Shown one piece after another: positions 1 through 45,459 of a stretch of 45,459 nt of DNA. Source of the DNA: Candidatus Gastranaerophilales bacterium. GTDB lineage: Bacteria > Cyanobacteriota > Vampirovibrionia > Gastranaerophilales > Gastranaerophilaceae. Position 1 is the first letter of the stretch. The number at the start of each line of letters is the position of its first letter. The translations under genes were made by a program, and so were the position numbers. The stretch covers positions 1 through 45,459 of the forward strand of contig CALVEU010000005.1 in assembly GCA_944326635.1 (NCBI GenBank), given 5' to 3'. Under the pieces are notes generated by a model. That model was not told where the DNA came from. It ran no database searches and worked only from the letters and a program-made list of their open reading frames with translations.

Positions 1-2902
1 TGTTGAAGATATGATTTATATGTCATCAACATCTCAAAATGGTCAATATCAATTGACTTTATATTTTGAAATCGGTTCTGACCCTGACATGGCTGTAGTA
101 AACGTTCAAAACCAATTGCAATTGGTTACTCCTCGTTTGCCTGAAGAAGTTAGAAGGTATGGGTTGTCTGTAAAAAAATCAACTGGCGGTCCCGGTTTAA
201 TGATGATTTCTATTAGTTCTCCTACTAATACATATGATTCTTTATATATTGCAAACTATGCGTCTATTTTTATTAAAGATGAGCTTGCTCGTATTAAAGG
301 TGTAGGTAAAGTTCAAGTTTTCGGATCAAAAGATTATTCTATGAGAATTTGGCTTGATGCTGCCAAAATGGCTAACCTTGGTGTTTCTGTATCTGAGGTT
401 AATTCTGCAATTCAAAAACAAAACACTCAAGTCCCAGCTGGTGATTTGGGGGTTGAACCTATGAAAAATAAGCAGATGATTAAACTTACAATGAGGACAA
501 AAGGGAGATTAAAAGATGTATCAGAATTTGAAAATATTATTGTTCGTTCAAAAACAGATGGTTCTCAAATTAAATTGAAAGATATTGCAAGAGTAGAATT
601 GGGTGCAGAAAGTTATTCATATTTTTCAAGAATTGGTGGAAAAGATACTGCAATGATTTCAGTAAGTCAATTGCCTGAAGCTAACGCAATTGATTTATCA
701 AATAAAATTAGAGCTAAAATGGAAGAATTAAGTAAGAGTTTCCCTCAAGGTATTGAATACAAAATACAACGTGATGAAACAGAATTTGTTAGAGAATCAA
801 TTAAGGAAGTAATTAACGCAATTGCTTTGGCAATTGTACTTGTAGGTATTGTAACTTATATGTTCTTAGGTAGTGGTAGAGCTGCTTTAGTTCCATTTTG
901 TGCAATTCCAGTATCATTAATTGGTGTATTTATATTTATGAATATTCTAGGATTCTCAATAAACCTGTTAATTCTATTTGCTTTGGTACTTGCAGTAGGT
1001 TTGGTTGTTGATGATGCGATTGTAGTATTGGAAAATACTCAAAGACATATTCAAGAGGGTAAAAATCCTGTTGATGCCACAGAAGTTACTATGAAAGAAG
1101 TATTTGGAGCTGTACTTGCAACTTCTTTAGTATTAATGGCGGTGTTTGTTCCGGTTTCTTTTATGGCTGGTATTACTGGACAAATGTTTAGACAATTTGC
1201 GTTATGTATTGCTTCTTCAATAGGTTTATCTACATTAGTTGCACTTACTTTAGCACCTGCTTTGTGTGCAATGATTTTAAAATCAGGTGAAGAAAAGGCT
1301 GATTTTGAATTTATTCAAAAATTTGATGATTGGTTTAATAATGTAAGAGATAAATATTTAGATGGTGTAAAAGTATTTATTGATTCTCCAAAAATTACTA
1401 TTAGTTTGTTTGCTGGAATTATAATTTTTACATCAGTAATGTTTTATTTGATTCCAAAAGGTTTTTTACCTACAGAAGATAAAGGCGCAATCTTTTCTCA
1501 AATTCAGTTGCCTGATGGCTCTTCTGCTTCAAGAACAGAAATGGTTGCTGCTGAGGTTGAAAAAAGAATTTTAAATATCGATGGTGTAGATACAACGATT
1601 ACTTTAGTTGGTTATTCAGGTGAAAATACTGCATTAATCGTTGCACAATTAAAAAATTGGTCTGAACGTAAAAGTAAAGATCAGTCTATGCAAAGTATAT
1701 TAACTAAGATTAAAAAAGAATTTGCAAATTATCCATCTGCAACAGTAGCATCATTCTCCCCTCCTTCAATTTCAGGTTTAGGTATGTTTGGAGGTTTTGA
1801 ATACCAATTGCTTGATAAAGGTGATAGAACTCCTCAAGAATTATATCAAGAAGCTCAAAAAATTATTGGAGAAGCTAATAAAAATCCAGCTTTCCAAATG
1901 GTATATACATCATTTACAGCTGATTTACCGCAGTTACTAATAAAAGTTGATGAAGATAAGGCACTTGCTCAAGGTGTTGATATTTCTGAAATTTATAGTG
2001 CATTGTCAGGATATTTTGGAAAATCTTATGTAAACGACTTCAATAAGTACGGTCGAGTATATCGTGTATATTTGCAGGCAGACTCAGAATTTAGGGAAAA
2101 ACCTGCAGATATTAATAAAATATATGTAAAAAATACAATCGGAAGGATGGTTCCATTATCATCAGTTGTAACTATAAGTAATATTGTAGGTCCATACAGT
2201 TTGACTAGATTTAATATGTATCCTGCAATTACAATTAACGGTCAGGCAAGAAACGGTGTAAGTTCTGGTCAGGCAATGTCTGCTATGGAAAATCTTTCAG
2301 ATACAGTTTTACCGAAAGATATGGGTTATGCTTGGTCTGGTAGTTCATTACAGGAAAAAGAATCTAGTGGACAAATTGGCCCGATATTAGCGATGTCACT
2401 TGTATTTATTTACTTATTCTTAGTAGGTTTATATGAGAGTTGGATGTTGCCGATTGCGGTATTATTAATTTCACCTGTAGCTTTGGTTGGTGCATTATTT
2501 TTCCAATATGTTGCAGGGTATTCTTTAGATTTGTATTCTCAAATTGGGCTTGTTATGTTAATTGGTTTATCTACTAAACAGGCTATTTTAATCATTGAAT
2601 TTGCAAAAGATGCCCATCAATCTGGCATGAGTATTAAAGATTCTGCGATGCAGGCTGCGAAATTAAGATTCAGAGCGGTTATGATGACAAATATCGCGTT
2701 TATTTTAGGGTTGTTACCTTTGGTATTTGCTAAAGGTGCAGGTGCTGCTAGTAGAAACTCTGTTGGTATGACCGTATTTGGTGGTATGATGGCTGTTGCG
2801 TTTATCGGTACATTTTTAGTTCCGGCATTTTTCGTAATGGTTGAAAATTTTAAAATCTATATTGGTCAAAAAGCTAAGACATTTAAGAAAAAGGATAACT
2901 AA
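1..2902 (+). CDS. RND-family (HAE1) multidrug efflux inner-membrane transporter, 5' end outside window
   Basis: This is the proton-driven inner-membrane pump of a tripartite efflux system (AcrB/MexB-like), 3' portion only. The reading frame is open from base 2 (Val-Glu-Asp-Met), and the first visible residues match an internal stretch of the family's porter domain, so the true start lies upstream. The visible 966 residues contain the two transmembrane blocks and two periplasmic porter regions expected for a protein of about 1030-1050 aa. The TM4 proton-relay acidic pair is present (GLVVDDAIVVLEN, Asp codons 1010-1015). The TM10 lysine is present in STKQAILIIEF (Lys codon 2576-2578). The stop is directly followed by the ATG of the TolC-like gene, so the two are co-translated. 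The membrane-fusion partner should lie upstream of the window. Substrate cannot be told from sequence. Confidence 0.95.
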   Translation, partial: VEDMIYMSSTSQNGQYQLTLYFEIGSDPDMAVVNVQNQLQLVTPRLPEEVRRYGLSVKKSTGGPGLMMISISSPTNTYDSLYIANYASIFIKDELARIKGVGKVQVFGSKDYSMRIWLDAAKMANLGVSVSEVNSAIQKQNTQVPAGDLGVEPMKNKQMIKLTMRTKGRLKDVSEFENIIVRSKTDGSQIKLKDIARVELGAESYSYFSRIGGKDTAMISVSQLPEANAIDLSNKIRAKMEELSKSFPQGIEYKIQRDETEFVRESIKEVINAIALAIVLVGIVTYMFLGSGRAALVPFCAIPVSLIGVFIFMNILGFSINLLILFALVLAVGLVVDDAIVVLENTQRHIQEGKNPVDATEVTMKEVFGAVLATSLVLMAVFVPVSFMAGITGQMFRQFALCIASSIGLSTLVALTLAPALCAMILKSGEEKADFEFIQKFDDWFNNVRDKYLDGVKVFIDSPKITISLFAGIIIFTSVMFYLIPKGFLPTEDKGAIFSQIQLPDGSSASRTEMVAAEVEKRILNIDGVDTTITLVGYSGENTALIVAQLKNWSERKSKDQSMQSILTKIKKEFANYPSATVASFSPPSISGLGMFGGFEYQLLDKGDRTPQELYQEAQKIIGEANKNPAFQMVYTSFTADLPQLLIKVDEDKALAQGVDISEIYSALSGYFGKSYVNDFNKYGRVYRVYLQADSEFREKPADINKIYVKNTIGRMVPLSSVVTISNIVGPYSLTRFNMYPAITINGQARNGVSSGQAMSAMENLSDTVLPKDMGYAWSGSSLQEKESSGQIGPILAMSLVFIYLFLVGLYESWMLPIAVLLISPVALVGALFFQYVAGYSLDLYSQIGLVMLIGLSTKQAILIIEFAKDAHQSGMSIKDSAMQAAKLRFRAVMMTNIAFILGLLPLVFAKGAGAASRNSVGMTVFGGMMAVAFIGTFLVPAFFVMVENFKIYIGQKAKTFKKKDN

Positions 2903-4324
2903 ATGTTGTTGAAAAGAATAATATTATTAAGTTTGATAATAAGTTTTATAAATATAAATACCTCTTTTGCCTATGACATAGGAAATGAAGTTAATGAAAA
3001 AGAATATCCTTCTGCCGATTCGGTGCTACCGAAGCAAAATGCGAAAGCTGATTTTATAATAGAAGGTTCTGTTGAAAAAAATATAGACATGACCTTGGAT
3101 AAATGTATAGAACTAGCACTTGGTAATAATCCTCAGATCAATGCCGCTTTTCATGATATCTTAGCTTCTGATTCAAGGATTAAACAAGTATGGTCAAATT
3201 ATTTCCCTCAGGTCAGCTGGCAAACTGGTTATACAAGAATAAGACAATTGCAATTGTCTGATGCTTTAGGAAAAAATCTGACATTTAATTATTTTATTTT
3301 AGGTCAGGTAACTTTACAGCAAATGTTGTATGACTTTGGAGTAACGCAAAACCAAGCAACAATTAAACGTTTGGATTATGAAGCTTATAAAACAACTCTT
3401 GGGGCTACTATTAATGATGTGATTTATCAAACAAAAGATGCATATTATAATCTTTTATTTGCATTTGAAAATAAAAGAGTAGCAGAAGATACCGTAAAAA
3501 AATTCGAAATGTTTTATAACCAGGCAAAAGCATTTTACGAAATCGGTATGAATCCAAAAGTTGATGTAACTATTGCTGAGGTAAATCTAAGTAATGCCAA
3601 ATTGCAACTAATCCAGGCTGATAATGCTGTTAATTTAGCAGTGGCAAGATTAAATAACGTAATGGGTGTACCTTTTATTGATAAATACAATGTGCAAGAG
3701 CGTTTAAAATATCAACCTGTAGATGTGACTTTTAATCAATCAATAGAAATTGCGAGATATGCAAGACCTGAATTAAAATTAGCTGAGTTAAAAGTTGAAA
3801 GTGCAAATCAAACTCTTAAACTTGTTAAAAAATCGTATTTCCCAACATTGTCAATTGAAGGGCAATTACAAATAGGTGGTAAAAGTTGGACGTCTAACTA
3901 TGGTTATAACCTTGGTGGATATTTGAATTTCCCAACAGTTAACGGTATGTTGATAAAAAATGAAATTCAAGAAGCAAGATACTTGTATGACAAAGAAATT
4001 GCAAATGCAAAAAATACTCAAAACCAGATTTATCTTGAAATTCAAAATGCATATTTAATGCTTGAAGAAAAGAAAAATCAAATGCCAGTTGCAATGCTTG
4101 GAGTAAAACAAGCAAAAGAAAATTATGAATTGTCTTATGGTAGATATAGAGTAGGAGAAGCAAATCCTACAGAATTGAAAGATGCACAAATTAATTATCA
4201 GCAGGCACAATTAAGTTACTATAATGCTCTATATCAATATAATTCCGCAAAAGCTTCTCTAGAAAAAGCTATAGGAAAAAATTTAGTTCCGAATGAATCA
4301 GATATTGTAGAATTAGGAAAATAA
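2903..4324 (+). CDS. TolC-family outer-membrane efflux channel
   Basis: This is the outer-membrane/periplasmic tunnel component that works with the RND pump encoded immediately upstream (0 nt gap). It is 473 aa, normal for the family. A Sec signal peptide is visible (hydrophobic residues 5-20, likely cleavage after SFA, before YDIG). It is followed by the duplicated long alpha-helical repeats of TolC proteins: the first runs from about residue 64 (LDKCIELALGNNP) and the second from about residue 280 (FNQSIEIARYARPELKLAEL). The C-terminal helix contains NYQQAQLSYYNALYQYNSAKASLEKAIG, split here as NYQQAQLSYYNAL and YQYNSAKASLEKAIG. It needs an outer membrane, so the host is diderm. No clear terminator follows; only a weak TTAAC/GTTAA hairpin is seen near 4329. 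Confidence 0.94.
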   Translation: MLLKRIILLSLIISFININTSFAYDIGNEVNEKEYPSADSVLPKQNAKADFIIEGSVEKNIDMTLDKCIELALGNNPQINAAFHDILASDSRIKQVWSNYFPQVSWQTGYTRIRQLQLSDALGKNLTFNYFILGQVTLQQMLYDFGVTQNQATIKRLDYEAYKTTLGATINDVIYQTKDAYYNLLFAFENKRVAEDTVKKFEMFYNQAKAFYEIGMNPKVDVTIAEVNLSNAKLQLIQADNAVNLAVARLNNVMGVPFIDKYNVQERLKYQPVDVTFNQSIEIARYARPELKLAELKVESANQTLKLVKKSYFPTLSIEGQLQIGGKSWTSNYGYNLGGYLNFPTVNGMLIKNEIQEARYLYDKEIANAKNTQNQIYLEIQNAYLMLEEKKNQMPVAMLGVKQAKENYELSYGRYRVGEANPTELKDAQINYQQAQLSYYNALYQYNSAKASLEKAIGKNLVPNESDIVELGK

Positions 4325-4426
4325 ATTTTTAACAAATGTTAACATTATCTAATAAAAAAAAGCAATTTTTTTACCTCGATATACTTTATATATATGTAAG
4401 AGATAAATAAAGAGAGAGAAAAGAAA

Positions 4427-4711
4427 ATGTTAGCAACAACAGCTGAATCAAATAATAATACAAGTGGAAATGGACAATTTGGAGCTTTAACGAGAAGAAA
4501 AAAACAAAAAGTAGAGCACAAAGAGTTCAACATTGAAGATTATAACTATCTTGCACAAACAGATAGAAGAATGCGTTTCAATAATTCAAAAGATCCAATC
4601 TATTATGTATTTGATGTTATTGAAAACAGACCAATCTCAACTTTGGCAAAAGAATTTGTAAAAGACTCTTTCTTTGAAATAACAAATTTTGTATCACAAG
4701 TCGTTAGATAA
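4427..4711 (+). CDS. small conserved-type hypothetical protein (94 aa)
   Basis: Not recognised. The 94-residue product is soluble and charged, with no signal peptide or membrane segment. The first 20 residues are low complexity (Asn/Thr/Gly), followed by a basic cluster (TRRKKQKVEHK) and a C-terminal part that looks folded (YYVFDVIENRPISTLAKEF, then VKDSFFEITNFVSQVVR). A purine-rich ribosome-binding region (GAGAGAGAAAAG) precedes the ATG, and a clear intrinsic terminator follows at 4742-4773. It is therefore probably a monocistronic gene separate from the efflux operon. An open frame on the opposite strand here has no such signals. Confidence 0.65.
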   Translation: MLATTAESNNNTSGNGQFGALTRRKKQKVEHKEFNIEDYNYLAQTDRRMRFNNSKDPIYYVFDVIENRPISTLAKEFVKDSFFEITNFVSQVVR

Positions 4712-4741
4712 TCAATAGGAATTTAGGAAAAAGGAATATTT

Positions 4742-4773
4742 AAAAGATGGTATTTAACCATCTTTTTTATTTT
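4742..4773 (+). terminator. intrinsic terminator of the 94-aa gene
   Basis: A perfect 10-bp stem, AAAAGATGGT paired with ACCATCTTTT, has a 5-nt loop and is followed by a T-rich run. It lies 30 nt after the stop at 4711. Confidence 0.85.
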
Positions 4774-4780
4774 ATCCATA

Positions 4781-4815
4781 AACAAAAAAACCAACATTTC
4801 TGTTGGTTTTTTGTT
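4781..4815 (-). terminator. intrinsic terminator at the end of the ribosomal operon
   Basis: The stem CCAACA/TGTTGG (4791-4796 and 4801-4806) is extended by A/T pairs and flanked by A and T runs. It lies 20 nt downstream of the rpsI stop on the minus strand. The flanking runs could also let it act on the plus strand. Confidence 0.85.
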
Positions 4816-4835
4816 GTATATATTTTGAAAAAATA

Positions 4836-5231
4836 TTAACGTTTTGAGAATTGGAAACGTTTTCTAGCACGTTTACGACCGTATTTTTTACGTTCTTTAA
4901 CGCGTGGGTCACGAGTTAGAAGTCCTTCTAAACGTAAAACGTTTTTGTATTCTTCATTAGCTTTAACTAACGCTCTTGAAATACCATGTCTGATAGCTCC
5001 GCATTGAGCAACAACACCGCCGCCTACTGCTTTTACTCTTACATCATATTTTTCTTGATTGTCAGTTAATACTAAAGGTCTGTATACTAACATTTCAATT
5101 GCAGGTCTGTTTCCGATATAATTTTTTAATGTTTTACCGTTAACGAAGATACGACCTTTACCTTTTACAAGTTTAACAACTGCGATAGAGGTTTTTCTAC
5201 GTCCTGTAGCCATAATTTCTTTATCTGCCAT
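4836..5231 (-). CDS. rpsI: 30S ribosomal protein S9
   Basis: Small-subunit ribosomal protein; its C-terminal tail reaches toward the P-site tRNA. The 131 residues are full length. The start is [19 protein letters not shown], with the conserved GRRKTS motif, and the very basic C-terminus ends GRKRARKRFQFSKR, retaining the invariant terminal Lys-Arg. Its start codon overlaps the last base of rplM, as in the usual rplM-rpsI pair. It is the last gene of the operon, followed by the terminator at 4781-4815. Confidence 0.98.
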   Translation of the reverse strand: MADKEIMATGRRKTSIAVVKLVKGKGRIFVNGKTLKNYIGNRPAIEMLVYRPLVLTDNQEKYDVRVKAVGGGVVAQCGAIRHGISRALVKANEEYKNVLRLEGLLTRDPRVKERKKYGRKRARKRFQFSKR

Positions 5232-5668
5232 TATTTAGCCTCCTTTTCCAACACGATTGGTTTTTGAGCAGCGTGTGGATGTTCGCTTCCGTTGTATACT
5301 TTTAATTTAGTGAATTGTGTATCACCTAAAGTATTATGTTGAAGCATGCCTTTTACTGCTTTTTCAATCAGTAATCTTGCATCTTTTTCACGTAATTCTT
5401 TTACGCTAGCTGATTTTAATCCACCAGGGAATCCTGTATGGTGATAATAAATTTTATCAGTTTCTTTTTTACCTGTTACCAAAACTTTTTCAGCATTGAT
5501 TACGATAACGAAATCACCTGTATCAACGTTTGGTGTATATTCAGGTTTATTTTTTCCTCTTAAAATATTTGCGATTCTAGTAGCTAATCTGCCAAGAACT
5601 TCTCCTTCAGCATCGATTAGATACCATTTTCTTTCAACTTCTAGAGGTTTTGCTGAATATGTTTTCAT
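5231..5668 (-). CDS. rplM: 50S ribosomal protein L13
   Basis: Early-assembly large-subunit protein, 145 aa, full length. It begins [20 protein letters not shown] and contains the family signatures [20 protein letters not shown] and [20 protein letters not shown]. It sits 24 nt after truA and overlaps rpsI by one base. The order truA-rplM-rpsI matches cyanobacteria rather than E. coli, where rplM-rpsI form a separate operon. Confidence 0.98.
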
Positions 5669-5692
5669 GCTTAGTCTCCATTTATATTTTGT

Positions 5693-6460
5693 TTAGTATT
5701 CTACTTTCATTAATGTCAATCCGTATGGACTGACTGTTTGTCCTGCTTTTGTTCTATCGCATATTTCAAGAACCTCTTTCATATGCTCTGCTTGCAGGTT
5801 ATGTCCTTCTATTTCTAGAAGGGTTCCGACAATTGTTCTTACCATATTATATAGAAATCTATTTCCTACAATATCGATAATCACTTTATCACCGTCTTTT
5901 CTGCATTCGGCTTTTTCAATAAAGCAAATTTTGCTTGGGTTTAGCGTTCCGGAACTTTTGAAACTCGAAAAATCATGTTCGCCTAGTAAATAATTTAGGC
6001 TTTTTTGCATTCTTTCAATGTTAATTTCATATTTAATTCTCATTAAATCGCCATCAAAAGCGTTTTTACATTTACGATTAATAAATACATATCTGTAATA
6101 TCTTTTTTTAGCAGATTTTTGAGCGTGAAATCTATCATCGACTTGTTCCAAATCACTAACTGAGATGTCTTTGGGAAGAATTTCATTAAGATGATAGACA
6201 AACTTTGAAGCAACAATAGGTTTGTCTATATCAAAATGAATTACCTGTCCTTTAGAATTGACACCTTTATCAGTTCTTCCGGAAAAAATTGTCTTTATTT
6301 GTCGGTTATTATTTTCGGTATTCCCGAATATCAATGTACTAATTGCTTTTTCAAGTTCTCCTTGTATTGTCGGTGTATCTATTTCTTTGCCGTTTTCAAA
6401 TTGGATTTGACTTCCAGCATAATTTTTACCGATGTACTGAACTTGAAGTGCGTAACGCAT
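5693..6460 (-). CDS. truA: tRNA pseudouridine(38-40) synthase TruA
   Basis: Converts uridines 38-40 of the tRNA anticodon arm to pseudouridine. The 255 residues are the normal length. The catalytic aspartate is Asp64 in SGRTDKGVNSKGQVIHF. Other family motifs are YYRYVFINRK, HDFSSFKSSG and FLYNMVRTIVGTLLEIEG. It starts 3 nt after the rplQ stop, so it is co-translated within the ribosomal operon. The rplQ-truA-rplM-rpsI arrangement is typical of cyanobacteria. Confidence 0.96.
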   Translation of the reverse strand: MRYALQVQYIGKNYAGSQIQFENGKEIDTPTIQGELEKAISTLIFGNTENNNRQIKTIFSGRTDKGVNSKGQVIHFDIDKPIVASKFVYHLNEILPKDISVSDLEQVDDRFHAQKSAKKRYYRYVFINRKCKNAFDGDLMRIKYEINIERMQKSLNYLLGEHDFSSFKSSGTLNPSKICFIEKAECRKDGDKVIIDIVGNRFLYNMVRTIVGTLLEIEGHNLQAEHMKEVLEICDRTKAGQTVSPYGLTLMKVEY

Positions 6461-6463
6461 GGC

Positions 6464-6892
6464 TTATACCAATTGGATTAGAGCCATTTCAGAAGCGTCA
6501 CCGCGTCTTGGAGGTAATCTGAATATTCTTGTATAACCGCCTTGACGATCAGAATATTTTTTACCGATAATTACGAATAATTTTCTTAAAACTGTTTCTT
6601 CAGCTAATTTTTTATCAGCAGAAGGAGTTTCAAAAATTTCGCCTGTTGCTAAATCAATATATTTTCCAGTTTCTTTGTCAAATATAAATTTAGCTGCTTG
6701 ACGACGAGCGTGTAAGTCGCCTCTTTTTGCAAGGGTGATAATTTCTTCAGCATATGGTCTTAAAGCTTTTGCTCTAGCCATAGTTGTTTTGATTTCACCA
6801 TGTACAAAAAGTTCAGTTGCTAAAGAACGTAACAAAGCATCTCTTTGATCCTTTGCTTTTCCAAGCGTATGTTTTTTAGTTTGGTGTCTCAT
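6464..6892 (-). CDS. rplQ: 50S ribosomal protein L17
   Basis: Large-subunit protein near the exit tunnel. It is 142 aa and begins MRHQTKKHTLGKAKDQRDAL, followed by the L17 core (LRSLATELFVHGEIKTTMAR, AKALRPYAEEIITLAKRGD). The C-terminus is longer than in the shortest bacterial L17 and holds an insert around residues 75-100 (DKETGKYIDLATGEIFETPS) before the conserved GGYTRIFRLPPRRGDASEMA. It lies between rpoA (25-nt gap) and truA (3-nt gap). Confidence 0.97.
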   Translation of the reverse strand: MRHQTKKHTLGKAKDQRDALLRSLATELFVHGEIKTTMARAKALRPYAEEIITLAKRGDLHARRQAAKFIFDKETGKYIDLATGEIFETPSADKKLAEETVLRKLFVIIGKKYSDRQGGYTRIFRLPPRRGDASEMALIQLV

Positions 6893-6917
6893 TTTTTTAT
6901 TCCTTTATGTTTTATTA

Positions 6918-7883
6918 TTATACTTCTTCTTCAATTTCAGGGTTTGGAGCTAAGTCTAGTCCAAAGTGGTGAAGTCTTTCGATTACTTCGTCAGAAGATT
7001 TCTTTCCGAAGTTTTTAATATTTAATAAATCATGTTCTGATTTTTTCAATAATTCAGCCATAGAATTGATACTTGCACGTTTTAAGCAGTTATATGCTCT
7101 TACTGAAAGTTCTAATTCTTCAATAGTCATTGTTGGAGTGTTTGTATCATCTTCAACTTTTTCTTCAACAGCTATTGATGGTGTAATTACAGGTTGGCCT
7201 GTGATTGATGAAATTTGCATAAAGTGATCAATTAAAAGATTTGATGCTTGGCTTAATGCATTTGTTACATCAATTGAACCATTTGACCAGATTTCTAAAG
7301 TTAATTTATCAAAGTCAATTGAATCTCCAACACGAGTGCTTTCTACATTGTAGCTTACACGTTTGATAGGCATAAATGTTGCATCAATAGGAAGAACATC
7401 AATAGATGCTCCTTTAGAATCTCTAGGTACATCGTGAGCTACATATCCTTTTCCTGTTTCTACAACTATATCTGCGTGGAAGCTGCCACCATCTGCAACT
7501 GTACAAATTAACCAATCTGGGTTAACTACTTTTACACCTGCAGGAAGCTGAATATCACTTGCAAGTACTGCGCCCGGACGATCAACATCTATTCTTAAAT
7601 GTTGAGGTTCTTTGGAATCAGTTTTTACAACCAATCCTTTAAGGTTAAGCATAACATCGATAACATCTTCTAATACACCAGGAATAGCTGTATATTCATG
7701 AGTAATACCTTCTATTCTTACAGATGTAACAGCAGTTCCTTCTAAGCTTGAAAGAAGTACACGTCTTAAAGAGTTACCAATTGTTGTACCGAAGCCTTTT
7801 TCTAATGGTTCAATTACGAATTTACCGTATTGTGAACCGTCAGAACTTGTTGTTGTATTAACACATTTAATTTTTAATTCCAT
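6918..7883 (-). CDS. rpoA: DNA-directed RNA polymerase alpha subunit
   Basis: Scaffold for RNA polymerase assembly; the C-terminal domain contacts UP elements and activators. The 321 residues are full length. The N-terminal dimerisation domain has GFGTTIGNSLRRVLLSSLEG and GVLEDVIDVMLNLKGL. The C-terminal domain, from about residue 250, has TIEELELSVRAYNCLKRASI and LLNIKNFGKKSSDEVIERL. It lies 57 nt after rpsD, as in the usual alpha operon. Confidence 0.98.
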   Translation of the reverse strand: MELKIKCVNTTTSSDGSQYGKFVIEPLEKGFGTTIGNSLRRVLLSSLEGTAVTSVRIEGITHEYTAIPGVLEDVIDVMLNLKGLVVKTDSKEPQHLRIDVDRPGAVLASDIQLPAGVKVVNPDWLICTVADGGSFHADIVVETGKGYVAHDVPRDSKGASIDVLPIDATFMPIKRVSYNVESTRVGDSIDFDKLTLEIWSNGSIDVTNALSQASNLLIDHFMQISSITGQPVITPSIAVEEKVEDDTNTPTMTIEELELSVRAYNCLKRASINSMAELLKKSEHDLLNIKNFGKKSSDEVIERLHHFGLDLAPNPEIEEEV

Positions 7884-7940
7884 TTTTTAATCTCCTAGTT
7901 GTTGTTAACTATTTGTTTTATTGTTCGGGTTTAAAATTCA

Positions 7941-8543
7941 TTATTTAGAATAGTACTCGATTACAAGTTGTTCTTTGAATTCAGGATCTAATTCTTCTCT
8001 TTCTGGAATTCTGTCGAAAGTGATTTTTAGAGCCTCTTTATCAATTGTCATCCAAGCTGGTGCACAAGCCATATCAATTAATTCAGTTACACTTTTCAAA
8101 AATGCACTGCTTTTTGATTTGATTGTGATTACATCGCCTGCTTTAACCAAATATGATGGAATATCTACTTTTTTATCGTTTACAAGAACGTGACCGTGGT
8201 TAACGATTTGTCTTGTTTGTTTACGAGTGATACCTAATCCTGCTCTGAAAAGAACGTTATCTAATCTTGATTCTAAGATTTGTAAAAGGATTGTACCTGT
8301 TACGCCTTTTCTTCTTGCAGCTTCTTTATAATATTTAGCGAATTGTTTTTCACTTACTAAATAAGTAAATCTGATTTTTTGTTTTTCTGCTAAGTGAATA
8401 GCATATTCAGAAAGTTTTTTTCTAACAGCACCGTGTTGACCTGAAGCTGTTTGTCTCATAGAAGATGTTAATTTTCTGTTTGACAAATCTTTTACTTTTT
8501 TATTTCTGAATAATTTATTACTTGGTCCTGTATATCTAGCCAT
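7941..8543 (-). CDS. rpsD: 30S ribosomal protein S4
   Basis: Primary 16S rRNA-binding assembly protein and, in several lineages, a translational autoregulator. It is 200 aa. The N-terminus reads MARYTGPSNKLFRNKK and lacks the CxxC...C zinc-binding cysteines of many S4 proteins, so this is the cysteine-free form. The S4 RNA-binding domain is clear (ESRLDNVLFRAGLGITRKQT, RQIVNHGHVLVNDKKVDIPS). rpsD is usually absent from this operon in cyanobacteria, so its presence is a lineage difference. A 103-nt upstream gap holds a possible structured leader (8569-8618). Confidence 0.97.
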   Translation of the reverse strand: MARYTGPSNKLFRNKKVKDLSNRKLTSSMRQTASGQHGAVRKKLSEYAIHLAEKQKIRFTYLVSEKQFAKYYKEAARRKGVTGTILLQILESRLDNVLFRAGLGITRKQTRQIVNHGHVLVNDKKVDIPSYLVKAGDVITIKSKSSAFLKSVTELIDMACAPAWMTIDKEALKITFDRIPEREELDPEFKEQLVIEYYSK

Positions 8544-8568
8544 TTTGTTTATTTCTCCTTTTGTTTAT

Positions 8569-8618
8569 GATAGGGCATCTATGGTTTGCTGTTTTGGCTT
8601 TTAACGCAAGCCCCTATC
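8569..8618 (-). promoter_or_regulatory. candidate structured leader between rpsK and rpsD
   Basis: On the minus strand GATAGGG (8618-8612) can pair with CCCTATC (8575-8569), enclosing an inner GGCTT/AAGCC hairpin. The element sits 25 nt before rpsD in an operon whose other gaps are mostly short. S4 leaders controlling rpsD are known in other bacteria. Whether this one binds S4 is inference, and the loop sequences do not match a leader I know by heart. Confidence 0.4.
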
Positions 8619-8646
8619 GATTTGTTTCCTTTTACTTAATTCGTCA

Positions 8647-9033
8647 TTATACACGACGTTTTTTAGGTGGACGGCATCCGTTGTGAGGGATTGGAGTTAC
8701 GTCTTTGATTAATGTAATTTCCAAACCTGCAGCTTGGATAGCTCTGATTGCAGTTTCTCTACCTGAACCAGGTCCTTTGATATGTACTTCAACTTTTTTC
8801 ATACCTTGATCGATTGATTTTTTAGCAACAAGTTCAGCTGCTGATTGAGCTGCGAATGGTGTACCTTTTCTAGCACCTTTGAAACCTGTAGCTCCTGCTG
8901 TTGCCCATGCAATAGCATTACCTTGAGTATCTGTTGAAGTTACGATTGTATTGTTAAATGTTGATTGAATGTGTACAACACCTTGCAATACGTTCTTTTT
9001 TTCTTTTTTCTTAGTTTTTACTGGTCTTGCCAT
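8647..9033 (-). CDS. rpsK: 30S ribosomal protein S11
   Basis: Platform protein of the small subunit, contacting the mRNA exit region. The 128 residues are full length. Family motifs are [38 protein letters not shown] and [20 protein letters not shown], and the C-terminus is [13 protein letters not shown]. It starts 34 nt after the rpsM stop. Confidence 0.98.
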
Positions 9034-9067
9034 TTTTATTTCCTCTATTTTTAAAATTAATTATTTA

Positions 9068-9439
9068 CTAAACTGTTTTCTTTTTAGTGATAGCTAAGCC
9101 TTTTTTACCACGTCTTGTTCTAGCGTTAGTTTTTGTTCTTTGTCCGCGGCATGGAAGGTTGCGTTTATGTCTTAGACCTCTGTAAGATCCGATTTCTTGT
9201 AAACGTTTAATGTGTAAAGAAACTTCACGACGAAGGTCACCTTCAATGTGGTAGTTTGCTAATTCGTTTCTTAACAATTTAATATCTTCATCTGTTAAGT
9301 TATCTGTTCTTAAATCAGGTGAAATTTTTGTAGCATCAAGAATTTTTTTTGCTCTAGTCGGTCCGATACCGTAGATGTATGTTAATGCTATTTCCATTCT
9401 TTTGTTACGAGGTAAATCTACCCCTGCTAGTCTTGCCAT
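9068..9439 (-). CDS. rpsM: 30S ribosomal protein S13
   Basis: Small-subunit head protein that bridges to the large subunit and touches the P-site tRNA. It is 123 aa, with [54 protein letters not shown] and the basic tail [21 protein letters not shown] 107-nt gap separates it from rpmJ, and that gap contains hairpins described separately. Confidence 0.98.
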
Positions 9440-9477
9440 TTTAATTTTTCCTTTCTTGTTGTTAGATTTTTTTTGAT

Positions 9478-9523
9478 ATGAGGCTTAAATTCTTCCTCAC
9501 CATCTGCCGTTTAGCTCGCAGAT
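9478..9523 (-). promoter_or_regulatory. candidate hairpins in the rpmJ-rpsM spacer
   Basis: Two adjacent inverted repeats lie between rpmJ and rpsM: ATCTGC/GCAGAT (9502-9507 and 9518-9523) and a TGAGG/CCTCA pair starting near 9478. They have no T-run suitable for termination. They could be a ribosomal-protein leader or an mRNA processing/stability element. The role is unproven. Confidence 0.3.
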
Positions 9524-9546
9524 TCAGCTTATTTTTTTGTTGTGAA

Positions 9547-9660
9547 TTAACCTTGTCTTTGTTTATGTTTTGGGTTTTCACAAATTACTGCGATTCTGCC
9601 TTTTCTTTTGATACATTTGCATTTATCGCACATTGGTTTTACTGATGATCTAACTTTCAT
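9547..9660 (-). CDS. rpmJ: 50S ribosomal protein L36
   Basis: 37-residue large-subunit protein, easily missed because of its size. It translates as [20 protein letters not shown] followed by [17 protein letters not shown]. The zinc-binding set C11, C14, C27 and H32 is intact, so this is the zinc-containing form. It lies 41 nt after infA, as in the standard infA-rpmJ-rpsM order, and an AAGGAAAG ribosome-binding site precedes the ATG. Confidence 0.96.
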
Positions 9661-9701
9661 TTTTCTTTCCTTTATATTGTGTTTGTACGTGAGATTTTCA
9701 T

Positions 9702-9917
9702 TTATTTTAGGCGGAATGTAATTCTGCCTCTGCTTAAATCATATGGTGTCATTTCAACTTTTACTTTGTCACCTGGCAAAATTCTTATGAAATTTTTTCT
9801 GATTTTGCCTGAAATGTGTGCTAAAATTTCGTGATCATTTTCTAGTTTTACGCGAAACATAGCGTTAGGCATTGCCTCTAAAATTGTACCTTCAAATTCT
9901 ATAACGTCTTTTGACAT
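9702..9917 (-). CDS. infA: translation initiation factor IF-1
   Basis: Single OB-fold factor that occupies the A site during initiation. The 71 residues are full length. It contains [40 protein letters not shown] and [20 protein letters not shown]. It is the first gene of the minus-strand ribosomal operon here. secY and adk, which usually precede infA, are not present in this window, so the operon has been split from the spc cluster. Confidence 0.97.
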
Positions 9918-10226
9918 ATTTTCCTCATTTGGTTAAATTCGGCTGTTAAATTTACACCTAATTTAGGCGCTATTATAATCTTACTTGCAAAATATTTGTT
10001 TGCAAGCGGTTTTGACATGTTTTTCATACAAAAAAAGTAACAAAATTATTGAGTGTTTTTCTAAAAACGCCACACTATCAATATTTACTTGTATCTTAAA
10101 AAAACATTATTAAAGCAACTTTTCAGACTATTGTAAATTTTTCTTAATATTTTTAAATATTTGTATTTTTAATAAAACAAAATATAAAAATATTAATTTT
10201 TTTTACAAATTTTATGTTTTTTGAAA
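9918..10226. promoter_or_regulatory. divergent intergenic region upstream of infA with 23-bp palindrome
   Basis: A gene-free region between infA (-) and the 128-aa gene (+). On the minus strand a TATAAT lies at 9977-9972, with only a weak -35 (AACAAA) 17 nt further upstream. A perfect inverted repeat, CTTGCAAA (9984-9991) and TTTGCAAG (9999-10006), overlaps that -35 position. It is a plausible operator or UP/activator site for the ribosomal operon. The remainder, to about 10226, is A/T-rich with no feature I can name. Confidence 0.45.
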
Positions 10227-10255
10227 TTGACTGGGAATAATATACTTAATATAAA
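10227..10255 (+). promoter_or_regulatory. sigma70-type promoter of the 128-aa gene
   Basis: TTGACT (10227-10232), a 17-nt spacer and TATAAA (10250-10255). A strong AAGGAGAG ribosome-binding site follows, just upstream of the ATG at 10282. Confidence 0.75.
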
Positions 10256-10281
10256 TAGATGCAATATTAAGGAGAGATTCT

Positions 10282-10668
10282 ATGGCTATAAAAGTTGATG
10301 GAATACAATCGGAGGATGAGTTAAGAAAAGCTCAGGCTGCAGCTCAAGCTCAAGGAACATCTATTACTAATTATAATGAGTGGGCTCAGATTTTACAGGA
10401 ATTTCAAGAAAACGGTATAGAATCGACAGGTTCATATTCAGGTGATAAAGCTCGAATGCAAGAAATTCAAGCTGCAATGCAGGAATATGCTGCACAATTA
10501 CAAGAACAAGAAAAAGTACAGCAAAATTCCCCAGATAATAAAGAAACAGAGAAAGTCCAAAAATCTTCGGAAACGGATAGAAATCAAGAGCTTAAGGCTA
10601 CAGTTGCAAATGCTACAAGTTCTCAGATTATGGCTGATTATATGAAGTATTACCATTTATTAATGTAA
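10282..10668 (+). CDS. hypothetical Gln-rich helical protein (128 aa)
   Basis: Not recognised. The 128-aa product is hydrophilic and mostly predicted helical: Ala/Gln-rich segments (ELRKAQAAAQAQGTSITNYN, MQEIQAAMQEYAAQLQEQEK), then a charged, Ser/Asn/Lys-rich linker and a short C-terminal helix (SQIMADYMKYYHLLM). There is no signal peptide or membrane segment. It has a good promoter, strong ribosome-binding site and its own terminator, so it is a real monocistronic gene. The style resembles small secreted or structural proteins, but no function is supported. Confidence 0.7.
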   Translation: MAIKVDGIQSEDELRKAQAAAQAQGTSITNYNEWAQILQEFQENGIESTGSYSGDKARMQEIQAAMQEYAAQLQEQEKVQQNSPDNKETEKVQKSSETDRNQELKATVANATSSQIMADYMKYYHLLM

Positions 10669-10697
10669 AAAAACACCTGTATTAAGGTGATTTTTTT
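10667..10697. terminator. bidirectional intrinsic terminator
   Basis: The stem CACCT (10674-10678)/AGGTG (10685-10689) has an A-run before and a T-run after it. It lies between the convergent 128-aa gene and lepB and can serve both strands. Confidence 0.75.
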
Positions 10698-11340
10698 AGA
10701 AAGTTTTTATTCGGTTCAATGGCCAGAATAAAAATACAGCTCTGCCTATAAACCTATCTTCAGGTAATAATCCCCACCATCGGCTATCATAAGAATTTCC
10801 TCTGTTATCACCCATCATTAGGTATTTATGTTCTGGGATTATTAAAGGGCCACATAACATATCTTTTGTACAAGGTTTTGCATAATATTCACTCATAATA
10901 TATGGCTCATTAAGAGGTTTGCCGTTTATATATATAGTGCTTTTGCCTTCTTTATTTGTTTTTATTTCAAATTTATCTCCAGGAACTCCAATTACTCGTT
11001 TTATATATGCTACATCTTTGCAGAAAAAACCAGTAAGACGAGAGAAAACTTTCCAAGGGGTATTTTTTATTGTTTCAAATGGGGGGTAAAATACCATTAT
11101 ATCCCCTCTTTTGGGAGGTTTATAGAACCTTGAAAATCTTTCAACTATAATTCTATCTCCTTCTATCAATGTAGGACGCATTGACGCTGAAGGTATCCAA
11201 CGGATTTCACCTATGAAAAATCTTATTATAATTACCATTACGACAACAAATACTATTGTTTCAATAGTCTCTCTCACTATTGGGTTGATTTTTAAGTAGT
11301 TTGCTTTAATTTTTTTTAAATATTCTTTAATTTTATTCAT
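10696..11340 (-). CDS. lepB: signal peptidase I
   Basis: Membrane serine protease that removes signal peptides from Sec/Tat-exported proteins. It is 214 aa with one N-terminal membrane segment (about residues 26-43). The catalytic dyad is present: Ser53 in WIPSASMRPTL and Lys114 in YIKRVIGVPGD. The box E motif is GDNRGNSYDSRWWGLLPED. Two cysteines near residue 107 and in the CTKDMLC segment fall in the variable loop. It overlaps the upstream polyprenyl synthase by 8 nt, so translation is probably coupled. Confidence 0.96.
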   Translation of the reverse strand: MNKIKEYLKKIKANYLKINPIVRETIETIVFVVVMVIIIRFFIGEIRWIPSASMRPTLIEGDRIIVERFSRFYKPPKRGDIMVFYPPFETIKNTPWKVFSRLTGFFCKDVAYIKRVIGVPGDKFEIKTNKEGKSTIYINGKPLNEPYIMSEYYAKPCTKDMLCGPLIIPEHKYLMMGDNRGNSYDSRWWGLLPEDRFIGRAVFLFWPLNRIKTF

Positions 11341-12187
11341 TTTTAAGAAGTCCTAAAAGCTCTATTATTGCTATTTTATATTTATTTTCTTCTATGTGAT
11401 TTATTGCTTGATAAGCATTGTCTATGTAATTATTTAACAAAGTATGACTTTTTTCAATACCGTTTTGGTAATTTTCTATATTACCGGTATAAATTATTGG
11501 GGCTGTATAGATGCCATCTTTAATATCAGTTTTAGTTGTTTTTATATTAATAATATCATCTCTTATTTGGAATGCTATTCCAAAGTTTTTGGCAAAATCA
11601 GAGGCTTTTTCATTTGAGTTTGCAAGTATAAGGCTTCCACAAATAGCTGTTTCAAATAGTTTTGCAGTTTTTTGTTCTGTTTTTTTTATGTAATCACCAA
11701 TTGTTGGAATTTTGAATTTTGAAAATTGTTGATTTATTTCTCCATTAGTCATAAAAGATAGTGTTTCTGCAAACATTTCTATTATTTGGGGAGAATTTAA
11801 TTTGGAGATTTTATGTAATGCAATTGATAATATATAATCTCCTGAAATAACTGCGAGTTTATTATCAAACTCATTGTTAATTGTTTTTGAGTTTCGCCTT
11901 ATATCACTATTATCAATTACATCATCATGAATTAATGATGCATTGTGTACAAGTTCTATTGCAGTTTGAAATAAAATCTGTTTTTGGTCGATATTTAAAT
12001 TAAGGGCTTTTAAGTATAAAAAAGAGATCAAGGGTCTGATATGTTTTGATGGTGCATTCAATATATTTGAAAGTTTGGTTTTTAAAGGCTCCTGAATATT
12101 TATATCAGCAGTTAAATTATATCTAATCTCTTCTATTTCTTTTTTTGCTAGATTTAGTATTTGAGAATACTTTTCTTGAAAACTCAT
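11333..12187 (-). CDS. trans-polyprenyl diphosphate synthase family protein
   Basis: Head-to-tail isoprenyl chain elongation enzyme of the polyprenyl synthetase family. It is 284 aa, a little shorter than the usual 300-325. The first aspartate-rich motif is intact (DDVID, Asp88-Asp92, followed by DIRR). The second is DDIIN (210-214), with Asn in place of the last Asp. FQIRDDI and the downstream KDG fit the family. Chain length cannot be assigned confidently; a quinone side-chain, geranylgeranyl or farnesyl synthase are all possible. It overlaps lepB by 8 nt. An inverted repeat TTAACAT...ATGTTAA (12198-12204, 12222-12228) lies just upstream. Confidence 0.88.
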   Translation of the reverse strand: MSFQEKYSQILNLAKKEIEEIRYNLTADINIQEPLKTKLSNILNAPSKHIRPLISFLYLKALNLNIDQKQILFQTAIELVHNASLIHDDVIDNSDIRRNSKTINNEFDNKLAVISGDYILSIALHKISKLNSPQIIEMFAETLSFMTNGEINQQFSKFKIPTIGDYIKKTEQKTAKLFETAICGSLILANSNEKASDFAKNFGIAFQIRDDIINIKTTKTDIKDGIYTAPIIYTGNIENYQNGIEKSHTLLNNYIDNAYQAINHIEENKYKIAIIELLGLLKNE

Positions 12188-12244
12188 ATATTATATTTTA
12201 ACATAAATATTTTTAGGAATTATGTTAAATAAATTATAAATCAA

Positions 12245-12278
12245 GCAAAAAAAAAACGACTCGCATCAGCTTGTCGTT
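12245..12278 (-). terminator. intrinsic terminator after the filament-like gene
   Basis: On the minus strand the stem AACGAC/GTCGTT (12278-12273 and 12260-12255), with a 12-nt loop, is followed by a run of about ten T. It ends the minus-strand transcript that includes the gene at 12342-13409. Confidence 0.8.
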
Positions 12279-12341
12279 GGAAAATCAATAGGAAAAAGGG
12301 AAAGGAAAAATATAAATTTTTTATGGATAAAGTTTTGAATC

Positions 12342-13409
12342 TTATCCGAAAGTTTTGAAAGTAGATTCAGTATTTTTTTCAATAACTTTTTGTACTGCAT
12401 CCATTTCTGTTGAAATTGCATCTTGTTCTGTGTCAAGTTGTTTTAGTCTTAATTCTAAGTTTTTATCTTGAGCTTGTACAATTTCAATTTTTGCATTAAT
12501 TTCATCGATTGCTTGATCATATTCATATTTTTCATATTCATATTGATTCATAGCATCATCGTATGCATCTTGATCAGTGACTGTAGAAGTTGTAAGAGAA
12601 TAAGTCACACCTGTTCCTTCGATAGGATTTCCTAAATCATCATATTGAGGAATTGTGATATTTATGTATCTTCCTGAACTGTCTTTTTCAATATGACATC
12701 CAGTTGATGCTTTTACTTCTTCAGTTTTTGTTTCACTGCCAATTGTGTAGCAATTTATGTTAGATTGAGAATTTCCGTTATCATCATAATTTGCTTTTTC
12801 TAAATCTGTTTTTTTATAGAAATATGGATTATATTCTCCTGTAGTTGTATTTTGTACATATCTTACTAAATAGTCATCATCTCCATATTTGCTTTTTAAA
12901 AGTTTAAGATATTCTTCTTCTTCTTTTTGAAGTTGAGCGATTTGATCTGCTGATAAAGATTCTAAGTAGCTGTCAGCTCCTCCTGCAGCTTTATCATATA
13001 AACCTTCAGCAGTAGTTGGAATTGTTCCTAAAGTTCTTAATGTAGAAGAACCTACTTTAAATACTGATTTGTCTGCATTAGCATTTACAATACTTGTAGC
13101 AGCTCCTACTACAGAAAAATCGTCTTTCCATTGTCTGATATAACTAATTGTATAAGTACCATCAGTTTGAGCTATCATAGATGTAATTTGATTTGTTAAA
13201 GCACCATCTTCGAAAGTATACACAGTTTTTGTGTAATCGTCGACAGACGGTGGAGTCGGTACTGACATACCCAACAAATCGTTGTAGTAATTAGCAGATT
13301 GGTTTGACAATGTTGTTCTTTGTTGGTTGATCTGTTGACCTTCAAATTCAACATTGGTTTTTCTGGCTGTCAGACCTAAAAATCTAGCTTGTGACGCTGC
13401 CATTCCCAT
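12342..13409 (-). CDS. filament-like protein with conserved helical termini, unknown function (355 aa)
   Basis: Not assignable to a known family, but clearly paralogous to the 585-aa protein at 20039-21796. Both share the N-terminus (MGMAASQARFLGLTARKTN here, MGLAAGQARLLTITARKSD there). Both share a C-terminal coiled coil (LELRLKQLDTEQDAISTEMD here, LDLKMKNLDTEISSLSTEYD there) that ends near SFK. The middle is unrelated, Ser/Thr/Tyr/Asp-rich and probably beta-structured. I chose the ATG at 13409 rather than 13463 because AAGGAA lies 11 nt upstream, exactly as in the paralogue, and homology begins there. No signal peptide is seen. Conserved terminal helices around a variable centre is the layout of flagellin-type and needle-type subunits, which is suggestive only. 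It is the last gene of the possible cobalamin-switched operon. Confidence 0.75.
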   Translation of the reverse strand: MGMAASQARFLGLTARKTNVEFEGQQINQQRTTLSNQSANYYNDLLGMSVPTPPSVDDYTKTVYTFEDGALTNQITSMIAQTDGTYTISYIRQWKDDFSVVGAATSIVNANADKSVFKVGSSTLRTLGTIPTTAEGLYDKAAGGADSYLESLSADQIAQLQKEEEEYLKLLKSKYGDDDYLVRYVQNTTTGEYNPYFYKKTDLEKANYDDNGNSQSNINCYTIGSETKTEEVKASTGCHIEKDSSGRYINITIPQYDDLGNPIEGTGVTYSLTTSTVTDQDAYDDAMNQYEYEKYEYDQAIDEINAKIEIVQAQDKNLELRLKQLDTEQDAISTEMDAVQKVIEKNTESTFKTFG

Positions 13410-13517
13410 TGCTGTCGATCTTCCTTTCTTGTTACTTAGTACTCGTATCCATGTTATCGACACATGAGAATTAAAACTTTAATCATGTTTTAAATTATGT
13501 TAAGAAATTGTAACATG

Positions 13518-14003
13518 TTATTTTTGAGGTTGATTTCTAAAACGGTCTGAAATGTATGATAAGATTGCACCTCCGATTTCTTCATTAGGATCAAAATTTG
13601 AGGTTTGAGGTCGAATAGAATTTTGTATCAGCATTTTTACAAGAGGCCCAAAAGCATCTGGGACTTGTGTTTTTCTATAAATTCCAGCAAGATATGTTTG
13701 GATATTAGGGGAAGTTGTATTATTAAAACGCGATAATATAGGGTACATTTTATCAATCCCTTTTATACCATTATCAATCATTGAATTTAGAATATGCAGA
13801 GTTTCTACTATTTGTTCTTCGTTATTAGAATGAATTAATATGTCTGTAAGATAAGGTAAAGCAGCTTCTTTTTGAGATACAAAATGATCTACTTTATTTT
13901 TATCTACAATTGTATAATTCCTGTTGCCTTGTGGTAATTGACAAGGTATATATTGGTTTTGTTGAATTTTATAAGGTTGTATTGTTATATAATTATACAT
14001 CAT
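13518..14003 (-). CDS. hypothetical protein, probable helical-repeat fold (161 aa)
   Basis: Not recognised at family level. After a polar N-terminal 35 residues, the protein is a series of short amphipathic helices (EAALPYLTDILIHSNNEEQI, VETLHILNSMIDNGI, YPILSRFNN, IQTYLAGIYRK, FGPLVKMLIQ). This resembles HEAT/ARM-type repeats, so a scaffold or partner-binding role is plausible. It has no signal peptide or membrane segment. AAGGAG precedes the start; the second Met is an equally possible start. It lies 15 nt downstream of the membrane protein gene and is presumably co-transcribed with it. Confidence 0.65.
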   Translation of the reverse strand: MMYNYITIQPYKIQQNQYIPCQLPQGNRNYTIVDKNKVDHFVSQKEAALPYLTDILIHSNNEEQIVETLHILNSMIDNGIKGIDKMYPILSRFNNTTSPNIQTYLAGIYRKTQVPDAFGPLVKMLIQNSIRPQTSNFDPNEEIGGAILSYISDRFRNQPQK

Positions 14004-14018
14004 TTGGATCTCCTTAGG

Positions 14019-15506
14019 TTATGAATATACAAACGGAGGTCCGTTTTTAATTTCAAATAATATATTATCTGCTATTATCTTTAATTCTTCTTTTGGCTTT
14101 CCGTTTTGAGCTTGTTTATAGAATTCATCAACGAGAGGTTGTATTGCGGCTTCTTTTTTTGATTTGAAGTTTCGAAGTTCTGTGGATATAAGTCTATTTT
14201 GTAATTCAACTTCAGTTTTAGCATTCAGTTTTTTCACCTGAACTTCTTTAATTGCGTCTCCAGCAAGTTTTCCGCCATAGCTAAGAGCTGTAATTCCTGT
14301 TATCCCAAAGAATAACTGTTTAAATTGTTTATTATTTGTATCTAAAAGCCAGTTGTAGAAAAATGCTCTATAGTCATCTACATGAGAATAGAATGTTGGT
14401 TTTGGAGTTCCATCTCCACCAATTGTTTCATTTACCTTTGTTGTTGATGTTTCTGCTTTTTTTATGAGTCTTTGTGTGAATTCATCAACTTCTGATTTAT
14501 TCCATTTTAATCCTTTTAAGTATTCTTTTATTGTATCTGTATGAGCATCTATTGATTGGAAATGAGCTTCTAGTAATTTTTTATCATTTTCTTTTGTTGT
14601 TTCTGAAGAGTTTTGAACTATTTCCTTAATAAGATTTTTTCTATTTTTAGCATAATCTTCTAAAAGGGACTTACTTTTACTTAAGTTTTTAAGTGATAAG
14701 TAGCCTAATCCTATTATTGTAGCAAGAGTAGTTGCTCCTAAAAGAAAATAGTTTAAATTGTTATTATCTTGGTTAAAGTTGTTATTATTATATTTACCTG
14801 TAAAACGAAGATGTTTTCCAAAATTTGGAAGAATTTTTTCTTTATCGTCTGATAAATATTTGCTGAATTCTTTAGCTTTTTCAGACAACATGCTTCTTGT
14901 AATTTGGATTTTACCTGCAAATGATTGGGTTTCTATATCAATTAATTTTTCTTGCATATCTTTTTGTATATCTGCTTCACGTTTTTTTACCCAAACATCT
15001 TTAAATCCGTCAAAAAAAGTTTTTCCCATAAATCCCATTGCGCTTAATGTGAGAACTCCTATCCCTGCAAGGATAGTTTTTCTTGTCGGGCTTGCAATCA
15101 TTTGATAAAGGGCTTGGTGCTTTTCATCATTAAGAGCTACGTTTCTGGTAAGTTCAGGTAATCTTTTTTCATTTGATATTTTAAGATTAATTTTAGTATT
15201 GCGTTTTACAAATGCTGATAATAGTGTAATAATTCCCATAACTCCTACAGCTATTCCACTTATTGGGAGTATACTTTTTTCAGGAGAATTGCTTTTTTCA
15301 TATAATTTAGATGGCATTTTAGAATTTTCTGAAATTACTAAAGTATCACAAGTGTCTTCAAGATTTATCTTGCATTCTGGACAATCTTTTATAAAATTAT
15401 TTACTAAAACACCTTCTTTTGTTTCAGTATTTGCTCGTTTTTGAGTAGAAGTAAGATGCTTTTGTTGTCTTAATGTTTCGCTGTCGTGTAGCGGACTAAT
15501 TGTCAT
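14019..15506 (-). CDS. membrane protein with an internal duplication, unknown function (495 aa)
   Basis: Not recognised. It has four hydrophobic segments, at about residues 79-100, 144-165, 252-272 and 397-416, separated by charged, coiled-coil-like stretches. The block after segment 2 (DVWVKKREADIQKDMQEKLI, then DIETQSF) resembles the block after segment 4 (EVQVKKLNAKTEVELQNRLI, then STELRNF), so the protein appears internally duplicated. The N-terminal tail has DCPECKINLEDTCD, a possible metal or disulfide site. The ATG overlaps the end of the upstream gene by 11 nt, indicating translational coupling. A role as membrane anchor or scaffold of the locus is inference. Confidence 0.75.
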   Translation of the reverse strand: MTISPLHDSETLRQQKHLTSTQKRANTETKEGVLVNNFIKDCPECKINLEDTCDTLVISENSKMPSKLYEKSNSPEKSILPISGIAVGVMGIITLLSAFVKRNTKINLKISNEKRLPELTRNVALNDEKHQALYQMIASPTRKTILAGIGVLTLSAMGFMGKTFFDGFKDVWVKKREADIQKDMQEKLIDIETQSFAGKIQITRSMLSEKAKEFSKYLSDDKEKILPNFGKHLRFTGKYNNNNFNQDNNNLNYFLLGATTLATIIGLGYLSLKNLSKSKSLLEDYAKNRKNLIKEIVQNSSETTKENDKKLLEAHFQSIDAHTDTIKEYLKGLKWNKSEVDEFTQRLIKKAETSTTKVNETIGGDGTPKPTFYSHVDDYRAFFYNWLLDTNNKQFKQLFFGITGITALSYGGKLAGDAIKEVQVKKLNAKTEVELQNRLISTELRNFKSKKEAAIQPLVDEFYKQAQNGKPKEELKIIADNILFEIKNGPPFVYS

Positions 15507-16194
15507 TTTCTTCTAAATCCTTTTCATTTTTGCTTGTAAGTTTTTTATATAATTTGTGAATGAAAGTTCTTAATTCAAAAGCTTTTTTTGTTTCATCTAT
15601 TTGTTTGTCATTATTATCAGAATCTGCAGGTTGGAATATTGAAAAAATTGATTTAATTTTCTTTTTTATTTCTTTAAAAGTTTCTGATATTTTCTTTTCG
15701 ATAGATGCTTTTAATTCACCCATCATTGCGGTTAATTTGTCAGAAATATCTGCAAGTTTCTGTTGAATTGTTTGTATTGCATTTGAGATAGTTGTAGGTA
15801 TATTTGCAATTGTTTTTATTATATTGCCTAATACTGTGTTTAATACAAAATTGATTGGTTTTGCAATTATTGCAGGAGTATTATTAGAAAAAAATTGTGC
15901 AATATTTGCTAATTTTTGGCTTGAATTAATTAAAGCATTTTGGAATGCTTGAACATTTTGTGCAAAATTTTTAGCATCTTGTTCTCTTTGCAATTTTGCA
16001 TTTTGTTGAGCTTTTAAAAATGCACCAATTGCAGCACATTCATTCCAACTCATTTCTCCTGGTTTGGCTGAAAAATCAGCTTTTTTCATTCCTCCGCCAC
16101 CCATTCCGTTGCATATTGGGCATGCTCCTAGTGGCAATCCGTGCGGGCAAGTCCCTACTCTTGGGCTATTTGTATGTACGGCTGTAAGTGACAT
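15496..16194 (-). CDS. CxH-x6-CxxC motif protein, cobalamin-riboswitch controlled (232 aa)
   Basis: Not recognised as a named family. Near the N-terminus is GTCPHGLPLGACPICNGMGG, with Cys16, His18, Cys25 and Cys28 spaced as in a small zinc knuckle. MSWNECAAIGAFLKAQQNAK follows. The middle (about 105-150) holds moderately hydrophobic amphipathic helices (NTPAIIAKPINFVLNTVLGN, IIKTIANIPTTISNAIQTIQ), then a highly charged Lys-rich coiled coil. There is no cleavable signal peptide. It is the first gene after the cobalamin riboswitch, and its Shine-Dalgarno AGAGGA (16207-16202, 7 nt from the ATG) can be masked by an upstream TCCTCT. It overlaps the next gene by 11 nt. Confidence 0.72.
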   Translation of the reverse strand: MSLTAVHTNSPRVGTCPHGLPLGACPICNGMGGGGMKKADFSAKPGEMSWNECAAIGAFLKAQQNAKLQREQDAKNFAQNVQAFQNALINSSQKLANIAQFFSNNTPAIIAKPINFVLNTVLGNIIKTIANIPTTISNAIQTIQQKLADISDKLTAMMGELKASIEKKISETFKEIKKKIKSIFSIFQPADSDNNDKQIDETKKAFELRTFIHKLYKKLTSKNEKDLEENDN

Positions 16195-16201
16195 TAAAAA
16201 A

Positions 16202-16282
16202 TCCTCTTTATGTAAATTGCATTAGAGGACAACTGAGAAAAATATATCTTATTACCGATGCTCGCAGTAAATAAGTTTTTCT
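16202..16282 (-). promoter_or_regulatory. riboswitch expression platform: hairpin plus Shine-Dalgarno sequestrator
   Basis: Two elements follow the aptamer on the minus strand. First is a long hairpin in which AGAAAAA and CTTATT (16282-16270) pair with AATAAG and TTTTTCT (16253-16236). Second, TCCTCT (16229-16224) is perfectly complementary to the ribosome-binding site AGAGGA (16207-16202). The same TCCTCT could instead pair with AGAGGG in the aptamer at 16339-16334. This suggests a switch in which ligand binding frees TCCTCT to block translation. No T-run follows the hairpin, so translational rather than transcriptional control is inferred. Confidence 0.6.
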
Positions 16283-16343
16283 GAGTATTCCGGCTTTTAC
16301 GGTTGCGGCACAGCTGGAGATATTCACTCCATTCCCTCTTATT
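16281..16343 (-). promoter_or_regulatory. cobalamin riboswitch aptamer
   Basis: On the minus strand the segment reads TAAGAGGGAA, then the hairpin TGGAG/CTCCA (16331-16327 and 16319-16315), then GCTGTGCCGCAACCGTAAAA, then AGCCGGAATACTCAG. This follows the cobalamin riboswitch core in order: the GGGAA box, the GGUG...UCC hairpin, the CCGCNACUGU segment and the B12-box-like AGYC.GGA.ACC. It is compact, with no obvious long peripheral arms, and the last element is diverged. It lies 87 nt upstream of the 232-aa gene in the correct orientation. The call rests on remembered consensus features, not on a covariance search. Confidence 0.82.
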
Positions 16344-16438
16344 AATTTAAGAATATTATAAGGATTTTTTGTAGTCAATTATTTATAAATTAAAGTTAAT
16401 AATAAATAATAAATTATTCATATTTTACTAGTTAAACC

Positions 16439-16467
16439 TTGAAAATAATCAATAAATAGGTTATAAT
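16439..16467 (+). promoter_or_regulatory. promoter of the pilin/YadA/S74 gene
   Basis: TTGAAA (16439-16444), a 17-nt spacer and TATAAT (16462-16467). Transcription would begin near 16474, leaving a very short 5' leader that contains the GAGGAG ribosome-binding site. Confidence 0.8.
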
Positions 16468-16490
16468 AATAAAAAATGAGGAGTGAAAGT

Positions 16491-19043
16491 ATGAAAATAT
16501 CAGGATGTTACAGTGACTCAGAAAAGTCATATGTAAAATTTGGCTTAGTAAAAGATTATACTAAGAAAATTAATAATAAAAAGTTTTCTGCATTTACTTT
16601 AGCAGAAATGATGGTAGTAATGCTGATAATGAGTATTATATTAGCAGCAATGGCTCCAGTAATGACGACACGAAGTAAAGCGGATTCATCATCGCCTTGG
16701 CGTTATTCTCCCGATAATGCATCTGATGCTTACTTTGGGATAGGTAATAGCCAAATAGCAATGATTGGTCAACCAAATAAGTTAGATACAGATGATGCTG
16801 CTCGTTTAATAATTAATTCAACTGATGCAGTAAGAACTCAAATATCATTCAAACGAAATAATGCTAATGCAGGTAGATTATATATGGATACAAATCATAA
16901 TATTATTTATGGTAATAGTACTATGGATAAATTAGCCGGAGGTTCTTACAACATTGCAATTGGATTAAATAATTTAACAGAAATTACATCAGGTCAAAGT
17001 AATATTGCGATAGGTGATAGTGCTTTAGTTAGTAATACTTCAGGAAGAAGAAATACTGCAATAGGGACTTGTTTGGGTTCAAATACTACAGGTAGTGATA
17101 ATACTGCAATTGGAGATGATAACTTAGCTTCAAATACAACAGGTATTAATAACGTAGCTTTAGGTGTTGATGCCTTAGCAAAAGCTACAACTGCAAATTG
17201 GAATGTCGCTATTGGTAAAAATGCATATCAGAACGGTTTAGGCTCAACTAATACCATTATTGGTGGAGATGCAATGTCTAAGGGGTCTGGATCCAATAAC
17301 GTAGCATTAGGTACTAATGCCTTATATTATGGTGATGGTGATGGAAACGTAGCTATAGGTGCTAATGCAGATTATACAACTAATGTATTATCAAGTTATA
17401 AAAATTCAACAGCAGTTGGTTTTTCTGCACAAGGACCTGGAGAAGCTTCTACAGCTATTGGTTATAATTCAAAAGCAGGGTCAAATGGCTCTGTAGCCTT
17501 AGGTGATTCTGCTGCTTCTTCTGATATTCAGGCAATAGCAATAGGTGCGTCAACAGTAGCTTCTGGAGACAGTTCAATAGCTATAGGATCAAAAGGAACA
17601 GTTGGAGCGACAACTATCGGTACAAGTGCTTCTGCGAGCCAAACAATAGCAATTGGTGATATGACTAGAGCAACAGCTACTTCAGCTATTGCGATAGGAA
17701 CATCATCAACAGTTGGAGGTAATTATGCAACTGGTTTAGGATATAATGCTGTAGCAAGTGCAAATAATTCTCTAGCTTTAGGAGCATCTTCAACAGCAAA
17801 TAAAGTTAATTCAGTATCTTTAGGTGTATCATCAGGGGCTACTGGGGATTATTCTTCAGCTCTTGGACCTTCTTCAACTGCTTCCGGAAACCGAGCTATA
17901 GCAGTCGGTAATGGTGCAACATCTAGCAATGATACTACTGTAAGTATAGGTGATTCTGCTTCAGCATCTGCAGAAGATGCTATAGCAATAGGTGATCGTA
18001 CTCAAGCATCAGGAAATAGTTCAGTTGCTATAGGTAGTTCGTCTTCTTCTGGTGTTGCAAGAGCTACTGCTAATTATTCAATTGCAATAGGTGATGGAAC
18101 TTATGCATCAGGAGCTAGTTCTGTATCTATTGGTGATATTGCAAGTGCTACTGGGTCAAAGTCTGTTTCTTTAGGATATAGTGCAATTTCTAATGGAACA
18201 GATTCTATTGCCATAGGACGCAGTGCAAAAGCTAAGAATTCAAATAATATTGCAATAGGAACTAATGCTTGTCAATATGTTACAGGAGGTAATAAAATTT
18301 GTATAGGCGCTAATTCTGGTCCCAAAAGTGGTGATAGCTGGGGAACAGATAGCGAAGAAAGAATATTTATCGGTAGCCAATCAAAGTTTAATAGTGGTAA
18401 CGCTGTTTTAGAAGTTCATAATAAAAGTGGTTACGAAGGTCGTATTTATGATAATAAATACTTGCCTGGCTCAGTAGTTGTTGTAAATGGTGCTTTGTTA
18501 GTTAAAGGTGGTATAATTACTTCAATGCCTTGGGCTGATGGTGGACACTTTAACGGTGATGGTGGCTTAAATATGATAGGACGTACTGGATCACAATTAG
18601 AACCTATTAATACAGAATCTGGTACTGGAGAAGTTGATTTTCAGGAAATATTTGTATCAAATAACCGTGGTCAATTCCGTTCTCCAAATAACTATACAAA
18701 TGGCAGTGTTTATAGTGGTTGGTCTGATAAACGCTTAAAATATGTAGGAAAAGAATTTAAATCTGGCTTAGATAAAATAAGAGAATTAAAAGTATATAAT
18801 TATACATTCAAAAAAGATAAGAATAAAACACCTCATGTTGGTGTGATAGCTCAAGATTTACAAAAAGTATTTCCTAATGCAGTAAAGAAAGCAAGCAATG
18901 GATTCTTAACTATTCGTATGGAAGATATGTTTTATGCAATGATTAATGCGATAAAGGAACTTGATTTAAAATACCAAGCCCAAGAAAAACGTATTAATGA
19001 TTTAGAAAAACGTATTGAAATATTAGAGGCTAAAATTAAATAA
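16491..19043 (+). CDS. chimeric surface protein: prepilin N-terminus, YadA-like head repeats, S74 self-cleaving chaperone
   Basis: A putative trimeric adhesin or fibre. Domains in order (850-aa numbering): a 34-residue leader; a class III signal and hydrophobic helix A|FTLAEMMVVMLIMSIILAA (cleavage before Phe35); then about residues 110-580 of short repeats of the NSVALG/DSIAIG/ASG type, as in YadA/Hep_Hag beta-roll heads; then a C-terminal endosialidase-type chaperone (peptidase S74). The last has the cleavage pair in GWSDKRLK (Ser745-Asp746, codons from 18723) with the conserved downstream Lys. VGVIAQDLQKVFPNAV and a terminal coiled coil follow. In phage tail fibres this domain drives trimerisation and then cuts itself off. 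I chose Met 16491 over 16476 because GAGGAG (16478-16483) lies 7 nt before it. Prepilin plus S74 in one chain is unusual. Confidence 0.9.
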   Translation: MKISGCYSDSEKSYVKFGLVKDYTKKINNKKFSAFTLAEMMVVMLIMSIILAAMAPVMTTRSKADSSSPWRYSPDNASDAYFGIGNSQIAMIGQPNKLDTDDAARLIINSTDAVRTQISFKRNNANAGRLYMDTNHNIIYGNSTMDKLAGGSYNIAIGLNNLTEITSGQSNIAIGDSALVSNTSGRRNTAIGTCLGSNTTGSDNTAIGDDNLASNTTGINNVALGVDALAKATTANWNVAIGKNAYQNGLGSTNTIIGGDAMSKGSGSNNVALGTNALYYGDGDGNVAIGANADYTTNVLSSYKNSTAVGFSAQGPGEASTAIGYNSKAGSNGSVALGDSAASSDIQAIAIGASTVASGDSSIAIGSKGTVGATTIGTSASASQTIAIGDMTRATATSAIAIGTSSTVGGNYATGLGYNAVASANNSLALGASSTANKVNSVSLGVSSGATGDYSSALGPSSTASGNRAIAVGNGATSSNDTTVSIGDSASASAEDAIAIGDRTQASGNSSVAIGSSSSSGVARATANYSIAIGDGTYASGASSVSIGDIASATGSKSVSLGYSAISNGTDSIAIGRSAKAKNSNNIAIGTNACQYVTGGNKICIGANSGPKSGDSWGTDSEERIFIGSQSKFNSGNAVLEVHNKSGYEGRIYDNKYLPGSVVVVNGALLVKGGIITSMPWADGGHFNGDGGLNMIGRTGSQLEPINTESGTGEVDFQEIFVSNNRGQFRSPNNYTNGSVYSGWSDKRLKYVGKEFKSGLDKIRELKVYNYTFKKDKNKTPHVGVIAQDLQKVFPNAVKKASNGFLTIRMEDMFYAMINAIKELDLKYQAQEKRINDLEKRIEILEAKIK

Positions 19044-19058
19044 ATTAATTTTCTTAAT

Positions 19059-19096
19059 AAAAAAAGCGAGAAATTAATAATTCTCGCTTTTTTTTA
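19059..19096 (+). terminator. intrinsic terminator
   Basis: The GCGAG/CTCGC stem (19066-19070, 19083-19087) is extended by AA/TT pairs and flanked by A and T runs. It follows the stop at 19043. Confidence 0.9.
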
Positions 19097-19183
19097 TATT
19101 TGATATTGTTAAATAGTTAATTTTTCTTAAAATTATTATATTCTTTATTTGAATATTTTATATTCCTGAAGTAAAATTAATTT

Positions 19184-20008
19184 ATGGTAGTTGATGAACA
19201 ATTATATTCTGACATCCCCCCTACAAAGTTAAGAAACAAGGAGGAGAAATTTAAACCAGCTAAAACTAATAAATTTTGGCTGTGGGTAGCAAGCATGTTT
19301 TTCTTTAACATGTTGCAAAATCGTTTTTATGCTTTTAGATATAGAGGCGAAGAAAATTATTTTGATGGAGATCCTAGCGTGCCTACAATTTTGTTTGCTC
19401 CTCATTGTAATTGGTGGGATGGTATTGTTTTTTATAACATAACTCATCGTATTTTTCATAAAGAAATTCGTCTTATGGTTGAAGAATTAAATCGTTTTCC
19501 ATTATTAAGACGTGGTGGCGCATATTCTGTTAACAAAAAGTCTCCTCAATCAGCAATGAAAGCTTTGCAATATTCAGTAGATGTTGTAGGTGATTTAAGA
19601 AATATGCTATGTATTTTCCCTCAAGGTATAATTCGTCCACCTCATTATAGACCAATTGAATTCCAAACAGGTCTTGCTTATATAGCTCAGAATGCAGTTA
19701 AAAAATATGGTAAAGTTAATCTTATACCTTTAGCTATTGATTATTGCTTTTTCCGAGATAATAGACCAGAAGTTGTTGTTGAGTTTGGTCGAAGAATCGA
19801 ATTAAATAATGGAATGAAGTTAAATAGAAAAGAATTAACTCATACTTTTGAAAGAGCTTTAGAAGAAGTTTGTGATAATCAATTTAAAGAAATATCTCAA
19901 GGAGATGTAACAAAATACAATATATTATTTAAACAACATTTGAAATGGTATAGAAGGATTGAACAAAGATTAAAAAGTATTGATTTACCTCCTGTATCAG
20001 GAGTATAA
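19184..20008 (+). CDS. PlsC-like lysophospholipid/glycerol-3-phosphate acyltransferase family protein
   Basis: Acyl transfer to a lysophosphatidic-acid-type acceptor at the cytoplasmic membrane, family-level call. The H-x4-D catalytic motif is HCNWWD (His74, Asp79). FPQGIIRPPHYRPIEFQTG corresponds to the FPEG block, with Gln in place of the usual Glu. A hydrophobic stretch near residues 30-45 (FWLWVASMFFFNML) could associate with the membrane. The start at 19184 has only a weak ribosome-binding site. The strong AAGGAGGAG at 19238 is not followed by a usable start codon. Exact substrate is uncertain; a lipid-A-like or glycolipid acyltransferase of the same superfamily is possible. Confidence 0.85.
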   Translation: MVVDEQLYSDIPPTKLRNKEEKFKPAKTNKFWLWVASMFFFNMLQNRFYAFRYRGEENYFDGDPSVPTILFAPHCNWWDGIVFYNITHRIFHKEIRLMVEELNRFPLLRRGGAYSVNKKSPQSAMKALQYSVDVVGDLRNMLCIFPQGIIRPPHYRPIEFQTGLAYIAQNAVKKYGKVNLIPLAIDYCFFRDNRPEVVVEFGRRIELNNGMKLNRKELTHTFERALEEVCDNQFKEISQGDVTKYNILFKQHLKWYRRIEQRLKSIDLPPVSGV

Positions 20009-20040
20009 AAAAATCCGATTTATTAAAATCGGATTTTTTT
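20007..20040. terminator. bidirectional intrinsic terminator
   Basis: A perfect 10-bp stem, AATCCGATTT (20012-20021) with AAATCGGATT (20026-20035), is flanked by A and T runs. It sits between the convergent acyltransferase gene and the 585-aa gene. Confidence 0.92.
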
Positions 20041-21796
20041 ATGCATTATATCTTTTGAAAGATTTCTCAATATTTTTCGATATCGTATTTTTTACTGTAT
20101 CATATTCTGTTGATAGTGAAGAAATTTCTGTATCAAGATTTTTCATTTTTAAATCAAGAGTTTCTTCTTTAGAATTAAGTTTAGCTTTTTCTGTTGTATA
20201 TTTAGCTTCAGCTTGAGCAATAGCAGTATCATCAGATATTTCTTTGATATATGAGTCTGTAGCGTAATTTGATTGATAGTAATATCCATCATCTTTCATT
20301 TTTGAAATATACAACATTCCACTTTGTAACATTTCTTTTAAGTATTCATTATCTTCGATATTATTATTTTCAGTCCATCCATTTGCACATATTTGATTAA
20401 ATAATGCATCATAGAATGTTGCTTGTCCCAAATCATCACTTGATACTTCAGATCCTGTTTTTATTGTGTATTGGAATAAATAATCGTTTGTTGCTAATCT
20501 GTTTTCTTCAAGACTTCCAGCTGTTACATAGTATTTTTCTTTGCCATCAGGTGCGGTATTTGATACACCATCCATATATTTAACAAAGTATGTAAGGAAG
20601 GCTTTTGCTATGTTATTTAAATTTATACCTGCAGTACAATGATCGTTACCATCATCATCTTTGCCTTTATTAGATGCTGCATAGACAAAACCAACATAAT
20701 TTTTGCCATTAATAACTACGTTTGGATCATAGTTTTCAACATCGCTGCTTATTTGTGTACCAACTGGATCTAAGAATCCATTTACATTTTGGTTTTTCCA
20801 TTCAGTGCTTTCATCCCAATCAGTATTTCCTGTTGTATTTAACCATTCATCATGCCAATTTTGATATTCTTCAGTGTCAGGACCATTGATTAGTTTTTTT
20901 GTTTCTTCTTTTGCGTATTCAAGAGCTTTGGCAGTATAGCCATCTCCTAGATCAAGAACTGCTGAAAATTCATCATATAACCAATCAACAAATCCTCCAG
21001 GGCCTGTTAAATATTCTTGCATCATTGCAGTTGCAGTTACAGGGCTTTGTTCACTTCGAACAGATCCATAGTAATCTAAGTTGTATTGGTTTTCACCTGA
21101 TAATAAATCTGCTACAGTGAAATTCGCAGAATCTGTATCAGTTACTGTTCCTGATGAATCAACAACTTTGGTTCTGATAATACAATTATTCATATCATCT
21201 TTAGCACCTTGAATTTGTTGAGAAGATTCAAGTTTAGTAGTCGAAAATTCTGTTCCGTTTTCTTCTAAAGATTTTATGAGTTCGTCTATATTACCTGTTT
21301 TAGTTGTAACAGCGGTTGTTGTTCCTCCACCAAAACCAGCTTGTTGATTGTAAGGTAATCCTAAAATTGTTTCAGCTGTATTTTTAGTGATGATACCACT
21401 AGTATATAGACCTTGTATAAAAGAATTACGCATAGCTTCAGAAGGTAATGTCCCTAAACCTTCTTGTGGGATTCCTGCTGCTCTTGCTGCAGCTGCGTAT
21501 TTACTGTTTAGTGTTACTCTACCTAATGAGTCTGTGATTGTTATTGGTAAATAATCGTTTAATGTAGATGGACTCATTAATAATCCATATGATAATGGAG
21601 TAGAAGTATCGCCTGTTCCATAGTAATCATATACTAATTTTGTTTGATTTAAAGAATTTTGATATTCATTTGAAAGGTCCGCAAGCTCTCTTGATAATGC
21701 GATTTTTTGGTGTGAGAGTCGCATAGATTCATATTCGCAGTCAGATTTTCTGGCTGTTATTGTTAATAATCTAGCTTGTCCTGCTGCTAATCCCAT
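20039..21796 (-). CDS. filament-like protein with conserved helical termini, unknown function (585 aa)
   Basis: Larger paralogue of the protein at 12342-13409. Shared parts are residues 1-50 (MGLAAGQARLLTITARKSD, then helical) and the last 50 (LDLKMKNLDTEISSLSTEYD, ending near KSFKRYNA). The roughly 480-residue centre is Tyr/Asn/Asp/Gly-rich with no signal peptide. It has few cysteines (C19, and single Cys in NNCIIRT, DHCTAG and QICANG). GAAAGGAA lies 11 nt before the ATG, the same arrangement as the paralogue. The gene is monocistronic, ending at the shared terminator 20007-20040. Conserved end helices and an unrelated middle suggest a polymerising or secreted subunit, but no function can be stated. 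Confidence 0.78.
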   Translation of the reverse strand: MGLAAGQARLLTITARKSDCEYESMRLSHQKIALSRELADLSNEYQNSLNQTKLVYDYYGTGDTSTPLSYGLLMSPSTLNDYLPITITDSLGRVTLNSKYAAAARAAGIPQEGLGTLPSEAMRNSFIQGLYTSGIITKNTAETILGLPYNQQAGFGGGTTTAVTTKTGNIDELIKSLEENGTEFSTTKLESSQQIQGAKDDMNNCIIRTKVVDSSGTVTDTDSANFTVADLLSGENQYNLDYYGSVRSEQSPVTATAMMQEYLTGPGGFVDWLYDEFSAVLDLGDGYTAKALEYAKEETKKLINGPDTEEYQNWHDEWLNTTGNTDWDESTEWKNQNVNGFLDPVGTQISSDVENYDPNVVINGKNYVGFVYAASNKGKDDDGNDHCTAGINLNNIAKAFLTYFVKYMDGVSNTAPDGKEKYYVTAGSLEENRLATNDYLFQYTIKTGSEVSSDDLGQATFYDALFNQICANGWTENNNIEDNEYLKEMLQSGMLYISKMKDDGYYYQSNYATDSYIKEISDDTAIAQAEAKYTTEKAKLNSKEETLDLKMKNLDTEISSLSTEYDTVKNTISKNIEKSFKRYNA

Positions 21797-22122
21797 TTTT
21801 TAAGATTTTCCTTTCAAAACTAGTAACGTTCATGTAGTATTACGGAATTTATTGTTTTGAACTTTAAAAAATAATATTTATATGTAACATTTGTTTACAA
21901 ATTAAAATCAAGTGTAATAAAGTCCCTATTAAGATATGTAAAATTGCTACTTTTGTAATACTTGTGATTGATGAGATTTTATAAAAAAGTGGTATAATAT
22001 AAGTAGAAAGGTGAGTTGAGATAAAAAAATAAATAAAAAATTTCGCAGCGGGAGCGGATTTATCAAAAGCCGATAATTATTTTGTTATATATATACAAAA
22101 TATCAGAAAGGCAGAAAAGAAA
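21797..22122. promoter_or_regulatory. divergent intergenic region with promoter and palindrome before the R3H ATPase gene
   Basis: A gene-free divergent region. For the plus gene, TATAAT is at 21993-21998 with a weak TTGATG 19 nt upstream. This leaves a leader of more than 110 nt. The leader contains a G/C-richer patch (22045-22070) and a near-perfect palindrome ATTTTGT (22079-22085)/ACAAAAT (22095-22101), just before the ribosome-binding site GAAAGG. For the minus gene, TTGTAA...TATTAT elements are present, but which are used is unclear. Confidence 0.45.
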
Positions 22123-23754
22123 ATGAGTAACCTACAATTTCAAAATGATTTAGACCGTTTAACAGAAGTTTTGCCTGACAAGGTCAGAAGGTTCATATCT
22201 TATGATCAAATGGAGGACGTGATAGAAATTGTATTGGATATTGGTCGCACTCCTGAAATTAGACATGCTGGGGGAAAGATTGAATATCTTGGCTCAGAAT
22301 TTGTAACAGAAGATGATATAAATTATATTACTAGTAGAATACAGGATTTTACATCTGATAACCGTTCGGGTATCCCTGGAACTTTACACCGAATTAGTGC
22401 AATAAGAAACAGACAAGGTAAAATTATTGGTCTTACCTGCAGGATTGGTAGGGTTGTAACAGGTACTATTGCTTGTATAAAAGATATTTGTATGATGAAT
22501 AAAAGTATTTTATTCTTAGGTCGTCCAGGTGTTGGTAAAACTACGAAATTAAGAGAAATTTCAAGATTAGTTGCTGATGAATTGGGAAAACGTGTTGTAA
22601 TTGTAGATACATCAAATGAAATTGCAGGTGATGGTGATACGCCACATCCGGCAATTGGTCATGCTCGTCGTATGCAGGTAACTCAACCTGAATTTCAAAA
22701 AGATATAATGATTGAGGCTGTTGAAAATCACACTCCGGAAGTCATTGTTGTAGATGAAATTGGTACAGAAGCTGAAGCTCAAGCTGCACGTACTATTGCG
22801 GAACGCGGGGTTATGTTGATTGCAACAGCCCACGGTAATAGTTTGGAAAACCTTATCAAAAACCCTATGTTATCAGATTTAGTTGGAGGAATTCAATCTG
22901 TAACATTAGGAGATGATGAGGCAAAACGTAGAGCTTCACAAAAGACTGTTTTGGAAAGAGAAAAACAACCTACTTTTGATGTTGTAATTGAAATTCTTGA
23001 TAGAAATACTCTTGCAGTTTATAAAAATACTGCTGAAGCTGTTGATTATATTTTACGCGGTTGGCCTATTAGACCTGAAATCCGTAAGGTTGATAAAACT
23101 TATGAGGGTGAAATACCTGTCACTCAGGAAATCAAAGTAGAGCCAACCGTTGCTGATATTCCAAAAGAAATTCAAAAACTCGAACAAAAAATTCAGCCAG
23201 AGCATAATACAGATAGTCTTAAGTTTAGTTTTTCAAGACAAAAATATGTTGAAGAAGTAAAAGGTTTTAAAAAGATTTACTTATATGCAGTATCGAGAAC
23301 TATTGTCGAAAAAGTAATCGAACGTTTAAATTTGAATGCGGAAATTACTCGAAATCTTGATGAGGCAGATATTGTAATTGCTCATAAAAACTTTATCAAA
23401 GGCGGAGCAAAAGTTTTAAGTGTTGCTAATGATTATCGCCTTCAAATTTTTTATGTAAAAACGAATTCAATGGCTCAAATTCAAAAAGTTTTGAAAGAAG
23501 CATTGCAAATTACAGAAGCCTCTGAAACTTTATGCGGATATTATGATGACGCAGAAAGAGCTTTAGATGAAGCCAAAGCTGCAATCAATAAGATTTTAGC
23601 TGGGGCTGAGCATGTAGAGTTAACTCCGCAAAATCAGCATATTAGAAAGTTGCAGCATGAGCTTGTAGAACAACATAATTTGACAAGTCGCTCGGTTGGA
23701 GAAGGTAATAATAGACATTTAAGAATTGTCGGCGGTAATGATTTTAATAATTAA
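22123..23754 (+). CDS. Ycf45-like AAA ATPase with C-terminal R3H domain
   Basis: ATPase with a nucleic-acid-binding tail, of the type found across cyanobacteria and in some plastid genomes (Ycf45). It is 543 aa. The Walker A motif is GRPGVGKTT (133-141) and Walker B is EVIVVDEIGTEAEA (about 206-219). The core resembles the SpoIIIAA stage III sporulation ATPase. The C-terminus has an R3H-type helix with Arg and His three apart (RKLQHELVEQHNLTSRSVGE, about 505-525). Between them is a diverged domain (about 370-460). Biological role is not well defined in any lineage. Its presence supports a cyanobacterial-sister affiliation. Monocistronic, with a long leader and its own terminator. Confidence 0.9.
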   Translation: MSNLQFQNDLDRLTEVLPDKVRRFISYDQMEDVIEIVLDIGRTPEIRHAGGKIEYLGSEFVTEDDINYITSRIQDFTSDNRSGIPGTLHRISAIRNRQGKIIGLTCRIGRVVTGTIACIKDICMMNKSILFLGRPGVGKTTKLREISRLVADELGKRVVIVDTSNEIAGDGDTPHPAIGHARRMQVTQPEFQKDIMIEAVENHTPEVIVVDEIGTEAEAQAARTIAERGVMLIATAHGNSLENLIKNPMLSDLVGGIQSVTLGDDEAKRRASQKTVLEREKQPTFDVVIEILDRNTLAVYKNTAEAVDYILRGWPIRPEIRKVDKTYEGEIPVTQEIKVEPTVADIPKEIQKLEQKIQPEHNTDSLKFSFSRQKYVEEVKGFKKIYLYAVSRTIVEKVIERLNLNAEITRNLDEADIVIAHKNFIKGGAKVLSVANDYRLQIFYVKTNSMAQIQKVLKEALQITEASETLCGYYDDAERALDEAKAAINKILAGAEHVELTPQNQHIRKLQHELVEQHNLTSRSVGEGNNRHLRIVGGNDFNN

Positions 23755-23760
23755 TCAGAT

Positions 23761-23797
23761 AAAAAAGACGAAAATTTATTAAATTTTCGTCTTTTAG
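23761..23797. terminator. bidirectional intrinsic terminator
   Basis: A 15-bp perfect stem (23763-23777 with 23781-23795), a 3-nt loop and flanking A and T runs, between the convergent R3H ATPase gene and ppdK. Confidence 0.93.
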
Positions 23798-23827
23798 TTT
23801 ATTTGTAAGTTTCATTAAACTTTATGC

Positions 23828-26506
23828 TTATTTACAGCCTAGAGGTCCTTCTTCTTCTTTGCTGTGTTTGAATTCAATAACTGCTTGAGCTGCTGCAAGT
23901 CTAGCTTGAGGAACTCTAAATGGAGAGCAGGATACATAATTCAAACCGATTCTGTGACAGAATTTTACAGAAGCAGGATCGCCACCGTGTTCGCCGCAAA
24001 TTCCGCGTTTTAGGTGAGGTCTTACTTTTAAAGCCTTTTCTAAAGCTATTTTCATTAATTGACCAACACCTTCTTGATCAAGAGTTGCAAATGGGTTTGA
24101 AGGAAGGATTTTTTGTTCTACATAGTTTTGTAAGAATTTACCTTCAGCATCATCTCTTGAATAGCCGAATGTCATTTGAGTTAAGTCATTTGTTCCGAAT
24201 GAGAAGAATTCCGCATATTCAGCAATCTGATCAGCAGTTAATGCTGCACGAGGAATTTCTATCATTGTTCCGAACATGTAATCAACTTTTACACCTTTTT
24301 CATTCATAACTTCTTTTGCAACTCTTTCAAGTAATGTTTGAACGGTTTTAAGTTCGTTTACATGACCTACTAAAGGAATCATAACTTCAGGTTTTACGTT
24401 TAAGCCTTCTTTTTTCAAATCACAAGCTGCTGTGAAAATAGCTCTTACTTGCATTTCATTGATTTCAGGATAAGTAAGTCCTAAACGGCAACCTCTCAAG
24501 CCCATCATTGGGTTTGATTCAGACATTGCTTCTACGATATTAAGAAGTTTTTCATCTTCTTGATAATCTTCACCTTTAGCTTTTTTAGTTGCAACTTTTG
24601 CAATTAATTCTTCTTTATCAGGTAAGAATTCATGTAATGGTGGATCAAGAAGTCTTATTGTCATTGATTTTTCACCTAACGCCTTAAACATTGCGTAAAA
24701 GTCGCTGTATTGCATTGGTAATAAATGATCAAGAGCTTCTTTTCTAGCTTCAGGCGTGCCTGCGATAATCATTTTTTGAACCCAAGGTAATCTATCTGGA
24801 TCCATAAACATGTGTTCTGTTCTGCAAAGACCAACACCTTCAGCACCTAATTCAAGAGCTTTTGCAACATCAGCCGGTGTATCAGCGTTTGCTCTTACAC
24901 CTAAAAGTTTTACTTCATCTACCCATTTGAAGAGTTTTTTGAAATTGTCATCCATTGTAGGAGGTACTAAATGAACTGCACCTTCCATAACTTCACCTGT
25001 ACCGCCATCTAGAGAGATTATATCGTTTTTGTGATATACAGTACCGTCTGCTGCGGTTAAAGTTTCGTTTTTAAGATCGATTGATAAATCTTCGCAACCT
25101 GCAACACAAGGTTTTCCCATACCTTTTGCAACTACAGCTGCATGAGATGTCATACCGCCTCTTAGAGTTAGAACACCTTGAGATGCAATCATTCCGTGAA
25201 TATCATCCGGACAAGTTTCAATTCTTACTAAAATTACTTTTTCTCCGGCTTTTCCGCGTTCTGCTGCTTCTTCAGTATCAAATACAACTTTACCTACAGC
25301 TGCCCCTGGAGATGCTGCAAGACCTTGTGCTATTTTATGAGCTTCTTTTTTAGCATTTGGGTCAAAGTCAGGTAAAAGAACTTGGTATAATTGATTTGGA
25401 TCTACAAGTTCAATTGCTCTTTCTTTATCAATTATTCCTTCTTCTGCCATTTCAACTGCAATTCTGACAGATGCTTTTGCAGTTCTTTTTCCGTTACGAG
25501 TTTGTAGAATATACAATTTACCTTTTTCAATTGTAAATTCCATATCTTGTACATCTTTATAGCCTTTTTCTAATTTTTTTGCAATATCTACATATTGTTT
25601 ATATAGTTCAGGCATTTCATGTTCTAACTCTGCAATAGGTTTAGGAGTCCTAATACCTGCTACAACGTCTTCACCTTGAGCATTCGTTAAGTATTCTCCG
25701 TAAAATTTATTTTCTCCTGTAGATGGATTTCTAGTAAAAGAAACTCCAGTTGCACAATCATCACCCATGTTTCCGAATACCATTGTTTGGACGTTTACGG
25801 CTGTTCCATAGTTATGATCAATTTTATAGTGATTTCTGTATGCAACTGCACGAGGGATATTCCATGATCTGAATACTGCTTCTATGGCTTCTTCTAATTG
25901 AACGTATGGGTCTTGAGGAAATTCTTTGCCTGTTTCTTTTTTTATTAATTCTTTGTATGGTTCGATTAAAGATTTCCAATCTTCTGCGGTTAAATCTGTA
26001 TCTGATTTGTAACCTTTTTCTTCTTTAATTTTGTCTAAATAATCTTCAAATTTTTGTCTGTCAATTTCCCAAGCTACTGAGCCAAACATTGTTAAAAATC
26101 TTCTGTAAGAGTCATAACAAAATCTTGGGTTATTTGTTAATTTAATCATACCTTCAACGGTTTTATCATTTAGACCAAGGTTTAGGATTGTTTCCATCAT
26201 ACCAGGCATTGAAAGTCTTGCACCTGATCTTACAGAAACTAAAAGTGGATTTTCTGCATCTCCGAATTTTTTACCTGCTTGTTTTTCAACATCTGCAAGT
26301 GCATTTCTTACTTCATCCATTAGTCCTGCAGGCATTTTATTTCCATGATTTATATAATCCATGCAGGTTTCAGTTGTAATGGTAAGTCCAGGTGGTACAG
26401 GCAGACCTAAGTTTGTCATTTCAGCAAGGTTTGCTCCTTTACCGCCAAGCAGATTACGCATATCTGCATTGCCCTCTCTGAATAACCATACGCGTTTTTC
26501 AGTCAT
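23828..26506 (-). CDS. ppdK: pyruvate, phosphate dikinase
   Basis: Interconverts pyruvate, ATP and phosphate with PEP, AMP and pyrophosphate; in anaerobes it often works as a pyrophosphate-saving glycolytic or gluconeogenic step. The 892 residues are full length. The N-terminal ATP-grasp domain has LLGGKGANLAEMTNLGLPVP. The swivelling phosphohistidine domain has GGMTSHAAVVAKGMGKPC, with catalytic His455. The C-terminal TIM barrel has the catalytic Cys837 in GICGEHGGDPASVKFCH. AAGGAG precedes the ATG. It is monocistronic and pairs functionally with the ferredoxin oxidoreductase operon nearby. Confidence 0.98.
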   Translation of the reverse strand: MTEKRVWLFREGNADMRNLLGGKGANLAEMTNLGLPVPPGLTITTETCMDYINHGNKMPAGLMDEVRNALADVEKQAGKKFGDAENPLLVSVRSGARLSMPGMMETILNLGLNDKTVEGMIKLTNNPRFCYDSYRRFLTMFGSVAWEIDRQKFEDYLDKIKEEKGYKSDTDLTAEDWKSLIEPYKELIKKETGKEFPQDPYVQLEEAIEAVFRSWNIPRAVAYRNHYKIDHNYGTAVNVQTMVFGNMGDDCATGVSFTRNPSTGENKFYGEYLTNAQGEDVVAGIRTPKPIAELEHEMPELYKQYVDIAKKLEKGYKDVQDMEFTIEKGKLYILQTRNGKRTAKASVRIAVEMAEEGIIDKERAIELVDPNQLYQVLLPDFDPNAKKEAHKIAQGLAASPGAAVGKVVFDTEEAAERGKAGEKVILVRIETCPDDIHGMIASQGVLTLRGGMTSHAAVVAKGMGKPCVAGCEDLSIDLKNETLTAADGTVYHKNDIISLDGGTGEVMEGAVHLVPPTMDDNFKKLFKWVDEVKLLGVRANADTPADVAKALELGAEGVGLCRTEHMFMDPDRLPWVQKMIIAGTPEARKEALDHLLPMQYSDFYAMFKALGEKSMTIRLLDPPLHEFLPDKEELIAKVATKKAKGEDYQEDEKLLNIVEAMSESNPMMGLRGCRLGLTYPEINEMQVRAIFTAACDLKKEGLNVKPEVMIPLVGHVNELKTVQTLLERVAKEVMNEKGVKVDYMFGTMIEIPRAALTADQIAEYAEFFSFGTNDLTQMTFGYSRDDAEGKFLQNYVEQKILPSNPFATLDQEGVGQLMKIALEKALKVRPHLKRGICGEHGGDPASVKFCHRIGLNYVSCSPFRVPQARLAAAQAVIEFKHSKEEEGPLGCK

Positions 26507-26577
26507 AGTTCATCTCCTTTCTTATGTATAATAAACACATTTGATGATTTAACTATAACATGAAAATAAAAATAATA

Positions 26578-26606
26578 TTGAAAAAACATAAAAAATATTG
26601 TATAAT
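26578..26606 (+). promoter_or_regulatory. promoter upstream of the G10-tract prepilin locus
   Basis: TTGAAA (26578-26583), a 17-nt spacer and TATAAT (26601-26606). AAAGGAG at 26631-26637 follows, 6 nt before the ATG at 26644. Confidence 0.8.
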
Positions 26607-26664
26607 TATTTTATTATTAATATTTATTTGAAAGGAGCAAATTATGAGTAAATTTAAGAATGTC

Positions 26665-26674
26665 GGGGGGGGGG
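26665..26674 (+). repeat. poly-G tract (G10), candidate slipped-strand switch
   Basis: Ten consecutive G at codons 8-10 of the reading frame starting at 26644. A G run of this length is striking in DNA this A/T-rich. Tract length sets whether the downstream prepilin is in frame. Confidence 0.85.
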
Positions 26675-26707
26675 CATTTTAGAGCTTTTATTCAGTCCCT
26701 TTCACTG

Positions 26708-26735
26708 TTGCAAAAAATATAAAATATATTATAAT
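26708..26735 (+). promoter_or_regulatory. possible second, leaderless promoter inside the prepilin leader
   Basis: TTGCAA (26708-26713), a 16-nt spacer and TATAAT (26730-26735). The ATG at 26742 lies where transcription would begin, so a leaderless mRNA could allow expression independent of the G tract. The region is so A/T-rich that this may be chance. Confidence 0.35.
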
Positions 26736-26741
26736 AGTGAT

Positions 26742-27449
26742 ATGAAACATCACTTTTATATAAAAAAAGCTTTTACACTTGCAGAGGTATTGATTACTTT
26801 AGGAATTATTGGTGTTGTTGCTGCAATGACAATGCCATCATTAATTCAACATTTTCAGGAAAAAGAGCTTACTACAGCATATTTACGTCTTTATAGCACG
26901 TTAAATCAAGCTTATACTTTTGCACAGGAGGAATATGGGACTTTTGATATGTGGGAGCAAACTGATGCTGATACATATTCAAAAATAAGACCTTTTTTAA
27001 ATGTTGCTAATGATTGTCCTGTAGGTGTTGGTATTAAAGATTGTTTTTATAATGGTAAGTATTATTCTCTTGATAAGCAAGAACTTGCTTCTAATTTTGT
27101 AGTTGGTGCAGGGAAATCTCAACCGGCAGTAAGACTAGCATCTGGAGAATCTATACTATTTTATCGTAAGGGGCATGCGGTAGATTTTATGGTTGATTTG
27201 AATGGTGATAAAAGACCTAATCGGGTAGGTGTTGATTTCCATTTCTTGTCATTTAATACAAGTAAAAATAAGTTAAAAATTTTGCCAGGTCCAAGTTGGG
27301 CCAATGGCGAAACGCATTCTGATTATTGTTTAAAAAATACTCCTAATAGTTGGGTCCAAGGCTCTTCATGTGGGTATTGGATTTTAAAATATCATAATAT
27401 GGATTATTTACATCTTAATGATGAAGTAATAAAAGAGCGATGGGATTAA
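26742..27449 (+). CDS. type IV prepilin-like protein (type II secretion/pseudopilin class)
   Basis: The mature part begins after IKKA|FTLAEVLITLGIIGVV, a class III prepilin signal with Glu5 and a hydrophobic helix. The 235-residue frame starting here has no ribosome-binding site, so the start is probably the ATG at 26644 when the G tract is in frame. The globular part contains DLNGDKRPNRVGVDFHF and ends SCGYWILKYHNMDYLHLNDE. Both blocks recur in the frameshifted gene at 40032-40783 (DINGKKRPNRIGEDTF; FENMDYLHCDD), so the two are paralogues. The likely location is the envelope, as a minor pilin or pseudopilin. The gene converges on the next with only 5 nt between them. Confidence 0.88.
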   Translation: MKHHFYIKKAFTLAEVLITLGIIGVVAAMTMPSLIQHFQEKELTTAYLRLYSTLNQAYTFAQEEYGTFDMWEQTDADTYSKIRPFLNVANDCPVGVGIKDCFYNGKYYSLDKQELASNFVVGAGKSQPAVRLASGESILFYRKGHAVDFMVDLNGDKRPNRVGVDFHFLSFNTSKNKLKILPGPSWANGETHSDYCLKNTPNSWVQGSSCGYWILKYHNMDYLHLNDEVIKERWD

Positions 27450-27454
27450 TAGGT

Positions 27455-27685
27455 TTATTTTTTAAAATAATCGCAGATTAAAGTTTTTTTACGGGGAATA
27501 AGATTTTTGATATTTTCAAAAATCTTATTTTTTTGAGAATTTTCTAATTCTTTTTTTAGGATTGCTTTTTCTAAAACGACTTTGTTGTATAAATCAGAGC
27601 ACACTGAACTCTTTTCAATGTGTTCTTTTAATTTTGCCAGCTGAATTTCTTTTTCTCTAATAGATTGGATTAGTTCTTTTTTCAC
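27455..27685 (-). CDS. small coiled-coil hypothetical protein
   Basis: Not recognised. It is a Lys/Glu-rich helical protein (ELIQSIREKEIQLAKLKEHI, VVLEKAILKKELENSQ) with two cysteines. The frame opens at an ATG at 27712 that has no ribosome-binding site. The GTG at 27685 is preceded by AAGAGGT at 8-nt spacing, so I prefer the 76-residue form. It lies between the prepilin gene (convergent) and the oxidoreductase operon (same strand, upstream), with no clear terminator on either side. Confidence 0.5.
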   Translation of the reverse strand: MKKELIQSIREKEIQLAKLKEHIEKSSVCSDLYNKVVLEKAILKKELENSQKNKIFENIKNLIPRKKTLICDYFKK

Positions 27686-27766
27686 GTTTGAAGACCTCTT
27701 GAACTGTACCATATTAGAATAAAACTAATTCATTTTTTTTAAATCGACTTTTTAGTTGATTTAGCG

Positions 27767-28315
27767 TTATACGGGCAATAAATCATACTCATAGCCTATT
27801 TTTAAGGCTTTTTCATTCAACGGTAGTAAATTTTTTCTATGTGGTGGAATAACTGTATCAAGAGCTTGATTTAGGTATTCTAAAGAAATAATTTTATCAG
27901 CTTTTGCTAAAATTCCTAATGCAAGTATATTAGCCATTTTTACATTACCTAATTCATCTGCAAGTTTTGTGATAGGTGCAAATATATAATTTATATCTGA
28001 TCTAGGTTTAATTTCTTTAGCAAGAGTTGAATTGGCAATCATCCAACCGCCTTTTTTTATTTTTGGTAGGAATTTATCAAATGATGCTTGATTTAAAGCG
28101 ACAATATAATCTGCATCAGATTTATTTACTTCGCTTACTTCTTCATCACTCATTACTATTTCACAATTAACTGTACCCCCACGCATTTCTGCTCCGTATG
28201 ATGGATACCAAGTTACATTTTTTCCTGCAATCATAAATGCATTAGCTAATACTTCACCTGCTAATAAAACGCCTTGTCCGCCAAATCCGGCTATTATAAA
28301 ATTCTTTTCACTCAT
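27767..28315 (-). CDS. korC: 2-oxoacid:ferredoxin oxidoreductase, gamma subunit
   Basis: Part of the heterotetrameric CoA-dependent 2-oxoacid:ferredoxin oxidoreductase. It is 182 aa and begins with the gamma-domain signature IIAGFGGQGVLLAGEVLANA, followed by SYGAEMRGGTVNCEIVMSD. It is the last gene of the delta-alpha-beta-gamma operon, 18 nt after beta. The substrate may be 2-oxoglutarate (Kor) or branched-chain 2-oxoacids (Vor); sequence alone does not decide, and the symbol reflects subunit class only. Confidence 0.9.
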   Translation of the reverse strand: MSEKNFIIAGFGGQGVLLAGEVLANAFMIAGKNVTWYPSYGAEMRGGTVNCEIVMSDEEVSEVNKSDADYIVALNQASFDKFLPKIKKGGWMIANSTLAKEIKPRSDINYIFAPITKLADELGNVKMANILALGILAKADKIISLEYLNQALDTVIPPHRKNLLPLNEKALKIGYEYDLLPV

Positions 28316-28333
28316 TTTTATTTCCTTTTGTAT

Positions 28334-29086
28334 TTAATTTTGAGAAGTTACGTCTTTATAGATTCCAGGTTTAAATACTGGCATCATTTCATTTTTAACT
28401 CTTTCATGAGCTTTTTCAGGAGACATTTTCCAATTTGTAGGGCAAGTAGAAAGGATTTCCACAAAACCAAAGCCTAATCCATTAATTTGGACTTCAAAGG
28501 CTTTTTTAATTGCTTGTTTTGCTTTTCTTATATTTGCAACTGTATCTAGGGATACTCTTGCAGAAAATGCTGTTCCGTCACAAAGAGCAATATGTTCTGC
28601 TATTTTGATGGGATATCCGTAGTATTCAACATTTCTTCCTGTTGGAGAGGTTGTTGTTTTTTGCCCTAAAAGAGTTGTAGGCCCTAATTGACCGCCAGTC
28701 ATCCCGTAAGTTGTATTATTTATACATATAGCTGTTAAATTTTCACCTCTAAGAGCAGAGTGCATACTTTCTGCAAGTCCTATTGATGCAAAATCACCAT
28801 CTCCTTGATATGTAAATACAACTTTATCAGGTCTTGCTCTTTTAATTCCTGTTGCTTCTGCTAGTGCTCTTCCATGAGGAGCTTCCAGAGCATCTACATT
28901 TAGAAAGTCGTATATGGTAACAGAACATCCAATTGATGCTGCTAAAATTGTATTTTCTCTAATTCCTAATTCATCTAAAACTTCTGCTACAAGTCTTACG
29001 GCAACGCCATGGTCGCATCCTGGGCAGAATGAATATGTTACATCTCCTTTTAGAGATTGTGGTAATTTAAATACTTGTGTTGCCAT
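28334..29086 (-). CDS. korB: 2-oxoacid:ferredoxin oxidoreductase, beta (thiamine diphosphate) subunit
   Basis: Binds thiamine diphosphate and catalyses oxidative decarboxylation of the 2-oxoacid. The ThDP motif is intact: GDGDFASIGLAESMHSALRG followed by ICINNTTYGMTGGQLGPTT. The N-terminal CPGCDHG is typical of this subunit. I place the start at MATQVFKLP (29086, 250 aa), because this ATG overlaps the alpha stop (TAATG) and has GAGGA upstream. The longer frame back to 29170 runs inside alpha. Confidence 0.93.
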   Translation of the reverse strand: MATQVFKLPQSLKGDVTYSFCPGCDHGVAVRLVAEVLDELGIRENTILAASIGCSVTIYDFLNVDALEAPHGRALAEATGIKRARPDKVVFTYQGDGDFASIGLAESMHSALRGENLTAICINNTTYGMTGGQLGPTTLLGQKTTTSPTGRNVEYYGYPIKIAEHIALCDGTAFSARVSLDTVANIRKAKQAIKKAFEVQINGLGFGFVEILSTCPTNWKMSPEKAHERVKNEMMPVFKPGIYKDVTSQN

Positions 29087-30150
29087 TATATTAATTCCTC
29101 GATTCTTGTAACTATTTCTTTTGCTGATGGTGGAGCGCCTACTCCTTTGTTGATTAGTTCTATAGAACATGCACCATTTACAGCTAATTTGACATCATTT
29201 ACCATTTGTCCCATGTTTACTTCGACTGTAATGAATTTTTTAGCTGTTTTTGATAATTCTTGTAAACGTTTTGTTGGGAATGGATATAGAGTAATAGGTC
29301 TTAAAAATCCTGCTTTTATTCCTTTTTCTCTTAACATTTTCATTGCTGTTTTAACATTTCTTGAAGTACTTCCAAAACTTACCAAGATGATATCAGCGTC
29401 TTCTGTATTAATTTCTTCCCATTCAGTTTCGTTTTCTTCGATAGTTTTGTATTTTGCATATAATTTTTCTAAGAATACGCATTGATTGTCAGCTAATGGG
29501 GCATAAGAACGGATAATTCTTCCATTACGGTCTTTGGCACCAGATAATGACCAAGAAGAATTATCTATTTCTGGATATGGATAATCATAAAATTCAACAG
29601 GTTCCATCATTTGACCTAAAAGTCCGTCTGCTAATAGAACTGTCGGATTTCTATATTTTTGAGCAAGATAGAATGCTTTATAAGTTAAATCTACACATTC
29701 TTGAACTGTTGATGGAGCTAGTACTATTAATTTATAATCTCCATTTCCACCACCTTTAGTTGCTTGGAAATAGTCACCTTGTGATGGATAAATATTTCCA
29801 AGTCCAGGGCCTCCACGCATTACACTTACTAATACTACAGGTAATTCATCTGCTGTTGCATAGGATAATCCTTCTTGCATAAGTGCAACAGCGCAAGATG
29901 ATGATGAAGTCATTGCTTTTACACCTGTAGATACAGCTCCAATTACCATGTTGATTGCGGCTAATTCACTTTCAGCAGATACATATGCTCTTTTTAATTC
30001 TTGCATTTTTCCGCTCATAAATTCACCGATTTCACTTTGTGGAGTTATTGGGTAACCAAAATAACATTGGCAGCCTGCAAGCACTGCAGCATTTGCTATT
30101 GCATAATTCCCTTTTGTTAATATTTTTTTATTTGTTAAACATTCTACCAT
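29086..30150 (-). CDS. korA: 2-oxoacid:ferredoxin oxidoreductase, alpha subunit (VorB/KorA type)
   Basis: Carries the pyrimidine-binding and transketolase C-terminal domains of the enzyme. It is 354 aa. Signatures include GYPITPQSEIGEFMS, AVSTGVKAMTSSSSCAVALM, GLSYATADELPVVLVSVMRG and RGGPGLGNIYPSQGDYFQA. The C-terminal domain begins near DIILVSFGSTSRN. Such proteins are often named VorB (3-methyl-2-oxobutanoate dehydrogenase). It lies 33 nt after the ferredoxin subunit and overlaps beta by one base. Confidence 0.93.
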   Translation of the reverse strand: MVECLTNKKILTKGNYAIANAAVLAGCQCYFGYPITPQSEIGEFMSGKMQELKRAYVSAESELAAINMVIGAVSTGVKAMTSSSSCAVALMQEGLSYATADELPVVLVSVMRGGPGLGNIYPSQGDYFQATKGGGNGDYKLIVLAPSTVQECVDLTYKAFYLAQKYRNPTVLLADGLLGQMMEPVEFYDYPYPEIDNSSWSLSGAKDRNGRIIRSYAPLADNQCVFLEKLYAKYKTIEENETEWEEINTEDADIILVSFGSTSRNVKTAMKMLREKGIKAGFLRPITLYPFPTKRLQELSKTAKKFITVEVNMGQMVNDVKLAVNGACSIELINKGVGAPPSAKEIVTRIEELI

Positions 30151-30183
30151 TTTTACCTTCTCTATTTTTATTTTAAAGAGTTA

Positions 30184-30396
30184 TTAATCTTTATATACTT
30201 CTTTTATTGCTAAATCAGGACATCTTGTTGCGCACATTGCGCAGCCTAGACATTCATGATTAGGGTCATTAAATTCAACGACATGAACCCCTAATTTATT
30301 TGTTTCATTTCCAATTTTTAAAAGATTTTTGGGGCATTCTTTAATACATAGATAGCATGCTTTGCATTTATCTTTATTTATAACTATATGGCTCAT
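30184..30396 (-). CDS. korD: 4Fe-4S ferredoxin, delta subunit of 2-oxoacid oxidoreductase
   Basis: Two-cluster ferredoxin of 70 aa that receives electrons from the alpha/beta subunits and passes them to soluble ferredoxin. Both CxxCxxCxxxCP motifs are intact: CKACYLCIKECP and CLGCAMCATRCP. It is the first gene of the operon; the region upstream (30397-30558) holds the divergent start of the giant coiled-coil gene. Confidence 0.93.
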   Translation of the reverse strand: MSHIVINKDKCKACYLCIKECPKNLLKIGNETNKLGVHVVEFNDPNHECLGCAMCATRCPDLAIKEVYKD

Positions 30397-30558
30397 CTTA
30401 ACCTCTTTTTTTCGTGTCTAAGCAATATTATACCACTTAAAATAAAAAGGGGACAGTTAATCTTTACAATTGTAATAATAAACGTAAATAGTTTGCATCG
30501 TTTGGTATTATTCTGTTAATATGTATAAAGAGGGATATTTTTAGGAAAGAGAAAACGA

Positions 30559-33500
30559 ATGGCGCTAAATGTAGATGAAATTGCTGAAATCCTCAACACT
30601 ATGCGTGTTGAAAATGAACGTAATGTTGAAAATTTTGAAAAGTTTCTTACAGGTATTAATGCAAAATTAGAAATTATGTCTGATGATAATGAAGCTACTG
30701 ATTTATTAAAACTTTATATTTCAGAACTTAAAAAATCTGTTGAAGATAGACATAATATTACTATCCAACGTTTTGGTGCTATTGATCAATCTATTCAAAA
30801 TATTTTATCTTCTCAAAATTCCTTTGCCAAAACTGAAGAATTAAAAGATTTATTTCATGTTCTCAGTTTAAATTTTGATAATTTTTCAGGCGAAGTAGCA
30901 GATCAAAAAAATGTTTTAAAAAGTCTTGATGAAAAAATTTCTAAAGTAAATGAAAATGCCTTTAATAAAGATGAATTGTCTGGAATTATAAATGATGTAT
31001 CTGCAAATATTTCAGATATAAATACTCAAATTGATAAAGCATTTAAAACTTTTCAAAATTCATTAGCTGATGTAATTTCAAATATAAATAATTTGAGTTC
31101 AATAAAGCAGGTTGATGAAATTAAAAATAAAATTGACTCTCTTTCATTAGATGTAAATAATATTCCTTCAAAAATATCTTTTTCAAATTTAGAAGATAAA
31201 ATCTTGTATTTTCAAAATTTAATAGATTCGACAAAAGAAGTTGTTTTGAATGCGTTTTCTGATAATTCTGATAATATTAATAAAAAATTTCAAGTGTTTG
31301 AAAATTCGTTAGAAAACATTGTCACAGATTCAGATTTTTCTGGTTTCAAGTCAGATTTGGCAGATTTTGTTCAAAAAATTATTGATAATTCTACTGCATT
31401 GAATAATAGTTTATCTTATAGTACTGAGCGTATTGAAAGTATTTTATCAACTATTAATTCTTTGGATTATAAAAAAGATTTTGAATTTATATCAGAACAA
31501 TTTGCAGAATTAAAAAATGAAATAAGTGATGGTAATGATAGAAATAATTCATTAAAAAATGATATTTCTTTGAATTCCATAAAAATATTAGATAAAATTT
31601 CAGAGCTTGAACAAGTTTTATCTGAAGTGAAAACGGATGAAGCTCTAGAAAATTTTAGGGGAAGTTTAACAGAGTTAGTAATACAGGTTCAAAGCAATAC
31701 TAAATCTTTAAACTCTGATTTATCATATGGAATTCAAAAATTAGAAAGTATAAATGATGTTGTAAGTTCGTTGTCTTTCAAAGATGATTTAAGTTATGTT
31801 GAAGAAAAAATAGATGAGTTAAAAGATTTAGTAAACTTGGTTTCTTCTGATAATTCTTCAGAATTTGAAAATTTGCAAAAATCTCTTTCAACAATAGTAA
31901 CAGATTCAGATTTTTCAGGCTTTAAATCTGATTTGGCAGAATTTGTTCAAAAGATTATTGATAATTCTTCTGCATTGAATAATGAATTAGAATATACTTC
32001 AGAAAGAATTGAAAATATATTAACGTCTATCAAGTCAATTGATTTTAGGGAAGATTTTGAAAATATTGTATTGAAAATTAATGATTTAAAAGATGTTTTT
32101 GAAGATGGAGCAAAAGTTAATTATACAAATCTTTCTGTAGAATTGGCGAATTTGTCTGAGAAATTCGATGCAAGTTTCTCAAATCTTGATGAAAAAAGAC
32201 AAGATATATATAGTGATTTAAAAAGTGAGTTAGCTAATATATTATTAAATATTCATAGTTTAATGGAAGCTAGCCCTCAGAAATCTATTGAAGACCTTTC
32301 TGTTTTATTAACTCAAATTTCTGAGAATATTTCATTAATAAGAAATGGTATTAGTTCAGATCTTCAGGAAGATTATGGTGATGTCAAATCAAGCATAAAT
32401 TCAATTATATTAAGTTTGCAAAGTACAAAAGAAGAAATTCTGTCGAATAGTATTGCAAATGCAAATAATTATGGTGAAAATTTTGATAGGGTTATTTCGA
32501 AAATAGAAACTCAAATTAGGAATTTATCAGAATTAAAAGATGTTTTAGTTGAGAATAATAAATTGGAATCTTCTAATCTATTATCTGCAATTGATAAATT
32601 AAATATAGATATTACAGATGCTGTTTCTGGAATTAGTGAAAATGAAAACTCTAATTATGAAGCAATAAAAGAATACATTGAAGAGTTGTCTTCAAATTTA
32701 AATAATTTATATTCTCAGTTTGAAAATATAACAAAACAAAATTCTACAGATATTATTTCAGAAATAAGTACAGTATCAGATAATGTAAATTCATTAAAGG
32801 ATGAATTTAGGCAAGCAGTTGAAACTAATTTAAATAATTCTTCTAAAATCGTAGATGGTATGTCTGTAATTTCTGAACGTATTGACAGTGTGCAAGATGT
32901 GTTGAGTATAAATTCTGCAAATAATTTTGAAGCAATACAGCTTTCATTTGAAGATTTAGGGAAAAAATTTGTAGATATCATAAATCAGCACAAAGATTCT
33001 ATTGTTCAATTAACTGAACAAAGTGAGCAGAAAAAATTAGAAGTTTTAAATAATTTATCAACTGATGTAAAAAATGTTCAGGATTGGTTAACTTCGAATA
33101 ATGAAATTTTTAAATCAGTTGTCAAAAATAATATTTTAGAAATAAAAGATTTTATCGGAGAGGCAAATAATTCAATTTATGAATCTCAGGTTGTAAGTGA
33201 AAATAAGTTAACTTCAAAACTTGAGACATTGGAAGTTTTATATCAAACGTTTGAATCTAATGTTTCTGATGTAAATTCAGGGATAAAAAATATTCTTGAA
33301 AATATTAATCATCTTGATACAACAGAACAAAATAAAATTGTAAAACAAAAACTTGAAGATGTAAAAAATTCGGTAGAATTTTTATCCGAAAAATTAAATA
33401 ATATTGAAGATAAAAATAATGAATTTTCTTCAATTTTGTTAAGTTTATCTGAAATAGTTTTGAAAAAAGATGATATAAATAATCTTGAAAATAAATTTAA

Positions 33501-36500
33501 TGAGTTTTCTGAATTATTAGTATCGGTAAAAGATATTATGAAAAATTCAGAAGATGTTAATTTAGCAGAATTTTCAAAACTTTGTGACAAATTTGATGTT
33601 TCTTTATCAGGTTTATTATCTGAAAATACTTTTGAAAAATATAAAACAGAATTATTAGAATTAATTCAAAAAATTATAGATAATTCTGAAATATTGAATA
33701 CAAATTCTCTTTCATCTCAATCAAAAATATCAGAGATAATAGAAAAAATTTCAAACTTTGAACCTGTTAATTATTCATATGATTTAGAACAAATTGCATT
33801 GAAAGTGGATAAGTTATGTGAAATTATTGAGAGCAATTCAGATGAAACATTTGGAAAATTAAATCAAAAATTTGATGAAATAAAAAATGAAATTTCTAAA
33901 AATAATATTTCAGAATTAGTTAATAATAAATTTGAAAATTTTGCTGAGATTTTAGATTCTTTAAAAGATTTAATTTCAAATTCTTCTGATGTAAATTCAA
34001 ATATTATTGATAGTAAATTAGAATTATTGCAAAATAATTTTTCAAATATTGTAACAGAAGAAGATTTTACAAATTTCAGATCAGATTTTACTGATTTTGT
34101 GCAGAAAATTTTAGATAATGTTACTGTTGCACATTTTAATTCTGATAACAATAAAGAAAAATTATTTGAAATTGCAGAACAAATAAAATTATTAGATTCC
34201 TCAAGTAATTTTGCAGATTTGTCAGCTCGATTAAATGATGTTAAAGAGCAATTGGTAAATAATGTTAAAACTAATTATGATAATATAATTACTTCAATTA
34301 ATTCATTAAAAGATGAATTTGATAAGAATATTACTGAATTAAGTGAAGACAGAAATGAAAAATATAGTAATATAAATAAAGAACTTTCTGATATTTTATT
34401 AAATGTACAATTATTAAAAGATTTTTCATCAGAAAAATCAACAGAAATTTTTGAAAATATTTCAACAGATTTACATTTATCTTTTAATGAATTAAAAGAT
34501 AATATTAATTCAGGGACTAGGGTTGATATTGAAAACTTAAAAAATCTGATTAATGATGTAAGTTTGAAACTAGAAGGTTTTTCAACAGATTTTATTCAAA
34601 AATATGATTCAAATTCATTTAGTATGTCATCTGGATTTGATAATGTAAAAATATCTCTTGAAAATTTAATTGATGCATTTACGAATTTTAGAGATTTGGT
34701 GAAAGATGATTTGTCTGCTAATGTCGATGCATTATTACCAAATCTGAATGACATTACTTTAAAAGTTGATAATTTGATTAATGAAATTAAAGTAATGTCA
34801 TCAGAATATTCCGTAAAAATATTAAATTCACTAAATGATATTTCAAGTAAATTTGATAATTTATCGGATGGTATAAGTAGTGAAATTAATGAAAATATGT
34901 CTGCATTTAAAGATATATTGACTTCATTATCTGATAATTTTGAATCTCTACATTCAGAAATTTCACAACAATTAAAAGATAATAATGATGTTCAGTTAGT
35001 AGAGTTGAAAAATATTTCGTTAACTATTACTGATTTTAAATCTCATATAAACGAAGTTACTGATAGTTTAAAAGATTATATTTCTGAATTAAATATAGCA
35101 GCAAAATCTTCTAAATCTTTAAGTGATGCAAAATTCTCAGAAAAATTGTTAGATTTGGAATCTGCAATGATTCATTCTTCAGAAGTGTATGAACAGAAAA
35201 TGGAATTATTGCAAGGTAAACTATCTGAATTCGCTCAAATTATTGAGGGTAGTGCATCAGACACTGAAGCTAAAATCGCATCTTCTGTAGAAGAAATTAC
35301 AGATGTAAAAACAGAATTATCAATATTAAATGATTCATTGAAATCTATAAAATTATCTTCTGATGAAAAGTTTACTGAAACTGTTGCTTCAATTGAAACA
35401 GGTATAAGTAGTATAATTAGTGATCTTGATTCTGTAAGCAATTCTTTATCAGAAGGAATTAATGAAAAATTAAATGAAAAAGTATTACATTTAGATGAAA
35501 AATTTGATGATTTATTAACATCAATAAATGATATTGCTTCTAATAATTTATCAAATGATTTAGAAGAAAAATTATCAGGATTAAAACAAGAAATTGGTTT
35601 AATAAATACAGATATTGCAAATGCATTACAAGAAAATGCTGATAATATTGAAAATTCTATAAATGATTTAAAATCTGATATTCAAGAATTTACAGCTTAT
35701 GATTTTGATAATATTGTTAATGAAATAAAAGCACAACTGGAATTATCTTTTATGAATTTCAGTGTGGATATTAATGGTGAACTTTCATCTACAGGTGAGG
35801 CTGTATCAAGATTAGAACAAGCTTATAAGGAAACATATAACAAAATTTCGTTAATTGAGGAATGTGTTTCTGAAAAAATTCAAAATGATATTGAATTATT
35901 AAATGTGACAATTGAACAGAATTCAAGAGATATTAAAAATACATTTGGAGATAAATTAGATAATTATATAGATGAATTGAAATCTCATCTAGATTTACTG
36001 TTAAACAATACTAAAACATATGAAAAAATTGATAATTTGAAAGATGAATTGTCAATAAAATTAGACGCGGTAATAGGTGAGCAAAATAATTTATCAGAAT
36101 CTGCAAAAACTCTTATTGATAATAATGCTGAATTAAATCAAAAATTAGATGCATTAGTTGAAAGTTCAGATACTGAAGAAATTTTAGATTCTTTAACTGA
36201 AATTGAATTGAAGGCGCAAGAAAGAGGAGCTGATTTAAAAGATATTATAAATTCATTAACTTCAAAAGTTGATGTAATAGCAAATGACTCATCATTAAAA
36301 CTTGCATTATCAACCATTAGTGAAAAAATAGATTCAATTGCGGATAACAATACTATTGAAATAGCTCTTAAAATGTTATCTGAAAAAATTGATATATTAA
36401 TTGCTGATAATTCTGTAAGTTCATTAGGTGATAAGGTAAAAGAAAACTTTGAATTAATTAATAGTAAAATAGATGTAATAGCAACTGATTCATCTATAAA

Positions 36501-37866
36501 TGATTTACAAAATAGTTTAGCAGATGCATTTAATGAGATTAATACAAAGATAGATGTAATAGCAGCTGATTCATCTGTAAATGATTTACAAGATAATTTA
36601 GCAGATGCATTTAATGAAATTAATACTAAAATAGATATTATAGCATCTGATAGTTCAATAGAAGAATTGCAAGAAAAATTTGATGAAATCTCTGAAACAG
36701 AAGAAAAAGTTGCAGAAATGCTATCAGCTTTGCATGAAAAAGTTGATGTTCTAGCAATGGATGGAAGTGATTTTGATTTAGAGGAAGAAATTGATGATAT
36801 TAAAGATTTAATATTTGAACAAAGAAAATATTTTGAAGCAACTTCCGATGAAAAAGCAGCTGCTATTGATAAATATTTAAGAGATGTATTATTAAAATTA
36901 GATAATGTAGATTTAGAAAAAAATTCAGAAGACATAAAAGATTCAATAATGAATGCTTTGGTATCATTATTTGATCAAATTTCATTTGTAGAAGAAACGG
37001 AAGATATAAAAGATTTTGTCGAAGAAAAAACAGATGAAATTAATCAGAATTTAATAGAGGTTCAAAATCAATTAAAGCAAATTGCAAGTTCTAATGATGA
37101 TTTTGATTATTCATATACATTGCAGGATGTAGAAACTGATATAGCTAAATTAAGATTGGCAATTAGCAATATGTCAGGTAATGATTTTGAAAGTTTATCA
37201 GATGATATTAAAAAGATTGTAAATTCAGTGGAAGGACTAGAATCCACTTTAACCCAAGATCAAGTTGTTGACTTAAAGGGTGATATTGAAAAATTAAATG
37301 AAGATATTTTGAGTATTAGTTCTAGAACTAATAAAATACTTCTATCATCAGATGAATCATACAAAGCATTGAATGAAGGATTAAATAATTTTAGTAGTCT
37401 TGTATATAAGTTAGAAGATAGGCTAAATTATCTAGATAATAATGCAATAAGTGAAAGATTAGAAAAGAAAATTGACAATATTCAATCAATGTCTATAGCT
37501 TCAGCTAATGCTGATAAAGTATTCCATCAAGTAATGATGTATTTAGGAGAATGGATAGATTCTACTACAGAAAATATTTCAAGTATTACTGAAAAAACAT
37601 CTGAAATTGCAGATATAAAAGAAAGTATAAATGAGTTAAAAGAGGCTATACCTGAAAAAACTTCAATTTTAGATGAGCTTGAAGAGAAGTTTGAACAGCA
37701 AGAATTACGAATTGATAGATTAGAGATGAAAATAGAGAAAATTTTATCGGCACTTGAACAAAAAGATGATATGATGTTAAATAGAAAAGTGGATAAAATT
37801 GAAAAATTAATATCCAGACTTGGTACAAATATAGAAAAGTTGGCATCATATGTTGATGAAGAATAA
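30559..37866 (+). CDS. giant coiled-coil repeat protein, unknown function (2435 aa)
   Basis: Not assignable. The 2435 residues are almost wholly alpha-helical, acidic, and rich in Asn, Ser, Asp, Lys, Leu and Ile, with no signal peptide, membrane segment or nucleotide-binding motif. A module of about 70 residues, with a core like SDFSGFKSDLADFVQKIIDN, recurs. The clearest copies start near residues 256 and 448 (192 apart), with diverged ones near 1019 and 1165. A 27-residue unit (KIDVIAADSSVNDLQDNLAD type) is repeated in tandem near residues 1970-2035. The C-terminal 60 residues are a classic Glu/Lys coiled coil. A GGAAAGAG ribosome-binding region precedes the ATG. The layout suits a cytoplasmic or polar scaffold or filament. 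Its end overlaps the FAD oxidase gene. Confidence 0.85.
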   Translation: MALNVDEIAEILNTMRVENERNVENFEKFLTGINAKLEIMSDDNEATDLLKLYISELKKSVEDRHNITIQRFGAIDQSIQNILSSQNSFAKTEELKDLFHVLSLNFDNFSGEVADQKNVLKSLDEKISKVNENAFNKDELSGIINDVSANISDINTQIDKAFKTFQNSLADVISNINNLSSIKQVDEIKNKIDSLSLDVNNIPSKISFSNLEDKILYFQNLIDSTKEVVLNAFSDNSDNINKKFQVFENSLENIVTDSDFSGFKSDLADFVQKIIDNSTALNNSLSYSTERIESILSTINSLDYKKDFEFISEQFAELKNEISDGNDRNNSLKNDISLNSIKILDKISELEQVLSEVKTDEALENFRGSLTELVIQVQSNTKSLNSDLSYGIQKLESINDVVSSLSFKDDLSYVEEKIDELKDLVNLVSSDNSSEFENLQKSLSTIVTDSDFSGFKSDLAEFVQKIIDNSSALNNELEYTSERIENILTSIKSIDFREDFENIVLKINDLKDVFEDGAKVNYTNLSVELANLSEKFDASFSNLDEKRQDIYSDLKSELANILLNIHSLMEASPQKSIEDLSVLLTQISENISLIRNGISSDLQEDYGDVKSSINSIILSLQSTKEEILSNSIANANNYGENFDRVISKIETQIRNLSELKDVLVENNKLESSNLLSAIDKLNIDITDAVSGISENENSNYEAIKEYIEELSSNLNNLYSQFENITKQNSTDIISEISTVSDNVNSLKDEFRQAVETNLNNSSKIVDGMSVISERIDSVQDVLSINSANNFEAIQLSFEDLGKKFVDIINQHKDSIVQLTEQSEQKKLEVLNNLSTDVKNVQDWLTSNNEIFKSVVKNNILEIKDFIGEANNSIYESQVVSENKLTSKLETLEVLYQTFESNVSDVNSGIKNILENINHLDTTEQNKIVKQKLEDVKNSVEFLSEKLNNIEDKNNEFSSILLSLSEIVLKKDDINNLENKFNEFSELLVSVKDIMKNSEDVNLAEFSKLCDKFDVSLSGLLSENTFEKYKTELLELIQKIIDNSEILNTNSLSSQSKISEIIEKISNFEPVNYSYDLEQIALKVDKLCEIIESNSDETFGKLNQKFDEIKNEISKNNISELVNNKFENFAEILDSLKDLISNSSDVNSNIIDSKLELLQNNFSNIVTEEDFTNFRSDFTDFVQKILDNVTVAHFNSDNNKEKLFEIAEQIKLLDSSSNFADLSARLNDVKEQLVNNVKTNYDNIITSINSLKDEFDKNITELSEDRNEKYSNINKELSDILLNVQLLKDFSSEKSTEIFENISTDLHLSFNELKDNINSGTRVDIENLKNLINDVSLKLEGFSTDFIQKYDSNSFSMSSGFDNVKISLENLIDAFTNFRDLVKDDLSANVDALLPNLNDITLKVDNLINEIKVMSSEYSVKILNSLNDISSKFDNLSDGISSEINENMSAFKDILTSLSDNFESLHSEISQQLKDNNDVQLVELKNISLTITDFKSHINEVTDSLKDYISELNIAAKSSKSLSDAKFSEKLLDLESAMIHSSEVYEQKMELLQGKLSEFAQIIEGSASDTEAKIASSVEEITDVKTELSILNDSLKSIKLSSDEKFTETVASIETGISSIISDLDSVSNSLSEGINEKLNEKVLHLDEKFDDLLTSINDIASNNLSNDLEEKLSGLKQEIGLINTDIANALQENADNIENSINDLKSDIQEFTAYDFDNIVNEIKAQLELSFMNFSVDINGELSSTGEAVSRLEQAYKETYNKISLIEECVSEKIQNDIELLNVTIEQNSRDIKNTFGDKLDNYIDELKSHLDLLLNNTKTYEKIDNLKDELSIKLDAVIGEQNNLSESAKTLIDNNAELNQKLDALVESSDTEEILDSLTEIELKAQERGADLKDIINSLTSKVDVIANDSSLKLALSTISEKIDSIADNNTIEIALKMLSEKIDILIADNSVSSLGDKVKENFELINSKIDVIATDSSINDLQNSLADAFNEINTKIDVIAADSSVNDLQDNLADAFNEINTKIDIIASDSSIEELQEKFDEISETEEKVAEMLSALHEKVDVLAMDGSDFDLEEEIDDIKDLIFEQRKYFEATSDEKAAAIDKYLRDVLLKLDNVDLEKNSEDIKDSIMNALVSLFDQISFVEETEDIKDFVEEKTDEINQNLIEVQNQLKQIASSNDDFDYSYTLQDVETDIAKLRLAISNMSGNDFESLSDDIKKIVNSVEGLESTLTQDQVVDLKGDIEKLNEDILSISSRTNKILLSSDESYKALNEGLNNFSSLVYKLEDRLNYLDNNAISERLEKKIDNIQSMSIASANADKVFHQVMMYLGEWIDSTTENISSITEKTSEIADIKESINELKEAIPEKTSILDELEEKFEQQELRIDRLEMKIEKILSALEQKDDMMLNRKVDKIEKLISRLGTNIEKLASYVDEE
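36469..36660 (+). repeat. tandem 81-bp repeat inside the giant coiled-coil gene
   Basis: Units beginning ATAGATGTAATAGCA at 36469 and 36550, with a third, diverged copy at 36631, give an 81-bp period (27 codons). The first two units are nearly identical at DNA level, so the expansion is recent or being homogenised. Confidence 0.85.
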
Positions 37867-39235
37867 GTTAATCTCTGATTTAAAAAAGAATATCCCCGCT
37901 TCAAATGTATTAAATACATTAGAAGAATGTTATGCCTATGCTCAAGATGCGACAAATATTAAGACAATAAAAAGTTTGCCTGATGTTGTTGTATTTGTCG
38001 AGAATGTAGAGCAGGTTCAAACTGTTGTTAGACTCGCAAATAAGTATCATATTCCTATCATTTGTAGAGGCGCAGGTACAAATGTTGTAGGGGCATGCAC
38101 AGTAGAGCATGGCGGGATAATTTTGAATTTTTCTAAGATGAATAAAATTATCAATATAAGCCCTGAAAATATGACTGCAACTGTAGAACCAGGTGTTGTG
38201 TTAGGTCATTTTCAAAGAGAAGTTGAAAAGTTTGGACTTTTTTATCCTCCTGATCCTTCAAATTTGGCAGTATCCACAATAGGTGGGAGTATTGCCCAGT
38301 CTTCAGGTGGTGCAAAGTCATTTAAATATGGTACGACAAAAGATTATGTAATAGATTTAAAAGTTGTCATGGCTAATGGCGAAATTTTAAGAACCGGTGC
38401 AAATACGATTAAAAATGCTACAGGTTATAATTTAAATACTCTTTTTGTAGGTTCAGAAGGGACGTTAGGAATTGTAGTTGAGGCAACTTTAAAATTAATC
38501 CCAAAACCAGAGAGTAAAAAGGTTTTGATGGCCTATTTTGATTCTGTAAAAGAAGCAGTATTAGCAGTAAATTCAATCATTGAACAAAGAATTTTTCCTG
38601 CAACTATTGATTTTATGGATAAAAATGCGATTCAAACTGTTGAAAAGTTTTATCCCGCAAATCTTTTGACGGATAAAGAAGCTGCATTAATTATAGAGAT
38701 TGATGGTTTTGAATGTTCAATGAAATATCAGGAAGATATAATAGTTAATATATTAAATTCCTCAAATGCTTCTGAAATTCAAGTTTCACACAATGAAGAT
38801 GAGTATAACAAAATTTGGACTGCTCGCAGATCATCTATGGGAGCATGTGCAAAATTAAAACCAAATGTAACAACAGATGATGTAATAGTTCCAAGAGAAA
38901 ATTTAGAAGTTTTAGTCCTTGGTATTAGAGCGATTTGTGAAAAATATAATCTTGATGTATGCATGGTTGGTCATGTCGGCGATGGTAGTGTTCATCCTCA
39001 AATTCCTATAGATTATAATGATGAAGAAGAATACAGACGTTATAAATTAGCTAAAAGTGAAATTTATGATTTGACTGCAAAGTTAGGAGGGATCCTTTCT
39101 GGAGAGCATGGCATTGGACGGGAAAAACGTGGTCATATTCACAAAGTAATAAATTCTGTAGCTTTGGATTACATGCGTCAAATTAAAAAAACTTTAGACC
39201 CTAAAAATATTTTAAATCCGTATAAAATATTTTAG
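37850..39235 (+). CDS. GlcD-type FAD-linked oxidase (glycolate/D-lactate dehydrogenase family)
   Basis: FAD-dependent 2-hydroxyacid dehydrogenase, 461 aa. The N-terminal PCMH FAD-binding domain has IPIICRGAGTNVVGACTVEH and DPSNLAVSTIGGSIAQSSGG. The C-terminal FAD-oxidase domain has VGHVGDGSVHPQIPID and GGILSGEHGIGREKRGHI, ending DPKNILNPYKIF. Substrate (glycolate or D-lactate) is uncertain. The frame opens 17 nt inside the giant coiled-coil gene; the ATG at 37856 is an alternative. No strong ribosome-binding site is seen, so translation may depend on coupling. The metallopeptidase gene follows 16 nt downstream. Confidence 0.92.
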   Translation: MLMKNKLISDLKKNIPASNVLNTLEECYAYAQDATNIKTIKSLPDVVVFVENVEQVQTVVRLANKYHIPIICRGAGTNVVGACTVEHGGIILNFSKMNKIINISPENMTATVEPGVVLGHFQREVEKFGLFYPPDPSNLAVSTIGGSIAQSSGGAKSFKYGTTKDYVIDLKVVMANGEILRTGANTIKNATGYNLNTLFVGSEGTLGIVVEATLKLIPKPESKKVLMAYFDSVKEAVLAVNSIIEQRIFPATIDFMDKNAIQTVEKFYPANLLTDKEAALIIEIDGFECSMKYQEDIIVNILNSSNASEIQVSHNEDEYNKIWTARRSSMGACAKLKPNVTTDDVIVPRENLEVLVLGIRAICEKYNLDVCMVGHVGDGSVHPQIPIDYNDEEEYRRYKLAKSEIYDLTAKLGGILSGEHGIGREKRGHIHKVINSVALDYMRQIKKTLDPKNILNPYKIF

Positions 39236-39251
39236 GTTTAGGATATAAGTT

Positions 39252-40040
39252 ATGGATAAAAAAGAACTTATTAATTATTTTAAATCTTTAGGGCTTACAG
39301 TGCATACCTGTACGAAAGCTCGTGGGCATCAGGGATTTTTCTTAAAAAACAGGATTGATATATCAAAGAATATTCCTGAAAATAGAATTATTCCAACTCT
39401 TTTGCATGAATTCGCTCATTATATCCATTCAAAAATAGAGCCAGATATGAATAGAACAGGTGGAACTTTGGTTATGCTTTTTAAAGACGATGATCCTATT
39501 TTTATGGAAGAATTAATAAAGGTGACAAATTTTGTAGATCAAAATTCCCTTTGTGTAAGGTTATATGAGCATAAGGACAGGGTTAAATCAAAAATTAAAG
39601 AATACGAAAATATTATAAAATTGTATTATCCAAAATTCATGCGATCAAAAAAGTTTAAAGAATTTGATAAATACATAAAAAAATCAAATGCTCGTTACCT
39701 TTTAAAATATGATAGAGTAAAATTAATCCAAGGCGGATTTTTTAGAAAGACAACAAAATTATATACAATTGATAATATAGAAAAAGATTTTACAGACATG
39801 CCAAAAGCATTTGCAGCTTACATAAGGCTAAAATCTTTTCAGAAAAAACAATCGCGAATATCTGCAAGAATAAATAAATATAAAAAATATTATGAACGTC
39901 CGACAGAACTTTTTGCAAGATTAATAGAGGGGCTATATCTTGATAAAGAATGGACTCAAGCAATAGCCCCAAATGTAACTAAAAAGTTTTATGAATTACT
40001 TAAATGCGGTTATTATCAAGAATTATCAAATTTATTGTGA
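39252..40040 (+). CDS. predicted zincin-like metallopeptidase (HExxH)
   Basis: 262 aa. LLHEFAHYIHSK supplies the HExxH zinc motif (His52, Glu53, His56). The likely third ligand is the Glu in YYERPTELFARLIEG near residue 220, as in other gluzincin-like proteins. There is no signal peptide, so it is probably cytoplasmic. It is basic (many Lys/Tyr) and has no further recognisable domain. Co-oriented with the GlcD-like gene (16-nt gap), it is likely in the same operon. The last 9 bases overlap the convergent prepilin gene. The substrate is unknown. Confidence 0.75.
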   Translation: MDKKELINYFKSLGLTVHTCTKARGHQGFFLKNRIDISKNIPENRIIPTLLHEFAHYIHSKIEPDMNRTGGTLVMLFKDDDPIFMEELIKVTNFVDQNSLCVRLYEHKDRVKSKIKEYENIIKLYYPKFMRSKKFKEFDKYIKKSNARYLLKYDRVKLIQGGFFRKTTKLYTIDNIEKDFTDMPKAFAAYIRLKSFQKKQSRISARINKYKKYYERPTELFARLIEGLYLDKEWTQAIAPNVTKKFYELLKCGYYQELSNLL

Positions 40041-40783
40041 ACATTTAATTTTTTTACCCCATTCAAGATCATCACAATGTAAATAATCCATGTTTTCAAA
40101 TGTAAGTACCCAGCCTGCAAAGAAATATCCATTCGGGCTTTTGTTCAGTAATTTTCCTGTTTTTATATAATCTAAACCGTATGGAATTAATTTTGAATTA
40201 GTGATAGAGAATAAAAAAGTATCTTCTCCTATTCTATTAGGTCTTTTTTTTCCATTTATATCAATCCAAACTTCTCCATTTCCATTGTTTTCATAACCTT
40301 GTAAGGCAATTATAGTGCCATCAGCTAGAATGAATTTATTATAGTAAGATAAATTTTCAAAATCGCGTTCTTTTGAGTTATCGAATTTTATATATTTTTC
40401 ATTGAAGCAACCTTTTGAAGCATGACCACAATATTGTATAATATTTAAATATTTGGTTAATATATCAATGTTATAGCCTGTATGACTTTGATTTTCTCCA
40501 TTGCCATCAACGTAATCATAAGATGTTTTGTCCCAGTATTCCATTTCTCCATAATCATTAATAGCTCTCATTATGGCATTATTTATAATGCTATAATTTT
40601 TTTTAAGTGCAGTTATGATTTGTTTTTCTTTATATTTAGAGATTAATGATGGTAAAGTTAGAGCTGCAACAACTCCAATAATTCCTAATGTAATTAAAAC
40701 TTCTGCAAGTGTAAACCCATTTAACCCTTTGAAATAAGCAACCTTCGCGGGGGGGGGGCAACCCTTAATGCTTTAAAATTCAT
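40032..40783 (-). CDS. type IV prepilin-like protein, frameshifted at a C10 tract (candidate phase-variable gene, OFF as read)
   Basis: The start ATG (40783) has an excellent AGGAGG 8 nt upstream, but the frame MNFKALRVAPPPRRLLISKG ends in a stop just after the C tract at 40749-40758. With one more C the frame continues as AKVAYFKGLNG|FTLAEVLITLGIIGVVAALT, a textbook prepilin signal. It then runs uninterrupted to 40032 (250 residues). The globular part has DINGKKRPNRIGEDTF and FENMDYLHCDDLEWGKKIKC, shared with the prepilin-like gene at 26742-27449. The break is only the tract length; the rest is intact, which argues for a reversible switch rather than decay. A homopolymer assembly error is the main alternative. 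Confidence 0.85.
40749..40758 (-). repeat. poly-C tract on the coding strand (C10), candidate slipped-strand switch
   Basis: Ten consecutive C (G on the plus strand) at codons 9-12 of the prepilin-like gene. C10 gives a frameshift and early stop; C11 or C8 would give the full prepilin. Confidence 0.87.
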
Positions 40784-40852
40784 AGTTTTAGCCTCCTTTA
40801 TTTTTCCATTTTTATTATTGATTATATTTGTCTTTTTGTCAACTATTAAACT

Positions 40853-42241
40853 TTAAACTCGACCGTACATGTCTTCATATCTGATAATATCTTCTTCAAT
40901 TAAAGGGTCACCTTTTTGAACTTCTATAATTTCTAAACCATCTTCATAAGGATTTTGAAGAGAATGTATTGCTTTTACAGGAATATCTACACTATGTCCT
41001 GGTGATAAAATTAATTCTTTCCCTTCTAATACAACTTTTGCAGTTCCTGATAATACAACCCAATGCTCACTTCTATAGTTATGAGATTGGACAGATAATT
41101 TTTGTCCAGAGTTTACATGAATAATTTTGGTTAAAAATCCTTCTCCTTGAGCTATTACTGTGTAAAATCCCCAAGGACGGTATACAGTTTTGTGAACAAG
41201 ATGAGTATTATCATTTTGTTTTTTTAGGGTTTCATAAATTTGTTTAACGTTTTGAGTTTGGTCTTTTTTACATGCTAATATTGCATCTTCTGTTTCAACA
41301 ATTACTGTATCTTCAAGTCCGATTGTTGTAACAAGTTTTGATGATGCATAGACAAAAGAATTTTTAGAGCCTTTATCTATTACATGTCCTACAAAAACAT
41401 TGCCATCTTTGTCTTTTTTACTAACATCATATATAGATTGCCATGATCCTAAATCATTCCAATCACTTTCAAGTTTTACAAGGGCAATTTTATCTGATTT
41501 TTCCATTATTGCATAATCAATTGAAATGCTAGGCATTTTATCAAAATTTACGAAAGGAATTTGATTATTTTCAGAAAAATCAAATTCTTCAGAAATTTTT
41601 GCAATATCCGGAGCATGTTTAATTGTCTCATTTATCAGTGTAGAAGCCTTAAACATGAAAATACCGCTATTCCAGAAGTATGTCCCTTCTTTTAAATATT
41701 TTTGGGCTGTTTCAAAATTTGGTTTTTCTACAAATTCTTTAACTTTATATCCATCATTAATTTCTTTTGATGTATTTATATATCCGTATCCTGTTTCTGG
41801 GTAGTTTGGTTTAATTCCGAAAGTTACTATATAACCTTCTTGAGCAAGTTTTTTACCTTTTTGGACGGTAGATAAAAATTTCTCATTATCTTTAATTAAA
41901 TGATCAGAGGGTACAACAATAATAATAGGATCTGATTCGGATTTTTGCATAATATATTTTGTTGCAACTACAATTGCTGGAGCTGTATTTTTAGCAACAG
42001 GTTCAGATAATACTACAGGGTTTTCAGTAAGATCATTTAATTGCATTTTTACACTTGTAGAATGTTTAGTGTTAGTGATACTGATAATATCTTTTTCAGG
42101 TATACAAACTTTTAATCTCTCAAAAGTTGCTTGTAAAAGGCTTTTATCTGAAATCAAATTTAATAGTTGTTTAGGATATAGTTCCCTTGATAGAGGCCAT
42201 AATCTGCTTCCTGATCCACCTGCTAGTATTATTCCGTACAT
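40853..42241 (-). CDS. manC: mannose-1-phosphate guanylyltransferase / mannose-6-phosphate isomerase (bifunctional type)
   Basis: Makes GDP-mannose for surface polysaccharide or glycosylation. It is 462 aa. The N-terminal nucleotidyltransferase domain has IILAGGSGSRLWPLSRELYP with the following KQ, and FVEKPNFETAQKYL. The C-terminal cupin (type II phosphomannose isomerase) domain has YRPWGFYTVIAQGEGFLTKI, SHNYRSEHWVVLSGTAKV and PVKAIHSLQNP. Length and domain order match ManC/CpsB/AlgA proteins. AGGAGG lies 5 nt before the ATG. It is monocistronic here; no glycosyltransferase cluster is adjacent. Confidence 0.95.
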   Translation of the reverse strand: MYGIILAGGSGSRLWPLSRELYPKQLLNLISDKSLLQATFERLKVCIPEKDIISITNTKHSTSVKMQLNDLTENPVVLSEPVAKNTAPAIVVATKYIMQKSESDPIIIVVPSDHLIKDNEKFLSTVQKGKKLAQEGYIVTFGIKPNYPETGYGYINTSKEINDGYKVKEFVEKPNFETAQKYLKEGTYFWNSGIFMFKASTLINETIKHAPDIAKISEEFDFSENNQIPFVNFDKMPSISIDYAIMEKSDKIALVKLESDWNDLGSWQSIYDVSKKDKDGNVFVGHVIDKGSKNSFVYASSKLVTTIGLEDTVIVETEDAILACKKDQTQNVKQIYETLKKQNDNTHLVHKTVYRPWGFYTVIAQGEGFLTKIIHVNSGQKLSVQSHNYRSEHWVVLSGTAKVVLEGKELILSPGHSVDIPVKAIHSLQNPYEDGLEIIEVQKGDPLIEEDIIRYEDMYGRV

Positions 42242-42360
42242 TTTTCCTCCTATATAATTATATAATTATACAATAAAATAAAAATAATTTAATATAGTAA
42301 ATTTAAATGTAACTTTTCTTTATAAAAGCTCTCTTTAAAACTAGATAAATATAATTTCCC

Positions 42361-42389
42361 TTGAATAAAATAGATTTTTCTGATAATAT
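42361..42389 (+). promoter_or_regulatory. promoter of the lytic transglycosylase gene, apparently leaderless
   Basis: TTGAAT (42361-42366), a 17-nt spacer and TAATAT (42384-42389). The ATG lies at 42399, so the 5' leader would be only a few bases, and no ribosome-binding site is visible. Confidence 0.6.
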
Positions 42390-42398
42390 GTTGTTGTA

Positions 42399-44387
42399 AT
42401 GTTTGAGTGGGATTTGAGAAAGAGAGTAATAGCTGGAGCTATCGCCTTTGGAGTATTATCTACAGGGCTTTTAATCGCTTTAGTTTATCAATCTCCATCA
42501 AAAACTGATGAGATATATTCTGCAGCATTAAAGGATTTTGAGGATGGAGATTATCAAAATGCTTATTATTTATTCTCAAAGGTTGGGTTATTTTCTAATT
42601 TAAAACCTATTTCTATCTATCATAGAGCAGAATGTGCAAGAATGTTGGATGATGATAAATCAGAATTAAAGCAGTATCAGCTATTATTTAATAATTATCC
42701 TAAACATAAATTAAGTATCCGTTCTCGTTATTTAGCAGGTCAAAAATTAATTAAAGATAGACCACAGCTGGCTAAAAAATATTTTGAATATATAATTCAT
42801 AATGCACCTGATACAGATTATGCTATTGCGTCTGATTATTATTTGGGTGTTATTTTGAAGAATAAGTATGATAATGCAAAAATATTTCCTCAGTCTGTAA
42901 AAGATGATGTGCAAAATCATTTTAGGCATTACATTGAAAAAGCTCCATCAGGTAAGTTAGCATTAAATGCTGTAAATGATTGGTTGAGTATTGATACAGA
43001 GATTGCAAAAGATGATTATTTGCTCATGGCAAAAACTTGTTATATATTCGGGGAATATGAAAAAGCAAGAGAATTGTTGCATAAAACAGATATATCAGAG
43101 TCATGGACTCTTGATGTAAAGAATTCATATGCGTTAAAAAACTTCCCTCGTGCAAAATATTTAACAGAAAATGGTCTTCAAAAGCATGCGCAATATGTTT
43201 CAGAAGATGAAATTATTGAAGCTATAGATATATATAATACATTATCAGATTCAAAATCTACAGCTGTCGATAGATTACTTGGGCTGTCTTCTGGTAAAGG
43301 GCGTGATTATTTATTAAATTTGAAATGCCAAAGTGTTCCTCAAAAAGATAAAACAACATGTTTTAGTTATTTATATTTAAAATATCCAAATGGAAGATTT
43401 TCAGCTGATGCTCTTTCAAATATATTTTTTGCAAAAATTAAATCAAGAGATTATGAAAATGCAAAAAAAATAGGCAGAGATCATTTGAACAAATTCCCTA
43501 ACTCAAATTCATCGCCCATGGTCATGTACTGGATGGGAAAGCTTGCAGAAAAAACAAATAATTATCAAGAATATACAAGTTATTATAAAAGTGTAATAGA
43601 TAAATTCCCTGATTCTTATTATGCATATCGAGCTTATTTAAGGTTAAGTAGAACTAATGGACCTTTGGTAACAGATTATATTAATCCAAAACCTGTTATA
43701 TACCCATACAAATATGCTCATAATAATATAATAGTAAAACTTGTTGAACTAAAAGATTATGATATCGTAAGTGAATTAGCAGATAATGATGATTTTGTAA
43801 AAAGCTGGGTGCTATATAAAAAAGGTGACTACTCTCATTCAATGCTTGTAGCAAGAGATGCAATGGAAAAAATTAAAGATAAACCAGATAAATATGATTT
43901 GAGATGGCGTTTGGTTTATCCGGTTATTTTTTATGATGACATCAAAAAATACGCTGATTTGGCAGGGAATAATCCTCCTTTAATGCTGGCTTTAACAAGA
44001 GAAGAAAGTTATTTTGATCCTTTGGCTCAAAGTGTTGTGGGGGCAAGTGGACTTATGCAACTCATGCCTTCAACTGCTAATGAAATTAATTCAAAATATA
44101 AATTAGGTATGAATACATCTTATGCATTATTTAATCCATATTCAAATATAAAATTAGGAAATTATTATTATAATTTTTTAAAGCGTAACCTTGAAGGTTT
44201 AGATGTTTCTTCTGTAGCTGCATATAATGGTGGAATTGGTTCTATTCAACGTTGGAAAACATCTTTGTATTATAATGACACTGATGAGTTTGTAGAACAA
44301 ATACCATACCCAGAAACTCAAAATTATGTAAAAAAGGTGTTCAGAAGTTATTGGAATTATATAAGAATTTATAATGGTAATGACTAA
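42399..44387 (+). CDS. soluble-lytic-type murein transglycosylase (Slt70-like) with N-terminal anchor
   Basis: Cleaves peptidoglycan glycan strands to give 1,6-anhydromuramyl ends. It is 662 aa. An uncleaved membrane anchor or signal (about residues 10-31, VIAGAIAFGVLSTGLLIALV) is followed by a long superhelix of TPR-like repeats (about 35-500). The C-terminal SLT domain has LTREESYFDPLAQSVVGASG, with catalytic Glu536. LMQLMPSTANEI and YNGGIGSIQRW follow. Slt family members are usually about 620-720 aa. The gene has its own promoter and terminator and no ribosome-binding site at this start. Confidence 0.93.
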   Translation: MFEWDLRKRVIAGAIAFGVLSTGLLIALVYQSPSKTDEIYSAALKDFEDGDYQNAYYLFSKVGLFSNLKPISIYHRAECARMLDDDKSELKQYQLLFNNYPKHKLSIRSRYLAGQKLIKDRPQLAKKYFEYIIHNAPDTDYAIASDYYLGVILKNKYDNAKIFPQSVKDDVQNHFRHYIEKAPSGKLALNAVNDWLSIDTEIAKDDYLLMAKTCYIFGEYEKARELLHKTDISESWTLDVKNSYALKNFPRAKYLTENGLQKHAQYVSEDEIIEAIDIYNTLSDSKSTAVDRLLGLSSGKGRDYLLNLKCQSVPQKDKTTCFSYLYLKYPNGRFSADALSNIFFAKIKSRDYENAKKIGRDHLNKFPNSNSSPMVMYWMGKLAEKTNNYQEYTSYYKSVIDKFPDSYYAYRAYLRLSRTNGPLVTDYINPKPVIYPYKYAHNNIIVKLVELKDYDIVSELADNDDFVKSWVLYKKGDYSHSMLVARDAMEKIKDKPDKYDLRWRLVYPVIFYDDIKKYADLAGNNPPLMLALTREESYFDPLAQSVVGASGLMQLMPSTANEINSKYKLGMNTSYALFNPYSNIKLGNYYYNFLKRNLEGLDVSSVAAYNGGIGSIQRWKTSLYYNDTDEFVEQIPYPETQNYVKKVFRSYWNYIRIYNGND

Positions 44388-44423
44388 AAAAGCGATTTAA
44401 TATTGCATTAAATCGCTTTTTTT
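44386..44423. terminator. bidirectional intrinsic terminator
   Basis: The 9-bp stem GCGATTTAA (44392-44400) with TTAAATCGC (44408-44416) is flanked by A and T runs, between the convergent transglycosylase and 144-aa genes. Confidence 0.92.
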
Positions 44424-44441
44424 AAGAATGTTTAACTATTA

Positions 44442-44465
44442 ATATTAAATTAAATTAAATTAAAT
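44442..44465. repeat. short tandem repeat (TTAAA)n
   Basis: Four to five copies of a TTAAA pentamer run up to and into the stop codon of the 144-aa minus-strand gene. Unit number could vary by slippage, but only the 3' end would be affected. Confidence 0.6.
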
Positions 44466-44894
44466 CATGTTTTTTCTGATATTTTCTTTTTGCTTGTCAA
44501 TTTTTTTAATTCTTTTTTCAATTGACTTTATCTGTTTACTTAAAGCTTTTCTTTCCGCTTTAATTGCTGTATATTGAGCATCAACATCAGAATATTTTGT
44601 TTTATAGTTTAATAATTCGTTTCTTACATCTACTTGTGCATTGTCTAATTGAATAATAGCATTTTGCATTTTTGTATTTCCTGTAGGTTCTTCGTTAACT
44701 GTAGATGATTTTGTGTTTACAGTTGAAGTAGAATTTGAAGCTATTGTTCTATTAGGTGAAGTTTTTACAGGTGTGCCATAAGCAGTATCATCAAAGTTTA
44801 ACGGTGTAAATGCATTTCCATCTGCAAAAGCAACACTTGAGCATGCTAATAAAATAAATAACGATAAAATAGAATTTTTTAGACTTTTTTTCAT
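44460..44894 (-). CDS. exported coiled-coil protein, unknown function (144 aa)
   Basis: Not recognised. The N-terminal signal sequence (NSILSLFILLACSSVAFA) can be read as a lipoprotein signal (LLAC, Cys18) or a signal peptidase I substrate (cut after AFA). A Ser/Thr/Asn-rich linker follows (about 25-75), then a Lys/Glu-rich coiled coil from about residue 78 (AIIQLDNAQVDVRNELLNYK, KQIKSIEKRIKKIDKQKENI). This suggests an envelope-anchored or periplasmic helical protein. A GGAGAA-type ribosome-binding site lies before the ATG. Confidence 0.72.
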   Translation of the reverse strand: MKKSLKNSILSLFILLACSSVAFADGNAFTPLNFDDTAYGTPVKTSPNRTIASNSTSTVNTKSSTVNEEPTGNTKMQNAIIQLDNAQVDVRNELLNYKTKYSDVDAQYTAIKAERKALSKQIKSIEKRIKKIDKQKENIRKNMI

Positions 44895-45130
44895 GCCAAT
44901 TCTCCTTATATTAAATACAAAATATTTATATGTGATTAGTATATATTATGAATTATTAAAAAAACTCATTCAAAAAAATGAAAAATATATGGAACAAAAA
45001 TTGGGTGTTTTCGTCATGTATAATTGGTATATTTTTAATTATTAACTTTTGTAAAGGGTTAAAACCTTTACTATTTCAACGTTTTATAAAAAAACATTAA
45101 AAACATGAAAAAAAACATGGAAACATGTGC
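44895..45130. other. gene-free A/T-rich region with a perfect hairpin
   Basis: No coding frame of interest. It contains the upstream region of the 144-aa gene and an isolated perfect 7-bp hairpin, GTAAAGG (45051-45057)/CCTTTAC (45065-45071). The hairpin has no T-run, so it is not a normal terminator. Confidence 0.5.
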
Positions 45131-45159
45131 TTGATTTCGAATTTTCTTTTGCATACAAT
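45131..45159 (+). promoter_or_regulatory. upstream promoter (P1) of a tandem pair
   Basis: TTGATT (45131-45136), a 17-nt spacer and TACAAT (45154-45159). A/T-rich DNA precedes it. Confidence 0.6.
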
Positions 45160-45224
45160 AAGAGACGTGCCCAGTGCACAGCAAACATTAAAAAATAAGT
45201 CAAAAAAATAAATAAAAAAATCAC

Positions 45225-45255
45225 TTGACAAAATTTTTTGATGATATAATATAAG
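45225..45255 (+). promoter_or_regulatory. downstream promoter (P2) of a tandem pair
   Basis: A consensus TTGACA (45225-45230) is followed by overlapping -10 candidates: AATATA at 17-nt spacing and TATAAG (45250-45255) at 19-nt spacing. The best hexamer, TATAAT (45245-45250), is only 14 nt away. A long A-rich stretch just upstream could act as an UP element. Confidence 0.6.
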
Positions 45256-45459
45256 AAATGCAGATGACACTAGCAATTAGAAATCAATAATAATTTGAAT
45301 GCATCTGATTTATATATAAAAAGTAGTAAACCCCATTTTTGAAAATTCAATAATGTGTCTGCGATAGCAGAACTCTTAATGAGTGGTCGAAGAAAAAAAT
45401 AATAAATGAACATTGACAACAGAATAGCTGAAGACATAATACTTTGTTAATTCTAAAAA
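45256..45459 (+). other. non-coding transcript leader at the window end, possibly an rRNA operon leader
   Basis: About 200 nt without a usable reading frame follow two tandem plus-strand promoters. The stretch includes a CAGATG/CATCTG pair (45261-45306 region) and a segment starting GAACATTGACAACAGAATAG, which recalls the leader and spacer sequences near bacterial 16S genes. No rRNA sequence is inside the window, so this is inference from promoter strength and layout. Confidence 0.35.

Follow-up and report, generated by a model that had tools for sequence, protein, structure and literature searches.

Cobalamin riboswitches typically act as OFF switches on genes for B12 uptake or for the B12-independent ribonucleotide reductase. 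What, then, does such an element control when the genes behind it resemble neither? The question arises from a 45,459-nt stretch of DNA (the window, in what follows) from a bacterium that public relatives of one of its genes, gB, place in Candidatus Gastranaerophilales. A first reading of the sequence (the original prediction) had located a cobalamin aptamer on the minus strand at 16281–16343 and had suggested that the genes downstream might form a new corrinoid-responsive surface or uptake system.

The riboswitch and the genes behind it

The covariance-model search proposed with the original prediction returned a match to RF01689 (AdoCbl-II) that covers all 81 model positions at 45.7 bits (E = 5.8e-8) and exceeds the curated gathering score of 36.5, so the aptamer is genuine. 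RF01689 is the sole Rfam match in the window at curated thresholds, RF00174 staying below its cut-off at the same site (24.5 bits), and no second cobalamin riboswitch was found in the source genome (1.84 Mb, 92.6% complete). The AdoCbl-II or AdoCbl-variant riboswitch was listed from marine sequences (Weinberg et al. 2010, PMC2864571); the present element shares its core and its L5–L13 kissing loop and aligns over its full length above the gathering score. Unlike the marine listing, it precedes orphan genes of Gastranaerophilales organised as an operon, and a Shine–Dalgarno (SD) hairpin stands immediately ahead of the start codon. A literature search retrieved no account of an AdoCbl-II switch in Melainabacteria or Gastranaerophilales. 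The promoter-like site beside the aptamer agrees with the consensus at 9 of 12 positions, in a region where such sites are no more numerous than in shuffles (Table 1).

The controlled unit consists of three orphan genes, gA, gB and gC (16194–13518, minus strand), with the predicted spacing: gA and gB overlap by 11 nt and gC follows after a further 15 nt. Pfam and NCBIfam searches of the window's proteins gave no match above any cut-off for the three products, Pfam searches of 25–29 homologues per alignment yielded nothing beyond weak helical or coiled-coil noise, and PDB profile searches gave coiled-coil noise for gA and gB and nothing for gC; the claim that these genes resemble no known B12-regulated family thus stands. 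The CxH-x6-CxxC motif noted in gA is real: 28 aligned homologues share C16, P17, H18, G19, C25, P26, C28, C53, K153 and E160 without exception, and C16, H18, C25, C28 and C53 provide five potential metal ligands. Cobalamin adenosyltransferase was considered as an identity for gA and rejected, the Cob_adeno_trans match (14.6 bits) lying far below its cut-off of 24. No relatives of gA were found in plasmid records and none of gB in phage records.

For gB, the predicted internal duplication was recovered (residues ~149–224 against 400–472, with a BLOSUM62 score of 88 where the best of 200 shuffles reached 55), but not four clear transmembrane segments: two hydrophobic segments are strong (77–102 and 254–272) and two are weaker. 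Its low-confidence structure model (pLDDT 66, pTM 0.43, best fold match E = 0.27) has long helices extending beyond the membrane. The model of gC is confident (pLDDT 89) and bears out the helical-repeat description, being an alpha-helical ARM/HEAT-like repeat. Comparison of gC with PDB structures gave ARM/HEAT matches with probabilities up to 0.99 (best E = 0.087) in a protein with no Pfam match, and structure searches with the gB and gC models gave no significant match. No hydrophobic segment of any kind was found in gA or gC, and the label ‘envelope-type’ is not supported for these two.

Table 1 Features of the riboswitch leader, the operon and the adjoining gene
Feature	Position	Strand	Remarks
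Promoter-like TTGACT-N17-TATTCT	16350–16378	−	consensus scan; just 5' of aptamer; weak
AdoCbl-II aptamer (RF01689)	16278–16354	−	45.7 bits; P4 and other pairs covary
Aptamer 5' strand AGAGGG, proposed anti-sequestor	16334–16339	−	complementary to anti-SD with one G-U; inferred
L5 loop UGCCGC, kissing loop 5' side	16305–16310	−	covariation at pair 45–100
L13 loop GCGAGCA, kissing loop 3' side	16259–16265	−	within hairpin 16275–16248
Anti-SD UCCUCU	16224–16229	−	aligned leaders
gA SD AGAGGA, paired with UCCUCU; then UUUUUU, AUG	16202–16207	−	covariation
gA, 232 aa, orphan family	15496–16194	−	N-terminal CPHG-x5-CPIC...C53 (putative metal site), amphipathic helices
gB, 495 aa, membrane protein, orphan family	14019–15506	−	internally duplicated hydrophobic segment and long helix
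gC, 161 aa, orphan family	13518–14003	−	ARM/HEAT-like helical repeat; deeper ancestry in class
gD, coiled-coil protein of paralogous family	12342–13409	−	neighbour; outside conserved B12 unit

The fourth gene, gD, had been assigned to the same transcript. In the genus of the window, as in several others, it lies behind gC; it is missing from that place in L049–L054 and in many remoter loci (in L053 it is encoded on the opposite strand, at a distance from the operon); distant genera carry gA-gB-gC either without gD or with gD elsewhere, and it was accordingly rejected as an operon member. Most homologues begin at MGMAASQARFLG, which makes ATG 13409, not GTG 13463, the probable start of gD. A protein resembling the distant paralogues of gD (MGLAAGQARLLTITARK...) is encoded on the same strand about 6.6 kb off (20039–21796). 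Divergent from the riboswitch, a single plus-strand open reading frame (16476–19043) encodes an unusual chimera of pilin signal and trimeric adhesin: its N terminus carries a prepilin-type motif (PF07963, over cut-off), 12 stretches match the YadA-head repeat (PF05658), and the C terminus is a Peptidase_S74 endosialidase chaperone (PF13884). Farther along the same strand lies a giant, apparently coiled-coil protein of 2435 aa (30559–37866).

Leader covariation and the proposed switch

An alignment of 34 leaders shows pairing in 95.7% of the cells of the named structure (P4, P6, the L5–L13 kissing loop and the SD hairpin), with 37 cells changed on both sides; none of 500 shuffles equalled these values, and sliding the partners destroyed the pairing. 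The kissing loop, which links aptamer to expression platform in cobalamin riboswitches (PMC9600662), is paired in 89.7% of cells, far above slid controls, and two of its pairs have changes on both sides. The first kissing pair (45–100) is U-A in 24 leaders, with A-U in 7 others and G-C or G-U in a further 2. Within the SD hairpin, 97.5% of cells are paired, and two pairs are again changed on both sides. In two leaders (L020 and L090) this hairpin has changed from UCCUCU...AGAGGA to UCCUUA...UAAGGA, and the aptamer 5' strand has likewise become UAAGGA; these matched changes suggest that the anti-SD alternates between the SD (off) and the aptamer 5' strand (on) as its pairing partner. Folding of the single leader sequence is uninformative, its stability being not unusual (z = −0.82). 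One leader (L049:139-471) carries inserted direct repeats of ~80 nt between aptamer and SD.

As read from the aligned sequences, the kissing loop and the SD-sequestering hairpin support translational control. When intracellular corrinoid is plentiful, the switch would hold gA-gB-gC off: with ligand bound, the kissing loop would form and the anti-SD UCCUCU would pair with the SD AGAGGA before the gA start, blocking translation. Without ligand, the anti-SD would pair instead with the aptamer 5' strand AGAGG(G/A), leaving the SD free. The U-run 3' of the SD hairpin would also leave room for a terminator. Ligand binding and the alternative pairing are inferred here, as is the OFF direction, which follows from the other AdoCbl-II targets in the family, btuB(CDF) and nrdD. 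Under scarce B12, the three proteins would accordingly be made, accompanied by NrdD(G) or BtuBCDF in those relatives that have additional copies of the switch.

Linkage of riboswitch and operon across the family

Among 146 genomes of the family, the AdoCbl-II switch was found in 133 and gB in 123, where it occupies a single locus except for a few split or partial matches. Specifically, 102 of the 150 listed switch positions precede gB on its own strand at a distance of 693–971 nt. Inspection of the regions upstream of the 21 gB genes outside this list revealed RF01689 or RF00174 in 17 and weak matches in two (G123, 25.3 bits; G102, 24.7 bits), with no detectable switch in G109 and G142. The element in G102 has a ~60-nt insert beside P6 (L135:2621-2837), which probably lowers its Rfam score. 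Comparison of related genomes, the further check attached to the original prediction, therefore yields linkage in 119 of the 123 genomes with gB, plus the two weak cases, and this linkage holds even where identity between the gA proteins falls to 27%. Switch and gB also co-occur strongly over the 146 genomes (p = 3e-7, a value that ignores shared ancestry). Loss of the switch does occur, since gA in G142 comes straight after another gene with no switch between them.

The operon extends beyond the family: two further families in the order supply three genomes that carry it. Two of these genomes (L120 and L121) have weak RF01689 matches of 28–29 bits right upstream of gA, and the third (L119) has a cobalamin-like core motif, recognized by eye only; farther out in the class, gC occurs with neither gA nor gB nearby. 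Composition also varies within the family. Two genera, g25 and g30, have gA-gC without gB, which is thus dispensable there; both have NrdJ and lack BtuC. In two loci of g25 (L085 and L133), gA is followed by two tandem copies of gC. All riboswitch-linked copies examined include gA, and gC was not detected in g21.

The 150 listed switches control 107 gA operons, 36 nrdD genes, 5 btuB genes, 1 gene for a B12-binding radical SAM protein and 1 unrecognised target; the 48 that are not beside gB include 5 gA-gC operons without it. The btuB targets are accompanied by btuC where the contig allows, and one genome (G038) has three switches, on btuBCDF, nrdDG and gABC. In genus g18 the switch precedes btuB-btuC, and gB is absent. 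The switch lies directly before the radical SAM gene in G032 (L078), and a match in G012 (L097:2657-2734) precedes two short open reading frames with no NCBIfam match.

These results make it almost certain that the AdoCbl-II switch is real and that gABC, under its control, is a low-B12 operon. A chance or decayed element beside unrelated genes, as the unexceptional folding stability of the leader and the switchless gB loci of G142 and G109 might be taken to indicate, is contradicted by the linkage itself, as well as by a score above the curated cut-off and the covariation, and is scarcely credible.

B12 status of the family and the role of gABC

The expression expected of gABC is shared with genes of known function: the same riboswitch family governs btuB-btuC-btuD-btuF in G038, btuB and btuC in g18, and the B12-independent replacement for NrdJ, nrdD, at nearly a quarter of the listed sites. 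By contrast with the Btu operons, none of whose components has sequence in common with it, gABC encodes products with no match to a receptor, permease, ATPase or binding protein; unlike NrdD-type isozymes, they contain no recognisable enzyme domain and match no Pfam or NCBIfam enzyme above cut-off.

The genomic context is that of organisms in need of B12. CobS and EcfT/CbiQ (PF02361) were found in none of the 146 genomes, the FecCD/BtuC permease (PF01032) in 12 and the TonB plug (PF07715) in 14, neither of the latter two being found in the source genome; all four profiles gave matches in control genomes. This importer search covered BtuBCDF and ECF markers. Full-length AdoCbl-dependent NrdJ is encoded in 99 genomes, including the source genome. 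Because CobS and EcfT are absent, FecCD and the TonB plug rare and NrdJ common, the family appears to be B12-auxotrophic, mostly B12-using and mostly devoid of BtuBCDF or ECF importers. NrdJ and gB co-occur above expectation (gB in 90 of 99 genomes with NrdJ versus 33 of 47 without the full-length protein; Fisher p = 0.003, a value that ignores shared ancestry). The negative association of gB with BtuC is weak (p = 0.10; p = 0.047 for BtuB); BtuC and gB occur together in eight genomes, and G080 has NrdJ and lacks switch, gB and BtuC alike. The ECF-type B12 transporter CbrT, described for gut bacteria (PMC6593275), would be comparable in its possible role in auxotrophs, but the EcfT component of such importers is precisely what all 146 genomes lack.

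OFF-switch behaviour, together with the scarcity of importers despite NrdJ, makes the low-B12 operon the best candidate for the missing system of corrinoid acquisition or handling. We assign a probability of roughly 0.4 to a role of this kind at the cell envelope, in which gB would be the membrane part, gA a soluble partner with a metal motif and gC a helical-repeat adaptor, serving B12 auxotrophs most of which have neither BtuBCDF nor ECF importers. The uptake half of the original prediction is therefore plausible, given a family with no detected B12 synthesis and few of the importers searched for; its surface half fits gA and gC poorly. The estimate stays below one half because gB is absent from g25 and g30, no outer-membrane part is apparent, 33 genomes keep gB without full-length NrdJ, and G080 has NrdJ alone. 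Genus g9 is a case of gB without the full-length enzyme. No ATPase, substrate-binding protein, beta-barrel, signal-peptide-like segment or transporter domain was found in the operon's proteins, which leaves the outer-membrane route unexplained. The proposal of a new acquisition system, unrelated to BtuBCDF or ECF transporters, in most of this animal-gut family, which depends on B12 and lacks the importers searched for, is less likely than not.

The same observations can be read in other ways. The constancy of gA in riboswitch-linked copies, set beside the loss of gB in two genera and of detectable gC in g21, as well as the five invariant potential ligands of gA and the soluble helical repeat of gC, would suit intracellular storage, delivery or salvage of corrinoid by a gA–gC core with gB as membrane anchor; no match in sequence or fold to a B12 chaperone or adenosyltransferase points that way, however, and the importer question would be left unanswered, so we consider this unlikely. 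Rather improbable as well is a low-B12 fallback that, with no part in uptake, stands in for a B12-dependent process or buffers it, much as NrdD substitutes for NrdJ: the many nrdD targets of the switch and the retention of gB without full-length NrdJ are consistent with it, but gA, gB and gC match no enzyme family and no B12-dependent enzyme was found to pair exclusively with gABC across genomes. An envelope or host- and partner-association programme under B12 scarcity, such as attachment to B12 producers, is quite improbable; it could draw on the adhesin-like (16476–19043) and coiled-coil (gD) neighbours and on the long helices of gB, yet gA and gC have no export signal, and from genus to genus the switch does not keep these neighbours. 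Our preferred reading remains a role in acquiring or handling corrinoid at the envelope.

Gut communities are shaped by competition for B12, and B12 need is usually predicted from importers. Here, a gut family looks B12-auxotrophic and mostly B12-dependent through NrdJ, yet about nine in ten of its genomes lack both BtuBCDF and ECF importers. The gABC operon extends the target range of the AdoCbl-II riboswitch, and its three orphan families, near-universal under a B12 switch, offer a short, testable list of candidates for B12 acquisition or management. They are the prime suspects for how Gastranaerophilales obtain or handle B12.
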